Shown here piece by piece: positions 1 to 64,000 of a stretch of 64,000 nucleotides of DNA. This stretch comes from Chryseobacterium indologenes. GTDB taxonomy: Bacteria; Bacteroidota; Bacteroidia; Flavobacteriales; Weeksellaceae. Each line of letters starts with the position of its first letter. Position 1 is the first letter of the stretch. A program made the position numbers and the translations under genes. The stretch spans positions 248,001-312,000 of the forward strand of contig NZ_CP074372.1 in NCBI RefSeq assembly GCF_018362995.1, written 5' to 3'. The notes under the pieces were generated by a model. That model was not told where the DNA came from, ran no database searches, and saw only the letters and a list, made by a program, of their open reading frames with translations.

Positions 1-2145
1 CGTGCAGCTCCAGGTGGTGAAGGGTATACACTAGATCATTTTTCACCTGATGCAACGAAAGATTATCTTAAAACTTTCGATAAAGCTTTTGGAAACTCAA
101 ACTATGGAATCCGTTCTTTTTTCAATGACAGTTATGAGGTTTATAATGCTGACTGGACCCCTGATTTTAAAAGTGAATTTAAAAAAAGGAGAGGATATGA
201 TTTGAGTCCATACATTAAATATCTTGTCAGTAACGAAGAAAACGAGATGACGGGTAGAATTAAGTCAGATTACAGGGAAACCCTGAGCGAATTGATTTTG
301 AGCAATTTTACTAAGGATTTTACAAACTGGGCTCATTCCAAAAATTCCAAAAATACCAACCAGGCCCACGGATCGCCAGGAAATTTACTGGACTTGTATG
401 CTGCAGTCGATATTCCGGAGTCTGAGACTTTTGGAAGTACGGTTTTTGATATTCCGGGGCTGAGAAGAGAGCGTACAGATGTGCAAAAATCTGATCAACC
501 GGATATTAATATGCTGAAATTTGCTTCATCGGCTGCCAATGTTAGAGGTAAACAATTAATTTCAAATGAAACTTTTACATGGCTTACAGAGCATTTTAAA
601 ACCTCCTGGTCGCAAGCAAAACCCGAAGTGGAGCAGGTTTTTCTATCTGGAATCAATCACGTTTTTTATCATGGTACAACATATACACCGGCCGATGTTC
701 CTTTTCCGGGATGGCTTTTTTACGCTTCGGTTAATTTTGTTCCGGAAAACAGTTTGTGGCCACATTTAATGGGATTAAATTCTTATGTTGCCCGTACTCA
801 AAGTGTTTTGCAGAGCGGGAAATCTGATAATGAACTGTTGATATACTGGCCAATTTATGACCAATGGGCTAATCCGAATGGAAAAGATATCGCGTTTAAA
901 GTTCATAACGTGGAAAAATGGCTGCAGCCAACTCCAATGTATAAGAATTTAACGAAGCTAAGCAAAATGGGCTATGCTCTTGATATGATTTCTGACAAGA
1001 TGATTGGCGAATCCAAATCGGAAAACCAGAAAATTCAGACTGCAAAAGAAGGATCTTCTTACCGGGTTTTAATTATTCCTGAATTAACTTATTTGCCGGA
1101 AACTACGATACATTATATTCTCAAATTAGCTCAAAATGGCGCTTCGGTTATTTTTCAAAATGAGCCAAAAGATATTCCCGGAAATTTTGAAGTTGAAAAA
1201 AGAAGAGCAGAACTGAAATCATTGTGGGCTCAGATCAAGTTTCAGGATCACGGAGAAAATATAAAAACTGCGAGTTTCGGAAAAGGAAAAATTGTGTTAA
1301 GTTCTGATATTGAAAAAGGCTTGGAATATTTAAAAATACAAAAAGAACAATTAACGGAAACCGGATTGAGGTTTGTGAGGAGACAGTTTGACGGTGGAAA
1401 ATACTATTTCATTGTTAATCATACTGCAAAGGACATTAATCAGTTTATTCCTTTAAACTATACAGGAAAGCAAGCCGTGATCATGAATCCGGAAAACGGA
1501 GATTTCGGAGTTGCGGAAATACAAAACAATTCTGTAAGAATTCAACTGAAATCCGGACAATCTTTATTTTTTAAAAATAGTGAATCTGTTGATCATTCCA
1601 TTGCAAAATGGAATTATATTGAAAAAATAGATTCCCCTATCAGTTTAAATCAAGCATGGCAGCTGACTTTCAAAGAAGGCGGTCCCGAACGTCCAAAATC
1701 AAGGATTCTAAAAAATCCGGAACCCTGGACGAACTTTTCAGAAGATTCTGCAACACAGAGCTTTTCAGGAACCGGTGTTTATACAACAACATTAGTTTTG
1801 AAGAATAAAAAAGCAGACGATTATCTTTTAAAATTCGATAAACTATATGAAAGTGCAAAAGTAATTGTTAACGGTCAGGAAGCTGGGATTGTCTGGAGTA
1901 TTCCTTTTGAAATCAACATTGGGAAATATCTGAAAAAAGGGAAAAATACCATTCAGATTGAAGTCTGCAATTTGATGGCAAATAGAATCCGTTACATGGA
2001 TCAGAATAAAATTCAATGGCGTAATTATCATGAAATTAATTTTGTAAATATTGATTATAAAGCTTTTGATGCCTCTGGATGGAAAATTCAGCCTTCCGGA
2101 TTGGATGGACAAATTCAGTTATTTCCATTATATTTTTCAAAATAG
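1..2145 (+). CDS. GH106 alpha-L-rhamnosidase, C-terminal part (5' end outside window)
   Basis: The reading frame is open from base 1, so the gene begins before the window; the in-frame TTG at 202 is not a credible start. The visible 714 residues match the catalytic and C-terminal part of GH106 alpha-L-rhamnosidases (usually about 1000-1100 residues): APGGEGYTLDHF near the left edge, then SFFNDSYEVYNADWTPDF and FKKRRGYDL, which carry conserved acidic residues of this family. The last 170 residues look like a carbohydrate-binding beta-sandwich. GH106 enzymes release L-rhamnose from RG oligosaccharides, usually in the periplasm. Its position directly before a PL11 lyase and a GH105 hydrolase supports an RG-I role. 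The signal peptide cannot be seen. Confidence 0.88.
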   Translation, partial: RAAPGGEGYTLDHFSPDATKDYLKTFDKAFGNSNYGIRSFFNDSYEVYNADWTPDFKSEFKKRRGYDLSPYIKYLVSNEENEMTGRIKSDYRETLSELILSNFTKDFTNWAHSKNSKNTNQAHGSPGNLLDLYAAVDIPESETFGSTVFDIPGLRRERTDVQKSDQPDINMLKFASSAANVRGKQLISNETFTWLTEHFKTSWSQAKPEVEQVFLSGINHVFYHGTTYTPADVPFPGWLFYASVNFVPENSLWPHLMGLNSYVARTQSVLQSGKSDNELLIYWPIYDQWANPNGKDIAFKVHNVEKWLQPTPMYKNLTKLSKMGYALDMISDKMIGESKSENQKIQTAKEGSSYRVLIIPELTYLPETTIHYILKLAQNGASVIFQNEPKDIPGNFEVEKRRAELKSLWAQIKFQDHGENIKTASFGKGKIVLSSDIEKGLEYLKIQKEQLTETGLRFVRRQFDGGKYYFIVNHTAKDINQFIPLNYTGKQAVIMNPENGDFGVAEIQNNSVRIQLKSGQSLFFKNSESVDHSIAKWNYIEKIDSPISLNQAWQLTFKEGGPERPKSRILKNPEPWTNFSEDSATQSFSGTGVYTTTLVLKNKKADDYLLKFDKLYESAKVIVNGQEAGIVWSIPFEINIGKYLKKGKNTIQIEVCNLMANRIRYMDQNKIQWRNYHEINFVNIDYKAFDASGWKIQPSGLDGQIQLFPLYFSK

Positions 2146-2181
2146 AATTCATATAAAGAAAAGTATATCAAAATAAATTGC

Positions 2182-2193
2182 GCAATCGATTGA
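2182..2193. promoter_or_regulatory. Operator-like palindrome GCAATCGATTGA before the PL11 gene
   Basis: GCAATCGATTGA, centred on the perfect palindrome AATCGATT (2184-2191), lies 30 bp before the PL11 start. The same 8-mer occurs at 5402 and 19532, each time in a short intergenic stretch before a gene of this locus. The shape (near TGCAATCGATTGCA) is like LacI-family operators. Which protein binds it is not known; no LacI-type gene is in the window. Confidence 0.5.
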
Positions 2194-2222
2194 ATTATAT
2201 ATTAATATAATAGTTCAGAATT

Positions 2223-4097
2223 ATGAATATAAAATATAACTTTATTGTACTGATCATTTTTTTTTCACAGCTCCTTTCAGCACAAAGGCAAATGGAGTAT
2301 TTAAAAAGAGGAATTGTTGCAGTACCTTCAGAAACAGGAATTTTTGTGAGCTGGCGTTTACTGGGTACAGAACCTCAGAATATTCAGTTTGATCTATATC
2401 GTATTGAAAATAATAAAAGCAAAAAGCTGAACGAAAAACCATTGCTTAACGAAACCAGTTTTTTAGATACAACGGCAGACAAAACAAAGAATTACACTTA
2501 TTTCGTAAGATCCAATACCCAGGAACGGGAGATTGATCAGGATTCTGCGAAGTATGCTGCTAATCAAAAACCTTATTTTTCAATTCCTTTAAGAACTCCG
2601 GTGGGATATACGCCCAACGATGCTTCTGTTGCCGATCTTGACGGAGATGGTAAATATGAAATTATCCTTCATCAGACGGGGCAATCCAAAGACAACAGTC
2701 AGAAAGGCTTTACAGATGAACCCATTATTCAGGCTTATAAACTGAACGGAAAATTCTTGTGGGAAATTAACTTAGGAAAAAATATCAGGGAAGGGGCGCA
2801 TTACACACAGTTTTTAGTGTATGATTTAGACCAGGACGGCAAAGCAGAAGTCGTTATGAAGACGGCAGATGGAAGCAGAGATGGTAAAGGAAAATTCATC
2901 GGGGACCCTTCCAAAGATTACCGGAATGAAAACGGGTTTATCCTTTCCGGTCCTGAATATTTGACTGTTTTTAATGGTGAAACAGGCGAAGAAATTAATA
3001 CCGTTCATTATATTGTTCCGAGATTTCAGGGCAGCTTGAATCCGACTCCGGAACAGCTTACCGAAACCTGGGGCGATGCGAAAGGAAATAGGGTAGACCG
3101 GTTTTTGGGTGCAGTTGCTTATCTGGATGGCAAAACACCCAGCATTATTATGTCGAGAGGTTATTATACCCGAACGGCAATCGCTGCCTGGGATTATAAG
3201 GATAAAAAACTCAGTTTACGATGGCTTTTTGATACGGAAAGTTCAAAAGAAAATAAAAAATACCGTGGTCAGGGAAATCATAACCTGAGCATTGCCGATG
3301 TAGATAATGATGGAAAAGATGAAATTATTTTTGGTGCAATGACGGTTGATAATAACGGAAAAGTCTTGAATAGCACGGGCTTTGGTCACGGTGATGCACT
3401 GCACGTTGGTGATCTGGATCCTTCCTCTGCGGGATTGGAAATTTTTGATATTCAGGAAAGATTTGATGATGCGGGTGCCCATTTCAGAGCAGGTGCAACG
3501 GGTAAGGTTTTATGGAAACTACCTTCTTTGATTTATAGTAAACAGGGCAAATTTCAAGGACCGGGAAGAGGACTGTCCTTAAATATTGATCCCCGCTATC
3601 AAGGTTCAGAATCGTGGGCTTCAGGAGCTGGTGTGAAAGGTATTTACGATACTAAAGGAAGAAAAATAAGTGATAAAAATCCTGCCTGTAATATGGGAAT
3701 TTATTGGGATGGGGATTTTTTAAGCGAAATTTTAGACGGAACTTCTGTGTCAAAATGGGATTGGAATAAAGAAAAGTCCAATCTCATTTTTGATGCTAAG
3801 GATTTTCAGTGCGAATCTAACAATGGCACTAAGAAAAATCCTTCTCTGGTTGCCGATTTATTTGGAGACTGGCGGGAAGAGCTGATTTACAGAACATCAG
3901 ATAATCAGGAACTTCGGGTTTTCAGTTCTACCATTCCTACGAAGCACCGTTTGTATACGATGATGCATAATCCGCAATACCGATTGAGTATTGTTTGGCA
4001 AAATGTAGGCTACAACCAGCCTCCTCATACTGATTATTATTTGGATGAATCTGTTTCAAAAGCTCCATTGCCAAATATTTATACAGTTAAACCTTAA
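2223..4097 (+). CDS. PL11 rhamnogalacturonan lyase
   Basis: This 624-residue protein resembles the YesW/YesX family of rhamnogalacturonan lyases (PL11), which split the RG-I backbone by beta-elimination and leave an unsaturated galacturonate end. It starts with a signal peptide (residues 1-20, cleavage after LLSA). The fold is an eight-bladed propeller with repeated calcium-binding DxDxDG loops: DLDGDGKYE at about residue 138, DLDQDGKAE at 201, DVDNDGKDE at 359, and DLFGDWREE near the C-terminus. The length is typical. The product is the substrate of the GH105 enzyme encoded 39 bp downstream, so these genes probably form an operon. Whether it acts endo or exo cannot be told from sequence alone. 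Confidence 0.9.
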   Translation: MNIKYNFIVLIIFFSQLLSAQRQMEYLKRGIVAVPSETGIFVSWRLLGTEPQNIQFDLYRIENNKSKKLNEKPLLNETSFLDTTADKTKNYTYFVRSNTQEREIDQDSAKYAANQKPYFSIPLRTPVGYTPNDASVADLDGDGKYEIILHQTGQSKDNSQKGFTDEPIIQAYKLNGKFLWEINLGKNIREGAHYTQFLVYDLDQDGKAEVVMKTADGSRDGKGKFIGDPSKDYRNENGFILSGPEYLTVFNGETGEEINTVHYIVPRFQGSLNPTPEQLTETWGDAKGNRVDRFLGAVAYLDGKTPSIIMSRGYYTRTAIAAWDYKDKKLSLRWLFDTESSKENKKYRGQGNHNLSIADVDNDGKDEIIFGAMTVDNNGKVLNSTGFGHGDALHVGDLDPSSAGLEIFDIQERFDDAGAHFRAGATGKVLWKLPSLIYSKQGKFQGPGRGLSLNIDPRYQGSESWASGAGVKGIYDTKGRKISDKNPACNMGIYWDGDFLSEILDGTSVSKWDWNKEKSNLIFDAKDFQCESNNGTKKNPSLVADLFGDWREELIYRTSDNQELRVFSSTIPTKHRLYTMMHNPQYRLSIVWQNVGYNQPPHTDYYLDESVSKAPLPNIYTVKP

Positions 4098-4136
4098 ATC
4101 AACCTTAATCCTTTAATTATCTAAAATAAAATAATT

Positions 4137-5300
4137 ATGAAGCAAGTACTAATGAGAGGCGTTTTTTTTGCGTCGATGTTTGGAGTTTTATATTCCTGCT
4201 CAGTTCAGAAACAAACGGTGGCAAAAAACGTTAATCTTCCGGATAAAAAAGAAGTTTTGGACGTTTCACGCAGGGCAAATCAATATTTCATGAACAAATG
4301 GCCGGACGCGGGAAAGGAAGTTGTCGGAAAAAAAGTATGGCCAAGTAATTTGTGGACACGGGCTGTTTACTATGAAGGACTGATGGCTCTGTATAAAATA
4401 GATCCTAAAAAAGAGTATTACGATTACGCCATCGACTGGTCTCAAAAACACAATTGGGACATGATGCGCGGTACCTATACCCGTAACGCAGACAACCAGG
4501 CTTGCGGACAAACGTATCTGGATCTTTATGAAATTGACGGCAAAAAAAATCCGGAAAGAATAAAATTTGTCAAAGCTTCTATGGACAGTATGATTGCCTC
4601 TAAAAAATCAGATGACTGGTGGTGGATTGATGCGCTCCAAATGGGAATGCCGATTTTTACAAAGCTGGGCAGAATTACAGGTGAACAAAAATATTTCGAT
4701 AAAAATTATGAGATGTATGCCTTTACGAAATATAAGCATGGAGGAAATGGTTTATATAACCCAAAAGACAAACTTTGGTGGCGGGATAAAAGCTTCGTTC
4801 CCCCTTATAAAGAACCCAATGGCGAAGATTGCTACTGGAGCCGCGGAAACGGTTGGGTAGTTGCAGCTTTAGCGCGTACACTGGAAGATACCCCGGAATC
4901 TGATCCGCATTATAAGGAATATTTACAGGATTATAAAGATCTGTTATCAGCTTTGCTACCCATTCAGAGGGAAGATGGCTTTTGGGATGTAAGTCTGCAT
5001 GATCCTGGCAATTTCGGAGGTAAAGAAATGACGGGAACCGCTCTCTTTGTGTATGGAATGGCCTATGGGCTTAATAAAGGATTGATTGATAAAAAGACAT
5101 ATTTACCCGTTCTCGTAAAAGCCTGGAGCGCAATTGTAAAAGATTCTGTTCAGCCGAATGGATTTTTAGGCTGGGTTCAGGGAACAGGAAAAGAACCTAA
5201 AGACGGTCAGCCGCTTGCCATTGATAAGCAGCCTGATTTTGAAGATTATGGTTTAGGCTGTCTGTTGCTTGCTGCAAGTGAAGTGTATCAATTAAAATAA
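4137..5300 (+). CDS. GH105 unsaturated rhamnogalacturonyl hydrolase, lipoprotein
   Basis: The 387-residue product is a YteR-type (alpha/alpha)6-barrel enzyme of family GH105 (GH88/GH105 group). It hydrates and removes the unsaturated galacturonate left by RG lyases. Visible family motifs are LWTRAVYYEGLMALY near residue 75, WWIDALQMGMP with the probable catalytic Asp at about 165 (YteR Asp143 equivalent), and YWSRGNGWVVAAL. The N-terminus ends in FGVLYSC, a lipobox, so the protein should be lipid-anchored. It follows the PL11 gene by 39 bp and fits the same pathway step by step. Confidence 0.9.
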   Translation: MKQVLMRGVFFASMFGVLYSCSVQKQTVAKNVNLPDKKEVLDVSRRANQYFMNKWPDAGKEVVGKKVWPSNLWTRAVYYEGLMALYKIDPKKEYYDYAIDWSQKHNWDMMRGTYTRNADNQACGQTYLDLYEIDGKKNPERIKFVKASMDSMIASKKSDDWWWIDALQMGMPIFTKLGRITGEQKYFDKNYEMYAFTKYKHGGNGLYNPKDKLWWRDKSFVPPYKEPNGEDCYWSRGNGWVVAALARTLEDTPESDPHYKEYLQDYKDLLSALLPIQREDGFWDVSLHDPGNFGGKEMTGTALFVYGMAYGLNKGLIDKKTYLPVLVKAWSAIVKDSVQPNGFLGWVQGTGKEPKDGQPLAIDKQPDFEDYGLGCLLLAASEVYQLK

Positions 5301-5399
5301 ACGAATATTCAAAATAGTTAATTTTCACTGAGTGAATGTATCGATTTAGAAAGCAGGAGCGTTAAGAAACTAATATTACAACATGACACTACAAGATGC

Positions 5400-5411
5400 G
5401 CAATCGATTTC
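5400..5411. promoter_or_regulatory. Operator-like palindrome before rhaT
   Basis: GCAATCGATTTC, with the core AATCGATT at 5402-5409, lies 38 bp before the rhaT start in a 149-bp gap. It shares GCGCAATCGATT with the site at 2184. A weaker relative (TATCGATTTA) sits at about 5339. Its recurrence only in short intergenic regions of this locus suggests a shared operator, so rhaT may be transcribed from its own regulated promoter. Confidence 0.45.
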
Positions 5412-5449
5412 ATAGTATTAATTTTCAAATTCAATCCATAAGATAAATT

Positions 5450-6538
5450 ATGAATGCATTATTAGGAGTTTTTTTTCACTTCTTAGGAGGTTTTTCTTCA
5501 GGCAGCTTTTATTTACCCTATAAAAAAGTAAAAGGCTGGTCCTGGGAAACCTATTGGTTAATTGGAGGCGTCTTTTCCTGGATCATTGTGCCGCCTCTTG
5601 CGGCATTTCTTACCATTCCCGGTTTTTGGGAAATCATTCAGAATGAAAGCTCTTCCATATTGGGGCTGACGTTTTTGTTTGGTGCTTTGTGGGGAATTGG
5701 CGGTTTTACTTATGGTTTGGGCGTTAGATATCTTGGAGTAGCACTTGGAAGCAGCATTATTTTGGGGCTTTGTATGGTGTTTGGATCACTCGTTCCTTCC
5801 ATTTATTATGAATTTTCTCCACAAACAGGAAAAGACAATATCGGTTTGCTGTTTTCCAGCCAATGGGGACAGTTTGTTTTGCTGGGACTTCTGGTTTGTG
5901 TCATCGGAATCATCATTAGTGGAAAAGCAGGAATGATGAAAGAAAAAGAGTTACAAACCGATTCAACAGATCCTCATGGTCTAGAAGTAAAAACGGAATA
6001 TAAATTCGGGTTGGGATTAATCGTTTCTATCATATCCGGTGTTTTAAGTGCATGTTTTAACTTCGGACTGGAAGCAGGAAAGCCAATGGCAATCGTAGCC
6101 AATGAAGCCTGGAAAATAGCTAACCCGGATCAGGGAGAATTCCTTTTTCAAAATAATGTAACCTACATTGTTGTGCTTTGGGGTGGTATGGCAGTCAATC
6201 TGATCGGGTGTTTGTACTTAGCTGTTAAAAATAAATCTTATACCGATTATACCAAAAGAAACGTACCGGTGGTGCGTAACTTGATTTTCTGTGCACTTGC
6301 CGGAACTATGTGGTTTTTACAGTTCTTCTTTTATGGTATGGGCGAAAGTAAAATGGGAAATGGCGCCAGCTCATGGATTTTACACATGGCCTTTATCATT
6401 TTTATTGCCAATTTATGGGGAATTATCATCAATGAATGGAAAGGAGTTTCCAAAAAAACAATTATAACCATTTCTGGAGGAATGATTGTAATGTTTGTTT
6501 CTATTTTGATTGTAGGATACGGAAATTCTTTACGATAA
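5450..6538 (+). CDS. rhaT: L-rhamnose/proton symporter RhaT
   Basis: The 362-residue membrane protein has about ten hydrophobic segments and RhaT hallmarks: an N-terminal GGFSSGSFYLPYKKVKGWSW, then WGIGGFTYGLGVRYLGVALG and, near the C-terminus, FFFYGMGESKMG with SSWILHM. E. coli RhaT is 344 residues; the extra length is mainly a loop near residue 170. RhaT carries L-rhamnose across the inner membrane with a proton, linking outer-envelope RG-I breakdown to cytoplasmic catabolism. A terminator-like hairpin follows at 6596-6622. Confidence 0.93.
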   Translation: MNALLGVFFHFLGGFSSGSFYLPYKKVKGWSWETYWLIGGVFSWIIVPPLAAFLTIPGFWEIIQNESSSILGLTFLFGALWGIGGFTYGLGVRYLGVALGSSIILGLCMVFGSLVPSIYYEFSPQTGKDNIGLLFSSQWGQFVLLGLLVCVIGIIISGKAGMMKEKELQTDSTDPHGLEVKTEYKFGLGLIVSIISGVLSACFNFGLEAGKPMAIVANEAWKIANPDQGEFLFQNNVTYIVVLWGGMAVNLIGCLYLAVKNKSYTDYTKRNVPVVRNLIFCALAGTMWFLQFFFYGMGESKMGNGASSWILHMAFIIFIANLWGIIINEWKGVSKKTIITISGGMIVMFVSILIVGYGNSLR

Positions 6539-6595
6539 AATTCATTTCACATTCATCCATTCATATAGTTTCAGAGTTAGAATTTTAGCTCTTTT

Positions 6596-6622
6596 AAAGG
6601 CACTGAAAAATCAGTGTCTTTT
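6596..6622 (+). terminator. Terminator hairpin after rhaT
   Basis: AGGCACTGA pairs with TCAGTGTCT around an AAAA loop, flanked by A and T runs. It probably ends the GH106-PL11-GH105-rhaT transcript. The rest of the 289-bp gap (6623-6827) is the SusC leader; no clear TAnnTTTG promoter could be fixed there. Confidence 0.6.
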
Positions 6623-6827
6623 ATTAAAAATAGAGGGGTTTTTAATTCGCGGTTTAGTTAAGTATTTTATAAAATAATTAGTGATTTACAATTGTTTTGT
6701 TGTTTATTTTAAAATATAACTTAAATATCGTGGCTGATTGTGGTAAATCGTTAATATTTAAATACAGGATATTGCAGGATGCCCGGATTTTTGTAACGGT
6801 GTATTTTGGTAACATAAAAATTAACAT

Positions 6828-9800
6828 ATGTCTTTAATAGTTAAACATAAAAATATAAAGCGAATCGTCTTTCCGGCATTTATGCTTTCAACAAGTTTTG
6901 TCTGGGGGCAAAAGACGGTAAATGATTCTGTGAAAAACACAAAAGATATTGAGGAAGTGGTTGTTATCGGTTATGGTAAAGTTAAAAAGTCAGACTTAAC
7001 AGGATCTGTTTCTTCAGTTTCTGCAAAAGATTTGGCAGCTACACCGGCAATGAATGCTTTACAGGCGCTGCAGGGAAGAGCATCAGGTCTGAATATCGTA
7101 ACAGCAGGTGGTGCTCCGGGTGCCAATGCCAACGTTACGATCAGAGGTGGTTCCTCCATAACTCAAAGTTCCGATCCGCTGTATATTGTAGACGGGTTCC
7201 AATTGGATAACGCTTTGAATGTGATTAATCCCAATGATATTGAAAGTATCGATGTACTGAAAGGTGCTTCTGCCATTGCCATTTACGGAGCTCGTGGTTC
7301 CAACGGTATTATTGTTATTAAAACTAAAAGTGGGAAGAAAGGAAAAACGACTATCACCTACAATACTTTCATGTCATTTGATATGCTTTCAAAGAAACTG
7401 GATGTGCTCTCCAATGTGGAACAATATGTAAAGTATCAGTACGAATTGGGAGTTCTTCAGTCTAAACCATCAGCGTGGAGTAATGTTTTTGATAATAATC
7501 TGGGAACCGATGCACCGGGATTCTATTCCGGTGCCAATCAGAGAATTGCCAATCGCTACGGATCTGCTTCTGCATTAGATTGGCAGGAAAAAATGCTGGG
7601 AGGAACGGGATTAACTCAGAACCACAACGTAAACGTTTCTGTAGGAAATAATAAGACACAGGCATTCATCAGTTATAATTACAATAAACAGGATGGTTTG
7701 CTTCAAAACTATAGTGAGACAAGGAATTCATTACGTGCCAATATCAATTCAGAATTGTATAAAGGGGTAAGAGTAGATTTCAATACCATGTTTACGAACA
7801 ATTCTGTAAACGGTGGAGGAGCTTATTCAGGAATGAAAAAAATTCTTCTTCAGCCTATTACCGGTGGTACATTATTTAACCAGGATCATTTGTTCAACAC
7901 TCAGACTTTCCCGGATTTTTCAGCGCTGGACTCTGGTTTCGATACAGAAAACCCATACATAGAAACCCAGGCTTCAACTTCAAACAAGCGTACCAGAACA
8001 TTCGTAGCCAATGCAGGTATCGAATTTGACTTTCTGAAAAACTTCACATGGAGAACTGCCGGACAATATAGCTGGATAAATAGCAAATCAACATCATTTT
8101 CAGATCAAAACTCCCGTGCGTTCCTCACAGATCCTATAAACACAGGGATCAATGGCAATATCGCCAATGCAGAAACATTCCGTTATCAGATCACGAATAC
8201 TTTGAATTATAATAAAACGTTGGGTGAAAAACATAAACTAAATGCTTTAATAGGGAACGAAATCTGGTATGAAGAATCCGAGGGAAGCAGCATGAAACTT
8301 ACAAAATTCCCATATCCTAATTTCGGACTGGATGATATTGCCAACGCAACGGTTGCCGATAAAAATACAGATAGATCAAGCAACAGCTTACTTTCCTATT
8401 TTGCCCGGGTAAATTATAATTATGATAATCGCTATTTAATTACAGGAACAATACGTGCGGATGGTTCTTCAAAATTTGCAGAAGGATCCCGCTGGGGGTA
8501 CTTTCCATCTGTAGCAGGTGCATGGCGTGTTTCTCAGGAAAATTTCTGGCAGGGTCATAAGATTGATAAAATCGTTAATGATTTTAAATTAAGAATTGAA
8601 TATGGAGTAACAGGTAACAATGGTGTCTCTAATAACTTATGGAGAACCAATGTTTTGCTTACAGATTATCCAATAAACAATACTCAGGGATATCCGGCAT
8701 ACGTTACCAGTACAAACTGGGGAAATCGTGATCTTCAGTGGGAAGAGCTGAGAACTACCAATATTGGTGTAGATCTGGCGTTTTTCAATAGCAGAATTAA
8801 ATTGACTTCCGAATGGTATCATAATAACGTAAGCAAAATGCTTTTCGAAAGTGTACTTCCCGTTTCTTCAGGATATTCGAGACAGTACCAGAATATCGGT
8901 TCTATGAGAAACAGAGGGATGGAATTCACATTAAATACGGTGAATGTAAAATCCGGAAACTTCAGATGGACGACAGATCTTAATATCTCTTTTAACAAAT
9001 CTAAAGTTCTTTCTCTTGAGAACGGACAACTGAATAAAACATTCAGTGTAGGAGGCAGCAGAACGGGAATGGTGACCTACTATGCAACGGTAGGAGAAGA
9101 ACTGGGAGATATGTACGGGTATATTTATCAGGGAGTTTACACTACGGATGACTTTACCCAAAATTCGGACGGATCTTTAACCTTAAAGCCGGGCGTTGTA
9201 AAACCTGCAACCGGAACTCCTAAACCGGGCGATATGAAATTTGCTGCTGATAATGAATCAGGAGATCAGTTTACAAGAAAAATGCAGAAGATCGGAAACG
9301 GTACTCCGGACTTTATCGGAGGAATCAGTAATAATTTCTCTTACAAAGGTTTTGACCTGGCTGTATTTATGAAATTTAGCGTTGGAAATGATATTTATAA
9401 TGCCACTAAACAAAGCTTAAGCCCATATGCGATGTTCCAGAATGTTCCTTCAGAATTCGGGAATAATTATTATCATCTGATTGATCCTAATACGGGGCTG
9501 GCAACAACCAATTTAGTAAGATTAAAAGAACTGAATCCAAACGAAGACTCAAGCCTTTGGAGTTTAAGCAATACAAACACTTCAAATATTGCCTACCCAT
9601 CATCATACTATGTAGAAGACGGTTCTTATCTGAGAATTGCCCAGGTGACATTAGGATATTCTTTTCCTAAAGAATTTTTGAATAAAGTAATGTTGTCCAA
9701 TGCCCGCATCTATTTTACCGTTAACAATTTAGCAACAATTACAGGGTATTCAGGTTATGACCCTGAAGTTTCTGCAGCAAGCGGGGTGACTATTACACCT

Positions 9801-9866
9801 GGGTATGACAGTTCTACGTATCCCCGTTCGAGAAGCTATGTTCTTGGCCTTAATTTAACTTTTTAA
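6828..9866 (+). CDS. SusC-like TonB-dependent outer membrane receptor
   Basis: The 1012-residue protein has a signal peptide ending near WG/Q (residue 28), then almost at once the TonB box region DIEEVVVIGYGKVKKSDLTG, which marks SusC/RagA receptors. A plug domain (about 60-170, with ALQGRASGLNI and VDGFQLDN) and a beta-barrel follow. The C-terminus ends in an aromatic residue (GLNLTF), as expected for outer membrane insertion. The N-terminal carboxypeptidase-like domain seen in many SusC proteins is absent. With the SusD 19 bp downstream it should import RG-I oligosaccharides; the substrate is inferred from the neighbouring enzymes. Confidence 0.95.
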   Translation: MSLIVKHKNIKRIVFPAFMLSTSFVWGQKTVNDSVKNTKDIEEVVVIGYGKVKKSDLTGSVSSVSAKDLAATPAMNALQALQGRASGLNIVTAGGAPGANANVTIRGGSSITQSSDPLYIVDGFQLDNALNVINPNDIESIDVLKGASAIAIYGARGSNGIIVIKTKSGKKGKTTITYNTFMSFDMLSKKLDVLSNVEQYVKYQYELGVLQSKPSAWSNVFDNNLGTDAPGFYSGANQRIANRYGSASALDWQEKMLGGTGLTQNHNVNVSVGNNKTQAFISYNYNKQDGLLQNYSETRNSLRANINSELYKGVRVDFNTMFTNNSVNGGGAYSGMKKILLQPITGGTLFNQDHLFNTQTFPDFSALDSGFDTENPYIETQASTSNKRTRTFVANAGIEFDFLKNFTWRTAGQYSWINSKSTSFSDQNSRAFLTDPINTGINGNIANAETFRYQITNTLNYNKTLGEKHKLNALIGNEIWYEESEGSSMKLTKFPYPNFGLDDIANATVADKNTDRSSNSLLSYFARVNYNYDNRYLITGTIRADGSSKFAEGSRWGYFPSVAGAWRVSQENFWQGHKIDKIVNDFKLRIEYGVTGNNGVSNNLWRTNVLLTDYPINNTQGYPAYVTSTNWGNRDLQWEELRTTNIGVDLAFFNSRIKLTSEWYHNNVSKMLFESVLPVSSGYSRQYQNIGSMRNRGMEFTLNTVNVKSGNFRWTTDLNISFNKSKVLSLENGQLNKTFSVGGSRTGMVTYYATVGEELGDMYGYIYQGVYTTDDFTQNSDGSLTLKPGVVKPATGTPKPGDMKFAADNESGDQFTRKMQKIGNGTPDFIGGISNNFSYKGFDLAVFMKFSVGNDIYNATKQSLSPYAMFQNVPSEFGNNYYHLIDPNTGLATTNLVRLKELNPNEDSSLWSLSNTNTSNIAYPSSYYVEDGSYLRIAQVTLGYSFPKEFLNKVMLSNARIYFTVNNLATITGYSGYDPEVSAASGVTITPGYDSSTYPRSRSYVLGLNLTF

Positions 9867-9885
9867 TGATGTAATATTTAAAATC

Positions 9886-11964
9886 ATGAAAAATATATAT
9901 AATACTCCCATGTTTCTAAGAAAATTAGTCATTCTTCCCTCAATTTTCGTTGCTGTTTTAGCGATGAATTCATGCAGTGACGATTTTCTGGATCAACCCG
10001 CTTACAATTCATTGGATACAGAATCCGTATTTAAAAATATAGATACTGCAGAAATGTTTGTTCTGGGTTGTTACAGAGGTATAGTTCCAACAGAAATGTA
10101 TTATCAGTTAGGAGCCGGAGACACAGTAACCCATTCTTCAGAAGATGGCTCTACCAATAATTCCAAATATAATATTGCCAACTATCAATATGATGCATAT
10201 ACCCCCAATACGGTAACAGGAATTTACTCTGCGATGTATACCGTTATTGAAAGAACAAATATTGCAATCAGCGGATTAAGCAAAATGGAAGCAAGCCCAA
10301 AACGTGATGCTTTATTAGCTGAAGTTAAGGCCATCCGTGCATTTTGTTATTATAATTTAATTCGTGTTTACGGAGACGTTCCTTCAGTTTTTAAACCTTT
10401 GGATGAGATGGATCCGAATGACCCGAATACATTGTATCCAAAACGTACTTCAAGAGACGAAATTTATGATCATATCATTGCTGATCTTCAGGAATCCGTA
10501 GTCAACGTTCCAGGTTTTGGACAAAGTGGATATGCAACAACAGAACGTTTAACAAAACATGCAGTGAATGCCCTATTGGCAAGAATTGCTCTTTACGCAG
10601 CAGGATATTCCCTTCGTTGGGATCTGAATACCGGAAGTGGAGCCATGATGTCGCGCCGTAGTGATAACAGCAGAATTCAGGAGTTGTATCAGATTGCGGA
10701 TAATGCCTGTGCGGCTATTATTAACGGAGGAAGCAATTCTTTGGTTCAGGCTCAGGGCGGTAAAAGTGGTTTTGAAGCCTTGTGGTTCAATTTCTGCCAA
10801 AGGAAATTTTCAGTCACAAACTCTGAGATTCTTTGGCAGGTTGCAGAATACGGGGCAAATACAAACTCATCTTTCGGAGTCTACGCTAATGAAGGGTCTC
10901 GTGGAGGAACGTATGGATCTAGAAAGGCATTGCAATTCATTCTTCCTAGTTATTATTTGTCTTTTAATCAGGGAGATACACGTAGGGACGTTTCTTGTAC
11001 TTCTTACAGTGTATATTTCTTAAACAATGGTAATGCAAGTGACACCTGGGTGAATGCCGGAACTACATATTCATGTATCCTGTCAGGTAAATTCAGAATG
11101 GGATGGTGTATTGCGCCCCAGGCTGCAGACGCCCGTAATTTAAATATTCCTGTTTTAAGATATGCAGATGTTTTATTAATGTATGCAGAAACTCAGAACT
11201 ATCTAAACGGCGGACCTACCGCTGCAGGAACCACTGCTTTAATGCAGGTAAGAAACCGTGCAGGAATTGGTTCTGTACCTGCTCCGTCTGGTCATCAGGC
11301 ATTTGAAGCCGCTATTGTTCAGGAACGTAAATGGGAATTTGCAGGAGAGTTTAATCTTCGTACAGACTTGATTCGTATGAATCGTTTGGCAAGCGAAATT
11401 GATGCAACAAAACAAGCGATGAAAAACCTTTCAAACAAAACGGGAGCCTATGCAAATACACCTGTTTACAGACTTTATAAGCTGGAAAAAAATGCACAGA
11501 TTTATGGTGATCCGTTTTTAGCATTAAAATATATTGATATTACGAACCCTGCAGAAATTGCAGTAATTACTAATGTTCCCACAAGTTCTGCAGGCTTTGA
11601 GAATTATCAGACCGCATTACGAGATATTGCAGTAACACACGGACAAACCACTACAACAGATGATAAATGGTATCCTGCGAATATGTTCCAGGCTTATAAC
11701 AGTACATTTAACAGCAATGCAAAAAGGACAGCCGGATTTATCGGAGCTGCTGCAGGCCAGCTTCAGATCGGTAGTATCATCTATACCAAACCAACCGGTT
11801 CAGCTGAAAACGGAGGAACGTATCCAAACTGGATAGAAGGTGGAGGAGACGGCCTTTTCTATGGATTTATACCGAATAAAACAGAATTGCTGCCTTTTGC
11901 AGCACAGGCGGCAGGTCATCCGTTAGTTGATAATCCAAATCTGTCTCAGCTTCCCGGATATTAA
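9886..11964 (+). CDS. SusD/RagB-family surface glycan-binding lipoprotein
   Basis: The 692-residue product ends its signal sequence at LAMNSC followed by SDD, an acidic stretch typical of surface-exposed Bacteroidota lipoproteins. SusD features include DDFLDQPAYNSLD, the TPR-like segment AEVKAIRAFCYYNLIRVYGD, and the late RYADVLLMYAETQN and FAGEFNLRTDLIRMNRL stretches. It is longer than most SusD proteins (about 500-600 residues). It pairs with the SusC gene 19 bp upstream and forms the lid of the import complex. The ligand is inferred to be rhamnose-containing pectin fragments. Confidence 0.93.
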   Translation: MKNIYNTPMFLRKLVILPSIFVAVLAMNSCSDDFLDQPAYNSLDTESVFKNIDTAEMFVLGCYRGIVPTEMYYQLGAGDTVTHSSEDGSTNNSKYNIANYQYDAYTPNTVTGIYSAMYTVIERTNIAISGLSKMEASPKRDALLAEVKAIRAFCYYNLIRVYGDVPSVFKPLDEMDPNDPNTLYPKRTSRDEIYDHIIADLQESVVNVPGFGQSGYATTERLTKHAVNALLARIALYAAGYSLRWDLNTGSGAMMSRRSDNSRIQELYQIADNACAAIINGGSNSLVQAQGGKSGFEALWFNFCQRKFSVTNSEILWQVAEYGANTNSSFGVYANEGSRGGTYGSRKALQFILPSYYLSFNQGDTRRDVSCTSYSVYFLNNGNASDTWVNAGTTYSCILSGKFRMGWCIAPQAADARNLNIPVLRYADVLLMYAETQNYLNGGPTAAGTTALMQVRNRAGIGSVPAPSGHQAFEAAIVQERKWEFAGEFNLRTDLIRMNRLASEIDATKQAMKNLSNKTGAYANTPVYRLYKLEKNAQIYGDPFLALKYIDITNPAEIAVITNVPTSSAGFENYQTALRDIAVTHGQTTTTDDKWYPANMFQAYNSTFNSNAKRTAGFIGAAAGQLQIGSIIYTKPTGSAENGGTYPNWIEGGGDGLFYGFIPNKTELLPFAAQAAGHPLVDNPNLSQLPGY

Positions 11965-12125
11965 TCAAATTAACCTCAAAGTATATTTTAAACCAATCTT
12001 TTTAATCACAAAATAGTAATTATAAATATCCTCAGCCGGATTGTTTTATAAAGATAAATTGACTGACAAGAATTTAAACATTAATTTATCTTTAAATACA
12101 GTATTTACCAGTATAGTACGGGATG

Positions 12126-12153
12126 CTGTAAAAAATATTACAGTCTAATTTTG
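12126..12153 (+). promoter_or_regulatory. Promoter with overlapping inverted repeat before the rhamnose catabolic genes
   Basis: A perfect Bacteroidota -10 element TAATTTTG lies at 12146-12153, 29 bp before the aldolase/dehydrogenase start. Just upstream is the inverted repeat CTGTAA-N6-TTACAG (12126-12143), where the -33 element would be. It fits the loose GntR operator pattern GT-Nx-AC, so the GntR protein at 19550-20596 is the best candidate binder. There is no TTG at the -33 position. The rest of the 218-bp gap holds nothing else recognisable. Confidence 0.5.
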
Positions 12154-12182
12154 GATAGAAATTCAGAAATATAAGTAAACCA

Positions 12183-14285
12183 ATGGAAAAAGTAAAAACA
12201 TTCAAATACGTAGACTATTTATGGGATGAAAGCAAAGCAGCATCTTTCGGAAATGATCAGGTGGCTTTATTTTTATACCGCTCAAACATATTAGGGGCAG
12301 ATTTAAGAATTACCAATTACGGAGGAGGTAATACAAGCTGCAAAACCATCGAAAAAGATCCCTTAACTAACGAAGATGTTGAGGTGATGTGGGTGAAAGG
12401 CTCGGGTGGTGACATCGGAACACTAACAAGAAAAGGGATTGCCGGATTATACACAGAAAGATTAAGAAACCTGAAAAATGTGTACCAGGGATTAGCAGAT
12501 GAGGATAGAATGGTGGGCTTATTCAATCACTGTATTTTTGATCTGGACAGTAAAGCACCTTCCATTGATACACCTTTACATGGTTTACTTCCATTCAAAC
12601 ACATCGACCACCTTCATCCGGATGCTTTAATTGCGGTAGCTGCCGCAAAAGACAGCGAAAAAATTACAAAAGAAATCTGGGGTGATACAATGGGCTGGGT
12701 TCCATGGCAGCGTCCGGGTTTCGACTTAGGATTACAATTGGAAAAATGTTTAAATGATAATCCCGGAATCAGAGGAATTGTTTTAGGAAGCCACGGATTA
12801 TTTACCTGGGGTGATACTTCTTATGAATGTTACATCAACAGCTTGGAAGTTATCGAAATGGCTTCTGAATATATTGCTGGAAAAATCGAAGAAAAAGGAC
12901 AGGTTTTCGGTGGTCAAAAAGTAGAATCTCTTCAAGCTGATGAGCGCAAGAATAAAGCAGCTCAGTTGATGCCGTTGTTACGTGGTCTGGCTTCTTCCGA
13001 AAGCAGAATGATAGGTCACTTTACAGACAGTGATGTGGTTCTGGAATATATAAACAGTAATGATTTGGAGCGTTTAGCACCACTTGGAACTTCCTGTCCG
13101 GATCACTTTTTAAGAACTAAGATTCAACCATTAGTTTTAACTCTAGATAAAAATGAAGATTTAAGTGATTCTAAAGCTATTTTAGAAAAATTAACTCCTC
13201 TTTTCCAACAATACAGACAAGAGTACAAAGCATATTACGAAAACTGTAAACACCCGAACAGCCCTGCGATGCGTGATCCGAATCCCGTGATTATCATTTA
13301 TCCGGGAGTAGGAATGTTCAGTTTCTCAAAAGATAAACAGACTACCCGTGTAGCTAGCGAATTTTACGTCAATGCAATCAACGTAATGCGTGGAGCAGAG
13401 GCTATTTCAGAATATACCTCATTACCAAGACAGGAAGCTTTTGATATTGAATATTGGCTGCTTGAAGAAGCGAAACTGCAAAGAATGCCTAAAGAAAAGC
13501 CATTGTCAAGAAAAATTGCTGTTGTTACAGGAGCTGGAGGTGGAATAGGGCAGGCTATTGCTGACAAAATGATTCAGGAAGGTGCAGTCGTTGTTTTTAC
13601 AGACCTGAATAAGGAAGCTTTAGATTCTGTTACAGAAAAATACAGTAAGGATCAGGCTGTAGCAGTTACTTGTGACGTAACCAATGAAGAGGCTATTGCT
13701 AATGCTTTTAAAGACACAGTTTTAGCGTTCGGTGGAGTAGATATCATTGTTCATTCTGCTGGCTTGGCGATTTCCAAATCCTTGGAAGATACCACTACAA
13801 AAGACTGGGATTTATTGGAAAATGTTTTGGTGAAAGGTCAGTTTTTGATGGTTAAAAATGGGGTGGAGATCATGAAAAAGCAAGGCTTGGGAGGAGATAT
13901 CATTAATATTGCAAGTAAAAACGGATTGGTTGCCGGCCCAAATAACGTGGCATATGGAACTGCAAAAGCTGCTCAACAGCATATGACAAGATTATTGGCA
14001 GCAGAGTTGGCAACAGATAAAATCCGAGTAAATGTTGTAAATCCTGACGGGGTAATTGTAGGGAGTAAAATCTGGGAAGGAGCCTGGGCAGAAGGCCGTG
14101 CAAAAGCAAACGGAATTTCTGTTGAAGAACTGCCTGTATTTTACGCAAAGAGAAATTTATTAAACGAAATTATCCTTCCTGAAGATATTGCAAACGGAGT
14201 TTTTGCATGCGTTGCTATTTTAGATAAAACCACAGGAAACATCATCAATGTAGATGGAGGGATGGCAAATGCTTTCCCAAGATAA
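12183..14285 (+). CDS. Bifunctional rhamnulose-1-phosphate aldolase / L-lactaldehyde dehydrogenase
   Basis: The 700-residue fusion joins a class II aldolase domain (about residues 20-400) to a short-chain dehydrogenase (about 440-700). The aldolase half carries likely zinc ligands in HIDHLHPDALIAVAA and in GSHGLFTWG. The dehydrogenase half has the Rossmann motif VVTGAGGGIGQA at about 447 and the YxxxK pair in AYGTAKAAQQ, with a serine in NIASKNG. Enzymes of this RhaE/RhaW-type fusion (rhaEW in Bacillus nomenclature) split L-rhamnulose-1-phosphate to DHAP and L-lactaldehyde and oxidise the aldehyde to L-lactate. Cytoplasmic. The L-lactate product fits the L-lactate dehydrogenase at 17527. Confidence 0.92.
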   Translation: MEKVKTFKYVDYLWDESKAASFGNDQVALFLYRSNILGADLRITNYGGGNTSCKTIEKDPLTNEDVEVMWVKGSGGDIGTLTRKGIAGLYTERLRNLKNVYQGLADEDRMVGLFNHCIFDLDSKAPSIDTPLHGLLPFKHIDHLHPDALIAVAAAKDSEKITKEIWGDTMGWVPWQRPGFDLGLQLEKCLNDNPGIRGIVLGSHGLFTWGDTSYECYINSLEVIEMASEYIAGKIEEKGQVFGGQKVESLQADERKNKAAQLMPLLRGLASSESRMIGHFTDSDVVLEYINSNDLERLAPLGTSCPDHFLRTKIQPLVLTLDKNEDLSDSKAILEKLTPLFQQYRQEYKAYYENCKHPNSPAMRDPNPVIIIYPGVGMFSFSKDKQTTRVASEFYVNAINVMRGAEAISEYTSLPRQEAFDIEYWLLEEAKLQRMPKEKPLSRKIAVVTGAGGGIGQAIADKMIQEGAVVVFTDLNKEALDSVTEKYSKDQAVAVTCDVTNEEAIANAFKDTVLAFGGVDIIVHSAGLAISKSLEDTTTKDWDLLENVLVKGQFLMVKNGVEIMKKQGLGGDIINIASKNGLVAGPNNVAYGTAKAAQQHMTRLLAAELATDKIRVNVVNPDGVIVGSKIWEGAWAEGRAKANGISVEELPVFYAKRNLLNEIILPEDIANGVFACVAILDKTTGNIINVDGGMANAFPR

Positions 14286-14509
14286 CAGATTAAAAACAGT
14301 ACCCACAAAAGCGTTTTTTGACACTTAAGTTTATTAAGTTAACTATAAAAATGTAAAAAAGAGCACCTAAGTTTTTTGAAAATCTTTGATTTTCTTCTTA
14401 TATGGACTTTTTATTTTCATTGATTTAAACTTTTTAAAAGCTTAAGTGTTCTAAAGTGTTTAAAAATAAAAAGCTTTTGTATCTATAAATCAATTCAAAA
14501 AATCAAAGC

Positions 14510-15790
14510 ATGATTATAGGAAAAGATATCATTGAACAATATAACAAAACAGAAATTGAAAACTTTACGACAGATTTCGATTTTCTACAAAATAAATTAA
14601 CAAAATCAGGAGCTAATGTTGCTGAGATTGTCAACAAAATTGCTGATTTCCAGGTGGCTATTCCGAGCTGGGCTTTAGGAGCGGGAGGAACCCGTTTTGG
14701 AAGATTTTCTTATGGTGGTGAGCCTTCTTCTTTAGAGCAAAAATTAGATGATGTAGGTTTAATTCATACTTTAACACATTCTGCAGGAGCTGTTTCATTA
14801 CACATTCCATGGGATATTCCAACTGATGTGAAGGCCATTAAAGAAGTAGCTGCATCTCACGGACTTGTTTTTGATGCCATGAATTCTAATACATTCCAGG
14901 ATCAGGCAGGCGCTAAACACTCTTATAAATTCGGTTCTTTGAACGCTGTGAACGAAGATTCAAGAGCCTATGCCGTAGAACACAACAAAGAAGTGATCAG
15001 GATAGGAAAAGAATTAGATTCAAAAAGCTTAACGGTTTGGCTGGCGGACGGAGCAAGTTTTCCGGGACAATTGAATTTTCAGACAGCATTGTCAAACACA
15101 GAGAAAAGTTTAAAAGAAATCTATGCAGAAATGCCTGAAGACTGGAAACTTTTCATTGAATATAAGCCTTACGAACCGAATTTTTATTCAACAACCATTC
15201 AGGATTGGGGAACTTCGTTTATGTTGGCAAATGCTTGTGGTGAGAGAGCTTATACGTTGGTAGATTTAGGCCATCATCTACCGAATACCAATATTGAGCA
15301 GATTGTTGCAACCTTGATGTACAAAGGAAAATTAGGAGGTTTCCACTTCAACGACAGCAAATATGGGGATGATGACTTAACGGTAGGTTCCATTAAACCT
15401 TATGCTTTATTCTTGATTTTCAATGAATTGGTATACGGAATGGAAAATAATCCTCAAAACCCTTATCCGGCCTGGATGATCGATGCAAGCCATAATATTA
15501 AAGATCCGTTGGAAGATTTATTACAGTCTCTGGAAGCTATCCTAATTGCTTATGCACAGGCACTTTTGGTTGATCAGAAAGCATTAAAAACAGCTCAGCT
15601 GAATAATGATGTCGTTGGTGCGCAGGATATTTTGCAAAACGCCTACAGAACAGATGTTCGTCCATTATTAAGAGCTGCAAGATTGCAGAAAGGTGCTGCT
15701 TTAGATCCGATCGCAGCTTACAGGAGTTTAAAGGTGAGAGAAAATTTAATTATTGAAAGAGGCCTAGAAACCAAAGCAACGGGATTATAA
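14510..15790 (+). CDS. rhaI: L-rhamnose isomerase (TIM-barrel, RhaI type)
   Basis: The 426-residue protein is a xylose-isomerase-like TIM barrel of the RhaI type found in Pseudomonas stutzeri, Bacillus and many Bacteroidota, rather than the E. coli RhaA type. Probable metal and substrate ligands sit in FIEYKPYEPNFYSTTIQDWG, VDLGHHLPNTNIEQ and FHFNDSKYGDDDL, followed by the MIDASHN segment. It converts L-rhamnose to L-rhamnulose in the cytoplasm. The 224-bp gap before it (14286-14509) is AT-rich and contains the separated inverted pair ACACTTAAG and CTTAAGTGT (about 14320 and 14440), with no clear promoter. Confidence 0.92.
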   Translation: MIIGKDIIEQYNKTEIENFTTDFDFLQNKLTKSGANVAEIVNKIADFQVAIPSWALGAGGTRFGRFSYGGEPSSLEQKLDDVGLIHTLTHSAGAVSLHIPWDIPTDVKAIKEVAASHGLVFDAMNSNTFQDQAGAKHSYKFGSLNAVNEDSRAYAVEHNKEVIRIGKELDSKSLTVWLADGASFPGQLNFQTALSNTEKSLKEIYAEMPEDWKLFIEYKPYEPNFYSTTIQDWGTSFMLANACGERAYTLVDLGHHLPNTNIEQIVATLMYKGKLGGFHFNDSKYGDDDLTVGSIKPYALFLIFNELVYGMENNPQNPYPAWMIDASHNIKDPLEDLLQSLEAILIAYAQALLVDQKALKTAQLNNDVVGAQDILQNAYRTDVRPLLRAARLQKGAALDPIAAYRSLKVRENLIIERGLETKATGL

Positions 15791-15971
15791 AACCCTTTTT
15801 TAAAATTGATAATTTCAACTTTTGAGTGCAATCGAAAGTTTTTATTATATGTATCCTTATATTTTTATCATTAAGGTTGAAAGTGTTTGGAGGTAGGATC
15901 TTGCTTTTTGCTGCTTAAGAAATAAGTGGATTTTTTCTTAATTCATCGTATCATCTGAACACTCCTTAATG

Positions 15972-16007
15972 GTGTTTCAATAACTAAATTTAAAATTATT
16001 GAAACAC
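15972..16007. repeat. Perfect 12-bp inverted repeat between rhaI and the kinase gene
   Basis: GTGTTTCAATAA (15972-15983) and its exact reverse complement TTATTGAAACAC (15996-16007) are separated by 12 bp. It lies in a 347-bp gap between two same-strand genes. There is no T run after it, so it is not a plain terminator; an operator, an RNA-processing hairpin or a small dispersed repeat are possible. The gap also holds a half-site TGCAATCGA at about 15829, similar to the AATCGATT operators. Confidence 0.5.
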
Positions 16008-16017
16008 GAATCAAATA

Positions 16018-16045
16018 TCACAAATCAGCATTGTGACATTTGTGA
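16018..16045. repeat. 8-bp inverted repeat, second in the same gap
   Basis: TCACAAAT and ATTTGTGA are separated by 12 bp, only 10 bp after the previous inverted repeat and with the same spacer length. Two adjacent inverted repeats of equal geometry may be parts of one small dispersed element. The following stretch (16085-16120) is a GC-richer CTTTGCCGCTTCGTTG patch, which also looks like intergenic repeat material. Confidence 0.35.
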
Positions 16046-16137
16046 AGATAGTAGCGTCACTTGTGTTAAAACAAAAAAAATAAATTGCTTTGCCGCTTCG
16101 TTGTTGCAATGACAAAAAATAAAAATTCATCCCAGAA

Positions 16138-17523
16138 ATGTCTAAAAAAAAGGTAACCATTGTATTTGATATTGGAAAGACCAATAAAAAGTTCTTTTTA
16201 TTCGATAAGAATTATAAAGAAGTTGTCCGGGAATATACAGAATTACCACTCATTACTGATGAAGATAATTATCCTGCGGAAGACCTTTCAGCCTTGCAGC
16301 ATTGGATAAAAGATAATTTTAATGCCATTCTTGATCATGAAGAATATGAAGTAAAAGCCATCAATTTTTCCACATATGGAGCAAGTTTTGTGCATCTGGA
16401 TCAGAAAGGAAATGTTCTGACTCCATTGTACAATTACACCAAACCGATGGATGAGGAAATTCTTGATTTATTTTATGAAAAGCATGGAAGCAAACAGAAA
16501 ATTGCCCGTGAAACAGCATCACCCCAGGCTGGAATGCTTAATTCAGGTCTGCAATTATTCTGGCTGAAATATAAGCATCCGGAAATATTCAGAAAAATCC
16601 GTCACAGCCTTCATTTACCTCAATATTTATCGTATTTGTTTACCGGAATTTGTGTGTCGGAATTTACTTCAATAGGCTGTCACACCAATTTGTGGGATTA
16701 CGACAAAGCTGACTATCACGACTGGGTGTATGAAGAAGAAATAGACGCTTTATTACCACCAATTGTGCCGACTTCTGCGAGTATCAATACTTCTTACAGA
16801 AATAAAAAAATTAAAATCGGTGTTGGGATTCACGACAGTTCTTCAGCGTTATTACCTTATATTTTAAGCAAAAAAGAACCGTTTTTACTTCTCTCAACGG
16901 GAACCTGGAGTATTTCGTTAAATCCTTTTAATGATGAAAGCCTAATTGATGAAGATATAGAAAATAATTGCCTGAATTACATGCGAATTGATGGGAAACG
17001 TGTAAAAGCATCCCGTTTTTTCATGGGAAATGAATACAAAATCCAGATTGAAAAACTATGTGCTTATTACGGAAAAGAATATGGTTTCCACAGAGAAGTG
17101 CAGTTTGATCAGGATTTGTATTTGCGCTTAATGAAAAATAAAAATATCTATTTTCGCTTTGAAGGAATTATTTTAAAACGAAAAATGATCAGTGAAACAG
17201 ATTTAAAATCATTCACTACTTTTGAAGAAGCATATCATCAATTAATGATAGAACTGATGGATTTACAGATTCATACCATCAAAAATGCAATCGGAAATTC
17301 AGATATCGAAAACATTTATATCGATGGCGGATTCACTGATAATGACGTATTTATGAAGCTTATGTCTCATCATTTTCAGCATTACAATGTGATGTCTACA
17401 CATTCTCCGCTGGGTTCTGCATTGGGAGCTTCCATGGTGATTTCGAACAAAAAAATAGACGAAACTTTTTTACAGCAGCATTATCAGATGAAAGTGCTTC
17501 AACCGTTAATTCTTAATTTATAA
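16138..17523 (+). CDS. FGGY-family kinase, probable L-rhamnulokinase
   Basis: The 461-residue sugar kinase has FGGY/ASKHA motifs: phosphate-binding FDIGKTNKKFFLFD at the N-terminus, LLLSTGTWSISLNPF in the middle and IYIDGGFTDNDVF near the C-terminus. It belongs to the carbohydrate-kinase branch that often replaces classical RhaB in Bacteroidota. Between the isomerase and aldolase steps only a rhamnulokinase is missing from the pathway, so the substrate L-rhamnulose is inferred from context. The next gene begins 3 bp after its stop, which indicates co-transcription. Confidence 0.85.
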   Translation: MSKKKVTIVFDIGKTNKKFFLFDKNYKEVVREYTELPLITDEDNYPAEDLSALQHWIKDNFNAILDHEEYEVKAINFSTYGASFVHLDQKGNVLTPLYNYTKPMDEEILDLFYEKHGSKQKIARETASPQAGMLNSGLQLFWLKYKHPEIFRKIRHSLHLPQYLSYLFTGICVSEFTSIGCHTNLWDYDKADYHDWVYEEEIDALLPPIVPTSASINTSYRNKKIKIGVGIHDSSSALLPYILSKKEPFLLLSTGTWSISLNPFNDESLIDEDIENNCLNYMRIDGKRVKASRFFMGNEYKIQIEKLCAYYGKEYGFHREVQFDQDLYLRLMKNKNIYFRFEGIILKRKMISETDLKSFTTFEEAYHQLMIELMDLQIHTIKNAIGNSDIENIYIDGGFTDNDVFMKLMSHHFQHYNVMSTHSPLGSALGASMVISNKKIDETFLQQHYQMKVLQPLILNL

Positions 17524-17526
17524 AAC

Positions 17527-18675
17527 ATGGCATTTCCATTTGATACCCGTTACGCTTCGCTTGAACTTTTAATCGAAAAGTCAAAAAAAAGAATGCCCCG
17601 TTTCGCTTTCGAATACCTGGATGGCGGTTGCAATGAAAACATAAACCGGGACAGAAATACGAGCGAACTAAGAGAAGTTCTTCTTCGTCCACGTTATCTG
17701 AATAATTACAGTGAAACCAACATGGAAACTGAATTGTTTGGAGTAAAATATTCTGCGCCTTTCGGAATTTCTCCCGTTGGGTTACAGGGACTGATGTGGC
17801 CCAATGCTCCCGAAATTTTGGCAAAAGCTGCTTTTAAACATAATATTCCCTTCATATTAAGTACAGTTACAACAAGCAGTCTTGAAAGAATTTCCGAATT
17901 AACAGAGGGAAAAGCCTGGTATCAATTATACCATCCGAAAGAAGAATGGCTGCGCGATGATATTCTCGACCGTTGTGAAGCTTCCGGATACGATGTACTT
18001 GTTGTTTTGGCTGATGTTCCGACTTTTGGATACAGAGCAAAAGAAATAAGAAATGGCTTATCAATGCCGCCTCAAATTAATTTCCGAAATGTTTCCCAGG
18101 CTTTGGTAAAGCCGCAATGGTGTTTAGAGATGCTGAAACATGGTGTTCCGAGTTTTGCAACGATGAATAAGTATATGGATAAAAATATGAATGTGAAACA
18201 GCTAGGACAGTTTATGAATTCTACCTTTTCCGGCAGATTGAATTCAGACAGAATCAAGGCGATTCGTGACAAATGGAAAGGAAAATTAGTCATTAAAGGT
18301 GTCGCTTCAGACGAAGATGCCGCAGAAGCAGTTCGTTTAGGTTTCGACGGAATGATTATTTCCAATCATGGCGGAAGACAGCTTGATGCGGGTGAATCTA
18401 CGATTGCTGTAGTGAAAGAAATCAGCGAAAAATATAAAGGTCAGATCAAAATTATGATGGACAGTGGTGTAAGAACCGGCCCGGATGTTGCCCGCGCTTT
18501 AAGTTGTGGTGCTGAATTTACCTTTATGGGAAGGACTTTCATGTATGCAATAGGAGCTTTAGGTGACAAAGGCGGTGACCATATTATTGAAATGCTTAAA
18601 ATGCAGTTCAGACAGGTGATGGAACAGGTTTGCTGTGAAAAACCGGAAGATTTGCAAAACTTCAGAGTGAAATAA
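17527..18675 (+). CDS. lldD: FMN-dependent alpha-hydroxy-acid (L-lactate) dehydrogenase
   Basis: The 382-residue protein is an FMN TIM-barrel enzyme of the L-lactate dehydrogenase/glycolate oxidase family. It shows FEYLDGGCNENINRDRN near the N-terminus, FGISPVGLQGLMWPNAP, the catalytic His in IISNHGGRQLDAG, and the phosphate-binding MMDSGVRTGPDVARAL and GRTFMYA. L-lactate is the product of the fused rhamnose aldolase/dehydrogenase, so this enzyme would carry the C3 aldehyde half of rhamnose on to pyruvate. It is coupled to the kinase gene (3-bp gap). A terminator follows at 18707. Confidence 0.88.
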   Translation: MAFPFDTRYASLELLIEKSKKRMPRFAFEYLDGGCNENINRDRNTSELREVLLRPRYLNNYSETNMETELFGVKYSAPFGISPVGLQGLMWPNAPEILAKAAFKHNIPFILSTVTTSSLERISELTEGKAWYQLYHPKEEWLRDDILDRCEASGYDVLVVLADVPTFGYRAKEIRNGLSMPPQINFRNVSQALVKPQWCLEMLKHGVPSFATMNKYMDKNMNVKQLGQFMNSTFSGRLNSDRIKAIRDKWKGKLVIKGVASDEDAAEAVRLGFDGMIISNHGGRQLDAGESTIAVVKEISEKYKGQIKIMMDSGVRTGPDVARALSCGAEFTFMGRTFMYAIGALGDKGGDHIIEMLKMQFRQVMEQVCCEKPEDLQNFRVK

Positions 18676-18706
18676 AATTTTTAAGGTTATATTAATATTC
18701 AATTGG

Positions 18707-18727
18707 AACGGGCTTTAGCCCGTTTTT
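18707..18727 (+). terminator. Terminator after the L-lactate dehydrogenase gene
   Basis: AACGGGC-TTTA-GCCCGTT followed by a T run. A compact GC-rich hairpin 32 bp after the stop, ending the rhamnose catabolic transcript. The gap from 18728 to 18970 holds only an 18-bp palindrome and no visible gene. Confidence 0.85.
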
Positions 18728-18879
18728 CATTGTAACAGATTCTTATTGACTTTAGTCAAAATGTAAAATTCTGTTTGCGGATTCCAAAATATTTTTAAAC
18801 GAAGATTTAAAATAGTAAAATGCATTATTTAAGGAAGCAAAGTATTGCAACAAAGTTGCTGATGAAGTTAGCTTTATTA

Positions 18880-18897
18880 GAATCAATTTATTGATTC
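18880..18897. repeat. 18-bp palindrome GAATCAAT-TT-ATTGATTC
   Basis: A perfect 8-bp inverted repeat with a 2-bp centre between two terminators in the convergent gap after lldD. It could be an operator-like site or chance in AT-rich DNA; no gene start is near. Confidence 0.3.
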
Positions 18898-18970
18898 CAT
18901 TCTTTGCTCACTTACAATAGGCAGTATGATAAATAAAACTTTGAGTTAAAAAAATGACCACTTCAAAATA

Positions 18971-19000
18971 AAAATTCGCAAAGACAGCTTTGCGAATTTT
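18971..19000. terminator. Bidirectional terminator between convergent genes
   Basis: A perfect 13-bp stem AAAATTCGCAAAG / CTTTGCGAATTTT with loop ACAG, flanked by A and T runs on both sides. It can end transcription on both strands, mainly the NTF2-like gene on the minus strand, whose stop is 20 bp away. Confidence 0.85.
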
Positions 19001-19019
19001 TTTATGATAATTTGAAAAT

Positions 19020-19463
19020 TTATTTCTTCTTTTCAGCCTTCACCGCCTGTCTCGCCAATAGCTTCCAGTCATTTTTTACTTTTACCCAAACCAATAAGAT
19101 ATCCAGCGTCACATCTCCTGGTGCTTTTCCGGCATCAGCAGTCGTTGCATAAAAATGATGACGGACAATGGCTGTATTACCAACAATACTTACTGTTTGA
19201 TTGGTAATATTAATCGTTACAAAATCAGACTTTTTGCTGGCCAGTTTTTCTACAAATTCCCTGGCATCATCAATATGGCCTCCTGAATGTCCGTAAGTTA
19301 ATTCCGGCAGGATTAAAGATTCTAAATCAGATTTTTCTCCGCTTATCATCGCTAATCTGAACTTTTCGGCAACAGCATTTACAGCCTCCTTATCACTTAT
19401 TTTCTGTGCTGAAATACTTATTGCCATCATAAAACCAATGGCAAAAATTAATTTTTTAATCAT
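19020..19463 (-). CDS. Secreted NTF2-like (SnoaL/DUF4440-type) protein
   Basis: The 147-residue protein begins with a signal peptide (cleavage after SISA, residue 19) and then has the cone-like NTF2 pattern: helix EAVNAVAEKFRLAMISGEKSDLESLI, then ELTYGHSGGHIDDAREFVEKL and alternating beta strands ending in VWVKVKNDWKLLARQAVK. Such folds can be enzymes or binding proteins, and no activity is proposed. It is included in the rhamnose locus because the AATCGATT operator-like site lies 69 bp before its start, shared with PL11 and rhaT. Confidence 0.78.
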   Translation of the reverse strand: MIKKLIFAIGFMMAISISAQKISDKEAVNAVAEKFRLAMISGEKSDLESLILPELTYGHSGGHIDDAREFVEKLASKKSDFVTINITNQTVSIVGNTAIVRHHFYATTADAGKAPGDVTLDILLVWVKVKNDWKLLARQAVKAEKKK

Positions 19464-19529
19464 AATTGAATAATATATTTTGATAGTATTTAAAAGTGTT
19501 TTTATTCTAAATTCGAAAGTATAATTCGT

Positions 19530-19541
19530 GTAATCGATTGC
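19530..19541. promoter_or_regulatory. Operator-like palindrome before the NTF2-like gene
   Basis: GTAATCGATTGC with core AATCGATT at 19532-19539. Read on the minus strand it is GCAATCGATTAC, matching GCAATCGATT at 2182 and 5400. A -10-like TACTTTCG (one mismatch to TAnnTTTG) lies just downstream at 19514-19521 on the minus strand, so the site would overlap the core promoter. Confidence 0.45.
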
Positions 19542-19549
19542 ATAACTAT

Positions 19550-20596
19550 TTATAAAGAATCTCTCTGAATAAACTTAAAGACGTTATTCACAGATTCTTT
19601 TTTATTTTTCAGAATCATATAGGCGGCAGATTCTCCCATAGCTTTAAAATCTGTAGTAATTACCGTAATTCCCAGTAGTTCTTTAAGAGGCGTTTCATTA
19701 TAGGAAATAATTCCGATGTCTTTGCCTAGTTCAAGGTTTTTCTGTCGGATTTGCTTAACCAGGTTCACCAGATCCCGTTCCCGAATCGTGATGAAAATAT
19801 CTTTATCCTGCAATTCCATATCGGGATAAATTTCGTCAAGAATTTCATAATCCAGTGTAAAATCTTTACAAAACTTCTCAAAACCCCGTACAATACGGAA
19901 AGGGTAGGGATGAATGGATTTGTCGGGATACACTAAAATTATCTTCTCGTATTTCTTTATTTTGTCTAAACCTTCCTTTAAAGCATTATAAATATCATGC
20001 TCGAAATCCTGAAAAATAGAGCCATATTCTCCGGAAATATTAGGCTTGGTATTGTCTAACAACAGCAACTTGTTTTTCGGGATCTGTTCAATCATATCTA
20101 AAACCTGCTGTGTTGAGCTGGTATGTTTAGACTGTTCGTCACGGAAATGGGGCATAATCACGTAATAGTCAAATCCGCCAAGATTCTTTTTTAAAGAATT
20201 AATGAAAAGTGTTTCGTCACAGTGGTAAATATACATCTCAATATTGCCTTTGGTACCGATTGCATTGACGAAATAATTATAAATCATCATTTTATAAGTA
20301 CTCGGTTTGTTGATCAGGAAGAAAATATTGATCACATCATTTTTATTAATCCGTGAAATATAATATCCTTTTCCTTTTACAGATTCGATGATTTGTCTTT
20401 TCCGGAGTTCTTTATACGCTTTTTCTACCGTATCTCTTGAAAGAAAGCACGACTCGCTGAGTTCATTTATAGAAGGGATTTTCTCACCAATCTTAATCTC
20501 TCCGCTATCAATTCCATTGAGAATAGAATCTACAATTTGTTTATATTTAGGAACTCTGGAATGCTCATTGATTATTATTTCAAATGTTTCTGCCAT
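19550..20596 (-). CDS. GntR-family regulator with periplasmic-binding-like sensor domain
   Basis: The 348-residue protein has an N-terminal GntR winged helix (about residues 1-75: YKQIVDSILNGIDSGEIKIG, then LSRDTVEKAYKELRKRQII and GKGYYI). A C-terminal domain of about 250 residues resembles periplasmic sugar-binding proteins of the LacI type, ending with the ITVITTDFKAMGESAAYMIL pattern. Regulators of this kind occur in Bacteroidota rhamnose and other sugar loci. Its position between the catabolic and hydrolase genes makes it the probable regulator of this locus, sensing rhamnose or a derivative; the ligand is not visible in the sequence. Confidence 0.88.
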   Translation of the reverse strand: MAETFEIIINEHSRVPKYKQIVDSILNGIDSGEIKIGEKIPSINELSESCFLSRDTVEKAYKELRKRQIIESVKGKGYYISRINKNDVINIFFLINKPSTYKMMIYNYFVNAIGTKGNIEMYIYHCDETLFINSLKKNLGGFDYYVIMPHFRDEQSKHTSSTQQVLDMIEQIPKNKLLLLDNTKPNISGEYGSIFQDFEHDIYNALKEGLDKIKKYEKIILVYPDKSIHPYPFRIVRGFEKFCKDFTLDYEILDEIYPDMELQDKDIFITIRERDLVNLVKQIRQKNLELGKDIGIISYNETPLKELLGITVITTDFKAMGESAAYMILKNKKESVNNVFKFIQRDSL

Positions 20597-20667
20597 GATG
20601 TTAAAGTAGGAGATGTTTATTTCAGTTTAAAGAATAATTCAAAGGTTAACGAACGGGCTAAGGCAAG

Positions 20668-20695
20668 TTACAAATATTTATAATATTAATTGTAA
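20668..20695. promoter_or_regulatory. Possible operator TTACAA-N16-TTGTAA before the GntR gene
   Basis: An inverted pair lies about 70 bp before the regulator start in the 237-bp gap between the GntR and GH43-like genes. It recalls the TTACAG half-site before the aldolase gene, so it might be an autoregulatory site. The wide spacer and AT-rich background make this weak. Nothing else was seen in the gap. Confidence 0.25.
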
Positions 20696-20833
20696 TTGCA
20701 ATGGTTTTACTATAAATTATAACGGAAAAATAGAATTTTAGTATACAAAGTTAAATACAATATGCAAAAAACTTAATAATATACCTTGACATGGTAATTA
20801 GAAAAGTAAAAGAAACAAAGAAGGAATTGAGAA

Positions 20834-21922
20834 TTAAATTGTAGTGCTTGTAATTTCAAAGACAAAAGAGGTAGAAGTTTCAAACTTTCCTCCCTGTGTT
20901 GCTCCAAACAGGAATTTAGGGGTTATACCGTCTTTGTCCATTAAAATCATGGGACGTTCTAATCTTCCGAATCGTTTTAAATGACTGGATGGTACAGGTT
21001 CCTTAATATAACTTTTCATATCAAGGTAAGCAATTTTCGGTTTGGACCAGTTAAGGCCATCCCTGGAAGTTAAATGTAAACCGTATTCATGGTTAAAGAA
21101 CCCCATATCACGGGCTACTATATGAAATTTTCCATGTTGTTTCCAGATAAAAGCATCTTCCAGCTGGGCATTGTCAGGCTGTAATGAAAAATCGATGACT
21201 GGATTTTCCTTCATTTTCTCGTAAGGACCTGAAGGGTTATCAGCCTTTGCCAGTCCGTATTTTCGGTTTCCTCTTACCGGACCTTTCTGGTTTTCATATT
21301 CTTCGGTGTTCCAGGATTTATAAAAAAGCCAGAATTTTCCATCATTTCCTTTTATAAAAGCAGGATTGGTAGTACAATGGTCGTCCCATGCGCCTTTTTC
21401 TCCGGGAAGTAGCAGAGGTTTTTGCGGCCTTGCCCAATCTCCGTCAAGACTTTTTGAAGTGGCAAGCCCTATTCTTTTGGTATTTGTTTTTCCGTTTTGG
21501 TTACCCATGTAGAAAAGGTAATACTCATCTTTTACTTTGGTAATTAAAGGATTATGACAGGTCGTGGCATCCCAGAATTCGCCGCCTCTGGGGGTAAGAA
21601 TAATTTGTTTATGCTTGAATTCATCATAGGGAGAATCTGCTTCTGCACGGCAGATTTCAGAACCGTTGAGCCAGCCGCCCATCCCTTTTTCTTTTTTCCA
21701 TCTTGAATAAAAAAGATGAACCTTACCGTCTTCGCTCCAGATTGGAGAATTACACCAAATGTAATAGTTCTCCAATGAAAAGGTACGCCCAATTGGTTTT
21801 AAACCGAAATAAGGTTTGTCGGAAGATGAACCTGTAAATGACAACCCCAGAACCCCAGCCGTGATCCCAAGGGCTGAAGTCTGTAAAAAGTCTATGCGTG
21901 TAAAGTGTCTGGGTTTGTCCAT
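20834..21922 (-). CDS. GH43/GH117-like five-bladed propeller glycosidase-type protein
   Basis: The 362-residue protein shows the repeating pattern of five-bladed beta-propeller glycosidases: NSPIWSEDGKVHLFYSRW, NPLITKVKDEYYLFYMGN, NPAFIKGNDGKFWLFYKSW, EDAFIWKQHGKFHIVARDM. Acidic residues at blade starts could be catalytic, but no family was fixed. The N-terminus (TRIDFLQTSALGITAGVLG) resembles a Tat signal in which the usual RR is RI, so the export route is unclear. It sits among RG-I enzymes, so an arabinose, galactose or uronate side-chain target is plausible but unproven. Confidence 0.65.
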   Translation of the reverse strand: MDKPRHFTRIDFLQTSALGITAGVLGLSFTGSSSDKPYFGLKPIGRTFSLENYYIWCNSPIWSEDGKVHLFYSRWKKEKGMGGWLNGSEICRAEADSPYDEFKHKQIILTPRGGEFWDATTCHNPLITKVKDEYYLFYMGNQNGKTNTKRIGLATSKSLDGDWARPQKPLLLPGEKGAWDDHCTTNPAFIKGNDGKFWLFYKSWNTEEYENQKGPVRGNRKYGLAKADNPSGPYEKMKENPVIDFSLQPDNAQLEDAFIWKQHGKFHIVARDMGFFNHEYGLHLTSRDGLNWSKPKIAYLDMKSYIKEPVPSSHLKRFGRLERPMILMDKDGITPKFLFGATQGGKFETSTSFVFEITSTTI

Positions 21923-22041
21923 TTCATCTGATTTACGGCTAATTTAGTTTAAACATATCAACAGACTGTCCTGTACTTTCGGTGAACTGTTTAGCCGGAA
22001 TTTATCAGCCTTTGGATTTGAAAAAATTAAAACTAGTGCAT

Positions 22042-22067
22042 AAAAAAAGCCCACCCTAAGGCAGACT
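22042..22067 (-). terminator. Terminator of the GH28 / DUF4450 / glycosidase operon
   Basis: On the minus strand AGTCTGCC-TTAG-GGTGGGCT (with G-U pairs) is followed by TTTTTTT, 28 bp after the stop of the 712-residue glycosidase gene. Confidence 0.6.
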
Positions 22068-22094
22068 CTAACTACTACTATATGAATATGAAAT

Positions 22095-24233
22095 TTAAGG
22101 CATCTTTTTAAAACCTTCCGCTTTTATTTTCCATGAACCGTCTTTTGGAAAACCCGGAAATTTACCTTTGGAACTGTCCCAGCCTTCGAGCATCATGGCA
22201 ACAGTCGTTAAAACACCTCCGTTTCCGGGAAGATAAATACGAAGACGTTTATCCTGAAAATTATGACCGTTTTTAAGATAGGTATTAGTCTGAATATTCA
22301 TAAAAAGTGCATCCAGAGCTTTATTTGGAAGCCCCAGTCTTGCGGCGTTCATGGCCGTCATCGGGAAATCCCAACCCCAGGTGTGTTCCCAGTTCCATCT
22401 TTCCCAAACAATGTCCAGTGTGTTTTTCATAATTTTTTTATCCAGTTTCGGGGATTCAGGAACCATTCCTAATGCTCCCAGAACAGCCGGATGATCAGTC
22501 ATCCATTTCGGAAAAGTGAAAGAATCTTTTGCAGATTCGGTTGATAAATAAACGCCATCCTGAATAGGAAGCGGGGCTAGTTTTGCAATAACCTCATCCC
22601 ATTTTTTATCTCTAGGCTGCCCCAATCTTTCCTTCCATTGTTGAGCAACTTTCAGTGCCCAATCCCAATAAGCCACTTCATAAGTCGGGTTGTACGTATT
22701 CTTTGCAGGGAAAACTTCCTGTGCGGGAATAACGCCTTTTCCTAGATTGTAACGGTTTTTCTCTTTATCATAATGAGCATAATCTGCCATAAATTCGGCT
22801 GTTGCAAAAATAAGGTCTTTATATTTTTTCAACACTTTTTTGTCCTGTTTATCGCGGTACAGAAGTTCGGTCATATAGATGATGTGCGGTTGTTCCCAGA
22901 TCAGGAATGCAGCCACAGAAGATGGGCTTTCATTTCCTTCATTATCAGACATTTTAATCCACCTTACGCCTTTGTAGCCTTGTCTTTCTGCTAATTTTTT
23001 TGCTTTTTCAAAAGTCCTGAAATAATAATCCAGTTGTTTTTCTAAAATCTCAGGTCTTCCCCATAAAGCGTAGTGAACACCATGCCACCAATGCATCTCT
23101 GTATGTGGTTTTCCGTACCAGCTGTTGAAGGTTAATCCTGTTTCCTGTGGCGGGTTGCTTCCTCCGCATTGTACTTTGGTTAAATATTCTGACAGAACAA
23201 CCCTGCGTTCCAATTCGTTGGCTCTGGGGTCTGTACTTCCTTCAAAGTCAATTGCTGCACCGCTTTTCCAGAAAAGTTCCCATCCCAAAGCGCTTTCTTT
23301 TTCTGCATCAGCAAATAATGCTTTCCTGCTTTTCGGATTTTTAGCTGAAAACTCAACACTTAATTCTATTTTTTTGCTTTTTGAAGATGGTTCTAATACA
23401 AAATAATGTTTCCCTGCTTCTCGTAATTTCCCTTCTGTAAAATAAAACTGGGTATAATAATCTGCACTCTGCAACTGATGATGAATGATACCCTGCGTTG
23501 ATTGTGAAGAAACAATTCTTGTCGTATGATCGTTTTCATTGCCATAAAAAGCAGCGTCATCCAAAAACTGTCCGGTAGGAGAAGGATAGCGTGCGAAAAC
23601 TTTTAACCTGTTTTGAGCAATCAGATCAGACTCAATTTTAACTCCGATTTTATCAGAGTTCTGAAAAGAAGCCGTCCAGACTTTTACAGGAATTCCGTCC
23701 AGTGAGAATTCACTTGTTATAATTCCTGTCCAAAGATCAATTTTTTGATGAATGTTGGTAAGGTCTGAAATTTTTGCTTTCTGACCATCTTTTTTAAGTA
23801 GTTCAATACCGATATTTCCTAATTGCAGACGATGTTTGTTGACTCTGAAATACTCAACGGCTCCTTTATTTCGTTCAGGCTCTTTAAGTTGCACACTGTA
23901 CATTGCTTTACGTCCTTCATTGTTGAAATCGTATGCTTTTAATGTTTCCTTAAATGTATAATCTTTAGTATTTGGAAAACTGTTCCAGCCCCATTCTGAC
24001 TGGGTTCCCAAGGAAACTCCATTTTTGTAATATTCAGGAAACGACTGCATTCCGGTAATATCGGCTGTGTAGGCAAATTTTCCGTTTCCAACCGTTAAAG
24101 TAGAAAGGGTATCGGCTTTTATGTTGACCACATTGTGACGCTGCACTACTTTCTTCCGGTCTATTTTCTGAGCAGTTAATGAAGAAAAGCTTATCAGAAA
24201 AAATCCAAGATATACTGCTAATTTTTTACTCAT
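22095..24233 (-). CDS. Six-hairpin (alpha/alpha)6 glycosidase-like protein, family not assigned
   Basis: The 712-residue protein has a signal peptide (cleavage near LTA/Q, residue 21), a beta-rich N-terminal half and an aromatic-rich helical C-terminal half. The latter looks like a six-hairpin barrel: EMHWWHGVHYALWGRPEILE, RWIKMSDNEGNESPSS, EVAYWDWALKVAQQW, and WNWEHTWGWDFPMTAMNAAR. The overall plan (beta-sandwich plus barrel) recalls GH65/GH95-like enzymes, but I do not recognise a defined family. It is the last gene of a tight minus-strand run, 5 bp after the DUF4450-like gene. An RG-I or side-chain glycosidase is the likely role. Confidence 0.62.
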   Translation of the reverse strand: MSKKLAVYLGFFLISFSSLTAQKIDRKKVVQRHNVVNIKADTLSTLTVGNGKFAYTADITGMQSFPEYYKNGVSLGTQSEWGWNSFPNTKDYTFKETLKAYDFNNEGRKAMYSVQLKEPERNKGAVEYFRVNKHRLQLGNIGIELLKKDGQKAKISDLTNIHQKIDLWTGIITSEFSLDGIPVKVWTASFQNSDKIGVKIESDLIAQNRLKVFARYPSPTGQFLDDAAFYGNENDHTTRIVSSQSTQGIIHHQLQSADYYTQFYFTEGKLREAGKHYFVLEPSSKSKKIELSVEFSAKNPKSRKALFADAEKESALGWELFWKSGAAIDFEGSTDPRANELERRVVLSEYLTKVQCGGSNPPQETGLTFNSWYGKPHTEMHWWHGVHYALWGRPEILEKQLDYYFRTFEKAKKLAERQGYKGVRWIKMSDNEGNESPSSVAAFLIWEQPHIIYMTELLYRDKQDKKVLKKYKDLIFATAEFMADYAHYDKEKNRYNLGKGVIPAQEVFPAKNTYNPTYEVAYWDWALKVAQQWKERLGQPRDKKWDEVIAKLAPLPIQDGVYLSTESAKDSFTFPKWMTDHPAVLGALGMVPESPKLDKKIMKNTLDIVWERWNWEHTWGWDFPMTAMNAARLGLPNKALDALFMNIQTNTYLKNGHNFQDKRLRIYLPGNGGVLTTVAMMLEGWDSSKGKFPGFPKDGSWKIKAEGFKKMP

Positions 24234-24238
24234 ATTTT

Positions 24239-27200
24239 TTATTTAAGAATAGTGGCACTCATCAGTCCGATAACTACATCGTTGCTCACTGCTGTTAATT
24301 TTATTGATTTTAATTCTCTGTTTGGGTCAATCGGAAGATCCAGAATGGTTGCGGCACCGCCTTCAACAGCCCGGCTGCTTACTCCTTTAATTTCTGAATA
24401 TTTTGTTAAACTTCCTCCTTTGTACAATTCCCCGGTTTTCAGCTGAACCCGGTACGGAATTTTATCGTCCGGAATTTCAAAAGCAAAATTATCATCAAAC
24501 AAATCCTGCTCTATAGGCCACCAGTTTATGGGATTTTTTAGTTCTAATGCCGTAACCGAACCATCTGAATATTGAATTGTAATCGTTCCATTGATAATTT
24601 GTGACTGCATCGGATTGGTAGAACCTGCCATCAGAAAATAGATTTTCTTTCCTTTTCCCGTAACAGGAATTTCAACCGATTTATGAAAATTATCCCATTG
24701 ACTTGTAAAGACAATATTTTTCGCTTCGTTATTAATTAAAAAAGGAATTCCTAAGAACTCTAGTTTCCCGTCTTTTCGTTTTTTCATCAATCCGCTGTCA
24801 TCAATTTGAGTTGTGGTCAGCGGGTAACACCAGTTTCCGATTCCTTGCCACGGAAGCTGTAGAGTAGGGACATGGAGTCGTGGTGAAAGATATTTTTGAT
24901 TGAAAATTTCAGTTACTCTCTCATTATATTCTGAGGCTAATGAAACGGGATTGAATGCGCCTTTATTTTCAATTTCCCAATCTGTTATTTCTACATTTTG
25001 CCTGATTCCATTGTATTCAAGCTGAATAAAGTTGGTTCCCCTGCTTAAAACATTTGCTGGAATTTCAATTGAAGTATTTTGATTTTTTTGAATTGAAAAA
25101 CTTGTACTTAAATTATTAATACTCAATTTTCCATTGATTGTATTGAATGATTTAGACTGAATTTGTAGTTTTTTATTCGCCCATTTTGTTTCCAAAGGAA
25201 ATCGGATGTCAACATTTATAGGTTGCCACCAAGTTGTTCCGTTTTGCTCGACTTGCACGAAAAAAGTTCCTTTTCTTTCCTTTTGGTTTAATTCAAACTT
25301 GTGGTTGGCCAACCCGTCTTCTCCCTTTGGTTGAGTCCACTCCTCCTGAAGAGGGGAATTTTTTACTAATCCCTGAGGATCATAAATATTTTTGATTTTC
25401 TTTTTTGTATCAAAATTCAATTGAAAATTTTCGGAAATATAAGTGATGTAATCTGTTTTTTCTGTTTTTAATTCATCTCCCGAATACGTAATTTCAACGG
25501 TGAACTCTTTCCCTTTCTCTGTTTCTAACCTTACAAAAGGTTGTAAAATAGAATTTGGATATATTTCAAATTGCACTTTTTTACCATTTACCGTTACTGA
25601 TTTTATTTTGGAATGATTCACAGGGATCGATACATCAAGCGAAACTGCATGGGTATAATTTGATTTAAACCAATAACTCGTTTTTTTTGAAATTTGGTTA
25701 AATTTAAATTCCCAATCCTTAAGCTTTAGTTCTGCAAAATTCCAGTCTTTGGGAAACCCTGGTTTTATAGTGATTTTATTTTCTAATAATTTGGGGTAGA
25801 TTCCGAAAAGACCTTCCGTTAAAGTTCTTGCAGCCACACCAATTGGATCGGCAAAATCACGGTACAATTCCCCGCGAAAAGCATCATAGTGAGATAATTG
25901 CTCAAAATTTCCCGGACTGATTCCGTAGTACATACTTTCGGCCAGATTGCCTTTCCAAAGTCGATAGGCTTCATCATTTCTTCCCGCCTGCCAATATGCC
26001 AAAGCTGTTTGTAAATTCTCTGCCAGCGCTACATTATTAATTGACCAATCATAAGGCTGCCAGCTGGTGGTGGAAAGGGTGTAATAATCTTTATTAATTT
26101 CCCCTTTTACTGTTATAGGAATCTTCGGAATATGATTGTTGATGTACTGTGTGTTTTGATAATCCTCAAATTCATTTAAAATATAAGCATCCGAAACATG
26201 ATAAATAGACCATATTCCGGGCTTATCGTGAAGTACCTGATTCCCCAAAGCGTCTTTATATTCAGAAAAATACCCTTTGTTTTTAATCCAAAGCTCGTTT
26301 TTCATAGCTTTTAAAATGGATTCAGCTTCTTTTTCATACGGAATAGGATCTTCGCCAATGATTTTGGCCAGTTTTGCCATTTCACGGTTAGCTCTGTAAT
26401 TATAGGCAGAAGTGTGGGTTACTTTTCCACCAGAATACTGCAAAGCATCGCTCGCCCAAATGGCAGCATACGCATCATAAAGATTGCCCCGTTTGAAGTT
26501 TCGTTTTTCCCAATCCATTTGACGGACCATTGTAGGCCACATTTTTTTTAAAAAAATTACATCTCCCGTGTAGTTGAAATGAGAAAACATCTGATCAAAG
26601 AAAACCAGATTCATATCATAATGATGAGGTTTTGAATGGTCATTGGGATTTCTGGAAATATATCCGCTTGAGAATACCGAAGTTCCCATTTCTTCTTTGT
26701 GTCTTGCCAGATGCAAAAGTGTGTCCATTTCAACGGGTGCCGAATCGGGTTTTAAAACCTGAGAATTGGAATAGCTTTCAAAGTGTTCTTTTGCCCGATC
26801 ATGCCAACTGAGAACATCGGCGGCGTAAGCTCCTCGCCAGGCATTTAGCCTCATCCTCCAGGCAACTGCGCCATGAAGAAATGTTGGACTTTCCCAAATG
26901 CCATCTGCGGCAACGGCAAGGGTAGCTCCGAAGCTATTTAAATCCGAATCCGGAGTTTTCAACTGAATCCGGCTGATTAATGATAAACGGGATCGTTCAG
27001 CTTCATTAAAAATGCCTGCAAGTCGTTTGTCTGAAATATTCTGATCTGATTTTCCTTTTTTAATCTGAATATAAACCGGATTTTTTTGCGCTGAATATGC
27101 TGCGTAAATGATCGGAGATTTTTCTGTTTTATTTTGTGTAAAATCAGATAATTTTTCCAACGTTTTCGCCTCTGTCAATTGTAATGAATTGGCGTTCGAA

Positions 27201-27847
27201 AAACTTCCGCTGATGAACTGGTTTTCTTTTTTCTTGTTTAAATAAGTAAGCTCAAATTGGTTTTTATTAATTTGAAACTGATTATTTTCACAATATTCCG
27301 GAAGCAAGTAAAAACCTGATTCCGGGTCTGCACCGATGTCGCCATTTCTGCTGAATGTTTTTCCGCTTGCTCCACCATAAACAGCATAAATCTTTGATGA
27401 AGGATCTACATTTATTGTCTCCATTTTTAAGATCAAACCTTCTTCTTCAGATTGTGCTAAAACCGTTATTTTTAAATTTCCATTTCCAAGAATATGATCT
27501 TTAATGGTATATAACATCATTCCCGGACGATAACGGGTTTCAATGATATCGGCCTGAATTAATTTTTTAATTGAATTTCCTTTATGAATAACAAACTGAA
27601 GATTACCACCCATTCCGGGAAGATACAACGCAAACTCCGGCAAATCTCCGGCTTCTACTCTTGAGGCGAGGTTGTTACCATACAAAGCACGGTTGAAGCG
27701 GTATTTCCCTTTAACCAGCAAAAAATCACCTTTGTCTTCTTTGTAATGCAGCGCTCTTTCATTTTTCTGCCAATGTCTGGATTGGGAAAAAGAGTTTGAA
27801 AAGGCACATAAAACAATAAGCCCTGCTAAAATGGATGTTCTTCGCAT
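24239..27847 (-). CDS. Large secreted DUF4450-like protein with glycosidase-like barrel
   Basis: The 1202-residue protein has a signal peptide (cleavage after NSFS, residue 21). The N-terminal 250 residues (SRHWQKNERALHYKEDKGDF, GKYRFNRALYGNN, LYLPGMGGNLQF) match what I recall of DUF4450. The middle (about 300-700) looks like a six-hairpin barrel with GAVAWRMRLNAWRGAYAADV, RQMDWEKRNFKRGNLYDAY and AARTLTEGLFGIYPKLL. The C-terminus is beta-rich. It lies in a PUL for RG-I with 1-bp and 5-bp spacing to its neighbours, so it is co-expressed with GH28. The catalytic function is unknown; the DUF label is from memory. Confidence 0.65.
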   Translation of the reverse strand: MRRTSILAGLIVLCAFSNSFSQSRHWQKNERALHYKEDKGDFLLVKGKYRFNRALYGNNLASRVEAGDLPEFALYLPGMGGNLQFVIHKGNSIKKLIQADIIETRYRPGMMLYTIKDHILGNGNLKITVLAQSEEEGLILKMETINVDPSSKIYAVYGGASGKTFSRNGDIGADPESGFYLLPEYCENNQFQINKNQFELTYLNKKKENQFISGSFSNANSLQLTEAKTLEKLSDFTQNKTEKSPIIYAAYSAQKNPVYIQIKKGKSDQNISDKRLAGIFNEAERSRLSLISRIQLKTPDSDLNSFGATLAVAADGIWESPTFLHGAVAWRMRLNAWRGAYAADVLSWHDRAKEHFESYSNSQVLKPDSAPVEMDTLLHLARHKEEMGTSVFSSGYISRNPNDHSKPHHYDMNLVFFDQMFSHFNYTGDVIFLKKMWPTMVRQMDWEKRNFKRGNLYDAYAAIWASDALQYSGGKVTHTSAYNYRANREMAKLAKIIGEDPIPYEKEAESILKAMKNELWIKNKGYFSEYKDALGNQVLHDKPGIWSIYHVSDAYILNEFEDYQNTQYINNHIPKIPITVKGEINKDYYTLSTTSWQPYDWSINNVALAENLQTALAYWQAGRNDEAYRLWKGNLAESMYYGISPGNFEQLSHYDAFRGELYRDFADPIGVAARTLTEGLFGIYPKLLENKITIKPGFPKDWNFAELKLKDWEFKFNQISKKTSYWFKSNYTHAVSLDVSIPVNHSKIKSVTVNGKKVQFEIYPNSILQPFVRLETEKGKEFTVEITYSGDELKTEKTDYITYISENFQLNFDTKKKIKNIYDPQGLVKNSPLQEEWTQPKGEDGLANHKFELNQKERKGTFFVQVEQNGTTWWQPINVDIRFPLETKWANKKLQIQSKSFNTINGKLSINNLSTSFSIQKNQNTSIEIPANVLSRGTNFIQLEYNGIRQNVEITDWEIENKGAFNPVSLASEYNERVTEIFNQKYLSPRLHVPTLQLPWQGIGNWCYPLTTTQIDDSGLMKKRKDGKLEFLGIPFLINNEAKNIVFTSQWDNFHKSVEIPVTGKGKKIYFLMAGSTNPMQSQIINGTITIQYSDGSVTALELKNPINWWPIEQDLFDDNFAFEIPDDKIPYRVQLKTGELYKGGSLTKYSEIKGVSSRAVEGGAATILDLPIDPNRELKSIKLTAVSNDVVIGLMSATILK

Positions 27848-27848
27848 T

Positions 27849-29252
27849 TTATTTATTTAAATCAGTTAGTGGATCTCCGTTAACAGTTACGTTTTTCAAG
27901 GTGACATTCTTTAAGAAATCAACTTTATAAGGAATTTCAACACCGTTAATTTTAGCATTCACCATCGTAAAATCTGTTACCGGAGAAGATTCGTAGGCAT
28001 CAGAAAGGACGGCATATTTTCCACCTTTTTCAACAGTTAGGTTTTCCACCCAAATGTTTCTGATCGTAGGGATGAAGTTGCCTGGTTTTTCATAGTGCAT
28101 ATTGAAACGCACTGCAGCTTCTTTATAAGCGCCTACTTTTGTATTGTAGAAGAATACATTTTCGATAATTCCGCCCCGGCTTGAGCTTGTTTTAATACGA
28201 AGTGCCCTGTCAAGGTTTTTACTATCCATCACATTTTCTATGGCGTAAATATTTTTTGCTCCGCCTGCAATTTCGCTTCCGATCACTACGCCGCCGTGTC
28301 CGTCTTTCATTTCACAGTTTTCGATGATGTGATTTTCTGCCGGCTTCCCTATACCTCTTCCGTCTTCATCTCTTCCAGATTTTATGGCAATGCAATCGTC
28401 TCCCGTATCGAAATATGAATCTTTAATCCACACATTTTTACAGGCTTCAGGATCAAAGCCATCATTATTAGGACCGTGGCTGATTACTTTTACTCTTTCA
28501 ATCAAAACATTTTCACACAATACAGGATTAAGGTTCCACATCGGAGAATTTTTCACAAAAACATCTGCCATATAGAAATTTTTACTCTTGTAAGGCTGAA
28601 CGAAATTAGGCCTTAAATAATATCCATCACCGAATATTCTTTCTCTCGGATCTTGCTTTTGAGCCATGTATTCATGCAGTTTTGCGCGGGCAGGATTTTG
28701 TCTTCCGGGGCGGGATTCGTTCCAACCGTATTTTTTTGCACCACACCAAAACCACCAATGGTCGTTATCAGAGTTTCCATCCAATGTTCCTTTTCCTGTT
28801 ATAGCTATATTTTCTTCTTCGTAGGCATAGATTAACGACGAGTAATTCATACATTCCATTCCTTCCCATCGTGTGAAAACAATAGGGTAGTCGTTGCTGT
28901 CCTGGCTAAACAGGATCGTTGCACCTTCACTAACATGCAGATTCACATTGCTTTTTAAGTAAATAGCTCCTGTCAAAAAGATACCTTTTGGAACAACAAC
29001 TCTCCCTCCGCCTTCTGCATTGCATTTTTCGATGGCTTTTTTAAAGGCTTCCGTATTTTTTGTTTTTCCGTCACCATAAGCACCAAAATCAGTAATGAGA
29101 TAATCTTTTTTTCTGAAGATGGGCTTTACAATTTCTTTTTTTAATCTATTGATTTCCTGTAAAGGCTGTTCAGAGGAAGTCCAGGGTCTGTATTGCCCCG
29201 AAACGGAAGCTGATATGATTAATGCGAAAAGTATTAAAGCGTATTTTTTCAT
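27849..29252 (-). CDS. GH28 polygalacturonase / rhamnogalacturonan hydrolase
   Basis: The 467-residue secreted protein (signal peptide to SVSG, residue 19) is a right-handed beta-helix of family GH28. It carries the four family motifs: NNDGFDPEAC (NTD variant), GDDCIAIKSG, DGHGGVVIGSE and RIKTSSSRGG, including the catalytic aspartates. The N-terminal FGAYGDGKTKNTEAFKKAI is typical of bacterial exo-type members. It hydrolyses galacturonic acid linkages, probably in RG-I fragments given the locus. It heads a three-gene minus-strand operon. The 182-bp leader to 29434 shows no clear promoter. Confidence 0.92.
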   Translation of the reverse strand: MKKYALILFALIISASVSGQYRPWTSSEQPLQEINRLKKEIVKPIFRKKDYLITDFGAYGDGKTKNTEAFKKAIEKCNAEGGGRVVVPKGIFLTGAIYLKSNVNLHVSEGATILFSQDSNDYPIVFTRWEGMECMNYSSLIYAYEEENIAITGKGTLDGNSDNDHWWFWCGAKKYGWNESRPGRQNPARAKLHEYMAQKQDPRERIFGDGYYLRPNFVQPYKSKNFYMADVFVKNSPMWNLNPVLCENVLIERVKVISHGPNNDGFDPEACKNVWIKDSYFDTGDDCIAIKSGRDEDGRGIGKPAENHIIENCEMKDGHGGVVIGSEIAGGAKNIYAIENVMDSKNLDRALRIKTSSSRGGIIENVFFYNTKVGAYKEAAVRFNMHYEKPGNFIPTIRNIWVENLTVEKGGKYAVLSDAYESSPVTDFTMVNAKINGVEIPYKVDFLKNVTLKNVTVNGDPLTDLNK

Positions 29253-29434
29253 AATGTCAGAAAGATATTAGTTTAAGAAAGAACATCAATATTAAAAATC
29301 TCTTTCTTTATCGCAATCTAAAACAATTATGATTAAGAATTATCCTGCACTGTCTGTATAAAATTAATGCAATTAAATACTTGAATGTACTAAAATAAAA
29401 AAATAAAGTATCACTTATCAGTCAGTATCTTCCC

Positions 29435-30128
29435 TGGAGTTGCTAACTTTGTTAGGACACACTATTTATACTCTTTAACTTTAAGAGTATGAAAAGATCA
29501 GAAAAAATTACAGTTTAGAGTTTAAGATTGGGCCGGTATCTTTAAGTGAGCAGCGAGGCAATGTATCCTCGGTAGCCGAAGAATTGTGGATCTGTAAAGA
29601 AAGTCTAGTCAATTGGCGAAAACTTCACAAAGAAGGTAAACTTAGCAAGGAAAAACAAATATCCTCTGATCCGATAAGGGAAGAGTTATTGAGACTTCGC
29701 AAGGAACTAGAAGAAACAAAGCTTGAACGTGACATCTTAAAAAAGGTGGTAGGCATCTTCTCCAAGAGAGACGATCATGATAGCTTGATTTTCCATTCAG
29801 ACAGTGGGATACAGTATGCGTGTACAGAATTTATATCAATAGTCGGAAGAAACATTACCCGAAGCATGAGCGGAAAAGGAAACTGTTATGATAATGCTGT
29901 AGCGGACAGCTTTTTCAAAACTCTGAAGACTGAGCTTGCCTATCAAAATAAATATGAAACTAGAGATCATGCTAAAAACTCTGTGTTCGAATATATAGAA
30001 ACATTTTACAACACTCACAGAAGTTAGGAAATTTAACCATAAAAGAGTATCAAAATTTAATGTCTAATCAATCTAAAAATATAGCATAAAGAGTATATAA
30101 ATTTTGTCTCAAAAATAGTTGCAAGTTC
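29435..30128 (+). mobile_element. IS3-family element, internally deleted
   Basis: The ends are imperfect inverted repeats: GGAGTTGCTAACTTTGTTAG at the left and, at the right, TTGTCTCAAAAATAGTTGCA. The body is about 690 bp, against about 1.2-1.3 kb for a complete IS3 element, because orfA is joined directly to the 3' half of orfB. It marks the left edge of the accessory island, 180 bp from the GH28 promoter region. Its left end has a detached copy at 44408-44480. Confidence 0.75.
29489..30089 (+). pseudogene. Remnant IS3 transposase (orfA fused to orfB tail)
   Basis: The natural start ATGAAAAGATCAG is shifted by one base against the expected MKKIRKK reading (compare the end at 44408) and soon hits TAG. 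From 29584 the frame reads an OrfA helix-turn-helix and leucine-zipper tail (ERDILKKVVGIFSK), then jumps into the OrfB catalytic core (LIFHSDSGIQYA, GNCYDNAVADSFFKTLK). This deletes the first catalytic Asp region. A small deletion after YNTHRS causes a second frameshift. It cannot encode an active transposase. Confidence 0.8.
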
Positions 30129-30208
30129 AATAGCGAAGTTATACAAATCATAAAACTTTAGGTACCATGGAAACATAGAAGAACTAGTGAATTGATATTC
30201 AATATGTT

Positions 30209-30243
30209 AAAAATCCCTTGATATTAATTACCAAGGGATTTTT
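30209..30243. terminator. Terminator beside the truncated outer membrane protein gene
   Basis: AAAAATCCCTTG and CAAGGGATTTTT form a perfect 12-bp stem with an 11-nt loop, 19 bp from the stop of the minus-strand gene. The flanking A/T runs allow function on both strands. Confidence 0.75.
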
Positions 30244-30261
30244 AGTCTTATAGTTTAAAGT

Positions 30262-30865
30262 TTATTCTGTCCTATTTCTTTCATAGGTTGTATTTTTACT
30301 TGGTTTGGTTTTCGCTTTTCCTATTTTATATGAAAAGCCTACTGTTAAGTACCGATTGTCCGTGTAGTTATTTATTGTATTATCATAGCCATTATAGTAA
30401 TACATTCCCTTATCTCTTTGTTGTCTAAACAAGTCACTAAAAGTTAAATTGAATTGCATTTGTTTCTGTAAAAGTAAAATCTTTACACCTCCAGCTAAAT
30501 TTGCTACATTTCCAAGATAAGAGTTAATGGAATTGGTCGGCAGACTATGGAGATAAGACAGGTTTAGGAAAACAGTCTTAGACTTATTGAGATAATAATT
30601 ATTATCAATATAATAATAAAAAATAACTCCATTTCTAGGAACGAATGCATCATTTAGAATATTTACTTTTGAATAGGAAATATTGGTCATAATACTTGAT
30701 TCCAGATTCTTAATTTTATTGAAGCTATATCTTATATTGATACCAGTGGTGGTAAGGTTGAAGAAGTTTTCAAAATAATCAACCTGATTATCACCATCAA
30801 GTTTAGTAATGTTACTAAACATATTCCTGTTTTCAGTTCTAAATAGTAATATGTTAAGATTCTTC
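30262..30865 (-). pseudogene. C-terminal fragment of an outer membrane beta-barrel protein, cut by an IS
   Basis: About 200 residues of alternating aromatic and polar strands (NIRYSFNKIKNLESSIMTNI, VFLNLSYLHSLPTN, YLTVGFSYKIGKAKTKP) match the C-terminal barrel of TonB-receptor-like outer membrane proteins. The apparent start codon lies inside the IS end, and the frame is lost there. No N-terminal part is found on the other side of the IS, so the gene is truncated and not just interrupted. Confidence 0.7.
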
Positions 30866-30943
30866 TGACCTTCTCCCATAAAACCTTACCATTTAAAAGT
30901 AGAGATTTTCAATAAAATTATAACTTTAAAAAAAGAAAATCTT

Positions 30944-31210
30944 ATGAAAAAGAGCAAATTCACGGAGAGCCAGATTGTCTTCGCCTTAAAGCAATCTGAG
31001 ACAGGGGTCAAGGTTCAGGAAATCTGTCGTAAAATGGGCATCAGTGAGGCAACCTATTACAATTGGAAAAAGAAATATGGGGGATTGGGTATTTCTGAGC
31101 TTCGGAGGTTACGACAGTTGGAAGAAGAAAATAGCCAGCTTAAGAAACTGGTTGCCGATTTAAGTTTGGATAAGCAAATTCTACAGGATGTTTTGAAAAA
31201 AAAGTTCTGA
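30944..31210 (+). CDS. IS3-family transposase OrfA (copy A)
   Basis: The 88-residue protein has an N-terminal helix-turn-helix (KFTESQIVFALKQSETG, then RKMGISEATYYNWKKKYGG) and a C-terminal leucine zipper (LRRLRQLEEENSQLKKLVAD). It ends at an A8G run (AAAAAAAAG), a typical -1 frameshift site. Reading through it joins the OrfB frame (KVLKPAQKRG, then LASEI) to give the OrfAB transposase. It is identical in protein sequence to copy B. Confidence 0.9.
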   Translation: MKKSKFTESQIVFALKQSETGVKVQEICRKMGISEATYYNWKKKYGGLGISELRRLRQLEEENSQLKKLVADLSLDKQILQDVLKKKF

Positions 31211-31230
31211 AGCCAGCTCAAAAACGTGGG

Positions 31231-32055
31231 TTGGCTTCAGAAATACATGATAATTATAAGGTATCATTAAGAAGAAGCTGTGATTTGGTAATTCTGCAAC
31301 GAACGGTTTATTACTATCAATCTCACCGTAGGGATGATACGGCCCTTAGAATGCGGCTGGTGGAGCTTTCACAAATTCGTGTCCGTTATGGCATTCAACG
31401 CTTGCAAGTTCTTCTCAGGCGTGAGGGTTGGAAAGATAATCATAAACGAGTGTATCGGATTTATTGTGAGGAAGGCTTGAATCTGCGTAGAAAGAAGAAC
31501 AAGAGAATAAAATCCGCAAGAAACAGAAAGCCTACGGATGGTACATCCTCCAGTTTACACGAATGCTGGAGCATGGATTTCATGAGCGATGCCTTGTTTG
31601 ATGGGAAGAGATTTAGGCTTTTCACTTTAGTTGATAATTATAGTAGAAAATGCTTGGCCATTGAGGCGGGAATTTCCATCAAGGGAGAAAACGTCACAGA
31701 AATATTAAAAAACATTACCTTTGAAGAGAAGGTTTTTCCCGAGCGTATCAAAATAGATAATGGTCCTGAATTTATCAGCAAGGAATTGGATAGATGGGCT
31801 TATGAAAAGAATGTAGAATTGGAATTCTCCAGACCTGGAAAACCTACTGATAATGCATTTATAGAGAGCTTTAACGGTTCATTGAGGGATGAGTGTCTAA
31901 GCGTAAATTGGTTTTTGTCGCTTCAGGATGCACAGGAAAAATTAAATGCATGGAAGTTGGATTATAATGATTACAGACCGCATAGCTCATTAGGAAATCT
32001 AACCCCGAATGAGTTCATCGAAATGCAATCAAAAAAGCAAATTTCTCTATTTTAG
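31231..32055 (+). CDS. IS3-family transposase OrfB (copy A)
   Basis: The 274-residue integrase domain has the DDE catalytic triad: Asp in CWSMDFMSDALFDG, Asp in IKIDNGPEF and Glu in AFIESFNGSLRDECL. The TTG start shown is nominal; the protein is expected mainly as a -1 frameshift fusion with OrfA. No stop or frameshift is visible, so the element looks able to move. The protein is identical to copy B at 49060. Confidence 0.9.
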   Translation: MASEIHDNYKVSLRRSCDLVILQRTVYYYQSHRRDDTALRMRLVELSQIRVRYGIQRLQVLLRREGWKDNHKRVYRIYCEEGLNLRRKKNKRIKSARNRKPTDGTSSSLHECWSMDFMSDALFDGKRFRLFTLVDNYSRKCLAIEAGISIKGENVTEILKNITFEEKVFPERIKIDNGPEFISKELDRWAYEKNVELEFSRPGKPTDNAFIESFNGSLRDECLSVNWFLSLQDAQEKLNAWKLDYNDYRPHSSLGNLTPNEFIEMQSKKQISLF

Positions 32056-32082
32056 ATTGGTAATATTAACGGGGAGAGGTCA

Positions 32083-32165
32083 CCTGTATATGAAGAAATC
32101 TTTAAAAAGATAGAGCTAAGAAAGAAGCAGAAAAAATGGTAGATGAATTAAAACAAAATGATTAA
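32083..32165 (+). pseudogene. Tail remnant of an RHS-type or similar large protein
   Basis: Right after the IS end the plus strand reads PVYEEIFKK, then, after a one-base shift, DRAKKEAEKMVDELKQND and a stop. The charged helical tail is like the ends of RHS toxin C-termini. Its TAA overlaps the ATG of the next gene (TAATG), the same coupling style as in the intact RHS cassette. The 5' part is missing. Identity as an RHS tail is inferred from layout. Confidence 0.4.
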
Positions 32166-32617
32166 TGATGAAATATATACTATTTATTATTGCAGTTACC
32201 ATTTGGAGTGGCTGTTACTCTCAAAAAAAATTGCCAATGGAAGATTGCATCTGTTATTTTAATATCGATTCTTTATCGCAAAGACCTTATTACAGTCCTA
32301 ATTATTCATTGATAATTAATTCAGACAAGCCTGAAGTTATGTCACTGTCAAAAGGAGTTGTTTCTAAAATAATTAACAGCAATGGAGCTTTAAGTGTAAT
32401 TATCAGAAGTGATAATCTGTTTTATATTTATTCAGATATTTCAGTTTTTTCAAAAAAAATCAAGGTCAATAAAAATGTTTCTAAGGGAGATGTGATTGGC
32501 AAGGGAATTAAATCCAAAAATATATATAGTTCGCAATTGCAAATCTATAAAGGATCAAGTATAATACCTGATGCAAATAAGTACGTTAACTGCAACTTGA
32601 TAAAAATTAAAAAATAA
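32165..32617 (+). CDS. Lipoprotein-like protein with a degenerate LytM (M23) fold, possible orphan immunity protein
   Basis: The 150-residue protein has a signal sequence ending at WSGC, a lipobox. Residues about 55-140 follow the LytM/M23 pattern: SKGVVSKIINSNGALSVIIR, FYIYSDISVFSKKIKVNKNV, then SKGDVIGKGI and LQIYKGSSIIPDANKYV. The zinc ligands expected of an active M23 peptidase (HxxxD and HxH) are not present, so it should be catalytically dead. It is translationally coupled to the upstream tail remnant. A binding or immunity role is possible but inferred. Confidence 0.55.
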   Translation: MMKYILFIIAVTIWSGCYSQKKLPMEDCICYFNIDSLSQRPYYSPNYSLIINSDKPEVMSLSKGVVSKIINSNGALSVIIRSDNLFYIYSDISVFSKKIKVNKNVSKGDVIGKGIKSKNIYSSQLQIYKGSSIIPDANKYVNCNLIKIKK

Positions 32618-32736
32618 TAGGAATAGTACGTGGCCTTGATAATGATTAAGTCATCATATAATTGGTCCTTTTTATGCGGCTACTATTTGTAACTCACAGT
32701 TGTCAGAGCAAATTATGCCTTATAAAATATATAAGC

Positions 32737-32766
32737 AAAAAGCAGTCTCATTGAGGCTGCTTTTTT
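32737..32766 (+). terminator. Terminator after the lipoprotein gene
   Basis: AAAAAGCAGTCTC-ATT-GAGGCTGCTTTTT, a 13-bp stem with one G-U pair and a T run, 120 bp after the stop. The remaining gap to 32863 holds nothing recognisable. Confidence 0.75.
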
Positions 32767-32863
32767 GTGCTCCTTAAGATGACAAATATGGTGTTCGGCT
32801 ACCATCATTTTTAAAAAACTTATCTGTCTTTATATATTAAGTCCTTACTCAAAATATAAAGCG

Positions 32864-33276
32864 ATGGATAACAATATAAACGAAGAACTGAATACAGTCG
32901 AAAAAACAGGCGATACCTTACTGGTACTCCATATAGAATCCGGTACTGTTGGAAATATTAAGGGATTGGATGATAATGAGGAAGTAAATAGAGTAAGTCC
33001 TGAGGAGCTGAACCATGATGAAATGCTCAGTATTGACCGTAATGAGAATTCTTTTGCTGAGTTTTATTCCACGTTTTATAACCAGCTGAAAGATCCTTCA
33101 GAGTCTTCTTTTTTTTAAGGTAACGGAGTATGAAGCAAAACAGACGGCTGTAAATCTTCAGAAGTATTTTGAATAAGGCTTGTGATGAAGAGAAAAAAGA
33201 GCTGAAGCAGTATGAGATTTCTATTGATGTGGTGGAGGTGCATAGAAAGGCTGGGGAAGAGAATATGCTAAAGTAG
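32864..33276 (+). pseudogene. Broken copy of the DUF4099/DUF3945 gene
   Basis: It opens with MDNNINEELNTVEKTGDTLL, close to the intact gene at 43003 (MDSNKNDEWITIRKTGDTLL). The frame breaks in a T run at about 33113 and again near 33170. With both corrected it reads on to DVVEVHRKAGEENMLK and a stop at 33276. That covers about 140 of 428 residues; the DUF3945 part is gone. DNA similarity to the 43003 gene is obvious by eye. It lies behind an RHS-tail/lipoprotein pair, as the intact gene does. Confidence 0.75.
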
Positions 33277-33413
33277 ATGATCCTTGGATAATCCAGATTA
33301 TTTATGGTGCAAATTTTAGATTTATATTTTGCTTTAGCAAAAATATAATACGCCGTATTTTGTCGCTTTGCGGATATATCTTTGCCTTATTAAAGAATGT
33401 TAATCAATTCCAC

Positions 33414-33443
33414 TTGGGTGAAACTTTAAAAAGCTTAATTTTG
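33414..33443 (+). promoter_or_regulatory. Bacteroidota promoter before the T9SS/RHS cassette
   Basis: TTG (33414-33416), a 19-bp spacer, then TAATTTTG (33436-33443) match the Bacteroidota sigma factor consensus. The start codon of the T9SS gene is about 100 bp downstream. The leader contains a small hairpin GTGTAT-N7-ATACAC (33491-33509). A second -10-like TATCTTTG lies at 33377 without a well-placed -33 element. Confidence 0.6.
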
Positions 33444-33551
33444 CAGGCAGTAAAAACTTAACCATGAACAATAATTCCACTATACAATTTGTGTATTTCT
33501 ATTATACACGATTATAAACCACTATTCATTAACGTTAATTACAATATAAGC

Positions 33552-35102
33552 ATGAAAAAACTCTACACGGGTGCATTATTCTTATGTACTATGGGGATAT
33601 TAGCCCAGGAAGTACTCTGGCAGAAAGATATAAAGTCCAGTTCGCAGGATTTTTTAAACCAGGTTACTACTACCATTGATGGGCAATACCTTATTGCAGG
33701 AAGCAGTATCCAAACGGATAAACTCCAGCAAAACAGCAAACAAAACAATGGCTATGATTTTCACCTGATAAAATTGAATCAGCAGGGAGAACAGGTTTTC
33801 GAGAAATATTTATCAGGAAACAATCACGACTATTTATCTTCCACGGTTACTACCCAGGATGGTGGTTTTCTGATTTCTGGGACCTCATATTCAGAAAAAG
33901 GACTTGATAAAAAAGAAGACTCTAAGGGAGGTTCAGACATTTGGCTCATTCGGATCAATGAATTTGGTGATGAATTGTGGCAGAAAACATTAGGTACCTC
34001 TTCGAATGAAGAAGCTAAAGCAGTTATCCAGACTATAGATCAGGGATTCTTTGTTGCCGGGAATGTACAGAACTCCTCTAAAGGTTATGGTTCTAAGGAC
34101 GTCTGGATTGTAAGACTCGACAAAGAAGGGAAAATATTATCTGAACAAACATTGGGAGGACGCGGACTTGATGAAGTTGAAAAGATGATCCCAACGAAAG
34201 ATGGCGGAGCATTACTGGGAATTTATTCCAGAAGTGGAGTTGTAATTGGAGATAAGACGGGTAAGCAGACAGAAAACTTTGGTGAAGGCGACTACTGGAT
34301 TGTCAAGCTTGATAAAAATGGCAAAGTTGAATGGGAAAAGAATTTTGGAGGGAAAGATGATGACCATATCAGAACACTGGCATTAACTTCAAATGGTTTT
34401 ATTGTCGGTGGAGAATCCAGATCAGAAAGATCAGGAAACAAAACTGTCGGATTAGAAGAAGGAACAGATCTGTGGCTCATTTCCTTAAATGAAAGAGGTG
34501 AGCAGCAGTGGCAGAAATCCTACAATTTCAAGAATCGTGATATCCTGATGGGAATGAGTGTGATTCATTCAGCAGACGATAAATCATCCAAAGGAATTCT
34601 TTTAGGGGGCTATACTCAAGCTGAGGGAAGAATACAAACTAATGATGAAACCTTCTGGATGCTATATCTGGACCAAAATGGTAATGAGCAGTGGAGAAAA
34701 CACGTGGGTGGAGAATCAAGGAAAAAGGAGGAAAGGCTTTCAGATCTGAAACTCAATAGAGATGGTTCTATTATTCTTGCGGGAACAAGTGCAGAAGAGT
34801 TAGGTAAAGAAAACTGGAAGATTGTAAAGCTGGGAGACAAGCAAGTAAGTGAGCTTCTTCCCCAGTATGATATAAAGATCTATCCAAACCCTGTATCTGA
34901 TTATGCTTATGTAGAAATCGGTTTTGATTTTAAGGATGCAGATATTTTGTTGTACGACATGAGTGGAAGACAGCTTCAAAATATAAAAACTAAGAACAGA
35001 GTGACAAAGATCAATACTCAGGCTTTGGTACAGGGAGCTTATCTGGTGACGATAAAAACTGATTCGGGTAAAACTTCAAACGCAAAACTGATAAAAAAAT
35101 AA
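33552..35102 (+). CDS. T9SS-secreted beta-propeller-like protein heading the RHS cassette
   Basis: The start at 33552 is chosen because MKKLYTGALFLCTMGILAQE is a clear signal peptide; an upstream ATG at 33489 gives a non-signal extension. The 516-residue product contains repeats of about 60 residues with the pattern DxWxxKLDxxGxxxWxKxxGG, typical of quinoprotein-like propellers. It ends with a type A T9SS sorting domain (IKIYPNPVSDYAYVEI through to AKLIKK). It is therefore secreted or cell-surface. Its TAA overlaps the ATG of the RHS gene (TAATG), so the two are translationally coupled. Confidence 0.85.
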   Translation: MKKLYTGALFLCTMGILAQEVLWQKDIKSSSQDFLNQVTTTIDGQYLIAGSSIQTDKLQQNSKQNNGYDFHLIKLNQQGEQVFEKYLSGNNHDYLSSTVTTQDGGFLISGTSYSEKGLDKKEDSKGGSDIWLIRINEFGDELWQKTLGTSSNEEAKAVIQTIDQGFFVAGNVQNSSKGYGSKDVWIVRLDKEGKILSEQTLGGRGLDEVEKMIPTKDGGALLGIYSRSGVVIGDKTGKQTENFGEGDYWIVKLDKNGKVEWEKNFGGKDDDHIRTLALTSNGFIVGGESRSERSGNKTVGLEEGTDLWLISLNERGEQQWQKSYNFKNRDILMGMSVIHSADDKSSKGILLGGYTQAEGRIQTNDETFWMLYLDQNGNEQWRKHVGGESRKKEERLSDLKLNRDGSIILAGTSAEELGKENWKIVKLGDKQVSELLPQYDIKIYPNPVSDYAYVEIGFDFKDADILLYDMSGRQLQNIKTKNRVTKINTQALVQGAYLVTIKTDSGKTSNAKLIKK

Positions 35103-38100
35103 TGATGAAAAAGATATTCTTAATAATGGCACTGCCATTAATATCGAATGTTTCGATATGGGCACAGACACTACAACTGCCTAAAAATATACAATCTCCC
35201 AATGCTGCTTCTTTAGGGAAATACGGGGATGTACCAATGGATCTCTCTTCGGGAAGAGCCAATGTAAGCATACCTTTGTATTCTCTTAATGAAAATGGTA
35301 TTCCATTAGATATAAGTGTAAGTTATGATACAGGAGGAGTGAGAGTGGGTGATACCCCTGGATGGGTAGGACAAAACTGGACATTCAATGCAGGAGGTGT
35401 AATTACAAGAGTTGTTAAAGGTACTTCGTTCGACGAAAAATTCACCAATGATGTTCCTATGGGCTCCAGCCAATGGGGGATAGCGAGCGGTTATTATTAC
35501 TATACACCTGCCCTTAATGGGGCCCAGTGGAATAGTGTTAGTAATATGACAACAGTATTAAAAAACGGAGGCATAACCAATAGTACTTATCCAGCAGCAG
35601 ACCTGGAACCCGATATTTTTATTTTCAACTTTATGGGCCATGTAGGGAAATTCTTTCTGGACTCTGATGGAGTTTGGAAAGTATCTTCTAAGGATAATAT
35701 GAAGGTGGAAATCAATATGAATGATAAGATTACACCAATGAACTTTCCTGCTACCAATAATTTCAATCAGAGACCATTTTTAAAGGTTCTTGGTAAAATT
35801 ACCATGACTGATGATCAAGGCAATAAATATATATTCGGAGGTATACAGGATAATATAGAATATACCATTCCTGACTTCTATAATCAATTGGTGAATCCAG
35901 TTATTGCTAATGCTTGGTATCTTTCGGAAGTATATGATAAAGAAGGAACTAAGATTTATTCCTTTGAATATGAGAGAGGAGATTATATAGCATCCTTCTA
36001 TAATACGAATTCTTTTAGCGGATATAGCAAACAGTTTGATGGTAATATATTCGTTCCGGGGGTGGGATGTAGCGGCGGAAGCAGTATAAGTAATCAGGTC
36101 GTTGCTGCTGGACAGCTGATCATTCCTACTTATTTGAAATCCATTACTACAAAATCTGCAAGAACAATTAATTTCTCATCATCAATTAACAATTCACTGA
36201 AATACAGGTACAATAATGGAGACCCTACTCTAGACAGTGCTTTCTCCAATATATTAAGTTATCTGGCGGGGCTGGCCCTACCGGGAGATTATGAAAATGC
36301 GATGTTCTATTATATCAAAAGATTACAGAATGGAGTTACCCCAAATCCCAATGTCACATCAGGACACTTTGACTCGTATATCAATGCATTGAAATGGAGA
36401 AAATTAGATGGATTTGTAGCAAGAGACAGCAAAAACAATGTCTTAAAACAGGTTTCATTCAGCTATAATAATACCCCAGCTGAAAGATTGAAACTGGAAA
36501 AATTAACGGTGGATAATCAATTTGATCATACCTTCGAATACAATAATTTTAATCAGCTTCCGGGCTTGCTTTCTACTAATGTAGACCATTTCGGATATTA
36601 CAAGTCTACTCCTTTTTCTCTGGACTATAATTCACCTACAATTCATGAGCCTTCAAGGGAAACAGATCCTACAAAAGTGTATTTTGGAACCTTATCAAAA
36701 ATTACATATCCTTTGAAAGGGTATACAATATTTGAATATGAACCTCATACCTATTCCAAATATCTGGATTCAAACAGCAGCCTGGTTTCGGGGAATGGAA
36801 TTATCGGTGGGGTAAGGATAAAAAAAATGTCGGATTTTAGTGATCCACAAAATAAGATTGTAAAAGACTACAGCTATACCATTGATGCCAACTCTACTGT
36901 ATCCTCAGGAACATTGCTTCAAAAAAATGTCTATTATGTAAAGAATTTTCTTATTCCTACTGAGAATGGTATTCCTTACTATCAAACCCAGTTCAGTATA
37001 GGATCTGTAGTACAGCTTTCCAACTTGATGGGACCGCAGATTGAGTATTCAACAGTGGTTGAGAAAACAGAGGATAACGGATATATTGTCAATAATTTTA
37101 CTAATTATTCAGATTTTCCAAATCTACCTAATAGTGGAAAGCTGGGCCAGAATAATTCCATTTTTGATCCTCATACGGAGTTCGGTTATAAAAGAGGTCT
37201 TCCCAAAGAAAGAAGATTTTATAATTCAAGTAATGATCTGTTAAAAGAGGAAATTTTCACCTATAGTGAAACTTCTCCCCAAGCAGCAAGGGGGCTGAGT
37301 GGTAAATTTTTTCTTGCTTGTCCTCAATCTAATGGGCAGACACAAGAATTTGTTATTGCCGGAACTGCATATGAATTGTACTATTCTGACTTTAACCTTA
37401 CCACAAAAAAAACCAGAACTTATGGAAGTGCCGGGCAGTATTTTGAAATGGTTGAAAATAGCAATTTTTCCGATCAGGGAAACTTTGGGGATAATTTTCT
37501 GAAGAATAAATCCTTCATTGATACCAATGGGAAATCAATATCCGAGAATTACCTCTATTCTTTTGATAAAAATGGTACTGAGCCATACACAACCATGGTA
37601 AATCGAAGAGAGTACCCAGTTGTAGAAACGAGTAAACTTGCCAATCAGGAGCTGTTAAGTAAAACGATAACAGAGTATGCTCTTATTCCAACAGTGGCGT
37701 CGAATGGAACTGCTGTGGCTTCCCGAATATTTCCTCAAAAAGTATCGGAAGCTAAGGGTAATAATGCACTTGACGAAAAGTTGATCGTTGATAAATATGA
37801 TACTGACGGGCATATTTTGAAGGCACACCTACCAACCGGAAACTATACTTATTATTATTATGGTTACGATAACAAATATCCGATATTGAAGATAGAAGGT
37901 GTCGAGATTACAGATGAAAGTACTGTTTTAGGATATCTGGCAACGCTTAAGCCTTTGCTTAACGTAATCTCACCTAACTATACCCAAATTATCCAGCAGC
38001 AGGCGAATATCATTAATGCTCTGCCTAATCATCTTTGTACATTGTACACTTACAAGAATGAGTTTGGGGTTAGCAGTATCATGAATTCATCAGGTGTGAT

Positions 38101-38197
38101 TGAATATTATAACTATGATAATATTGGACGGTTGATGAATGTGAAGGATCAGAATGGAAAACTTGTAAAGAGTTTTACATATGAAATTAAAAACTAA
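35102..38197 (+). CDS. RHS-type protein, first half of a split cage
   Basis: The 1031-residue protein has a signal peptide (cleavage after SIWA). Its N-terminal segment is SLGKYGDVPMDLSSGRANVS with ISVSYDTGGVRVGDTPGWVG, an SpvB/RHS-entry type seen in flavobacterial RHS loci. YD-type repeats appear toward the end (KYDTDGHILKAHLPTGNYTY, IEYYNYDNIGRLMNVKDQNG). It lacks the RHS core motif and any toxin domain; these are in the next gene. It is coupled to the T9SS gene before it and overlaps or nearly abuts the next one, so the two RHS proteins probably work together at the surface. Confidence 0.82.
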   Translation: MMKKIFLIMALPLISNVSIWAQTLQLPKNIQSPNAASLGKYGDVPMDLSSGRANVSIPLYSLNENGIPLDISVSYDTGGVRVGDTPGWVGQNWTFNAGGVITRVVKGTSFDEKFTNDVPMGSSQWGIASGYYYYTPALNGAQWNSVSNMTTVLKNGGITNSTYPAADLEPDIFIFNFMGHVGKFFLDSDGVWKVSSKDNMKVEINMNDKITPMNFPATNNFNQRPFLKVLGKITMTDDQGNKYIFGGIQDNIEYTIPDFYNQLVNPVIANAWYLSEVYDKEGTKIYSFEYERGDYIASFYNTNSFSGYSKQFDGNIFVPGVGCSGGSSISNQVVAAGQLIIPTYLKSITTKSARTINFSSSINNSLKYRYNNGDPTLDSAFSNILSYLAGLALPGDYENAMFYYIKRLQNGVTPNPNVTSGHFDSYINALKWRKLDGFVARDSKNNVLKQVSFSYNNTPAERLKLEKLTVDNQFDHTFEYNNFNQLPGLLSTNVDHFGYYKSTPFSLDYNSPTIHEPSRETDPTKVYFGTLSKITYPLKGYTIFEYEPHTYSKYLDSNSSLVSGNGIIGGVRIKKMSDFSDPQNKIVKDYSYTIDANSTVSSGTLLQKNVYYVKNFLIPTENGIPYYQTQFSIGSVVQLSNLMGPQIEYSTVVEKTEDNGYIVNNFTNYSDFPNLPNSGKLGQNNSIFDPHTEFGYKRGLPKERRFYNSSNDLLKEEIFTYSETSPQAARGLSGKFFLACPQSNGQTQEFVIAGTAYELYYSDFNLTTKKTRTYGSAGQYFEMVENSNFSDQGNFGDNFLKNKSFIDTNGKSISENYLYSFDKNGTEPYTTMVNRREYPVVETSKLANQELLSKTITEYALIPTVASNGTAVASRIFPQKVSEAKGNNALDEKLIVDKYDTDGHILKAHLPTGNYTYYYYGYDNKYPILKIEGVEITDESTVLGYLATLKPLLNVISPNYTQIIQQQANIINALPNHLCTLYTYKNEFGVSSIMNSSGVIEYYNYDNIGRLMNVKDQNGKLVKSFTYEIKN

Positions 38198-38204
38198 TAA
38201 TCTG

Positions 38205-41200
38205 ATGAAGTCAATATATAGAATTGTTTTATTGGTACTTGTATTTAGTACCTCAATTATCAAAGCCCAATTTTCGAATTATTCCAAATATTACAATTGG
38301 AATCTGCTTACCACGTATTCCAATGGTGGTGGCGGTGGGGTAACATTGAGTATCACCAATAATGTACTCAGTCTTAGTTTTAGTGCTGGTTTTACGGAAA
38401 CCACTTTAAAACAAGGAAAAATAGGGCCAACTGATTATGTAGGAACGTTACCCAACACAGAAATTCCTGTTCCGGCTGGAAGCTTTTTTACTGATAAAGG
38501 ATACCGGTTCTTCATTGTTGATAATCAGTTAGCTATTTATCATAATACGCCCATTTCTTTAACTGGATTTTCGGGAACCATATCTGTGAATTTAACATCG
38601 CCAGTTCCCATACCCGCGGACATTTCGACGTACCTTTCTAACTGGACTCCGCAGAATAAGATAATGTCGGTAAACTACCTTACGGACCAAGGAGATTCTG
38701 GAAAGAAGAAAGCATCTATCGTATATTATGATGGTTTAGGAAGGGAATTGCAGATTGTTGCCAAAGGAGAGACACCTTCAGGAAAAGATTTGGTGACTCC
38801 TTTTGAGTATGATAACCTTGGAAGGAAGTCGAAGGATTTTTTACCCGTTCCAACCATGCAAAACAATGGTCTTTTAGTTGATGCAGCTACAATTTCAGGT
38901 TTAGCTTCATCTGTTTACAATGGTGAACCGGCATTTTCGGAAAATGTATTTGAAGCCTCTCCATTAAACAGGGTTTTGATGCAGTCAGCACCTGGAACGG
39001 CCTGGAAGAAAAACAGCGGACACGAAATAAAATTTACTGATGATGTAAATACAGTTTCTGACGAAGTAAAAAAATATAATGTTGATCTGGCAGTTGCTCA
39101 GGATATTTATAATCCTAAATTATCATTCAGTTCCACTTATGGGACAGGTAGCTTAATAAAAAAAGTAATCAAAAATGAGGATTGGACCTCTGCAAACGGA
39201 AACAACAACACTTCAGAAGAATTTATTAATAATGAAGATAGAACTGTTTTACGAAGAAAATATGTAGATGGGAAGAAAGCTGATACCTATTATGTTTATG
39301 ATATTTATGGCAATCTTACCTATGTTATTCCTCCTCTTGCCTCAGATGCAGTTAAAAGTCTGACAACGGGCTTCTTCCCTGATGTAACTCTTGACAATTT
39401 GTGCTATCAGTACAAATATGATAAGAAGAACAGGTTAGTAGAAAAGAAGCTTCCCGGAAAAGGCTGGGAATATCTGATTTATAATAAGGCCGATCAATTG
39501 GTGATGAGCCAAGATACAAATCTTAAAGATCAAGGTAAGTGGTTGGTAACCAAGTACGACCAGTTCGGTAGAGTGGTGTTTACAGCTATTACTAATAATA
39601 ATAGTACAAGACAGTCTTTGCAAACTACTATTACAGGAGCTGCTTATACCTTTGAGATAAGAAGTGCTGGCTCGTTTACCGTAAGCGGAATGCCTATTTA
39701 TTATACCAACAGGGCTCTCCCGGGAAGTCTGGCACAGGTCTTAAGTGTTAATTATTATGATTCCTATCCTGCAGGATATACTTTTAATCCTGCTTTTCCA
39801 ACGGATATTTTAGGAGAGCCAACATTAAATGCTATTCCTACACTTGAAGGTTTAAGTACCAAAAGCCTTCCTGTCCTTACTTTAGTAAAGAATATTGATG
39901 ACGATAATTGGTCAAAGGATTATACCTACTATGATAAGAAAGGAAGAGTGATAGGAACTTATTCCATCAATCATTTAGGAGGATATACTAAAACAGAATC
40001 CAAACTTGATTTTGCAGGGATAACAAAGCAGACTATAACAAAACATAAGCGTCTGGATAGTGATACTGAAAGAGTCATTACAGAAACGTTTGATTATGAC
40101 AACCAGAACAGACTGTTGGTACATAAGCACCAGGTAGACAGCAATCCAACAGAGATTCTGGCACAAAATACTTATAACGAGATTTCTCAGATTACCAATA
40201 AGAAAGTAGGAGGAACTGATGTTGCCAGTCCATTACAGTCTATAGATTACCAATATAATATAAGAGGCTGGCTGACTAAAATCAATGATCCGGCTGTTTT
40301 AAATGGAAAGCTCTTTGGGTATGAAATTAAATATAACAATCCTGTATACACTAATTTAGCATCAGGTAAGTATAATGGAAATATCGCAGAGGTAGATTGG
40401 AGAAATGCTTCGGAGGGTGCCTTGAAAAGATATTCTTATACTTATGACCCTCTTAACCGGTTGAAAGATGCTATCTATACAGAACCCAGCGCTACCAATC
40501 CCTATAATAATAATTTCAATGAAAATCTGAGCTATGATTTAAATGGAAATATTATGACCCTGAAAAGGAATGCTTATCCTGTATCAGGAACTACAGCCAC
40601 ACAGGTGGATGATCTTGAATATAAATATATAGGAAACCGTCTGAATCAGGTAATAGAAAATTCACCTAACAACTCAGGATATGAAGGTGGGAACAATATT
40701 ATTGGCTATGACTTTAATGGAAATATGACTGATATGAAGGATAAAGGAATCCAGTCCATAGTTTATAATCATATCAATCTGCTTGTTTCAATTAGTATGC
40801 AGTTTACTAATCCTGTTGGAAATATAAGCACAACAAATATAAATCATTTATACCGTGCTGATGGAGTGAAACTTCGTAAAACATACAGTCAGCAGGCTCA
40901 TATGGGGCTTCCAACAATACGAATGACGGATTATCTGGATGGGTTTCAGTATTCATATGAAGATGATGGAGGGATCTGTATCACATGCAAGACGGAATCG
41001 GCCTATGAATCGCAGGCTTATTCAACATTTAAACCTGTTCTTCCGCCGCTTGCGGCATGGAAACTAGATTTTGTAAGTACCCCAGAAGGGTTTTACAGTT
41101 TTGCAGAAAACCGTTATATTTACAACTATAAAGATCATTTAGGGAATGTAAGGGTAAGTTTTGGTAAGAACAATGCAGGGGTAGTTCAGACAATGGATGT

Positions 41201-42077
41201 CAATAATTATTATCCATTTGGGTTAAACCATATCGGAGGATCAAATTACTCAAACTTTGGAAGTTATTATAACTATAAGTTTGGAGGAAAAGAAATGCAG
41301 GAAACAGGCTGGCATGATTTCGGAGCGAGAATGTATATGAGTGATTTGGGCAGATGGGGTGTAATTGATCCATTGGCAGAGAAAATGACCAGATATAGTC
41401 CTTACAATTATGCTTTTAATAACCCGGTAATGTTTACAGATCCTGATGGCAGGAGCCCGGCCCATGTTGATCCATCAGAGATTTATAAGAAAGGAAATCA
41501 GCAACAGATAAAAGCTTTTGAATTTTTTGCGAAATCTAAAGAAGGTCAGGCTGTGATATCAAAATTTGCAGAAAAAGGGCAGGTTATTGCAGGTGTTCAA
41601 TATAAGGAAAGCGGAGAATTCCATAAGAAGGGAATGGATCTGACATTTGATAATAATATATCAAAAACGTCAGCTTCACAAGGCGCATCCGGTGAAACAA
41701 CTGTCGAAAACAAAAATGGGAGAACTAATTTTACCGTAAGTGTAGAGAATAATAATACTCCGAACAGAATGGCTAATCAGATTGAAACATTCGCTCATGA
41801 AACTTTTATACATGCATTTCCCGAGGCAAAGGATTTCGCTGATGATAAAAAATTTAATCAAAGCAGCGGATATGATAATAGACTTATTAATTTTTTAAAG
41901 AAACCGGGAAATGAAAAATATCAGAGCGTTAGATATTATGATCACTATCAGGAAAAGCAAAATCATACTGCAAGGACTCAATATATATCACCTATTTTAC
42001 AACAATATTATAAATCTGTAAAACAAAATGTTACAAAAGATTCCATTGATAAAAGCATTGACGGCTTTAGGTATTAA
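38205..42077 (+). CDS. DUF6443/RHS core protein with C-terminal toxin-like domain
   Basis: The start at 38205 (MKSIYRIVLLVLVFSTSIIK, signal peptide) is preferred; an ATG at 38181 would overlap the upstream gene by 17 bp. Of about 1290 residues, the first part carries the DUF6443 pattern (SIVYYDGLGRELQIVAKGET, PFEYDNLGRKSKDFLPVP). Many YD repeats follow, then the RHS core DHLGNVRVSFGK with FGARMYMSDLGRWGVIDPLA and the boundary NPVMFTDPDGRSPAH. The variable C-terminus of about 210 residues contains AHETFIHAFPEA (His at about 1198) and later DHYQEKQNH, suggesting a zinc-metallopeptidase-like toxin. The toxin activity is inferred. Confidence 0.82.
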   Translation: MKSIYRIVLLVLVFSTSIIKAQFSNYSKYYNWNLLTTYSNGGGGGVTLSITNNVLSLSFSAGFTETTLKQGKIGPTDYVGTLPNTEIPVPAGSFFTDKGYRFFIVDNQLAIYHNTPISLTGFSGTISVNLTSPVPIPADISTYLSNWTPQNKIMSVNYLTDQGDSGKKKASIVYYDGLGRELQIVAKGETPSGKDLVTPFEYDNLGRKSKDFLPVPTMQNNGLLVDAATISGLASSVYNGEPAFSENVFEASPLNRVLMQSAPGTAWKKNSGHEIKFTDDVNTVSDEVKKYNVDLAVAQDIYNPKLSFSSTYGTGSLIKKVIKNEDWTSANGNNNTSEEFINNEDRTVLRRKYVDGKKADTYYVYDIYGNLTYVIPPLASDAVKSLTTGFFPDVTLDNLCYQYKYDKKNRLVEKKLPGKGWEYLIYNKADQLVMSQDTNLKDQGKWLVTKYDQFGRVVFTAITNNNSTRQSLQTTITGAAYTFEIRSAGSFTVSGMPIYYTNRALPGSLAQVLSVNYYDSYPAGYTFNPAFPTDILGEPTLNAIPTLEGLSTKSLPVLTLVKNIDDDNWSKDYTYYDKKGRVIGTYSINHLGGYTKTESKLDFAGITKQTITKHKRLDSDTERVITETFDYDNQNRLLVHKHQVDSNPTEILAQNTYNEISQITNKKVGGTDVASPLQSIDYQYNIRGWLTKINDPAVLNGKLFGYEIKYNNPVYTNLASGKYNGNIAEVDWRNASEGALKRYSYTYDPLNRLKDAIYTEPSATNPYNNNFNENLSYDLNGNIMTLKRNAYPVSGTTATQVDDLEYKYIGNRLNQVIENSPNNSGYEGGNNIIGYDFNGNMTDMKDKGIQSIVYNHINLLVSISMQFTNPVGNISTTNINHLYRADGVKLRKTYSQQAHMGLPTIRMTDYLDGFQYSYEDDGGICITCKTESAYESQAYSTFKPVLPPLAAWKLDFVSTPEGFYSFAENRYIYNYKDHLGNVRVSFGKNNAGVVQTMDVNNYYPFGLNHIGGSNYSNFGSYYNYKFGGKEMQETGWHDFGARMYMSDLGRWGVIDPLAEKMTRYSPYNYAFNNPVMFTDPDGRSPAHVDPSEIYKKGNQQQIKAFEFFAKSKEGQAVISKFAEKGQVIAGVQYKESGEFHKKGMDLTFDNNISKTSASQGASGETTVENKNGRTNFTVSVENNNTPNRMANQIETFAHETFIHAFPEAKDFADDKKFNQSSGYDNRLINFLKKPGNEKYQSVRYYDHYQEKQNHTARTQYISPILQQYYKSVKQNVTKDSIDKSIDGFRY

Positions 42078-42774
42078 TTTAGCCTTAGTGAGTACTGTTG
42101 TACAGTGCAAGGAGAAAAAGGAGAATACGGAAGTACTATTTTTGAAGAATGACGGTCAGTATTCATTTCTCATTGAAGCTCCTTCAACGATAGCATATAG
42201 CACCCCCTCAGCTATGGAGCTTATATCCAAAACTGAGGGAAACAAAAGTAATGTAATATTTGCAGATCAATTAAAAGAATTCAGGCCATACAAATTTGTT
42301 TCTGAGCAAGAGAATTATAATAATATTTACGTTTCTAATGTACTCGGAGAAACAAATTTTAGCAATAATAATCTGTTTGAATATGATGTTCAGATAAGTC
42401 AATCAGGAGTTTTAAAGTCAAATATTTATTATCCCTATGATCTAAAAGGAAGCTATGAATTTAAAATAGATAGGCACACAAGCAAAATTTTGGGACAGCT
42501 GCTTTACAAAATTTCTTTAGAAGATAGGAAAAATAACAAAGTATCTCCAGATGCTAAGTTGAATAATGTAATTGTTTTGGAAGATGATAGAAGGAGAAAT
42601 GAAGTTTTTACCCATGAAAACAATGCCCAAAATAATCTAGAATATTCTTTGCTTCTGGCTTGGATAAATAAGTTATTATTGGAAAATATTAATAGAGCCA
42701 ATAAAATAGATCATTTAGATATTCCTTCCATTCAGTATGTGGAAAGGTTAGATATTCCACCTGATATGAAATAG
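42028..42774 (+). CDS. Lipoprotein overlapping the RHS toxin end, candidate immunity protein
   Basis: The 248-residue protein begins 50 bp inside the 3' end of the RHS gene in another frame. The N-terminus has a hydrophobic stretch and VSTVVQCKEKKE, which fits a lipobox with lysines rather than acidic residues after Cys, so it probably stays periplasmic. No known family was recognised. A small lipoprotein gene directly behind an RHS toxin domain, with overlapping translation, is the classic place for immunity. A terminator at 42851 closes the unit. Confidence 0.65.
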   Translation: MLQKIPLIKALTALGINLALVSTVVQCKEKKENTEVLFLKNDGQYSFLIEAPSTIAYSTPSAMELISKTEGNKSNVIFADQLKEFRPYKFVSEQENYNNIYVSNVLGETNFSNNNLFEYDVQISQSGVLKSNIYYPYDLKGSYEFKIDRHTSKILGQLLYKISLEDRKNNKVSPDAKLNNVIVLEDDRRRNEVFTHENNAQNNLEYSLLLAWINKLLLENINRANKIDHLDIPSIQYVERLDIPPDMK

Positions 42775-42850
42775 TAAAATAAAGTTAACTTTTCATATTT
42801 ATAAAATTCCTTTCTTTCTCGGAAAGTTTTTGAGTTTGAATTGATATAAG

Positions 42851-42877
42851 AAAATCCCGCAGAAGCGGGATTTTTTT
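42851..42877 (+). terminator. Terminator of the RHS cassette
   Basis: AAAATCCCGC-AGAA-GCGGGATTTT followed by a T run, 77 bp after the lipoprotein gene stop. The rest of the gap to 43002 holds nothing recognisable. Confidence 0.88.
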
Positions 42878-43002
42878 ATTCTTTCAAGTAATCTTTTTAT
42901 TTTCCCTGCCGATCTTAATGTCAACTATGACCTTTCAACTGCCATTACTTAAAAGAAACCTGTCCGACTTTATATCTTACTTGGTACACAATAATTTAGG
43001 TC

Positions 43003-44289
43003 ATGGATAGCAATAAAAACGATGAATGGATTACTATTAGGAAAACAGGTGATACCTTACTGGTGCTCCATCATGAAACGGATACAGTAGGAATTGTTAA
43101 GGGATTGGGGGAGAATGGGGAAGTGGTTAGTGTGGGTCCTGAAGACTTGGACGGTGATGAAATGCTTAGTATTGAACGCAATGAGAGTTCTTTTGCTGAG
43201 TTTTATTTAACGTTTTATCACCAGCTGAAAGAGCCTTCGGAGTTTTCGTTTTTTAAAGTAACGGAGTATGAAGCAAAGCAGACGGCTTTAAACTTACAGA
43301 AGTATATGGATGAGGCTACGGATGATGTGAAACAGGTATTAAAGAAGTATGAGATTTCCATTGATGTGGTGGAGGCACATAGAAAGGCGGGAGAGGGGAA
43401 AACAGCAGGTAAGGGAAAGGATGCAGGAAACAGGTATGTATATACGGCTGAACAGGTGGACTGGAAGATGATGGAGAAGCTGGGCTGGAATAAGGAAAGA
43501 CTGGAAGAGTTGGGGGCTTTGGAACCAATGCTGAAAGGATATAAAACCCCGATGCTTGTTCCGGTACATATTGAACTGGGGAAGGTATCAGGTACGATTG
43601 AAGCGAGGCTTTCTCTTCAGGCTAATGATTTTGGAGAAGTGGAACTCAGGTTTCATCTGGTAAGAAGAATGCCCGATTTTTCCAAGCCTTTCTTTGGGCA
43701 TGTATTTTCAGAAGAGGATAAAAGGAATCTGATGATAAGTGGGAATATGGGAAGGGTGGTGGATCTGGCTCATGGAATTACAGGGGAGACAGTGCCTTCT
43801 CTTATCAGCAGGGATAGGTTGACCAATGAGTTGGTGCAGGTGAGGGCTGAGTGGGTGAGAATTCCGCTGGTGATTAAAGGAGTGACTTTGGATCAGAAGC
43901 AGAGAAAGATATTAAGGGAAGGAAAACCGCTGTTTATTGAAAATATGCTTTCAGCGAGGGGGACCCTGTTTAATGCAGCGGTTCAGTATAATGCGGATAA
44001 AAGATATGTGGAGTTTTTGCTCGGTAAGAATGTAAGGAGAATAGGAGTGGGAGATTTCAGGCAGGTTCCGGAGGTGTTCAGAGGGAAGAGGCTTAAGAAG
44101 TGGCAGGTAGAGAAACTGAATAAAGGAGAGGTGGCGTATGTGGATGGGTTGGTGGATAGAAATGGGAAGGGGTATCAGGGGTATTTGAGGTTTGATAAGA
44201 GGATGGGGAAGTTTGAGTTTTCGTTTAGGAATGTGTGGAAGGGGGAGAAGAAAGAGGAGAAGAGTAGGAAAAGAGGAAGGGGGATGTGA
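43003..44289 (+). CDS. DUF4099/DUF3945 domain protein
   Basis: The 428-residue protein has an N-terminal part with GDTLLVLHHETDTVGIVKGL, a central DUF4099-like region (YTAEQVDWKMMEKLGWNKER, LKGYKTPMLVPVHIEL) and two DUF3945-like repeats (GVTLDQKQRKILREGKPLFI; LKKWQVEKLNKGEVAYVDGL). Such proteins are common in mobile elements of Bacteroidota, and their function is not established. It has no signal peptide and a basic C-terminus (KKEEKSRKRGRGM). The coding strand is unusually G-rich in its last 600 bp (GGG, AGG codons), unlike its neighbours. A broken relative lies at 32864. Confidence 0.78.
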   Translation: MDSNKNDEWITIRKTGDTLLVLHHETDTVGIVKGLGENGEVVSVGPEDLDGDEMLSIERNESSFAEFYLTFYHQLKEPSEFSFFKVTEYEAKQTALNLQKYMDEATDDVKQVLKKYEISIDVVEAHRKAGEGKTAGKGKDAGNRYVYTAEQVDWKMMEKLGWNKERLEELGALEPMLKGYKTPMLVPVHIELGKVSGTIEARLSLQANDFGEVELRFHLVRRMPDFSKPFFGHVFSEEDKRNLMISGNMGRVVDLAHGITGETVPSLISRDRLTNELVQVRAEWVRIPLVIKGVTLDQKQRKILREGKPLFIENMLSARGTLFNAAVQYNADKRYVEFLLGKNVRRIGVGDFRQVPEVFRGKRLKKWQVEKLNKGEVAYVDGLVDRNGKGYQGYLRFDKRMGKFEFSFRNVWKGEKKEEKSRKRGRGM

Positions 44290-44407
44290 AAGCATTCTGG
44301 TGGGAAGGCTTTTGCAGTTGGGGAGAAAGCAATTGTGTAGGGGATTACAGTTTCATCCTTTATATTTTACTGCCTTTTAGGGAGTTGTTAATTTTAAATA
44401 AGGGTAC

Positions 44408-44480
44408 TTTTTTCTGATCTTTTTCATACTCTTAAAGTTAAAGAGTATAAAAATTGTGTCCTAACAAAGTTAGCGACTCC
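44408..44480 (-). mobile_element. Solo left end of the IS3-family element seen at 29435
   Basis: Read on the minus strand it gives GGAGTCGCTAACTTTGTTAG, then GACACAATTTTTATACTC and TTTAACTTTAAGAGTATG up to GATCAGAAAAA. This aligns with 29435-29505 except for a few differences. It contains the terminal repeat and the first codons of orfA (MKKIRKK), and nothing more. It sits 4 bp after the stop of the minus-strand gene at 44485. The two ends point toward each other across the RHS region. Confidence 0.8.
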
Positions 44481-44484
44481 AATA

Positions 44485-46035
44485 TTACTTCTTTATCAAT
44501 TTCTGAACAGAAATTTTATTTCCTGAATTGATTTGTGACAAATATACTCCTTGCTTTGAGATCGGCAGTTGCAGCTGTTCTGGAGTCTGAGAGCATCTGA
44601 AATTTTCTTTTCCATAAATAAGTTTACCTGAATAATCAAAAATACGAACGCTTACTTTTCTCTCTTTTTCACATTTTATATTAATATTGTTTGAAAAAAC
44701 TGTCGGGAAAATCTTGAAGTTATCTGCTTTTTTAGACTCAACAATTCCTAAGTTATTGTATGTGTATTGTGCAAGTGCAAATTTGCTGTTGCTGGGAAAA
44801 TCTGAAGAAGAAGCAAATCCTGCAAGAATTATTTTTGAATCAAAAACCAACGATGAATACGGAATATCCTGAAATCCTGAAAAATCTGTAATTACAACAC
44901 CGGAATTTCCGAATTGTGTATCTAAAATCCCAGATAGATTAAATTTCATCATCGCAAAATTTTCATTACCATTGGTCGCCGAGTATGTAGAACCAAATGC
45001 GATAATATTATTTGAAGAATCTAATTTCATATTTCTCAGCTGACCTCCGATACTTGGAAGAAGTGTCTGTACAACACCGTTCGTTCCGAAAGAATTTTCA
45101 AAAGAACCATCCACATTGAATTTTATCACCGTAAAGTTAGATGAAACATTGTTATTGCTTGATGAGAATGATTCTCCGCCCAATAAAATACTTCCGTCAC
45201 TTAAAACAATATTGGTATTTGATAGTGAGCTACCTATATTCGTAACATTAAAATATCTGTATCCTACGGTGGAAAATGAAGTATCCAAAGTTCCGTTTGG
45301 TAACAATCTTAATATAAACATTCTACCTTGGTTGGAGCCTGTCGTCAGCAAAAGATAGCCTGAACAAACGATTGTTCCATTTGGAGCAATATTTACGGCA
45401 TTCAAATAATGGCGGTGATTAACAGGTGCAATAGTGAATAGTCCGGTATTATTAAACGTAGTATCAAATTGACCGTTCTGTAATAAACGCAAAACGTAAC
45501 CTTCTGTCAAAGCATTCGTGCCTCTTTTGTTGCCGACCACAATTATTTTTCCGTCAGATTGCAGTTCACCGTTAAAGACATTGTCATCTGACTGAGCGCC
45601 AAAATTGATTTCCAGAATACCGTTTGTACCGAAATTTGTAACATAATTTCCATTTTCATCAACTTTACAGACGATGATGTTAAAATAGCCGTCGGCGGCA
45701 AGCTTAGTTCCGAGAATGATCATCTCGTTGTTGCTTGTCTTTAATATTTTTTCAATTGATTTAAACGGAAGCTGTTTGATTCCGCTGCTCTGAAAAGAAG
45801 TGTCAAAAGAACCGTCAGAATTGTGTCTCACAAGATAAGCGCTGGTATTGTCAGTACCTCCAACCAGTATTTTACTGTTGCTCACAGCAATCATCGACCC
45901 AATTTTCTCAATATTTGCGTTTGCATTGATGTCATAAACCATTTTTCCATTGGTTCCAAAATTATTATCAAGTACCTGAGCAAAAAAGAGGTGTACAGAT
46001 GATAACAAAACAATAAAGATCGCTTGATATTTCAT
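44485..46035 (-). CDS. T9SS-secreted delta-60 repeat protein
   Basis: The 516-residue protein has a signal peptide (cleavage after LFFA) and about seven delta-60-type repeats with the pattern FDxSFGxxGxxxxxxxxxxxxxxxxxQxDGKIxxxG, which form a beta-propeller. A type A T9SS sorting domain follows (NFKIFPTVFSNNINI up to VQKLIKK). It is probably a cell-surface or secreted protein of unknown binding. The gene is complete; the IS remnant begins just past its stop. Confidence 0.85.
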   Translation of the reverse strand: MKYQAIFIVLLSSVHLFFAQVLDNNFGTNGKMVYDINANANIEKIGSMIAVSNSKILVGGTDNTSAYLVRHNSDGSFDTSFQSSGIKQLPFKSIEKILKTSNNEMIILGTKLAADGYFNIIVCKVDENGNYVTNFGTNGILEINFGAQSDDNVFNGELQSDGKIIVVGNKRGTNALTEGYVLRLLQNGQFDTTFNNTGLFTIAPVNHRHYLNAVNIAPNGTIVCSGYLLLTTGSNQGRMFILRLLPNGTLDTSFSTVGYRYFNVTNIGSSLSNTNIVLSDGSILLGGESFSSSNNNVSSNFTVIKFNVDGSFENSFGTNGVVQTLLPSIGGQLRNMKLDSSNNIIAFGSTYSATNGNENFAMMKFNLSGILDTQFGNSGVVITDFSGFQDIPYSSLVFDSKIILAGFASSSDFPSNSKFALAQYTYNNLGIVESKKADNFKIFPTVFSNNINIKCEKERKVSVRIFDYSGKLIYGKENFRCSQTPEQLQLPISKQGVYLSQINSGNKISVQKLIKK

Positions 46036-46041
46036 GATTAT

Positions 46042-46260
46042 TTATTTAGCTAATTTCTGATATTTGACGATGGAGTCAGCTGCTTTATCCTGAAATTCAG
46101 CAGAATTTAACCACGCAAATATAGGCAAAAACTTCAATGAAAGAACATGAATCCCACTTTTGAGAATGCTGCAACTTTCATCATAAAGAAAGGTTCGATA
46201 AAATATCTGAATAAATTGATTCGTACATATTTCGTGCAAGTTATTAAATAAAAAAAGCAT
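46042..46260 (-). pseudogene. Possible C-terminal gene remnant, unrecognised
   Basis: A 72-codon frame lies directly before the delta-60 gene (6-bp gap). Only its last part (NSAEFQDKAADSIVKYQKLA) looks like a real protein; the upstream part is poor in charged residues. It may be the frameshifted end of a lost gene or non-coding. Confidence 0.25.
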
Positions 46261-46489
46261 TAAAAATCAACGCTTTTGTAATCCAAGATGAACAATTATC
46301 GAATTAATTAGTTGATGATTTGGAAATATTGGTAAAGTTAAATTCTTAATGCTACTATTTCTTACCATAATTATTAATCTTATATTTTAGACCATTTCTC
46401 CTTACAATGTAGCATAGATTATTCGGTCGGTTTCCTGTACATCTATTAATATCTTGTTAGCAAAACTATTTTGTTCTGTTCTTAGTTCA

Positions 46490-46526
46490 TTTTCGTTGTA
46501 CACGAAAACAAATTACAGTATATTTG
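46490..46526 (+). promoter_or_regulatory. Recombinase promoter with overlapping palindrome (possible crossover or operator site)
   Basis: TTTTCGT-TGTAC-ACGAAAA (46490-46508) is a perfect 7-bp inverted repeat. It contains the TTG (46496-46498) of a promoter whose -10 is TATATTTG (46519-46526), spacer 20 bp, 23 bp before the recombinase ATG. Serine recombinases often bind such sites to repress their own gene and to recombine. The rest of the gap 46261-46489 shows no gene. Confidence 0.6.
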
Positions 46527-46549
46527 AAATAAATGAGTAAAATGAACTT

Positions 46550-47110
46550 ATGTTAATTGGATATGCAAGGGTAAGCAAGTTTGAACAGAATCTCGATTTA
46601 CAAACTGATGCTTTAAAGAATATAGGAATTGAAAAAATTTTTATTGATAAAGTTAGTGGTGTTAAATCAGAAAAACCGCAACTTAACGATTTATTAAATT
46701 TCGTACGTAAAGGGGATACCTTAACCGTATGGAGATTAGATAGGATTGGGAGGACTACAGTTGGGTTAATTCAGTTTGTGACAGAGCTGAACGAAAAAGG
46801 AATACATTTTAAATCTATTTCTGAAAACATTGATACAAGTTCAGCAAGTGGAAAATTAATTTTCCAGATTTTCTGTGTTTTAGCTGAGCACGAAAGAAAT
46901 GTTTTGATTGAAAGAACAAATGCTGGATTGAAGTCTGCTAGGGCAAGAGGTAAAAACGGAGGAAGACCAAAGGGTATGACCGAAAAATATAAAAAAATCG
47001 CACCTTTAGTAAAGAGCTCTTATGAAAGTAAGAATGTTTCAATTGAGGAAATTATGAAAGCTTTTAGTATAGGCAGTAAAGCAACATTTTATAAAATAAT
47101 AAAATCTTAA
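46550..47110 (+). CDS. Serine recombinase (resolvase/invertase family)
   Basis: The 186-residue protein is a small serine recombinase: catalytic Ser9 in IGYARVSKFEQNLDLQTDAL, then KPQLNDLLNFVRKGDTLTVW and RLDRIGRTTVGL, the dimer helix AEHERNVLIERTNAGLKSAR and a C-terminal helix-turn-helix (SIEEIMKAFSIGSKATFYKI). Length is typical for Tn3-type resolvases and Hin-type invertases. A palindrome overlaps its promoter. It leads a possible operon with the YegP-like and PIN genes (16-bp gap), so it may be a regulator or recombinase of that unit. Confidence 0.9.
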   Translation: MLIGYARVSKFEQNLDLQTDALKNIGIEKIFIDKVSGVKSEKPQLNDLLNFVRKGDTLTVWRLDRIGRTTVGLIQFVTELNEKGIHFKSISENIDTSSASGKLIFQIFCVLAEHERNVLIERTNAGLKSARARGKNGGRPKGMTEKYKKIAPLVKSSYESKNVSIEEIMKAFSIGSKATFYKIIKS

Positions 47111-47126
47111 AAAACAAAAGAAATAA

Positions 47127-47459
47127 ATGGGAAAGTTCGTAATATCAAAAAGATTTACAGGAGATTATCAATTTAACCTAAAAGCTATTAATGGTCAAAC
47201 TATTTTGGTGAGTGAAGGCTATTCCTCTAAAGAAGGTTGTAAAAAAGGAATTGAATCTGTTGTACTCAATTCTCAAAATGATGATAAATATGAAAGAAGA
47301 TCTGCAAAAGATGGTAGATATTATTTTAATCTAAAAGCATCTAGTGGAGAAATCATCGGAACCAGCCAGATGTATGAATCTAAAAATGGGATGGAAATAG
47401 GAATTGAGTCTGTGAAAATGAACGCTTCATCGGCTATAATTGAAGATTATACACTATGA
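47127..47459 (+). CDS. YegP-family protein, two DUF1508 repeats
   Basis: The 110-residue protein has two copies of the YegP/DUF1508 module: YQFNLKAINGQTILVSEGYS with GCKKGIESV, and YYFNLKASSGEIIGTSQMYE with MEIGIESVK. The biological role of this small fold is not settled. Its stop overlaps the start of the PIN gene by 4 bp, so both proteins are probably made together. Confidence 0.88.
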   Translation: MGKFVISKRFTGDYQFNLKAINGQTILVSEGYSSKEGCKKGIESVVLNSQNDDKYERRSAKDGRYYFNLKASSGEIIGTSQMYESKNGMEIGIESVKMNASSAIIEDYTL

Positions 47460-48247
47460 AAGCAATAAAAAAAGAAACTCCTGAAGCTCTATCTGCTAAA
47501 GTAAAAATTCTCATCGATACAAATATCTATTTAGATTTTTATAGAAGTAAAAAAGATTCAATAAAATTACTAAGTGAACTAGCGAAACATTTTGACAAAA
47601 TTATTTTGACTGATCAAATAATTCAAGAATTTGAAAGAAATAGAGAAGTTGTCATAAATGAAATGAAAAAGGCTTTTGAACTTGATTCAAATATCCTGTA
47701 CAAACCGAGTGCATTTTTAGAAAACTTACAAGAATTTACAGAATTAGTCAAATCATTAAGTGATTATCATAAAAAAAGAAAATTGGTTATTGGAGCTATG
47801 GATATGATACTTGAAGCTCCTGAAAAAGATCCTGTTTATGCATTTTTTACAGATATGGTAAGAGAATGTACAAGATTAAATACTTTATTGTATACAACTG
47901 ATGAGATATTAAATAAAGCTCATAAAAGAAAGCTTATTGGCAATCCTCCGACATCACCTAATTATTCTATTGGCGATGAGATTAATTGGGAAGTTGTTCT
48001 TTCAAATGTTAAAGAAAATATAATTATTATAGGAAGAGATAATACTTATACTAAGAATTTTTCTTATTTAAAAAGAGATTTTCATTCAAGAACTGGACGA
48101 TTAATATTAAAAAAGACTGATAAGATAACAGATGCATTAACTGAAATTGGTATTTCTACTTCAACCGAATTGAAAGATGTTGAAAAGACGATGATTGCAG
48201 AATTAGAAAACTTTAATGATTTTTGGAAGCCAGAATCTTATGAATAA
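47456..48247 (+). CDS. PIN-domain protein, probable ribonuclease (toxin-like)
   Basis: The 263-residue protein has a PIN-type active site: ILIDTNIYLDFYR (Asp at about 21), TDQIIQEFERNREV (Glu), and IIIIGRDNTYTKNF with a late acidic residue. It is longer than classical VapC toxins (about 130) and resembles the DUF4935-like PIN proteins. The start codon overlaps the YegP gene stop by 4 bp. RNA cleavage is expected from the fold. A toxin-antitoxin role with YegP is only a hypothesis. Confidence 0.75.
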   Translation: MKAIKKETPEALSAKVKILIDTNIYLDFYRSKKDSIKLLSELAKHFDKIILTDQIIQEFERNREVVINEMKKAFELDSNILYKPSAFLENLQEFTELVKSLSDYHKKRKLVIGAMDMILEAPEKDPVYAFFTDMVRECTRLNTLLYTTDEILNKAHKRKLIGNPPTSPNYSIGDEINWEVVLSNVKENIIIIGRDNTYTKNFSYLKRDFHSRTGRLILKKTDKITDALTEIGISTSTELKDVEKTMIAELENFNDFWKPESYE

Positions 48248-48370
48248 TAATATACATCGCTATGTAAGCAATAGAAAATATAAAAATCTCAAAAGAACAA
48301 TTTGTAAGTGTTTAATCTTAAAGTACGAAATTTTATTTCGTTGACTACATAATTTAAATTATGACAATAA

Positions 48371-49032
48371 ATGAAAAAATGTATTTGGTGTAGCCGAAAT
48401 GATCGTGATGTAAATTTTAATACTCTAGCACACACTTTTCCTCAATCATTAGGAGGGAAAAACATCTGCTTAAATGTATGTGACTCCTGCAACTTTGAGT
48501 TTGGGAAAAAACAAAGCTTTCAACCATCTGTGGATTTGGCAGTCAAGGAGATTTTTAATCTTTCAAGATTTTTAATTTCAGATAGTAAAAATATTTCTTC
48601 TTACAAAAGGTTCAGCTCAGAATATTTTAAGGTAAATCTGCAACGAAGACAGATTAATATCAAAATGAAGTATAAGCTTCAAAGCAAATTTCAAGAAAAT
48701 TTTGCTAGAAGTTTCAAGCGGGGTATATATAAAATATTCTTAGAAGAAAGAGAAAGAATCTGTGGAGATTCTCATTCTGAAGAGTTTAATTTTATCAGGG
48801 AGTTTTCACGATATAATTTAAATGATGTGCCTTTATATTACTTAAAGCCTCGGTATCCTATTTTACTTATTGATCAGGAGCAGTTGGATAATCCTAAACT
48901 TCACTTTATGGAGTCAGATCTGGAACTACATAGAAAATACAGATTGTACGAGTTTTATTATGGAGGATATAGCTACCTGCTTCATACTAATGCATTTATG
49001 CAGGATCTACATATCAATAAATATAATGCAGA
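48371..49032 (+). pseudogene. HNH endonuclease-like protein, interrupted by IS copy B
   Basis: About 220 residues remain. The N-terminus has a zinc-binding treble-clef pattern C4-x2-C7 and C37-x2-C40 with AHTFPQSLGG (His21) and NVCDSCNFEFG, typical of HNH nucleases. The middle is helical and basic. The natural reading stops at the IS border; the annotated tail DDLSPLILPI is IS sequence. Joining across the IS keeps the frame open (see 50250-50313). The substrate is unknown. Confidence 0.65.
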
Positions 49033-49059
49033 TGACCTCTCCCCGTTAATATTACCAAT

Positions 49060-49884
49060 CTAAAATAGAGAAATTTGCTTTTTTGATTGCATTTCGATGA
49101 ACTCATTCGGGGTTAGATTTCCTAATGAGCTATGCGGTCTGTAATCATTATAATCCAACTTCCATGCATTTAATTTTTCCTGTGCATCCTGAAGCGACAA
49201 AAACCAATTTACGCTTAGACACTCATCCCTCAATGAACCGTTAAAGCTCTCTATAAATGCATTATCAGTAGGTTTTCCAGGTCTGGAGAATTCCAATTCT
49301 ACATTCTTTTCATAAGCCCATCTATCCAATTCCTTGCTGATAAATTCAGGACCATTATCTATTTTGATACGCTCGGGAAAAACCTTCTCTTCAAAGGTAA
49401 TGTTTTTTAATATTTCTGTGACGTTTTCTCCCTTGATGGAAATTCCCGCCTCAATGGCCAAGCATTTTCTACTATAATTATCAACTAAAGTGAAAAGCCT
49501 AAATCTCTTCCCATCAAACAAGGCATCGCTCATGAAATCCATGCTCCAGCATTCGTGTAAACTGGAGGATGTACCATCCGTAGGCTTTCTGTTTCTTGCG
49601 GATTTTATTCTCTTGTTCTTCTTTCTACGCAGATTCAAGCCTTCCTCACAATAAATCCGATACACTCGTTTATGATTATCTTTCCAACCCTCACGCCTGA
49701 GAAGAACTTGCAAGCGTTGAATGCCATAACGGACACGAATTTGTGAAAGCTCCACCAGCCGCATTCTAAGGGCCGTATCATCCCTACGGTGAGATTGATA
49801 GTAATAAACCGTTCGTTGCAGAATTACCAAATCACAGCTTCTTCTTAATGATACCTTATAATTATCATGTATTTCTGAAGCCAA
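49060..49884 (-). CDS. IS3-family transposase OrfB (copy B)
   Basis: The protein is identical to the OrfB at 31231 (274 residues, DDE residues in MDFMSD, IKIDNGPEF and AFIESFNGS). It is expected as a frameshift fusion with OrfA. Confidence 0.9.
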   Translation of the reverse strand: MASEIHDNYKVSLRRSCDLVILQRTVYYYQSHRRDDTALRMRLVELSQIRVRYGIQRLQVLLRREGWKDNHKRVYRIYCEEGLNLRRKKNKRIKSARNRKPTDGTSSSLHECWSMDFMSDALFDGKRFRLFTLVDNYSRKCLAIEAGISIKGENVTEILKNITFEEKVFPERIKIDNGPEFISKELDRWAYEKNVELEFSRPGKPTDNAFIESFNGSLRDECLSVNWFLSLQDAQEKLNAWKLDYNDYRPHSSLGNLTPNEFIEMQSKKQISLF

Positions 49885-49904
49885 CCCACGTTTTTGAGCT
49901 GGCT

Positions 49905-50171
49905 TCAGAACTTTTTTTTCAAAACATCCTGTAGAATTTGCTTATCCAAACTTAAATCGGCAACCAGTTTCTTAAGCTGGCTATTTTCTTCTTCCAACTG
50001 TCGTAACCTCCGAAGCTCAGAAATACCCAATCCCCCATATTTCTTTTTCCAATTGTAATAGGTTGCCTCACTGATGCCCATTTTACGACAGATTTCCTGA
50101 ACCTTGACCCCTGTCTCAGATTGCTTTAAGGCGAAGACAATCTGGCTCTCCGTGAATTTGCTCTTTTTCAT
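49905..50171 (-). CDS. IS3-family transposase OrfA (copy B)
   Basis: The protein is identical to the OrfA at 30944 (88 residues, helix-turn-helix plus leucine zipper), with the same A8G slippage site at its end. Confidence 0.9.
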   Translation of the reverse strand: MKKSKFTESQIVFALKQSETGVKVQEICRKMGISEATYYNWKKKYGGLGISELRRLRQLEEENSQLKKLVADLSLDKQILQDVLKKKF

Positions 50172-50249
50172 AAGATTTTCTTTTTTTAAAGTTATAATTT
50201 TATTGAAAATCTCTACTTTTAAATGGTAAGGTTTTATGGGAGAAGGTCA

Positions 50250-50313
50250 GTTCAAAAGGTTATTGGAAGCTATAGTTGGTTGGAAGAATTTTACCATGAA
50301 GACAGTTTCTTAA
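50250..50313 (+). pseudogene. Possible 3' end of the HNH gene beyond the IS
   Basis: If the bases before and after the IS are joined, codon GA|G continues the HNH frame as FKRLLEAIVGWKNFTMKTVS and a stop at 50311-50313. A second open frame here reads VQKVIGSYSWLEEFYHEDSF to a stop at 50339. Either could be the true remnant. No target duplication supports a clean insertion. Confidence 0.35.
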
Positions 50314-50478
50314 AAGGTTCATTTAGTGGAAAAATGTAATTTATGTTATCCTACATCTTATAAAGTCATATTAGTGTTTAAGAAGATTACATCTGATTTA
50401 AATCTCAAGTATCAAGAGTACATAATCGCCTCAAATCCTCTAGGAGAGAGTTCGAGTTTTGTACCAGTGAGGTCACTA

Positions 50479-50553
50479 TTTTTCTGATATTTTTTTAAAA
50501 ACATCAGAAAAATGTAAAAAACCCTGCAAATCAATAGTTTTGCAGGGTTTTTT
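50479..50553 (+). terminator. Two tandem hairpins, the second a strong terminator
   Basis: TTTTTCTGAT/ATCAGAAAAA (50479-50512) is followed by ACCCTGCAAA/TTTGCAGGGT with flanking A and T runs (50516-50553). No intact plus-strand gene precedes them, so they probably belonged to a gene lost beside the IS. The stretch 50340-50478 shows no gene. Confidence 0.65.
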
Positions 50554-50683
50554 GTTATAGCAGTCGCTATAGTTGTCAAAAATATTCTAAAATTTTGACA
50601 AATTAGTTGTAGATTCTGATTAACTGACCCGTTTGAATGGATTGTTGTGGTCAGATTTTCAATATTTTACGCTTTTATCTTCT

Positions 50684-50845
50684 TTATTCTTCATTTTTCG
50701 GTTTAAAGTTTCTTCCAACTCCTTGCCGCAGGAATGTTATTTTTCCTTGTACTTTTTTCGCTTGCTCAAGCACTTCCAATGCTTTTGTCCGCTCGTTCAT
50801 TTTACCAGCGTGTGTTATATTGTCCTGACGTTCATTTTTTTTCAT
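50684..50845 (-). CDS. Small charged protein, 53 residues, unrecognised
   Basis: On the minus strand from ATG at 50845 the frame reads MKKNERQDNITHAGKMNERT, then KALEVLEQAKKVQGK and a basic tail ending PKNEE. The codon mix and charge pattern (a helix rich in K, E and Q) look like a real protein, whereas the plus-strand frames here are hydrophobic shadows. Function unknown. The AT-rich 190 bp on its 5' side (50890-51060) has no other gene. Confidence 0.5.
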   Translation of the reverse strand: MKKNERQDNITHAGKMNERTKALEVLEQAKKVQGKITFLRQGVGRNFKPKNEE

Positions 50846-51060
50846 ACTATCAATATAGTGAATTTATTTGAGAAAAACAAATTCTGATTGTTAGATTAAT
50901 ACGAAATTAATATAAGAAGCATTGAGAAGAACCAGTATGACTAGGTTTCTCCAGATTCGATGCTTTTACAATTTTTTTGTTGACATAAGAATTTTCAGAA
51001 GGAATTTTTCTGTCATGCTTAAACTATTGTTAAATGGATGTCTAATACAAACAGACTTTT

Positions 51061-51088
51061 TTTGATTGTATAATAATTGCTAGTTTTG
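51061..51088 (+). promoter_or_regulatory. Promoter of the Crp/Fnr-type gene
   Basis: TTTG (51061-51064), a 16-bp spacer and TAGTTTTG (51081-51088), 28 bp before the start codon. The spacer is a little short for the usual 19 bp. Confidence 0.5.
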
Positions 51089-51116
51089 AATACCGGATTT
51101 GACGTGTAATCTGTAG

Positions 51117-51743
51117 ATGGTTAAAAAAGAAAATAAAGAACAAAAAGACTGTGAAATGACTGACGCATTTAAAAATTACTTATCCTCAACAGGAGCATTG
51201 TTGGCTGATGAAATCAACTTTTCTGCACAGTTCTTCAAACCGATTCACTTGAAGAAAGGTGATTTCTTTATTCGTGAGGATGAAATCTGCCGTCATATTG
51301 GATTTATCGCCAGTGGTGCTGTAAAAGCATATGCTACTAATAAAGAAGGGAAGGAAAATATAACCTGCTTTAAGTTTGAAAATGAATTTGCCACCTCATT
51401 TCCCGAATTTATGGCGCAGGAAAAATCCAGAAGGAGTATCAGGACTGTAGAAGATAGCATAATCTATAGGATAAGCTATCCGGACTATCAGCTCCTTCTT
51501 GGTCAGGTAGCTGCTTTGAATGGAATTATAAAATCGGTGATGGAGCAGGAGTATAACCAAAAGGAACGTTATATGCTGAATTATAATAATAAGTCGGCTG
51601 TGGAAAAATACCGTCATGTCTTATCCAGTGAACCGATGCTCATCCTGCGCATAGCAACACAGGATCTGGCATCGTACCTGGGCATCACGCAGCGATCTCT
51701 TACACGAGCGAAGGGACAGTTCCACAGACCCGGCATATTATAG
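51117..51743 (+). CDS. Crp/Fnr-family transcriptional regulator
   Basis: The 208-residue protein has a cyclic-nucleotide-binding-like domain (about 35-140: LKKGDFFIREDEICRHIGFI, ASGAVKAYATNKEGKENI) and a C-terminal helix-turn-helix (TQDLASYLGITQRSLTRAKG). No cysteine cluster for an Fe-S centre is seen and the cAMP-binding arginine motif is absent, so the signal is unknown. A second start at 51156 (MTDAFKNYL) is possible. The MBL-fold gene follows 56 bp later and may be its target. Confidence 0.87.
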   Translation: MVKKENKEQKDCEMTDAFKNYLSSTGALLADEINFSAQFFKPIHLKKGDFFIREDEICRHIGFIASGAVKAYATNKEGKENITCFKFENEFATSFPEFMAQEKSRRSIRTVEDSIIYRISYPDYQLLLGQVAALNGIIKSVMEQEYNQKERYMLNYNNKSAVEKYRHVLSSEPMLILRIATQDLASYLGITQRSLTRAKGQFHRPGIL

Positions 51744-51799
51744 GACAAATGTCCTTATGCAGTCCTGATCAGCAATGTAGATTTGCAAAAAAAAATAAT

Positions 51800-52483
51800 A
51801 TGTTACGTCAAATTGCTCCCGAGGTGTTCCAGATTCCACTAATGCCAAGAAACAGTATCAACTGCTATATTATCGAAGGTGTATTGGTAGACTCCGGAAT
51901 ACGGAGCTCATATGCAATGATAAAGAAAACTCTTCAGAAAATTCCCGTTTATCAACATGTACTGACACATGCCCATGCAGATCATCAGGGATGTAGCGAT
52001 CAGATATGTGCTGAGTTCGGGATATCATTACTCTGTCACCCCAATGAAGTTTTCAGGACTGAAACAGGTATGGTAACAAGTGACTATCCAACTCCGCAGC
52101 ATTGGGTAGCAAAGCTTCAACAAAAATACTGGGCAGGCCAGGGGCATCAAGTTGAGCAGACAATTGTTGAAAACGATAAGATCGGAAACTTTCGGGTAAT
52201 AGAAACACCCGGACATTCGGTAGGTCATATTTCTTTATTCCGTGAACAGGATGGTGTACTGATCATCGGGGATGCGGCGACAAATATGAATCTGCTTACG
52301 ACAGCGACCGGGTTGCGACTTCCGCCGGATATATTCACCTCGGATCAGCAGCGCAATATCAAATCGCTCCAGAAATTGGCAGAATTGAATCCGGCTATTA
52401 TCTGCTTTGGCCACGGACCTGTTCTACACAATAAAGATCGGAAATTTGAGCAATTTGTGGCTAAATGCAGTACGGCTGTTTAA
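51800..52483 (+). CDS. MBL-fold metallo-hydrolase
   Basis: The start at 51800 (MLRQIAPEVFQIPL) is preferred to an ATG at 51749, because the extra 17 residues have no family likeness. The 227-residue protein has the zinc motif HAHADH at residues 57-62, a second ligand in ETPGHSVGH, the bridging Asp in IIGDAATN, and a last His in CFGHGP. It resembles small glyoxalase-II-like hydrolases; the substrate is unknown. It is probably co-transcribed with the Crp-type gene. Confidence 0.85.
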   Translation: MLRQIAPEVFQIPLMPRNSINCYIIEGVLVDSGIRSSYAMIKKTLQKIPVYQHVLTHAHADHQGCSDQICAEFGISLLCHPNEVFRTETGMVTSDYPTPQHWVAKLQQKYWAGQGHQVEQTIVENDKIGNFRVIETPGHSVGHISLFREQDGVLIIGDAATNMNLLTTATGLRLPPDIFTSDQQRNIKSLQKLAELNPAIICFGHGPVLHNKDRKFEQFVAKCSTAV

Positions 52484-52591
52484 AGATAGTTTGTGCTAAA
52501 AAACATAAAAATGAGTATCAATATTAATCAGCATTAAGAAAATATCTGTTTTTAGTAATGGCAGAATGTAAAAACATTTGAAAAACTAAAG

Positions 52592-52599
52592 TAACTTTG
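52592..52599 (+). promoter_or_regulatory. -10-like element before modA
   Basis: TAACTTTG matches TAnnTTTG, 90 bp before modA. A small inverted repeat TTATCT-N8-AGATAA (about 52634-52653) lies in the leader. No well-placed -33 element is seen. Confidence 0.35.
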
Positions 52600-52688
52600 T
52601 TGGTATATTGTTTTTTTAATGGTTAGAAAGCATTATCTTTTTAATCAGATAAAAATGTTTTACATCTTCCTTTTATGCAGTTAATGTT

Positions 52689-53489
52689 ATGAATAAATTG
52701 GCTCAGTTAAAACTGGTATTAAGTATATTTTTAATTTCATTTGTAATTTTCAGTTGCAAAAAAAAACAATCAGACAGTAAGAACAACCTTGAAGGTTCTG
52801 TGATTTCTGTTGCCGCTGCAGCCAATCTCAGAGGTGTTTTAGAAGAGTTAAAGGATGTTTACATAAAAGAAAACGCCGATAGAAAAGTTGAAATTAGCTA
52901 CGCATCTTCAGGATTGCTGGTTCAGCAAATAATAAACGGAGCTCCTTTCGATCTGTTTCTTTCAGCAGACTCTTCATTTCCTGAAAAGCTTAAAAGTACT
53001 CATAAAGGTTTCGGTAATTCTTCAGTTTACACCTACGGAAGAATTACTCTGTGGAGCTCAAATTCAGACGTTTCTGAAGGTTTGAAAGTTGTATTAAATC
53101 CAAAAGTTAAAAAAATAGCCATTGCTAACCCGAAATTGGCTCCTTACGGGAAAAACGCTGTCGAAGCATTGAAAAAATCGGGTTTATTTACGATCATTGA
53201 ACACAAAATTGTCTGGGCAGAAAATATCAATCAGGCAGCACAATTTGCCTCTTCCGGCAATGCTGATATTGCTTTTGTAGCACTTTCCAATGCGATAGGC
53301 AAAGAAATGACAGGAAAAGGAAAATTTTATGAACTTTCAGCACAGGAATCATCTCCAATTCCTCAAAGCGGTATTGTTCTGAAAGGGAAAAAAACAACGG
53401 AAGCACAGCTTTTTTTCGATTTTATTAAAAGTGAAAAATCAAAAAGAATCTGGAAAAAATACGGTTACCAATCTGAAATTGAATTCTAA
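52689..53489 (+). CDS. modA: Molybdate ABC transporter substrate-binding lipoprotein ModA
   Basis: The 266-residue protein has a lipobox (FVIFSC followed by KKK) and the ModA pattern: VISVAAAANLRGVLEELKDV, VEISYASSGLLVQQIINGAP, FDLFLSADSSFPEKL, KIAIANPKLAPYGKNAVEAL and GNADIAFVALSNA. It binds molybdate or tungstate outside the inner membrane. Its TAA overlaps the modB ATG (TAATG). Confidence 0.92.
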   Translation: MNKLAQLKLVLSIFLISFVIFSCKKKQSDSKNNLEGSVISVAAAANLRGVLEELKDVYIKENADRKVEISYASSGLLVQQIINGAPFDLFLSADSSFPEKLKSTHKGFGNSSVYTYGRITLWSSNSDVSEGLKVVLNPKVKKIAIANPKLAPYGKNAVEALKKSGLFTIIEHKIVWAENINQAAQFASSGNADIAFVALSNAIGKEMTGKGKFYELSAQESSPIPQSGIVLKGKKTTEAQLFFDFIKSEKSKRIWKKYGYQSEIEF

Positions 53490-54172
53490 TGCTGGATCAG
53501 GATTTTGTTTATACCTTACTTCTTACCGGAAAATTGGCATTGGTGACCACTACTATTCTGGTTATCATTGGAATTCCTGTAGCTTACTGGATTACCCATA
53601 CACGATTTAAACTGAAATTTATCGTAGAAGCGCTCATTTGTATGCCTATGGTTCTGCCGCCAACGGTGATGGGGTATTACCTTTTGGTGGCCTTCAGTCC
53701 GGATAACGCTTTTGGGCATTTTTTAGAGCAATATTTTGATGTCAGGCTTGCTTTTTCATTTAACGGAATTGTTATTGCAAGTATTATCGCCAACTTACCT
53801 TTTATGATTCAGCCTCTTCAGAACGGTTTCTCTTCATTGCCCGATGAGTTGAGGCAGGCTTCCTATACAATGGGCAAATCCCAAATAGTTACCCTGATTA
53901 AAGTTCTTCTTCCCAACATAAAAGCTTCCGTGATTACCGGAATTGCTCTTACATTTGCACACTGTATCGGGGAATTTGGTATCGTCATTATGGTGGGTGG
54001 AAATATTCCTAAGGAAACCAGAATTGCATCCGTTGCAATATATGATCAGGTTCAGGCTCTCAATTTTGAAGCGGCCAACCGATATGCATTTGTACTTTTT
54101 ATTCTTTCATTTCTTACCTTAATGCTGATTTATAGTATCAACCGTAAAGTTAATTTGACAACATTCCGATGA
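53489..54172 (+). CDS. modB: Molybdate ABC transporter permease ModB
   Basis: The 227-residue inner-membrane protein has five to six hydrophobic segments and ModB/CysTW-type motifs: PMVLPPTVMGYYLLVAFSPD, LPDELRQASYTMGKSQ, and the EAA-loop-like HCIGEFGIVIMVGGNIPKET. It is coupled on both sides (TAATG with modA, ATGA with modC), giving a tight modABC operon. Confidence 0.92.
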   Translation: MLDQDFVYTLLLTGKLALVTTTILVIIGIPVAYWITHTRFKLKFIVEALICMPMVLPPTVMGYYLLVAFSPDNAFGHFLEQYFDVRLAFSFNGIVIASIIANLPFMIQPLQNGFSSLPDELRQASYTMGKSQIVTLIKVLLPNIKASVITGIALTFAHCIGEFGIVIMVGGNIPKETRIASVAIYDQVQALNFEAANRYAFVLFILSFLTLMLIYSINRKVNLTTFR

Positions 54173-54792
54173 TTGAGATTAATATAAAACACCAGATTTT
54201 TACCTCCTCGGGAAATCAGTTTCTTGAGATCAATGAACAGTTTGAAGAGGGGAGTATTGTTCATGTTTCCGGAGATTCGGGCATTGGGAAAACCACTTTT
54301 TTTAAAATTATATCAGGTTTAACAGCTCCGGATTACGGGTTCATTAAAATAAATAATACAGTTCTATCGGATACAGAAAATAGAATCTTTTTATCACCTC
54401 AAAAGCGTGATATCTCATTGATGTTTCAACATTATGCTTTGTTTCCCAACATGACTGTGAAAAAAAATATTGAATTTGCCCAGAAAAAGAGAAACGATGA
54501 GAACATTAATCACCTTGTAAAAATATTTAATCTTGAAAATCTGAAAAATACAGTTCCTTCCAAGCTTTCCGGCGGTCAGCAGCAAAGAGTTGCGTTGGCA
54601 AGAACATTGGTTCAGAATGCCACGGTTGCTCTCTTAGACGAACCCTTTTCAGCTGTTGATCCTGCAATGAGAAAGGTAATGAAAGATGAAATTGTGAAAA
54701 CCTCTATCAATCAGGGATTCACTTTTTTTGTGATCAGCCATAACGACAATGAGTTTGAAGATTATCCTCATAAAAAATTGGTTATCGGATAA
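54169..54792 (+). CDS. modC: Molybdate ABC transporter ATPase ModC, short form
   Basis: The 207-residue ATPase has Walker A GDSGIGKTT at about residue 40, the Q-loop region MFQHYALFPNMTVKKN, the signature LSGGQQQRVALARTL, Walker B VALLDEPFSAVD and the switch His in VISHNDNEF. It lacks the C-terminal TOBE/MOP regulatory domain of E. coli ModC (about 350 residues), so molybdate feedback through that domain is not possible. It overlaps modB by 4 bp. Confidence 0.88.
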   Translation: MIEINIKHQIFTSSGNQFLEINEQFEEGSIVHVSGDSGIGKTTFFKIISGLTAPDYGFIKINNTVLSDTENRIFLSPQKRDISLMFQHYALFPNMTVKKNIEFAQKKRNDENINHLVKIFNLENLKNTVPSKLSGGQQQRVALARTLVQNATVALLDEPFSAVDPAMRKVMKDEIVKTSINQGFTFFVISHNDNEFEDYPHKKLVIG

Positions 54793-54912
54793 TTTTTGAT
54801 TTGTCCAAACTTCAATATCATTGCCGGAATGGAATTGCTTTCAGGAAAAACTATAATACCGGATCCGGTAAGAATATATTTTTAGTCCTTCACAGCACCA
54901 ATCATTTCTTCA

Positions 54913-55527
54913 CTAATGAATATTTTGGTATATTTTTGAAAGTTCAACAATATTTTTAACTCCTAATTTTAAGAAAATCTTCTTTTTAAAAGTGCTGATA
55001 GTGGTTATTTGAATGCCTAACATATTGGAGATCTCCAAATTACCATTGCCATTTGCCAGAAGTTTAAAAATCTCAAACTCCCTGGGACTAAGATTCATTG
55101 TATTTGTTTTCTTTTGAGAACTTTCAGCTATTAAATGAATTAAATCTGATGGGTAATAATATCCTGTTCGCAAAATCGTTACGATTGCATTCTTCAACTC
55201 ATCCTCGGTAGATAGTTTATTTAAATAGCCTTCCGCTCCTTTACGAATATACTGGATAGCAACTTCCTTATCATAGGTTGTAAATATTAATATTTTGACA
55301 TCTTTCTGAATTTGTTTAAGCTCTGAAATCATATTGGTATACGTGCTGCCTTTCATATTAATATCCAAAAGCACTAAAGAATACTTACAGGCTTGTAAAT
55401 ATTTCTTTGCTGCGTCAAAATCTGATACCAAATCTATTTCTATATCAGGGTATTCTGCCTTTAATATGGCCTTTACACCTAGTCTTACTACAGTATGGTC
55501 ATCAGCAATTAGTATTTTTCCTTCCAT
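54913..55527 (-). CDS. NarL/LuxR-type response regulator
   Basis: The start at 55527 (MEGKILIADDHTVVR) is chosen; an ATG at 55563 would overlap the kinase gene. The receiver has the acidic pair ADD, the phospho-acceptor Asp55 in VLLDINMKG, a Thr in FTTYDKE and Lys in YLNKLS. The C-terminal LuxR helix-turn-helix reads LSPREFEIFKLLANGNGNLE with a NTMN linker before it. It lies about 4 bp after the kinase stop, so the two form a two-component pair. Confidence 0.88.
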   Translation of the reverse strand: MEGKILIADDHTVVRLGVKAILKAEYPDIEIDLVSDFDAAKKYLQACKYSLVLLDINMKGSTYTNMISELKQIQKDVKILIFTTYDKEVAIQYIRKGAEGYLNKLSTEDELKNAIVTILRTGYYYPSDLIHLIAESSQKKTNTMNLSPREFEIFKLLANGNGNLEISNMLGIQITTISTFKKKIFLKLGVKNIVELSKIYQNIH

Positions 55528-55531
55528 TAAG

Positions 55532-58516
55532 TTATCGGTTTTGATTGTATATATTGATTTCAATGATTGTACCTGAGGGAGTATTCTTTCTGAATTCTAT
55601 CTCAGCATTTATCTTTTTAATAAGGTTAATAACCATATGAAGGCCCAGCCCATAACGCTTAAACTGTATGGCTGCATCATCGTTATTACGAGACAACTCA
55701 TTATAATAAGATAGCTGTTCATGTGACATTCCAATACCTTCATCCTCAATCTTTATTGTAATTTTATCTGCTGTTTCTTTTGCGTTAAGGGAAATCATGC
55801 TTTCAGAAGAATATTTAACTGCATTATCAATGAGATTGTGTACAATACAAGCTATGATGCTTTTATTTATAGTGCAGGTTATAGTATTTTTGTTCTGAAT
55901 TTCAATGTGGTTATTTTTTAATTTTGCTATTTCGTTGAATAATTTTTGCTTGGATTCAAATATTTCATGGATTGGAAATTCTTCCAGAGTATAAATTTCT
56001 GCGGTATACAGATTGTTATATTCTTTAAGATTCAGGGTGAATTTATAGAGCTCTTCGGAAGTCTGATGAATACCTTCAAAATATTCTTTCTGAATTTTCA
56101 AATCTTCCTCTTCGTTTAATTTTTGAGCTAACATTGCTATGAATTTCACCGGGGTGGTGATATCATGGTTAATGGCATCTACAAACTTTTTCTGGTACTC
56201 GGATTCCTTTAACATATGATTCTTTACATTTTCAAGATGTTGAGAAGTCTCTTGCAATTCCATACTGATGTTGGAAACTTTTGTTTTTAAAACCTTGTTT
56301 CTTCTACGGATAAATTGGGTTAATATCCTTACAATTAATACGATTATTATAAGTAATATCACAAGCATTCCAGCTTTAAAGACCTTTGTCTGGTAAAAAA
56401 GAGGTTTGATTTTGAAAGTGATGATATGATATTTGTAATTTCCGTCAGGAGTAGTTAATATTCTTATTTTCAGAGTGTATTCTCCGGGATCAAAGGTTTT
56501 AATGGTAAACTTTCTCTGGTCTTTCAAGTCAATTTTTTGCCAATTTTGATCTTGATTTTCTATTTTCGCTTCTACACTCAGGTTTGATGAATCCGCAAAA
56601 TAAGGAAGATCAATAAAAATATCGGCTGAATTATAATCATTTTCCAGGAGAAGATGATTCTTAAAATAAACAATACGATTATTGATTCTGGCCCTTTCAA
56701 TAAAAATCTTATCACTATCAGGATAGTAACTACGCACCTTTTGGGGATCAAAAAAAACAAATCCTTCCATGGACGGAAAAATTACTTCGTTATTTTGGAG
56801 TGAATATGCATTGGGCATCGATCCACCATTGAATTCATTGGTCAGTAATCCATCGTTTTTTGTAAAGCGATAATAAAATACTTTTGAACTTTTTTTTGCT
56901 GATGCCTGAATGAGTTGTTTTTTTTGCACCTTAAAAAGGCCGTTGTTTGATGATATCCAATAAAAACCAAATGGATCATCTACAATAAAATGAGCAGAAG
57001 CTAAATATTGCTGTTGATCAAGAGGCATCTTTATCAGATGGGAATTCTTAAATAGAAAGAAGCCTTCTTTATTGGTTGTAATCCATGTATTTCCATCTTT
57101 TGTTGTGAAAATACTTTTGACATTCAGATTTTTTAACAGTATTATTTTTTTTTCACGTAAAGAGACGTAGTAAAGCCCATGGGTGGAACCCACTAATAGT
57201 CCATCTGCACCATACTTTAAAAATGAATTGACAACCCCTTTGAATTTGAAAATATCGTTAGGTCTTTTTAAAGCACTGTTGTTGAAGACATGCAAAAAAG
57301 AATTAGCATAATCCGTTTTAGAAATTCCAAATAAATTGCCACTACTGAAAATGCCGTTGAGTGCAGTTCCTGAAAAGGAGATAGAATCAGCCACTTTATA
57401 CTCAGAAGACCGATACCTTCTGAAAATAACATTATCATGCTTATACAATATGTTTCCTTTTGGATCGTAAAACATAAAATATTTATCATTAGAGCCAAAT
57501 CTATGGGCCTTCAGCATTCCATCCCTATTATATTCATAGCCGTGTGCATCAATAATTGTATTGCTGCTGAAAGGCAATGATGAAGAACTTACATCATCAA
57601 TGAAAGGAATATTTTTCCGTGCCGTATGAAACTGTGTCAATTGTAAGATGTTGAGACCTTTTACTGAACTTCCTAAATACAGCCTTTGAAATTTGTCATC
57701 ATAGTAGATACATCCGAACCGGTAATTTCCAAATTTGTCATACCGGGTCAGTAATTTAAATTTTAATTCCAGGTTATTTTCAGACCCTGTAATACTATAG
57801 ATATGATCATTGTTAACAAGGAAAACCTGGCCTGTAAGCTGCTGCCAATATATTTTGGTCTGTGGATCATTAAGAATAGATGGTTTTTTAGAAATAAAGT
57901 CTTTCCCTCTGAAAATATAATGAGTCTCTGTATTTGATGGATCTGTAATACAAAGAATGTCGTTATAAAGGAAAAAATTATATTTCTTGGCTTTTGCCAG
58001 TGAAAAAGATTTTTTTTCCTGAGTAGCTTTATCAGTGTAAACAATATTATGATGATTAATATTATACACTCCAAATTTTGTCCGAATTAGATAATTTGTC
58101 GCAGCATCAAGTTCAGTACTTGTTGTTCTTGCCATCTGCTTATTGTCTGATTGGTAAAAAACGACCCCTGTATTTTCTTTATTGCGTTTTTTTATAATCA
58201 GGGGAGATCTTTTATTGATAAGTATTGTACTTTCTTCATAATTATTAAAAGCAACAATACTATCATTTCGGATGTTTCCATAAAAAGCTCCAAAATGAAA
58301 ATCTCTGACCGCCAGTTTATCAAACGTTAAAAAGTATGCTCCATCATATCTAACTATTCCGTTATCTGTAGAAAGCCATATAAAACCATATTTGTCTTTA
58401 ACGATATCTTTAATACTATTTTGGGGAAGACCATTATCCATAGTAAACCAGGATGAAATGTTCTGTCCTTGGATATGGAGGGTAACGAATAAGAAAACTA
58501 ATAGCCAATGCTTCAT
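55532..58516 (-). CDS. Two-component sensor histidine kinase with extracellular propeller
   Basis: The 994-residue protein has a signal peptide (residues 1-17), a reg_prop/two-component-propeller region (SWFTMDNGLPQNSIKDIVKD, KYGFIWLSTDNGIVRYDG), a Y_Y_Y-like domain (KFTIKTFDPGEYTLKIRI), one membrane helix (AGMLVILLIIIVLIVRIL), a HisKA domain with the phospho-His784 in INHDITTPVKF, and an ATPase domain (HNLIDNAVKYSSE, IEDEGIGMSHEQL, YGLGLHMVINLI). It looks like a hybrid-type carbohydrate sensor, but the receiver is a separate gene. The ligand is unknown. Confidence 0.9.
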   Translation of the reverse strand: MKHWLLVFLFVTLHIQGQNISSWFTMDNGLPQNSIKDIVKDKYGFIWLSTDNGIVRYDGAYFLTFDKLAVRDFHFGAFYGNIRNDSIVAFNNYEESTILINKRSPLIIKKRNKENTGVVFYQSDNKQMARTTSTELDAATNYLIRTKFGVYNINHHNIVYTDKATQEKKSFSLAKAKKYNFFLYNDILCITDPSNTETHYIFRGKDFISKKPSILNDPQTKIYWQQLTGQVFLVNNDHIYSITGSENNLELKFKLLTRYDKFGNYRFGCIYYDDKFQRLYLGSSVKGLNILQLTQFHTARKNIPFIDDVSSSSLPFSSNTIIDAHGYEYNRDGMLKAHRFGSNDKYFMFYDPKGNILYKHDNVIFRRYRSSEYKVADSISFSGTALNGIFSSGNLFGISKTDYANSFLHVFNNSALKRPNDIFKFKGVVNSFLKYGADGLLVGSTHGLYYVSLREKKIILLKNLNVKSIFTTKDGNTWITTNKEGFFLFKNSHLIKMPLDQQQYLASAHFIVDDPFGFYWISSNNGLFKVQKKQLIQASAKKSSKVFYYRFTKNDGLLTNEFNGGSMPNAYSLQNNEVIFPSMEGFVFFDPQKVRSYYPDSDKIFIERARINNRIVYFKNHLLLENDYNSADIFIDLPYFADSSNLSVEAKIENQDQNWQKIDLKDQRKFTIKTFDPGEYTLKIRILTTPDGNYKYHIITFKIKPLFYQTKVFKAGMLVILLIIIVLIVRILTQFIRRRNKVLKTKVSNISMELQETSQHLENVKNHMLKESEYQKKFVDAINHDITTPVKFIAMLAQKLNEEEDLKIQKEYFEGIHQTSEELYKFTLNLKEYNNLYTAEIYTLEEFPIHEIFESKQKLFNEIAKLKNNHIEIQNKNTITCTINKSIIACIVHNLIDNAVKYSSESMISLNAKETADKITIKIEDEGIGMSHEQLSYYNELSRNNDDAAIQFKRYGLGLHMVINLIKKINAEIEFRKNTPSGTIIEINIYNQNR

Positions 58517-58541
58517 GCGAAGTCAATTCTCTAAATTTTTG

Positions 58542-58549
58542 CAAATATA
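58542..58549 (-). promoter_or_regulatory. -10 element of the histidine kinase gene
   Basis: On the minus strand TATATTTG, 26 bp before the start codon. No TTG at the right distance was found. Confidence 0.4.
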
Positions 58550-58612
58550 TTCTAAAATAATGTAGAATAAATTTGATATGATAGCAAAGATAATCGTATG
58601 CAATTTATTTTA

Positions 58613-58731
58613 TTGAATTATTAACAGACTATAAATTTGTATCAAATCTTAGCATTATGAAAAAGCCTCTTCATTATAGTTCCAGGAAACTTATGATTAT
58701 TTTTTATAGTATAATGCCTTACAATAAATAA
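58613..58731 (+). other. Promoter-like sequence with a 24-codon small ORF
   Basis: TTG (58613-58615), a 16-bp spacer and TAAATTTG (58632-58639) precede an ATG at 58657 that opens a 24-codon frame ending at 58731 (MKKPLHYSSRKLMIIF...). It could be a leader peptide or a chance frame in the long 509-bp divergent gap between the kinase and the S74-protein genes. The rest of this gap holds only the inverted repeat at 58896. Confidence 0.25.
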
Positions 58732-58895
58732 TATTTAATCAATTCTTGTTAAGTAAAATTAATACAATGGTTAGTCATTCTACTTCTAATTTTTTCACTT
58801 CTGTTGTTTGATTTTTGGTCTGTCATGAGACATCAACAAGTAGACTAAATTTCAAAACTTTTAAAATATGATTCTAAATACATAAAGTTGAAACG

Positions 58896-58934
58896 GAACT
58901 GCTGCATATTCCCTCAATCTGCTGGCAGCAGTTC
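58896..58934. repeat. 10-bp inverted repeat before the S74-protein gene
   Basis: GAACTGCTGC and GCAGCAGTTC are separated by 19 bp, about 90 bp before the start codon, in otherwise AT-rich DNA. It may be an operator or a leader hairpin. Confidence 0.45.
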
Positions 58935-59025
58935 ATGAATCAAAACCTGAATGCTGATGTATTGACGCTAAGAATTTTCTGTATTACACATGAAATCAAT
59001 AATATAAACTAGACATATCTAAAAC

Positions 59026-60732
59026 ATGAAAAAAGCAACTTTATTTTTTATTTTGAGTAGTACGGTTCTCTATTCACAAGCTGGAAATATTGGAATAAAT
59101 ACTACGGCACCTGGCTCCAGCCTGACTGTCAATGGTTCTTTGGCAGCGAAATACAACGCCATTACATCTGCAGCGTATACAATGACTTCTTCAGATTTTC
59201 ATATTTCGTATAATGGGACAGCAAATGCTGTATTTACATTACCAACTGCTATTTCGGGAGATGGTAACTTTAAGGGTCGTATGTATACCATTAAAAATAA
59301 TACGGCTTTTACCATTACGGTAAATCCTGCAGCTACAGAAACCATTAATGGTAATGCCAGTGCTACCATAGGCCCTAACCAAAGCTTACAGTTAATCAGC
59401 ACAGGTCTTACAGGAGCTGCTTCCACATGGGAATTATCAGGAAGCAATTCTGCGGTGGCAACTAATGTAACGGCAAGCAACGGACTTACCACTGTAGGTA
59501 ATGATGTGAGACTTGGCGGTACACTTTTGCAGAATACAGCAATTGACTATGCGGATAAGGCCTTATATTTCAGAAGCAATGTTGATGGATTCGGGCTTAC
59601 AGCAATCAGTAATAGCAATCCGGGAACAAATGCTGCTGCACTTTTGCAGTTTACCAATAATACCGGCAGTTCTCTGAACATGTTTCTAAACTCTTCTACA
59701 AAAACTACAGACGGTGGTGCCAATGCATCAACAATCAATAGTGTGGGAGGGCCTCTAACTGTGGCTGGTAATAATAATGTGGCACAGTTCAGGCTAAGCC
59801 AGTTAGGCGGTGGTGATTATCTTTATAACAATGATAGAAAGCTTAATTTCAACGGAGACGGCGATATTACAGCCTTTGGTACTGCAGGAAATGCTGTTAA
59901 TGCTTATAATGGCCTTCTTACTTTAAAAGGAAACAGCAGTATTGCGTCATTTTCTAAGGTAACACTGGGCAGTACCGGTCTTAGATATTATTTTGCTGAT
60001 GATAGTACAGTGGATAAGAGTGTGCTTGACATCAATGGATACGGGGATATATACATGAAGAGATCTGATGGTTCTGGAAATATAATATCGTCTCAATATG
60101 GGCATCTTGACTTAAGTGGATTTAATGGTAATACGCCCAATGCTCCTACTCAGATTTATCTTGGTATAGATGGCCTTAAATATAGTTATAGTGGTTTTAC
60201 AAAAACTACGATTAATGGGATTGGAGATATAAAAACAGCAGGAGATGTGCAAGGACAAACATTATCTTCAATATCACATGCTTATGTAGGAAATAATCTA
60301 AGTGTAAGTGGAAGTGCTTATGTAACAGGAACTGTCACTGCAAGTGGAACTGTACTTACTTCAGATATGCGTTTGAAAACTCAGGTTAAAGAAATAGGAT
60401 ATGGTCTTAGTACCATTATGGCATTACAGCCAAAACAATATGAGTTGTCTGCCGATACCCAGATTAAAGATGGGAAACCTGCTGTAAATCCTGCTTTGAA
60501 GTCACAGCATAGGCTGGGTTTCCTTGCACAAAATCTTTATAAAATAGTTCCTGAAGCAGTCTATAAACCAAAAGATGATTCAAAAGAAGCCTGGGGTGTT
60601 GATTATACAGCACTTGTTCCAGCACTTACAAAGGCAATTCAGGAACAGGAGGCAGAGATAGAACAGCAAAGGAATAAAATTAATAAGTTGGAACTTGAAA
60701 TGGAGGGTATTAAGAAAAAGCTGGGCTTGTAA
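59026..60732 (+). CDS. Secreted protein with C-terminal S74 intramolecular chaperone domain
   Basis: The 568-residue protein has a signal peptide (cleavage near YSQA), a beta-rich, low-complexity middle (Thr/Asn/Gly-rich strands such as NATVTGTVTASGT-like runs) and a C-terminal peptidase S74 domain: SDMRLKTQVKEIGYGLSTI (Ser446 and Lys451, the expected dyad), RLGFLAQNLYKIVPEAV, WGVDYTALVPALTKAI and a coiled coil (EQEAEIEQQRNKINKLELEM). In phage tail spikes this domain trimerises the fibre and is cut off. Here it is on an exported host protein, perhaps a trimeric surface fibre. Confidence 0.87.
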   Translation: MKKATLFFILSSTVLYSQAGNIGINTTAPGSSLTVNGSLAAKYNAITSAAYTMTSSDFHISYNGTANAVFTLPTAISGDGNFKGRMYTIKNNTAFTITVNPAATETINGNASATIGPNQSLQLISTGLTGAASTWELSGSNSAVATNVTASNGLTTVGNDVRLGGTLLQNTAIDYADKALYFRSNVDGFGLTAISNSNPGTNAAALLQFTNNTGSSLNMFLNSSTKTTDGGANASTINSVGGPLTVAGNNNVAQFRLSQLGGGDYLYNNDRKLNFNGDGDITAFGTAGNAVNAYNGLLTLKGNSSIASFSKVTLGSTGLRYYFADDSTVDKSVLDINGYGDIYMKRSDGSGNIISSQYGHLDLSGFNGNTPNAPTQIYLGIDGLKYSYSGFTKTTINGIGDIKTAGDVQGQTLSSISHAYVGNNLSVSGSAYVTGTVTASGTVLTSDMRLKTQVKEIGYGLSTIMALQPKQYELSADTQIKDGKPAVNPALKSQHRLGFLAQNLYKIVPEAVYKPKDDSKEAWGVDYTALVPALTKAIQEQEAEIEQQRNKINKLELEMEGIKKKLGL

Positions 60733-60809
60733 TTTTGTTGAAAATCAATAAAATAAAGATCTCCTTAAATAGCTTAAAGCAAAATTAGCTTCCAGTGAGT
60801 CACTTAATG

Positions 60810-60846
60810 GGACAAATCATTTTTATGAATGGTTTGTTCTTTTTTA
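60810..60846. terminator. Terminator between convergent genes
   Basis: GGACAAATCATT and AATGGTTTGTTC form an imperfect stem with a T run, in the 175-bp gap between the S74-protein gene and the alpha/beta hydrolase gene. Confidence 0.65.
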
Positions 60847-60907
60847 TTTGTGCTCACCTAATTGTTTATCAGCTGTGCATTTTTTTAAATAGAATTAGGT
60901 TTCGATG

Positions 60908-61774
60908 TTAAAGAAAACTATTTAATTTACTGACTACATTCTCCCAAAGCTTATCTTTCATATTTCTTTTGAAAAAACCAAAGTGATCAATCTTTTTCAA
61001 CCCTAGTTCTGAAGGAACCAATTTTGTAAAAGATATTTCTTCCTTACTTTTAATATGCTGCCAGTAAGATTCAGTATTTTTCTCGCTTGATATTGTATCA
61101 TCTACAGTCCAGTACAGATGAATAGGGAATGTGTAATTCTTGAAATGCCCAACGGGGACAGTCTTACCATAGAATTTCGGATCGAAAAAATAATCTTTCT
61201 TCTCGAGCCATTTACCCCATTCATATACCACATTTTTAGGAAGATTTTCCATTAATCCAAAGGTTTTAGCTTTTACATATCCGGTCATTAAAACACTGAG
61301 GGGAGCAAAAATGTAGAAATAAAAGTAGGCTTTCATTCTGTAAGAAAATGGCATATTGTGGTAGTAGCCGGCTGATACTGCAAAATTGATCATTCCTTTT
61401 ACATTATCCAGATTTTTCATAAATCCGATTTGTTGTCCTCCTGCACTGTGCCCCACAATCATAAATGGAAGATCAGGGAACTTTTTGTTCAGAAAATCTT
61501 TGATAGCAGGCATGTCTTTTACTCCATAATCTGAAAATGTAAATTCACATGTTTTTAAATTTCCAGAAGAAGAATCTCCGCTTCCTCTGTAATCCCAAAG
61601 GCAGCACAGGAAGTCATTTTCAGCGAGATAGGTAAGAAAAGATAAATAAATTTCCTTTTTTGTTGCAGTGCCACAATTAAATTGAATGACAGCTTTAGAA
61701 GTATCCGGGATGAAAAGGATTCCCTTGAGTTTTACACCGTCTTCACATATTGTTTCAAAGCTTTCCGTTTTCAT
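60908..61774 (-). CDS. Alpha/beta hydrolase
   Basis: The start at 61774 (MKTESFETICEDGVKLKGIL) is preferred to 61789, since conservation usually begins there. The roughly 288-residue protein has an alpha/beta hydrolase fold: oxyanion region QFNCGTATKKEIYLSFLTYL, WDYRGSGDS, the nucleophile elbow GHSAGG, Asp in WTVDDTISSE and His in KIDHFGFF. No signal peptide. The lid has a hydrophobic stretch (YFYFYIFAPLSVLMTGYV), perhaps membrane-contacting. The substrate is unknown. Confidence 0.82.
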   Translation of the reverse strand: MKTESFETICEDGVKLKGILFIPDTSKAVIQFNCGTATKKEIYLSFLTYLAENDFLCCLWDYRGSGDSSSGNLKTCEFTFSDYGVKDMPAIKDFLNKKFPDLPFMIVGHSAGGQQIGFMKNLDNVKGMINFAVSAGYYHNMPFSYRMKAYFYFYIFAPLSVLMTGYVKAKTFGLMENLPKNVVYEWGKWLEKKDYFFDPKFYGKTVPVGHFKNYTFPIHLYWTVDDTISSEKNTESYWQHIKSKEEISFTKLVPSELGLKKIDHFGFFKRNMKDKLWENVVSKLNSFL

Positions 61775-61927
61775 ATTTCTTACTTTCAAGTTTAAATGTA
61801 AGAAATACTCTAATTCATTTATAATATTTCACTATGCAATACTTGGTTTCTATATTAATTCTTAAGAATTTAAAATAGTGGAAAGTCGTGGAGGGATAAA
61901 GAATTTGTGAACTATTGGTAAAAATAA

Positions 61928-61959
61928 GAGAATGATATACTTAAAGATATACCATTCTC
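61928..61959 (-). terminator. Terminator after the RidA gene
   Basis: GAGAATG and CATTCTC enclose complementary ATATAC/GTATAT-like arms, with TTATTTTT downstream on the minus strand. The rest of the gap 61790-62006 is AT-rich without a gene. Confidence 0.6.
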
Positions 61960-62006
61960 ACCTTCTAAATAAAAAACAGGATGAATTTGTTAAATGATAT
62001 GAAATT

Positions 62007-62432
62007 TTATTTTTTCTCTTTAAAATGCGCAATCCCGGATATTTCTACAGAAGCATTTGCGGGTAGATCTGCAACTGCAATACATGTTCTGGTTGGAAAA
62101 CTGTTTTTAAAATAACTGCCATATATCTCATTTAATTTGTTATAATTTTTCATGTCTTTTAAATATATAATAGTACTTATCAGATCATCAAATGTCAGAT
62201 TGTAAATTTCAAGCTGAGCTTTAAGATTTTCCATCACCTGTTTCACTTCCGATTCAAAAGTTGAGTCTGAAAGCTGAGATGTAGCAGGATTGATTCCAAC
62301 CTGTCCGGATATAAAAACCATTTCGCCTACTTTTAACGAGGGTGTATAAGGAACTTTGTTTGCCATATTGTTTTGTGCTTTGATTATTAAATTGCTTGCT
62401 ATTAATAAGAAAAAAGGAATGAATTTTAACAT
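62007..62432 (-). CDS. Exported RidA/YjgF-family protein
   Basis: The 141-residue protein has the RidA pattern: YTPSLKVGEMVFISGQVGIN, VKQVMENLKAQLEIYNLTFD and the active-site Arg in FPTRTCIAVADLPANASVEI. Unlike cytoplasmic RidA it starts with a signal peptide (cleavage after KAQ, about residue 20), so it should act in the periplasm. The usual reaction (enamine/imine hydrolysis) is expected in the cytoplasm, so the exported form may have another role. It follows the ketopantoate reductase gene (33-bp gap). Confidence 0.85.
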   Translation of the reverse strand: MLKFIPFFLLIASNLIIKAQNNMANKVPYTPSLKVGEMVFISGQVGINPATSQLSDSTFESEVKQVMENLKAQLEIYNLTFDDLISTIIYLKDMKNYNKLNEIYGSYFKNSFPTRTCIAVADLPANASVEISGIAHFKEKK

Positions 62433-62465
62433 TTTTGTTCAGTTTTAAGATGAAATAATGGCGGA

Positions 62466-63374
62466 CTAGGCCTTTTCAAGTTGTACCAATTCATTAAATA
62501 ATTCCTCCGTATAAATCATATTATATCCTGCCTTCCGGGCAAATAAAATAGGCTTTTCATAGATGTATTGTAATTCCATTGGCCGCCCAAAATCATAATC
62601 CAGTTTCATACTTGGCGCATAAGGGATCATTTTTTGTGTAAAAGCAATCATTTCCTGATCAAAATTTTCGGGTAATAGAACATCACAGGCTTTTGCCGCT
62701 TCTATAACTTCTTTCATTATTATTTTACACCGTTTCAGATCTTTGGGATCATCGAGTATTTGATTTGTTGTTTTGTCCAGTACGACTGATAATCCGTTAA
62801 AGGTCATATTCCATACAAGTTTTTTCCAACGGAGTTTTTTTAAAAACTGATGGGATGATGGGACACCTGAACTTATTAATTGTTCAGAAAAATTATCCAA
62901 TAGAGTGGGTTGCTGAAGATTATAACTTCCTACGTCAAGGTTTCCGTAATCTTGATGAATCACCGTCCCTTTTTGAGTTTTATGACTGGATATAAGGGCT
63001 GCACCACCTGCAAGCTGTAAAGAAGGTAATTGAGCAGATAAGTCTTCCTCCATTCCTAAACCATTTTGTACCAGAATTACAATGCTGTCATTATCCACAA
63101 TATCAGGGAGTATATTAGGGAGTACTTCATTGTTCTGAGTAGTTTTTAATGCCACAATTACGATATCAGATTTTGGCATTTCCTTAGTGCTTTTGTAAGC
63201 ATTTACAGAGGGGAGAATAATATCTTTATGCGCATTTGAATAGAGTTTCAATCCATTGGATTTCACATATTCATAATCACTGCGAAGGAGAAAATCAACC
63301 TGATGTCCTGCGTTTGCCAGCATAATTCCGTAATAACTTCCTACAGCTCCTGTTCCAATAATGGAGATTTTCAT
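62466..63374 (-). CDS. Ketopantoate reductase-like (PanE/ApbA) protein
   Basis: The 302-residue protein has an N-terminal Rossmann motif ISIIGTGAVGSYYGIMLANA (GxGxxG) and a PanE-type C-terminal helical domain (LRWKKLVWNMTFNGLSVVLD, MKLDYDFGRPMELQYIYEKP). The Lys in KLVWN and Glu in MELQYI match the catalytic positions of PanE. It reduces a 2-keto acid with NADPH, most likely ketopantoate in CoA synthesis, but paralogues with other substrates are common. Confidence 0.8.
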   Translation of the reverse strand: MKISIIGTGAVGSYYGIMLANAGHQVDFLLRSDYEYVKSNGLKLYSNAHKDIILPSVNAYKSTKEMPKSDIVIVALKTTQNNEVLPNILPDIVDNDSIVILVQNGLGMEEDLSAQLPSLQLAGGAALISSHKTQKGTVIHQDYGNLDVGSYNLQQPTLLDNFSEQLISSGVPSSHQFLKKLRWKKLVWNMTFNGLSVVLDKTTNQILDDPKDLKRCKIIMKEVIEAAKACDVLLPENFDQEMIAFTQKMIPYAPSMKLDYDFGRPMELQYIYEKPILFARKAGYNMIYTEELFNELVQLEKA

Positions 63375-63415
63375 ATTTTTATAAGTATTTGCTATCCGAC
63401 CCGGATAATAGAGTT

Positions 63416-64000
63416 TTAAATAAAAATTTCACCTTTCAGATATAAAGCTGCTTTCCCTGATATTTCAACTCTTTTGTCGAGTAATTTACAATACAGTTCC
63501 CCACTGCGCTGAGACGGCTGAAAAGCATGTAACTGACTTTTCTGAAGTTGAGATGCCCAATAAGGAGTAAGTGTGGTGTGTGCAGAACCACAAACGGGAT
63601 CTTCGTTTACCCCTACGGCCGGAGCAAAAAAACGGGAAACAAAATCATAGCTTTTACTTTTTGCTGTTACAATAATTCCCCTTGCATTTAGAGCTGCTAT
63701 TACCGGGAGGTTGGGTCTCATTGTACTGATATCTTCTTCATTTTCAAATATCAGCATATAGTCAGTTTTTCCTTTATATGCCGCAATAGGGGTTTTGTCT
63801 GTGGTAGATAAAAGTTCATGAGTTAAGAAAACTTCGGAGAATTCATCTTCCGGGAAATTCAATGTAAAAAGGCTATTTTCTATTCCTACGGATAATATAC
63901 CGCTTCGTGGAGAATGAAATTCAATCTGATCACGTTGATAATTTTCATAATAATAAAGAACAAATGCTGTTGCAAGAGTTGCATGCCCGCAAAGGTCTAC
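63416..64000 (-). CDS. PhzF-family isomerase-like protein (5' end outside window)
   Basis: The frame stays open to the right edge (195 codons seen), with VDLCGHATLATAFVLYYYEN at the edge, the hallmark of PhzF/DapF-like isomerases, and later FFAPAVGVNEDPVCGSAHTT with its catalytic region. PhzF-like proteins are usually about 260-300 residues, so roughly a third is missing. The function of most members outside phenazine producers is unknown. It reads into the PanE-like and RidA genes and may share their transcript. Confidence 0.88.
   Translation of the reverse strand, partial: VDLCGHATLATAFVLYYYENYQRDQIEFHSPRSGILSVGIENSLFTLNFPEDEFSEVFLTHELLSTTDKTPIAAYKGKTDYMLIFENEEDISTMRPNLPVIAALNARGIIVTAKSKSYDFVSRFFAPAVGVNEDPVCGSAHTTLTPYWASQLQKSQLHAFQPSQRSGELYCKLLDKRVEISGKAALYLKGEIFI

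What the first reader, a model, noticed from the sequence alone, without database searches (positions are those of the whole stretch)
33414..42877. Coupled T9SS propeller, split RHS cage and lipoprotein: possible two-part surface toxin system
Seen: promoter, T9SS-sorted propeller protein, signal-peptide RHS entry protein (TAATG overlap), RHS core protein with a variable tail, a lipoprotein gene overlapping that tail by 50 bp, then a terminator. Known: RHS proteins form cages that release C-terminal toxins. Inference: the cage is split over two exported chains and displayed with the help of the T9SS protein, giving a contact-dependent system unlike T6SS-RHS.
Basis: partly seen in the sequence, partly recalled or inferred. 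Interest (0 to 1): 0.72.

Follow-up and report, generated by a model that had tools for sequence, protein, structure and literature searches.

The report
Split-cage surface toxin with swappable parts
This Chryseobacterium-like bacterium carries six copies of a probable bacteria-against-bacteria toxin made of two cage halves, each preceded by a surface-sorted propeller protein and followed by a probable protection gene; unusually, the first cage half is exchanged between copies almost independently of the poison, so these weapons appear to be built from two swappable modules.

Summary
Window 33552-42774 encodes a T9SS type A-sorted propeller (PROP), a signal-peptide RHS chain (RENT), an RHS/DUF6443 chain with a C-terminal tail (RCORE) and a lipoprotein-like gene, followed by a strong terminator. 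The genome has six such loci; among 129 related loci surveyed RENT precedes RCORE in 126 and PROP precedes RENT in 114. RENT's model (pLDDT 86) matches the first half of RHS cages and the TcB chain of Tc toxins; RCORE matches TcC by sequence. A cage split this way has precedent. The tail is variable, has a conserved HExxxH, and is paired with its downstream gene: related tails have related downstream genes in 22 of 30 pairs, unrelated tails in 1 of 6184. New here: most of RENT is a second variable module, exchanged between conserved flanks and assorting almost freely with the tail, while PROP is kept alike within genomes. T9SS display is inferred: in the window only PROP has a sorting tail, and T9SS adjacency of rhs genes is already in print for Apibacter. 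Toxicity, immunity, export and chain interaction are untested. Verdict: new variant of a known kind.

The parts
33414..33443 (+). promoter-like motif TTG-N19-TAnnTTTG (Bacteroidetes type; consensus recalled)
   Evidence: read, placed; kept in L017 and L018, not found in own paralogues
33552..35102 (+). PROP: signal peptide, beta-propeller repeats, T9SS type A C-terminal sorting domain
   Evidence: PF18962 4.4e-11, TIGR04183 2.2e-11; profile of 8 PROPs matches CylK 4e-15
35102..38197 (+). RENT: signal-peptide RHS chain, first half of the cage (TcB-like)
35102..37670 (+). variable body of RENT (approximate; boundary carried over from own-genome paralogues)
   Evidence: DNA blocks; protein identities
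37671..38197 (+). conserved end of RENT, the seam with RCORE (approximate)
38181..42077 (+). RCORE: signal peptide, DUF6443, RHS core, C-terminal tail (TcC-like second cage half)
   Evidence: PF20041 4.6e-34, TIGR03696 6.6e-14, TcC chains from 7.4e-16 over the end of the core
41454..42074 (+). tail, candidate toxin domain (207 aa)
   Evidence: variable between paralogues; matches in 21 of 173 genus genomes, some only fragments
41796..41813 (+). HExxxH metal-site-like motif in the tail
   Evidence: invariant in 7 of 7 aligned tails; present in 15 of 20 tail loci, the other 5 being fragments or broken
42028..42774 (+). candidate immunity gene, lipoprotein-like, overlaps the tail by 50 bases
42846..42879 (+). 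intrinsic terminator
   Evidence: -19.7 kcal/mol, z -7.8

Best explanation
A polymorphic, probably antibacterial RHS toxin-immunity locus with a cage made of two exported chains. RENT (TcB-like) and RCORE (TcC-like) leave the cytoplasm by Sec, close into one RHS shell around the tail, and the tail is freed by the conserved core that precedes it (shown: homology and a model of RENT; inferred: assembly and cleavage). The tail (HExxxH, probably a metalloenzyme) is the poison and the overlapping lipoprotein-like gene its immunity (shown: tail-gene pairing; inferred: activities). The T9SS-sorted propeller PROP takes the cage across, or holds it on, the outer membrane, because neither cage chain of the window has a T9SS tail (inferred). 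RENT's variable body is a second exchangeable module, joined to RCORE by a conserved seam, and most likely sets target recognition or gating (inferred).
For: RENT upstream of RCORE in 126 of 129 loci, PROP upstream of RENT in 114 of 129. In the three genomes that I matched fully by position, close PROP copies and DUF6443 genes lie one to one: 6 and 6 in our own, 7 and 7 in G008, 4 and 4 in G010 (read). RENT model: all 26 Foldseek hits with E<=0.001 are RHS, Tc or teneurin chains. RCORE: best PDB sequence hits are TcC. Tail and downstream gene paired: 22 of 30 related-tail pairs against 1 of 6184 unrelated and 0 of 23 with the same RENT body but unrelated tails. This immunity gene occurs in 5 of 173 genus genomes, each time at this tail or its remains. 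Orphan core-tip ORFs downstream in 39 of 129 loci. T9SS SprA in 38 of 38 genomes, necessary but not discriminating.
Against: No experiment. No known family for the tail: no Pfam, NCBIfam or PDB sequence match worth trusting. RCORE's model failed (pLDDT 36.5), so the two-chain cage was not modelled; its TcC match covers only the end of the core. 8 of 30 related-tail pairs have no detectable kinship of downstream genes, including L133, whose tail is related to ours but whose lipoprotein is not. 15 of 129 loci lack PROP in the expected place, only 3 of them for want of upstream sequence (L116, L146, L198); 3 of 3 fetched loci of G037 are among them. PROP and DUF6443 numbers differ in G034 (5 close PROP, 7 DUF6443). 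By the simple leader rule PROP passes in only 73 of 103, perhaps because start codons were taken too early. Foldseek TM-scores are low (0.07-0.26 for the 26 hits), as may be expected for a half shell but weak as proof.
Confidence: 0.62

Rival explanations
1. The cages are T6SS effectors; PROP is a neighbour without a role in their delivery.
For: A T6SS sheath gene (PF17541) is in the own genome and in 36 of 38 genomes. Rhs effectors of T6SS are common (established).
Against: Both chains begin with hydrophobic Sec-like leaders (RENT 118 of 126, RCORE 125 of 129; simple hydropathy rule); no PAAR or VgrG domain hit in the window's chains; PROP is the usual neighbour (114 of 129); G038 has no PF17541 hit, yet 3 of the 3 loci fetched there (of 5 DUF6443 matches) have PROP. 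The 38 genomes were not a random sample: G037 and G038 were taken because they had RENT hits, and G037 has neither PF17541 nor PROP at its 3 fetched loci.
Confidence: 0.08
2. A free Tc-like toxin against eukaryotes, released without T9SS, with the downstream gene a chaperone or self-protection.
For: Homology to TcB and TcC.
Against: No TcA-sized, TcA-like gene was noticed when reading the ORFs around the window locus (only ten of them were scanned with profiles, and the rest of the genome was not searched); pairing of diverse tails with diverse downstream genes, 73 of 123 of which have a hydrophobic N-terminus, fits immunity; one to ten DUF6443 genes in each of 36 of 36 genus genomes fits competition.
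Confidence: 0.12
3. A surface cage that is not a weapon (adhesion or polymer binding); tails vary by drift and recombination.
For: Teneurins are RHS shells that act as adhesion proteins (recalled); PROP is surface-sorted.
Against: Tail-gene pairing, orphan tips with their own downstream genes, HExxxH conserved across tails only 34-40% identical to ours.
Confidence: 0.1
4. RENT's variability reflects a fit to the particular toxin (plug or chaperone for its own tail) rather than an independent function.
For: In RHS cages the N-terminal plug seals the toxin (PMC8765631, passages read). A weak association of RENT body and tail remains (rho 0.077).
Against: Same RENT body (>=60%) with tails >=40% alike in only 2 of 34 pairs; same tail (>=40%) with RENT bodies >=60% alike in only 2 of 26; RENT end follows RCORE start much more closely (rho 0.369).
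Confidence: 0.2

Closest known systems
Tc (ABC) toxin TcB-TcC cocoon
   Same: cage split into two chains, first half TcB-like (fold), second half TcC-like with hypervariable C-terminus (sequence)
   Different: each chain has a signal-peptide-like leader; a separate T9SS-sorted propeller gene precedes the pair; an immunity-like gene follows; no TcA noticed nearby; no propeller match listed for RENT (not conclusive)
Rhs genes beside T9SS type A sorting-domain genes in Apibacter (PMC8125069; passages read)
   Same: rhs genes with SpvB and TcdB domains next to genes for T9SS type A-sorted proteins
   Different: here the cage is split over two chains with one propeller family before it; the passages read do not describe a variable first chain
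TANFOR polymorphic toxins of Bacteroidetes (PMC7073777; outline and passages read)
   Same: signal peptide, variable C-terminal toxin, immunity gene, T9SS substrates as neighbours, proposed T9SS export
   Different: defined by another N-terminal domain; no two-chain RHS cage in the passages read
T6SS Rhs effectors (RhsA, RhsP, Tse15, Tre23)
   Same: RHS shell fold, C-terminal variable toxin
   Different: one chain with a PAAR or VgrG-linked N-terminus, loaded in the cytoplasm (established knowledge)

Membership tests
RHS polymorphic toxin-immunity systems | conserved RHS core followed by a variable C-terminal domain | tested here: met
   TIGR03696; in own paralogues L013-L016 the tail windows are 13-27% identical after a conserved core
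RHS polymorphic toxin-immunity systems | downstream gene cognate to the tail | tested here: met
   22 of 30 against 1 of 6184
RHS polymorphic toxin-immunity systems | displaced orphan tips | tested here: met
   39 of 129 loci; none found downstream of the window's own copy
RHS polymorphic toxin-immunity systems | toxic tail, protective partner | not testable with these tools
   bench work needed
Tc toxin BC complex | TcB-like first chain | tested here: met
   fold level only:
Tc toxin BC complex | TcC-like second chain | tested here: met
   7.4e-16, over the end of the core; weaker matches to other RHS proteins too
Tc toxin BC complex | in-chain beta-propeller in TcB | tested here: inconclusive
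   no propeller chains among the listed rows; absence from the list does not exclude it
Tc toxin BC complex | TcA translocator | tested here: inconclusive
   none noticed among ORFs near the window locus; whole genome not searched
T9SS type A cargo | signal peptide and C-terminal sorting domain | tested here: met
   PROP only; RENT and RCORE of the window have no such hit
T9SS type A cargo | T9SS machinery in the genome | tested here: met
   SprA, GldM
T6SS Rhs effector | PAAR or other T6SS N-terminal domain | tested here: not met
   no such Pfam or NCBIfam hit in the window's RENT or RCORE at E<=0.1
TANFOR toxins | TANFOR N-terminal domain | not tested
   no NCBIfam hit of that name, but I did not check that the model is in the library

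The most novel reading that the evidence does not exclude
A two-slot combinatorial surface weapon: the RENT body (first cage half, perhaps recognition or gate) and the tail (poison, with immunity) are exchanged separately between loci through a conserved seam, while a propeller that each genome keeps alike, PROP, replaces in trans the propeller that Tc toxins carry inside TcB and docks every cage to the T9SS surface.
Probability: 0.28. Interest if true: 0.82.

Novelty: new variant of a known kind. Interest (0 to 1): 0.6.

Why it matters
Whether T9SS delivers interbacterial toxins is left open in the passages that I read (PMC7073777, PMC8125069). DUF6443 RHS genes were found in all 36 genus genomes tested, and the locus gives clear predictions for gene removals of PROP and of each cage half. 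A separately variable first cage half would mean that RHS weapons can diversify in two dimensions, not only at the C-terminal tip.

Tried and rejected

Rows dropped: 11 of 129 loci left out of the identity matrices (no RENT, RENT under 850 aa, or tail under 60 aa). Loci were taken from those printed (a capped list), not from all matches; one request was mistyped and returned 10 bases (L199, unused). Pair counts share loci, and L017 is nearly identical to the window, so pairs are not independent observations; Mantel p-values were small for every pair of matrices, so only the size of rho is used. DNA blocks were compared for four of the six pairs among L013-L016.

Full report
OBSERVATION. PROP (33552-35102) has a signal peptide, propeller repeats and a T9SS type A sorting domain (PF18962 4.4e-11, TIGR04183 2.2e-11); a profile of eight PROPs matches CylK in the PDB at 4e-15, an enzyme that carries a beta-propeller (recalled). 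RENT (35102-38197) has no family hit above a cut-off. RCORE (38181-42077) has DUF6443 and the RHS core, then a tail of 207 residues. The downstream gene starts 50 bases inside RCORE. A strong terminator follows.

COPIES. The genome (5.0 Mb, one contig) has six full RHS genes and four core-plus-tail fragments; three of the fragments follow one full copy and one follows another. Each of the six full copies has PROP and RENT before it and a small gene after it. Close relatives of the window's RENT exist in Chryseobacterium sp. GVT01B (99%), C. lathyri (93%), sp. JM1 (49%) and C. defluvii (51%). C. lathyri keeps PROP and RENT (96% and 93%) but carries a different tail and downstream gene.

SURVEY. 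DUF6443 was found in 38 of 38 genomes searched: 36 of the genus including our own, plus G037 and G038 from other families, chosen because they had RENT hits; it was found in 0 of 14 control genomes. From the matches printed there (a capped list) 119 stretches were read; with our six loci and the four named ones this makes 129 RHS genes. RENT lies upstream in 126 and PROP before it in 114; 108 have the plain order PROP-RENT-RCORE; 8 have one extra gene between RENT and RCORE, 6 of them with PROP. Of the 15 without PROP, 3 have too little upstream sequence; the other 12 seem to lack it, among them 3 of 3 fetched loci of G037.

TAIL AND PARTNER. Matches to our tail occur in 21 of 173 genus genomes, several only as fragments. 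HExxxH is present in 15 of 20 such loci; the 5 others are fragments or broken. The two His, the Glu and two downstream Asp are invariant in 7 of 7 aligned tails. HEXXXH has been described in metallopeptidase domains of polyvalent proteins (PMC5512222, one passage read). The downstream gene occurs in 5 of 173 genomes, always at this tail or its remains. In G075 and G168 only about the last 64 residues of the tail match beside the downstream gene, which is open in G075 and was reported with one in-frame stop in G168; in G185 both are broken. Over the survey, pairs of loci with related tails (>=35%) have related downstream genes in 22 of 30 cases, unrelated tails in 1 of 6184, and loci sharing a RENT body but not a tail in 0 of 23. 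This is the pattern of toxin and immunity.

TWO VARIABLE MODULES. Among own copies L013-L016, PROP is 93-97% identical; RENT is 15-45% in most windows of its body but 90-100% in its last windows; RCORE starts at 92-100% and its tail falls to 13-27%. At DNA level, in four of the six pairs compared, one block of homology ends at or within 40 bases of the PROP stop codon in three pairs (the fourth, L014-L016, runs 590 bases into RENT). Then in the three pairs nothing matches over the first 2.3-2.9 kb of RENT; in L014-L016 the unmatched stretch is about 1.4 kb, broken by a 192-base piece. A second block begins 522-532 bases before the RENT stop in the three pairs (796 in the fourth) and runs 1.7-2.75 kb into RCORE at 88-95% identity. 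Over 190 within-genome pairs the medians are PROP 89% (153 pairs), RENT body 16%, RENT end 43%, RCORE start 51%, tail 0; over 6713 between-genome pairs PROP is 77% and the rest 15, 40, 50 and 0%. So PROP is kept alike inside each genome while RENT bodies are not. Pairs with the same RENT body (>=60%) share a tail (>=40%) in 2 of 34 cases, and pairs with the same tail share a RENT body in 2 of 26 (in both counts these are LWIN-L017, nearly the same strain, and L020-L191). RENT end follows RCORE start (rho 0.369) much more than RENT body follows RCORE start (0.086) or tail (0.077). The plain reading is exchange of RENT bodies between conserved flanks, with a seam that keeps the two halves compatible.

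SECRETION. In the window only PROP of the three large proteins carries a T9SS tail. SprA is in 38 of 38 genomes and GldM in ours. A T6SS sheath gene (PF17541) is in 36 of 38, including ours; it was not found in G038, where 3 of 3 fetched loci (of 5) have PROP, nor in G037, where 0 of 3 fetched (of 5) have it. Matched by position, close PROP copies and DUF6443 genes are one to one in our genome (6), G008 (7) and G010 (4); in G034 the numbers differ (5 and 7); the other 12 genomes were not matched in full. This ties PROP to the cages but does not show export.

LITERATURE. PMC8125069 (passages read) reports that the majority of Apibacter rhs genes lie beside T9SS type A sorting-domain genes and that many of the proteins have SpvB and TcdB domains. 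Jana and colleagues (PMC7073777; outline and passages) propose T9SS export of TANFOR toxins. PMC6421346 (passages) describes a large rhs gene with SpvB/TcdB signatures and displaced tips in Ornithobacterium. In Tc toxins the TcB propeller caps the cocoon and docks on TcA (PMC11435725 and PMC8765631, passages). None of the passages read describes a separately variable first chain; that this is unreported rests on the searches in open-licence papers only.

VERDICT. Ordinary in kind (RHS toxin and immunity, Tc-like split), new in variant (leaders on both halves, a T9SS propeller as steady neighbour, exchangeable first half). Interest 0.6.

Noticed in passing
window 32846-33263 and 42985-43400: The 5' end of the DUF4099/DUF3945 gene (43003-44289) has a copy at 78-87% identity before the cassette, so the cassette lies between diverged direct repeats 10.1 kb apart; L017 shows similar ORFs on both sides.
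   Followed up: partly
window 31231-32055 (+) and 49060-49884 (-): Two transposase-like ORFs with identical translations flank the region in opposite orientation.
   Followed up: no
L094, L101, L163, L165, L172, L187, L188 (between RENT and RCORE): A signal-peptide gene of 283-447 aa sits between the two cage chains; six of the seven share an NVGIG-type start, and L187 matches Shufflon_N (1.5e-9). L190 has a 146 aa gene there that looks different.
   Followed up: partly
window 38271-38618: RCORE of the window type has about 116 extra residues after its signal peptide that the own-genome paralogues lack.
   Followed up: no
G000 C1:4659933-4661207: A T6SS sheath gene of the Bacteroidetes type is present in this genome, more than 190 kb from each of the six RHS loci.
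   Followed up: partly
window 44485-46035 (-): A second T9SS-sorted propeller-repeat protein (delta-60 repeats) lies just beyond the cassette.
   Followed up: no
window 59026-60732: A 568 aa protein with a Peptidase_S74 chaperone domain near its end.
   Followed up: no
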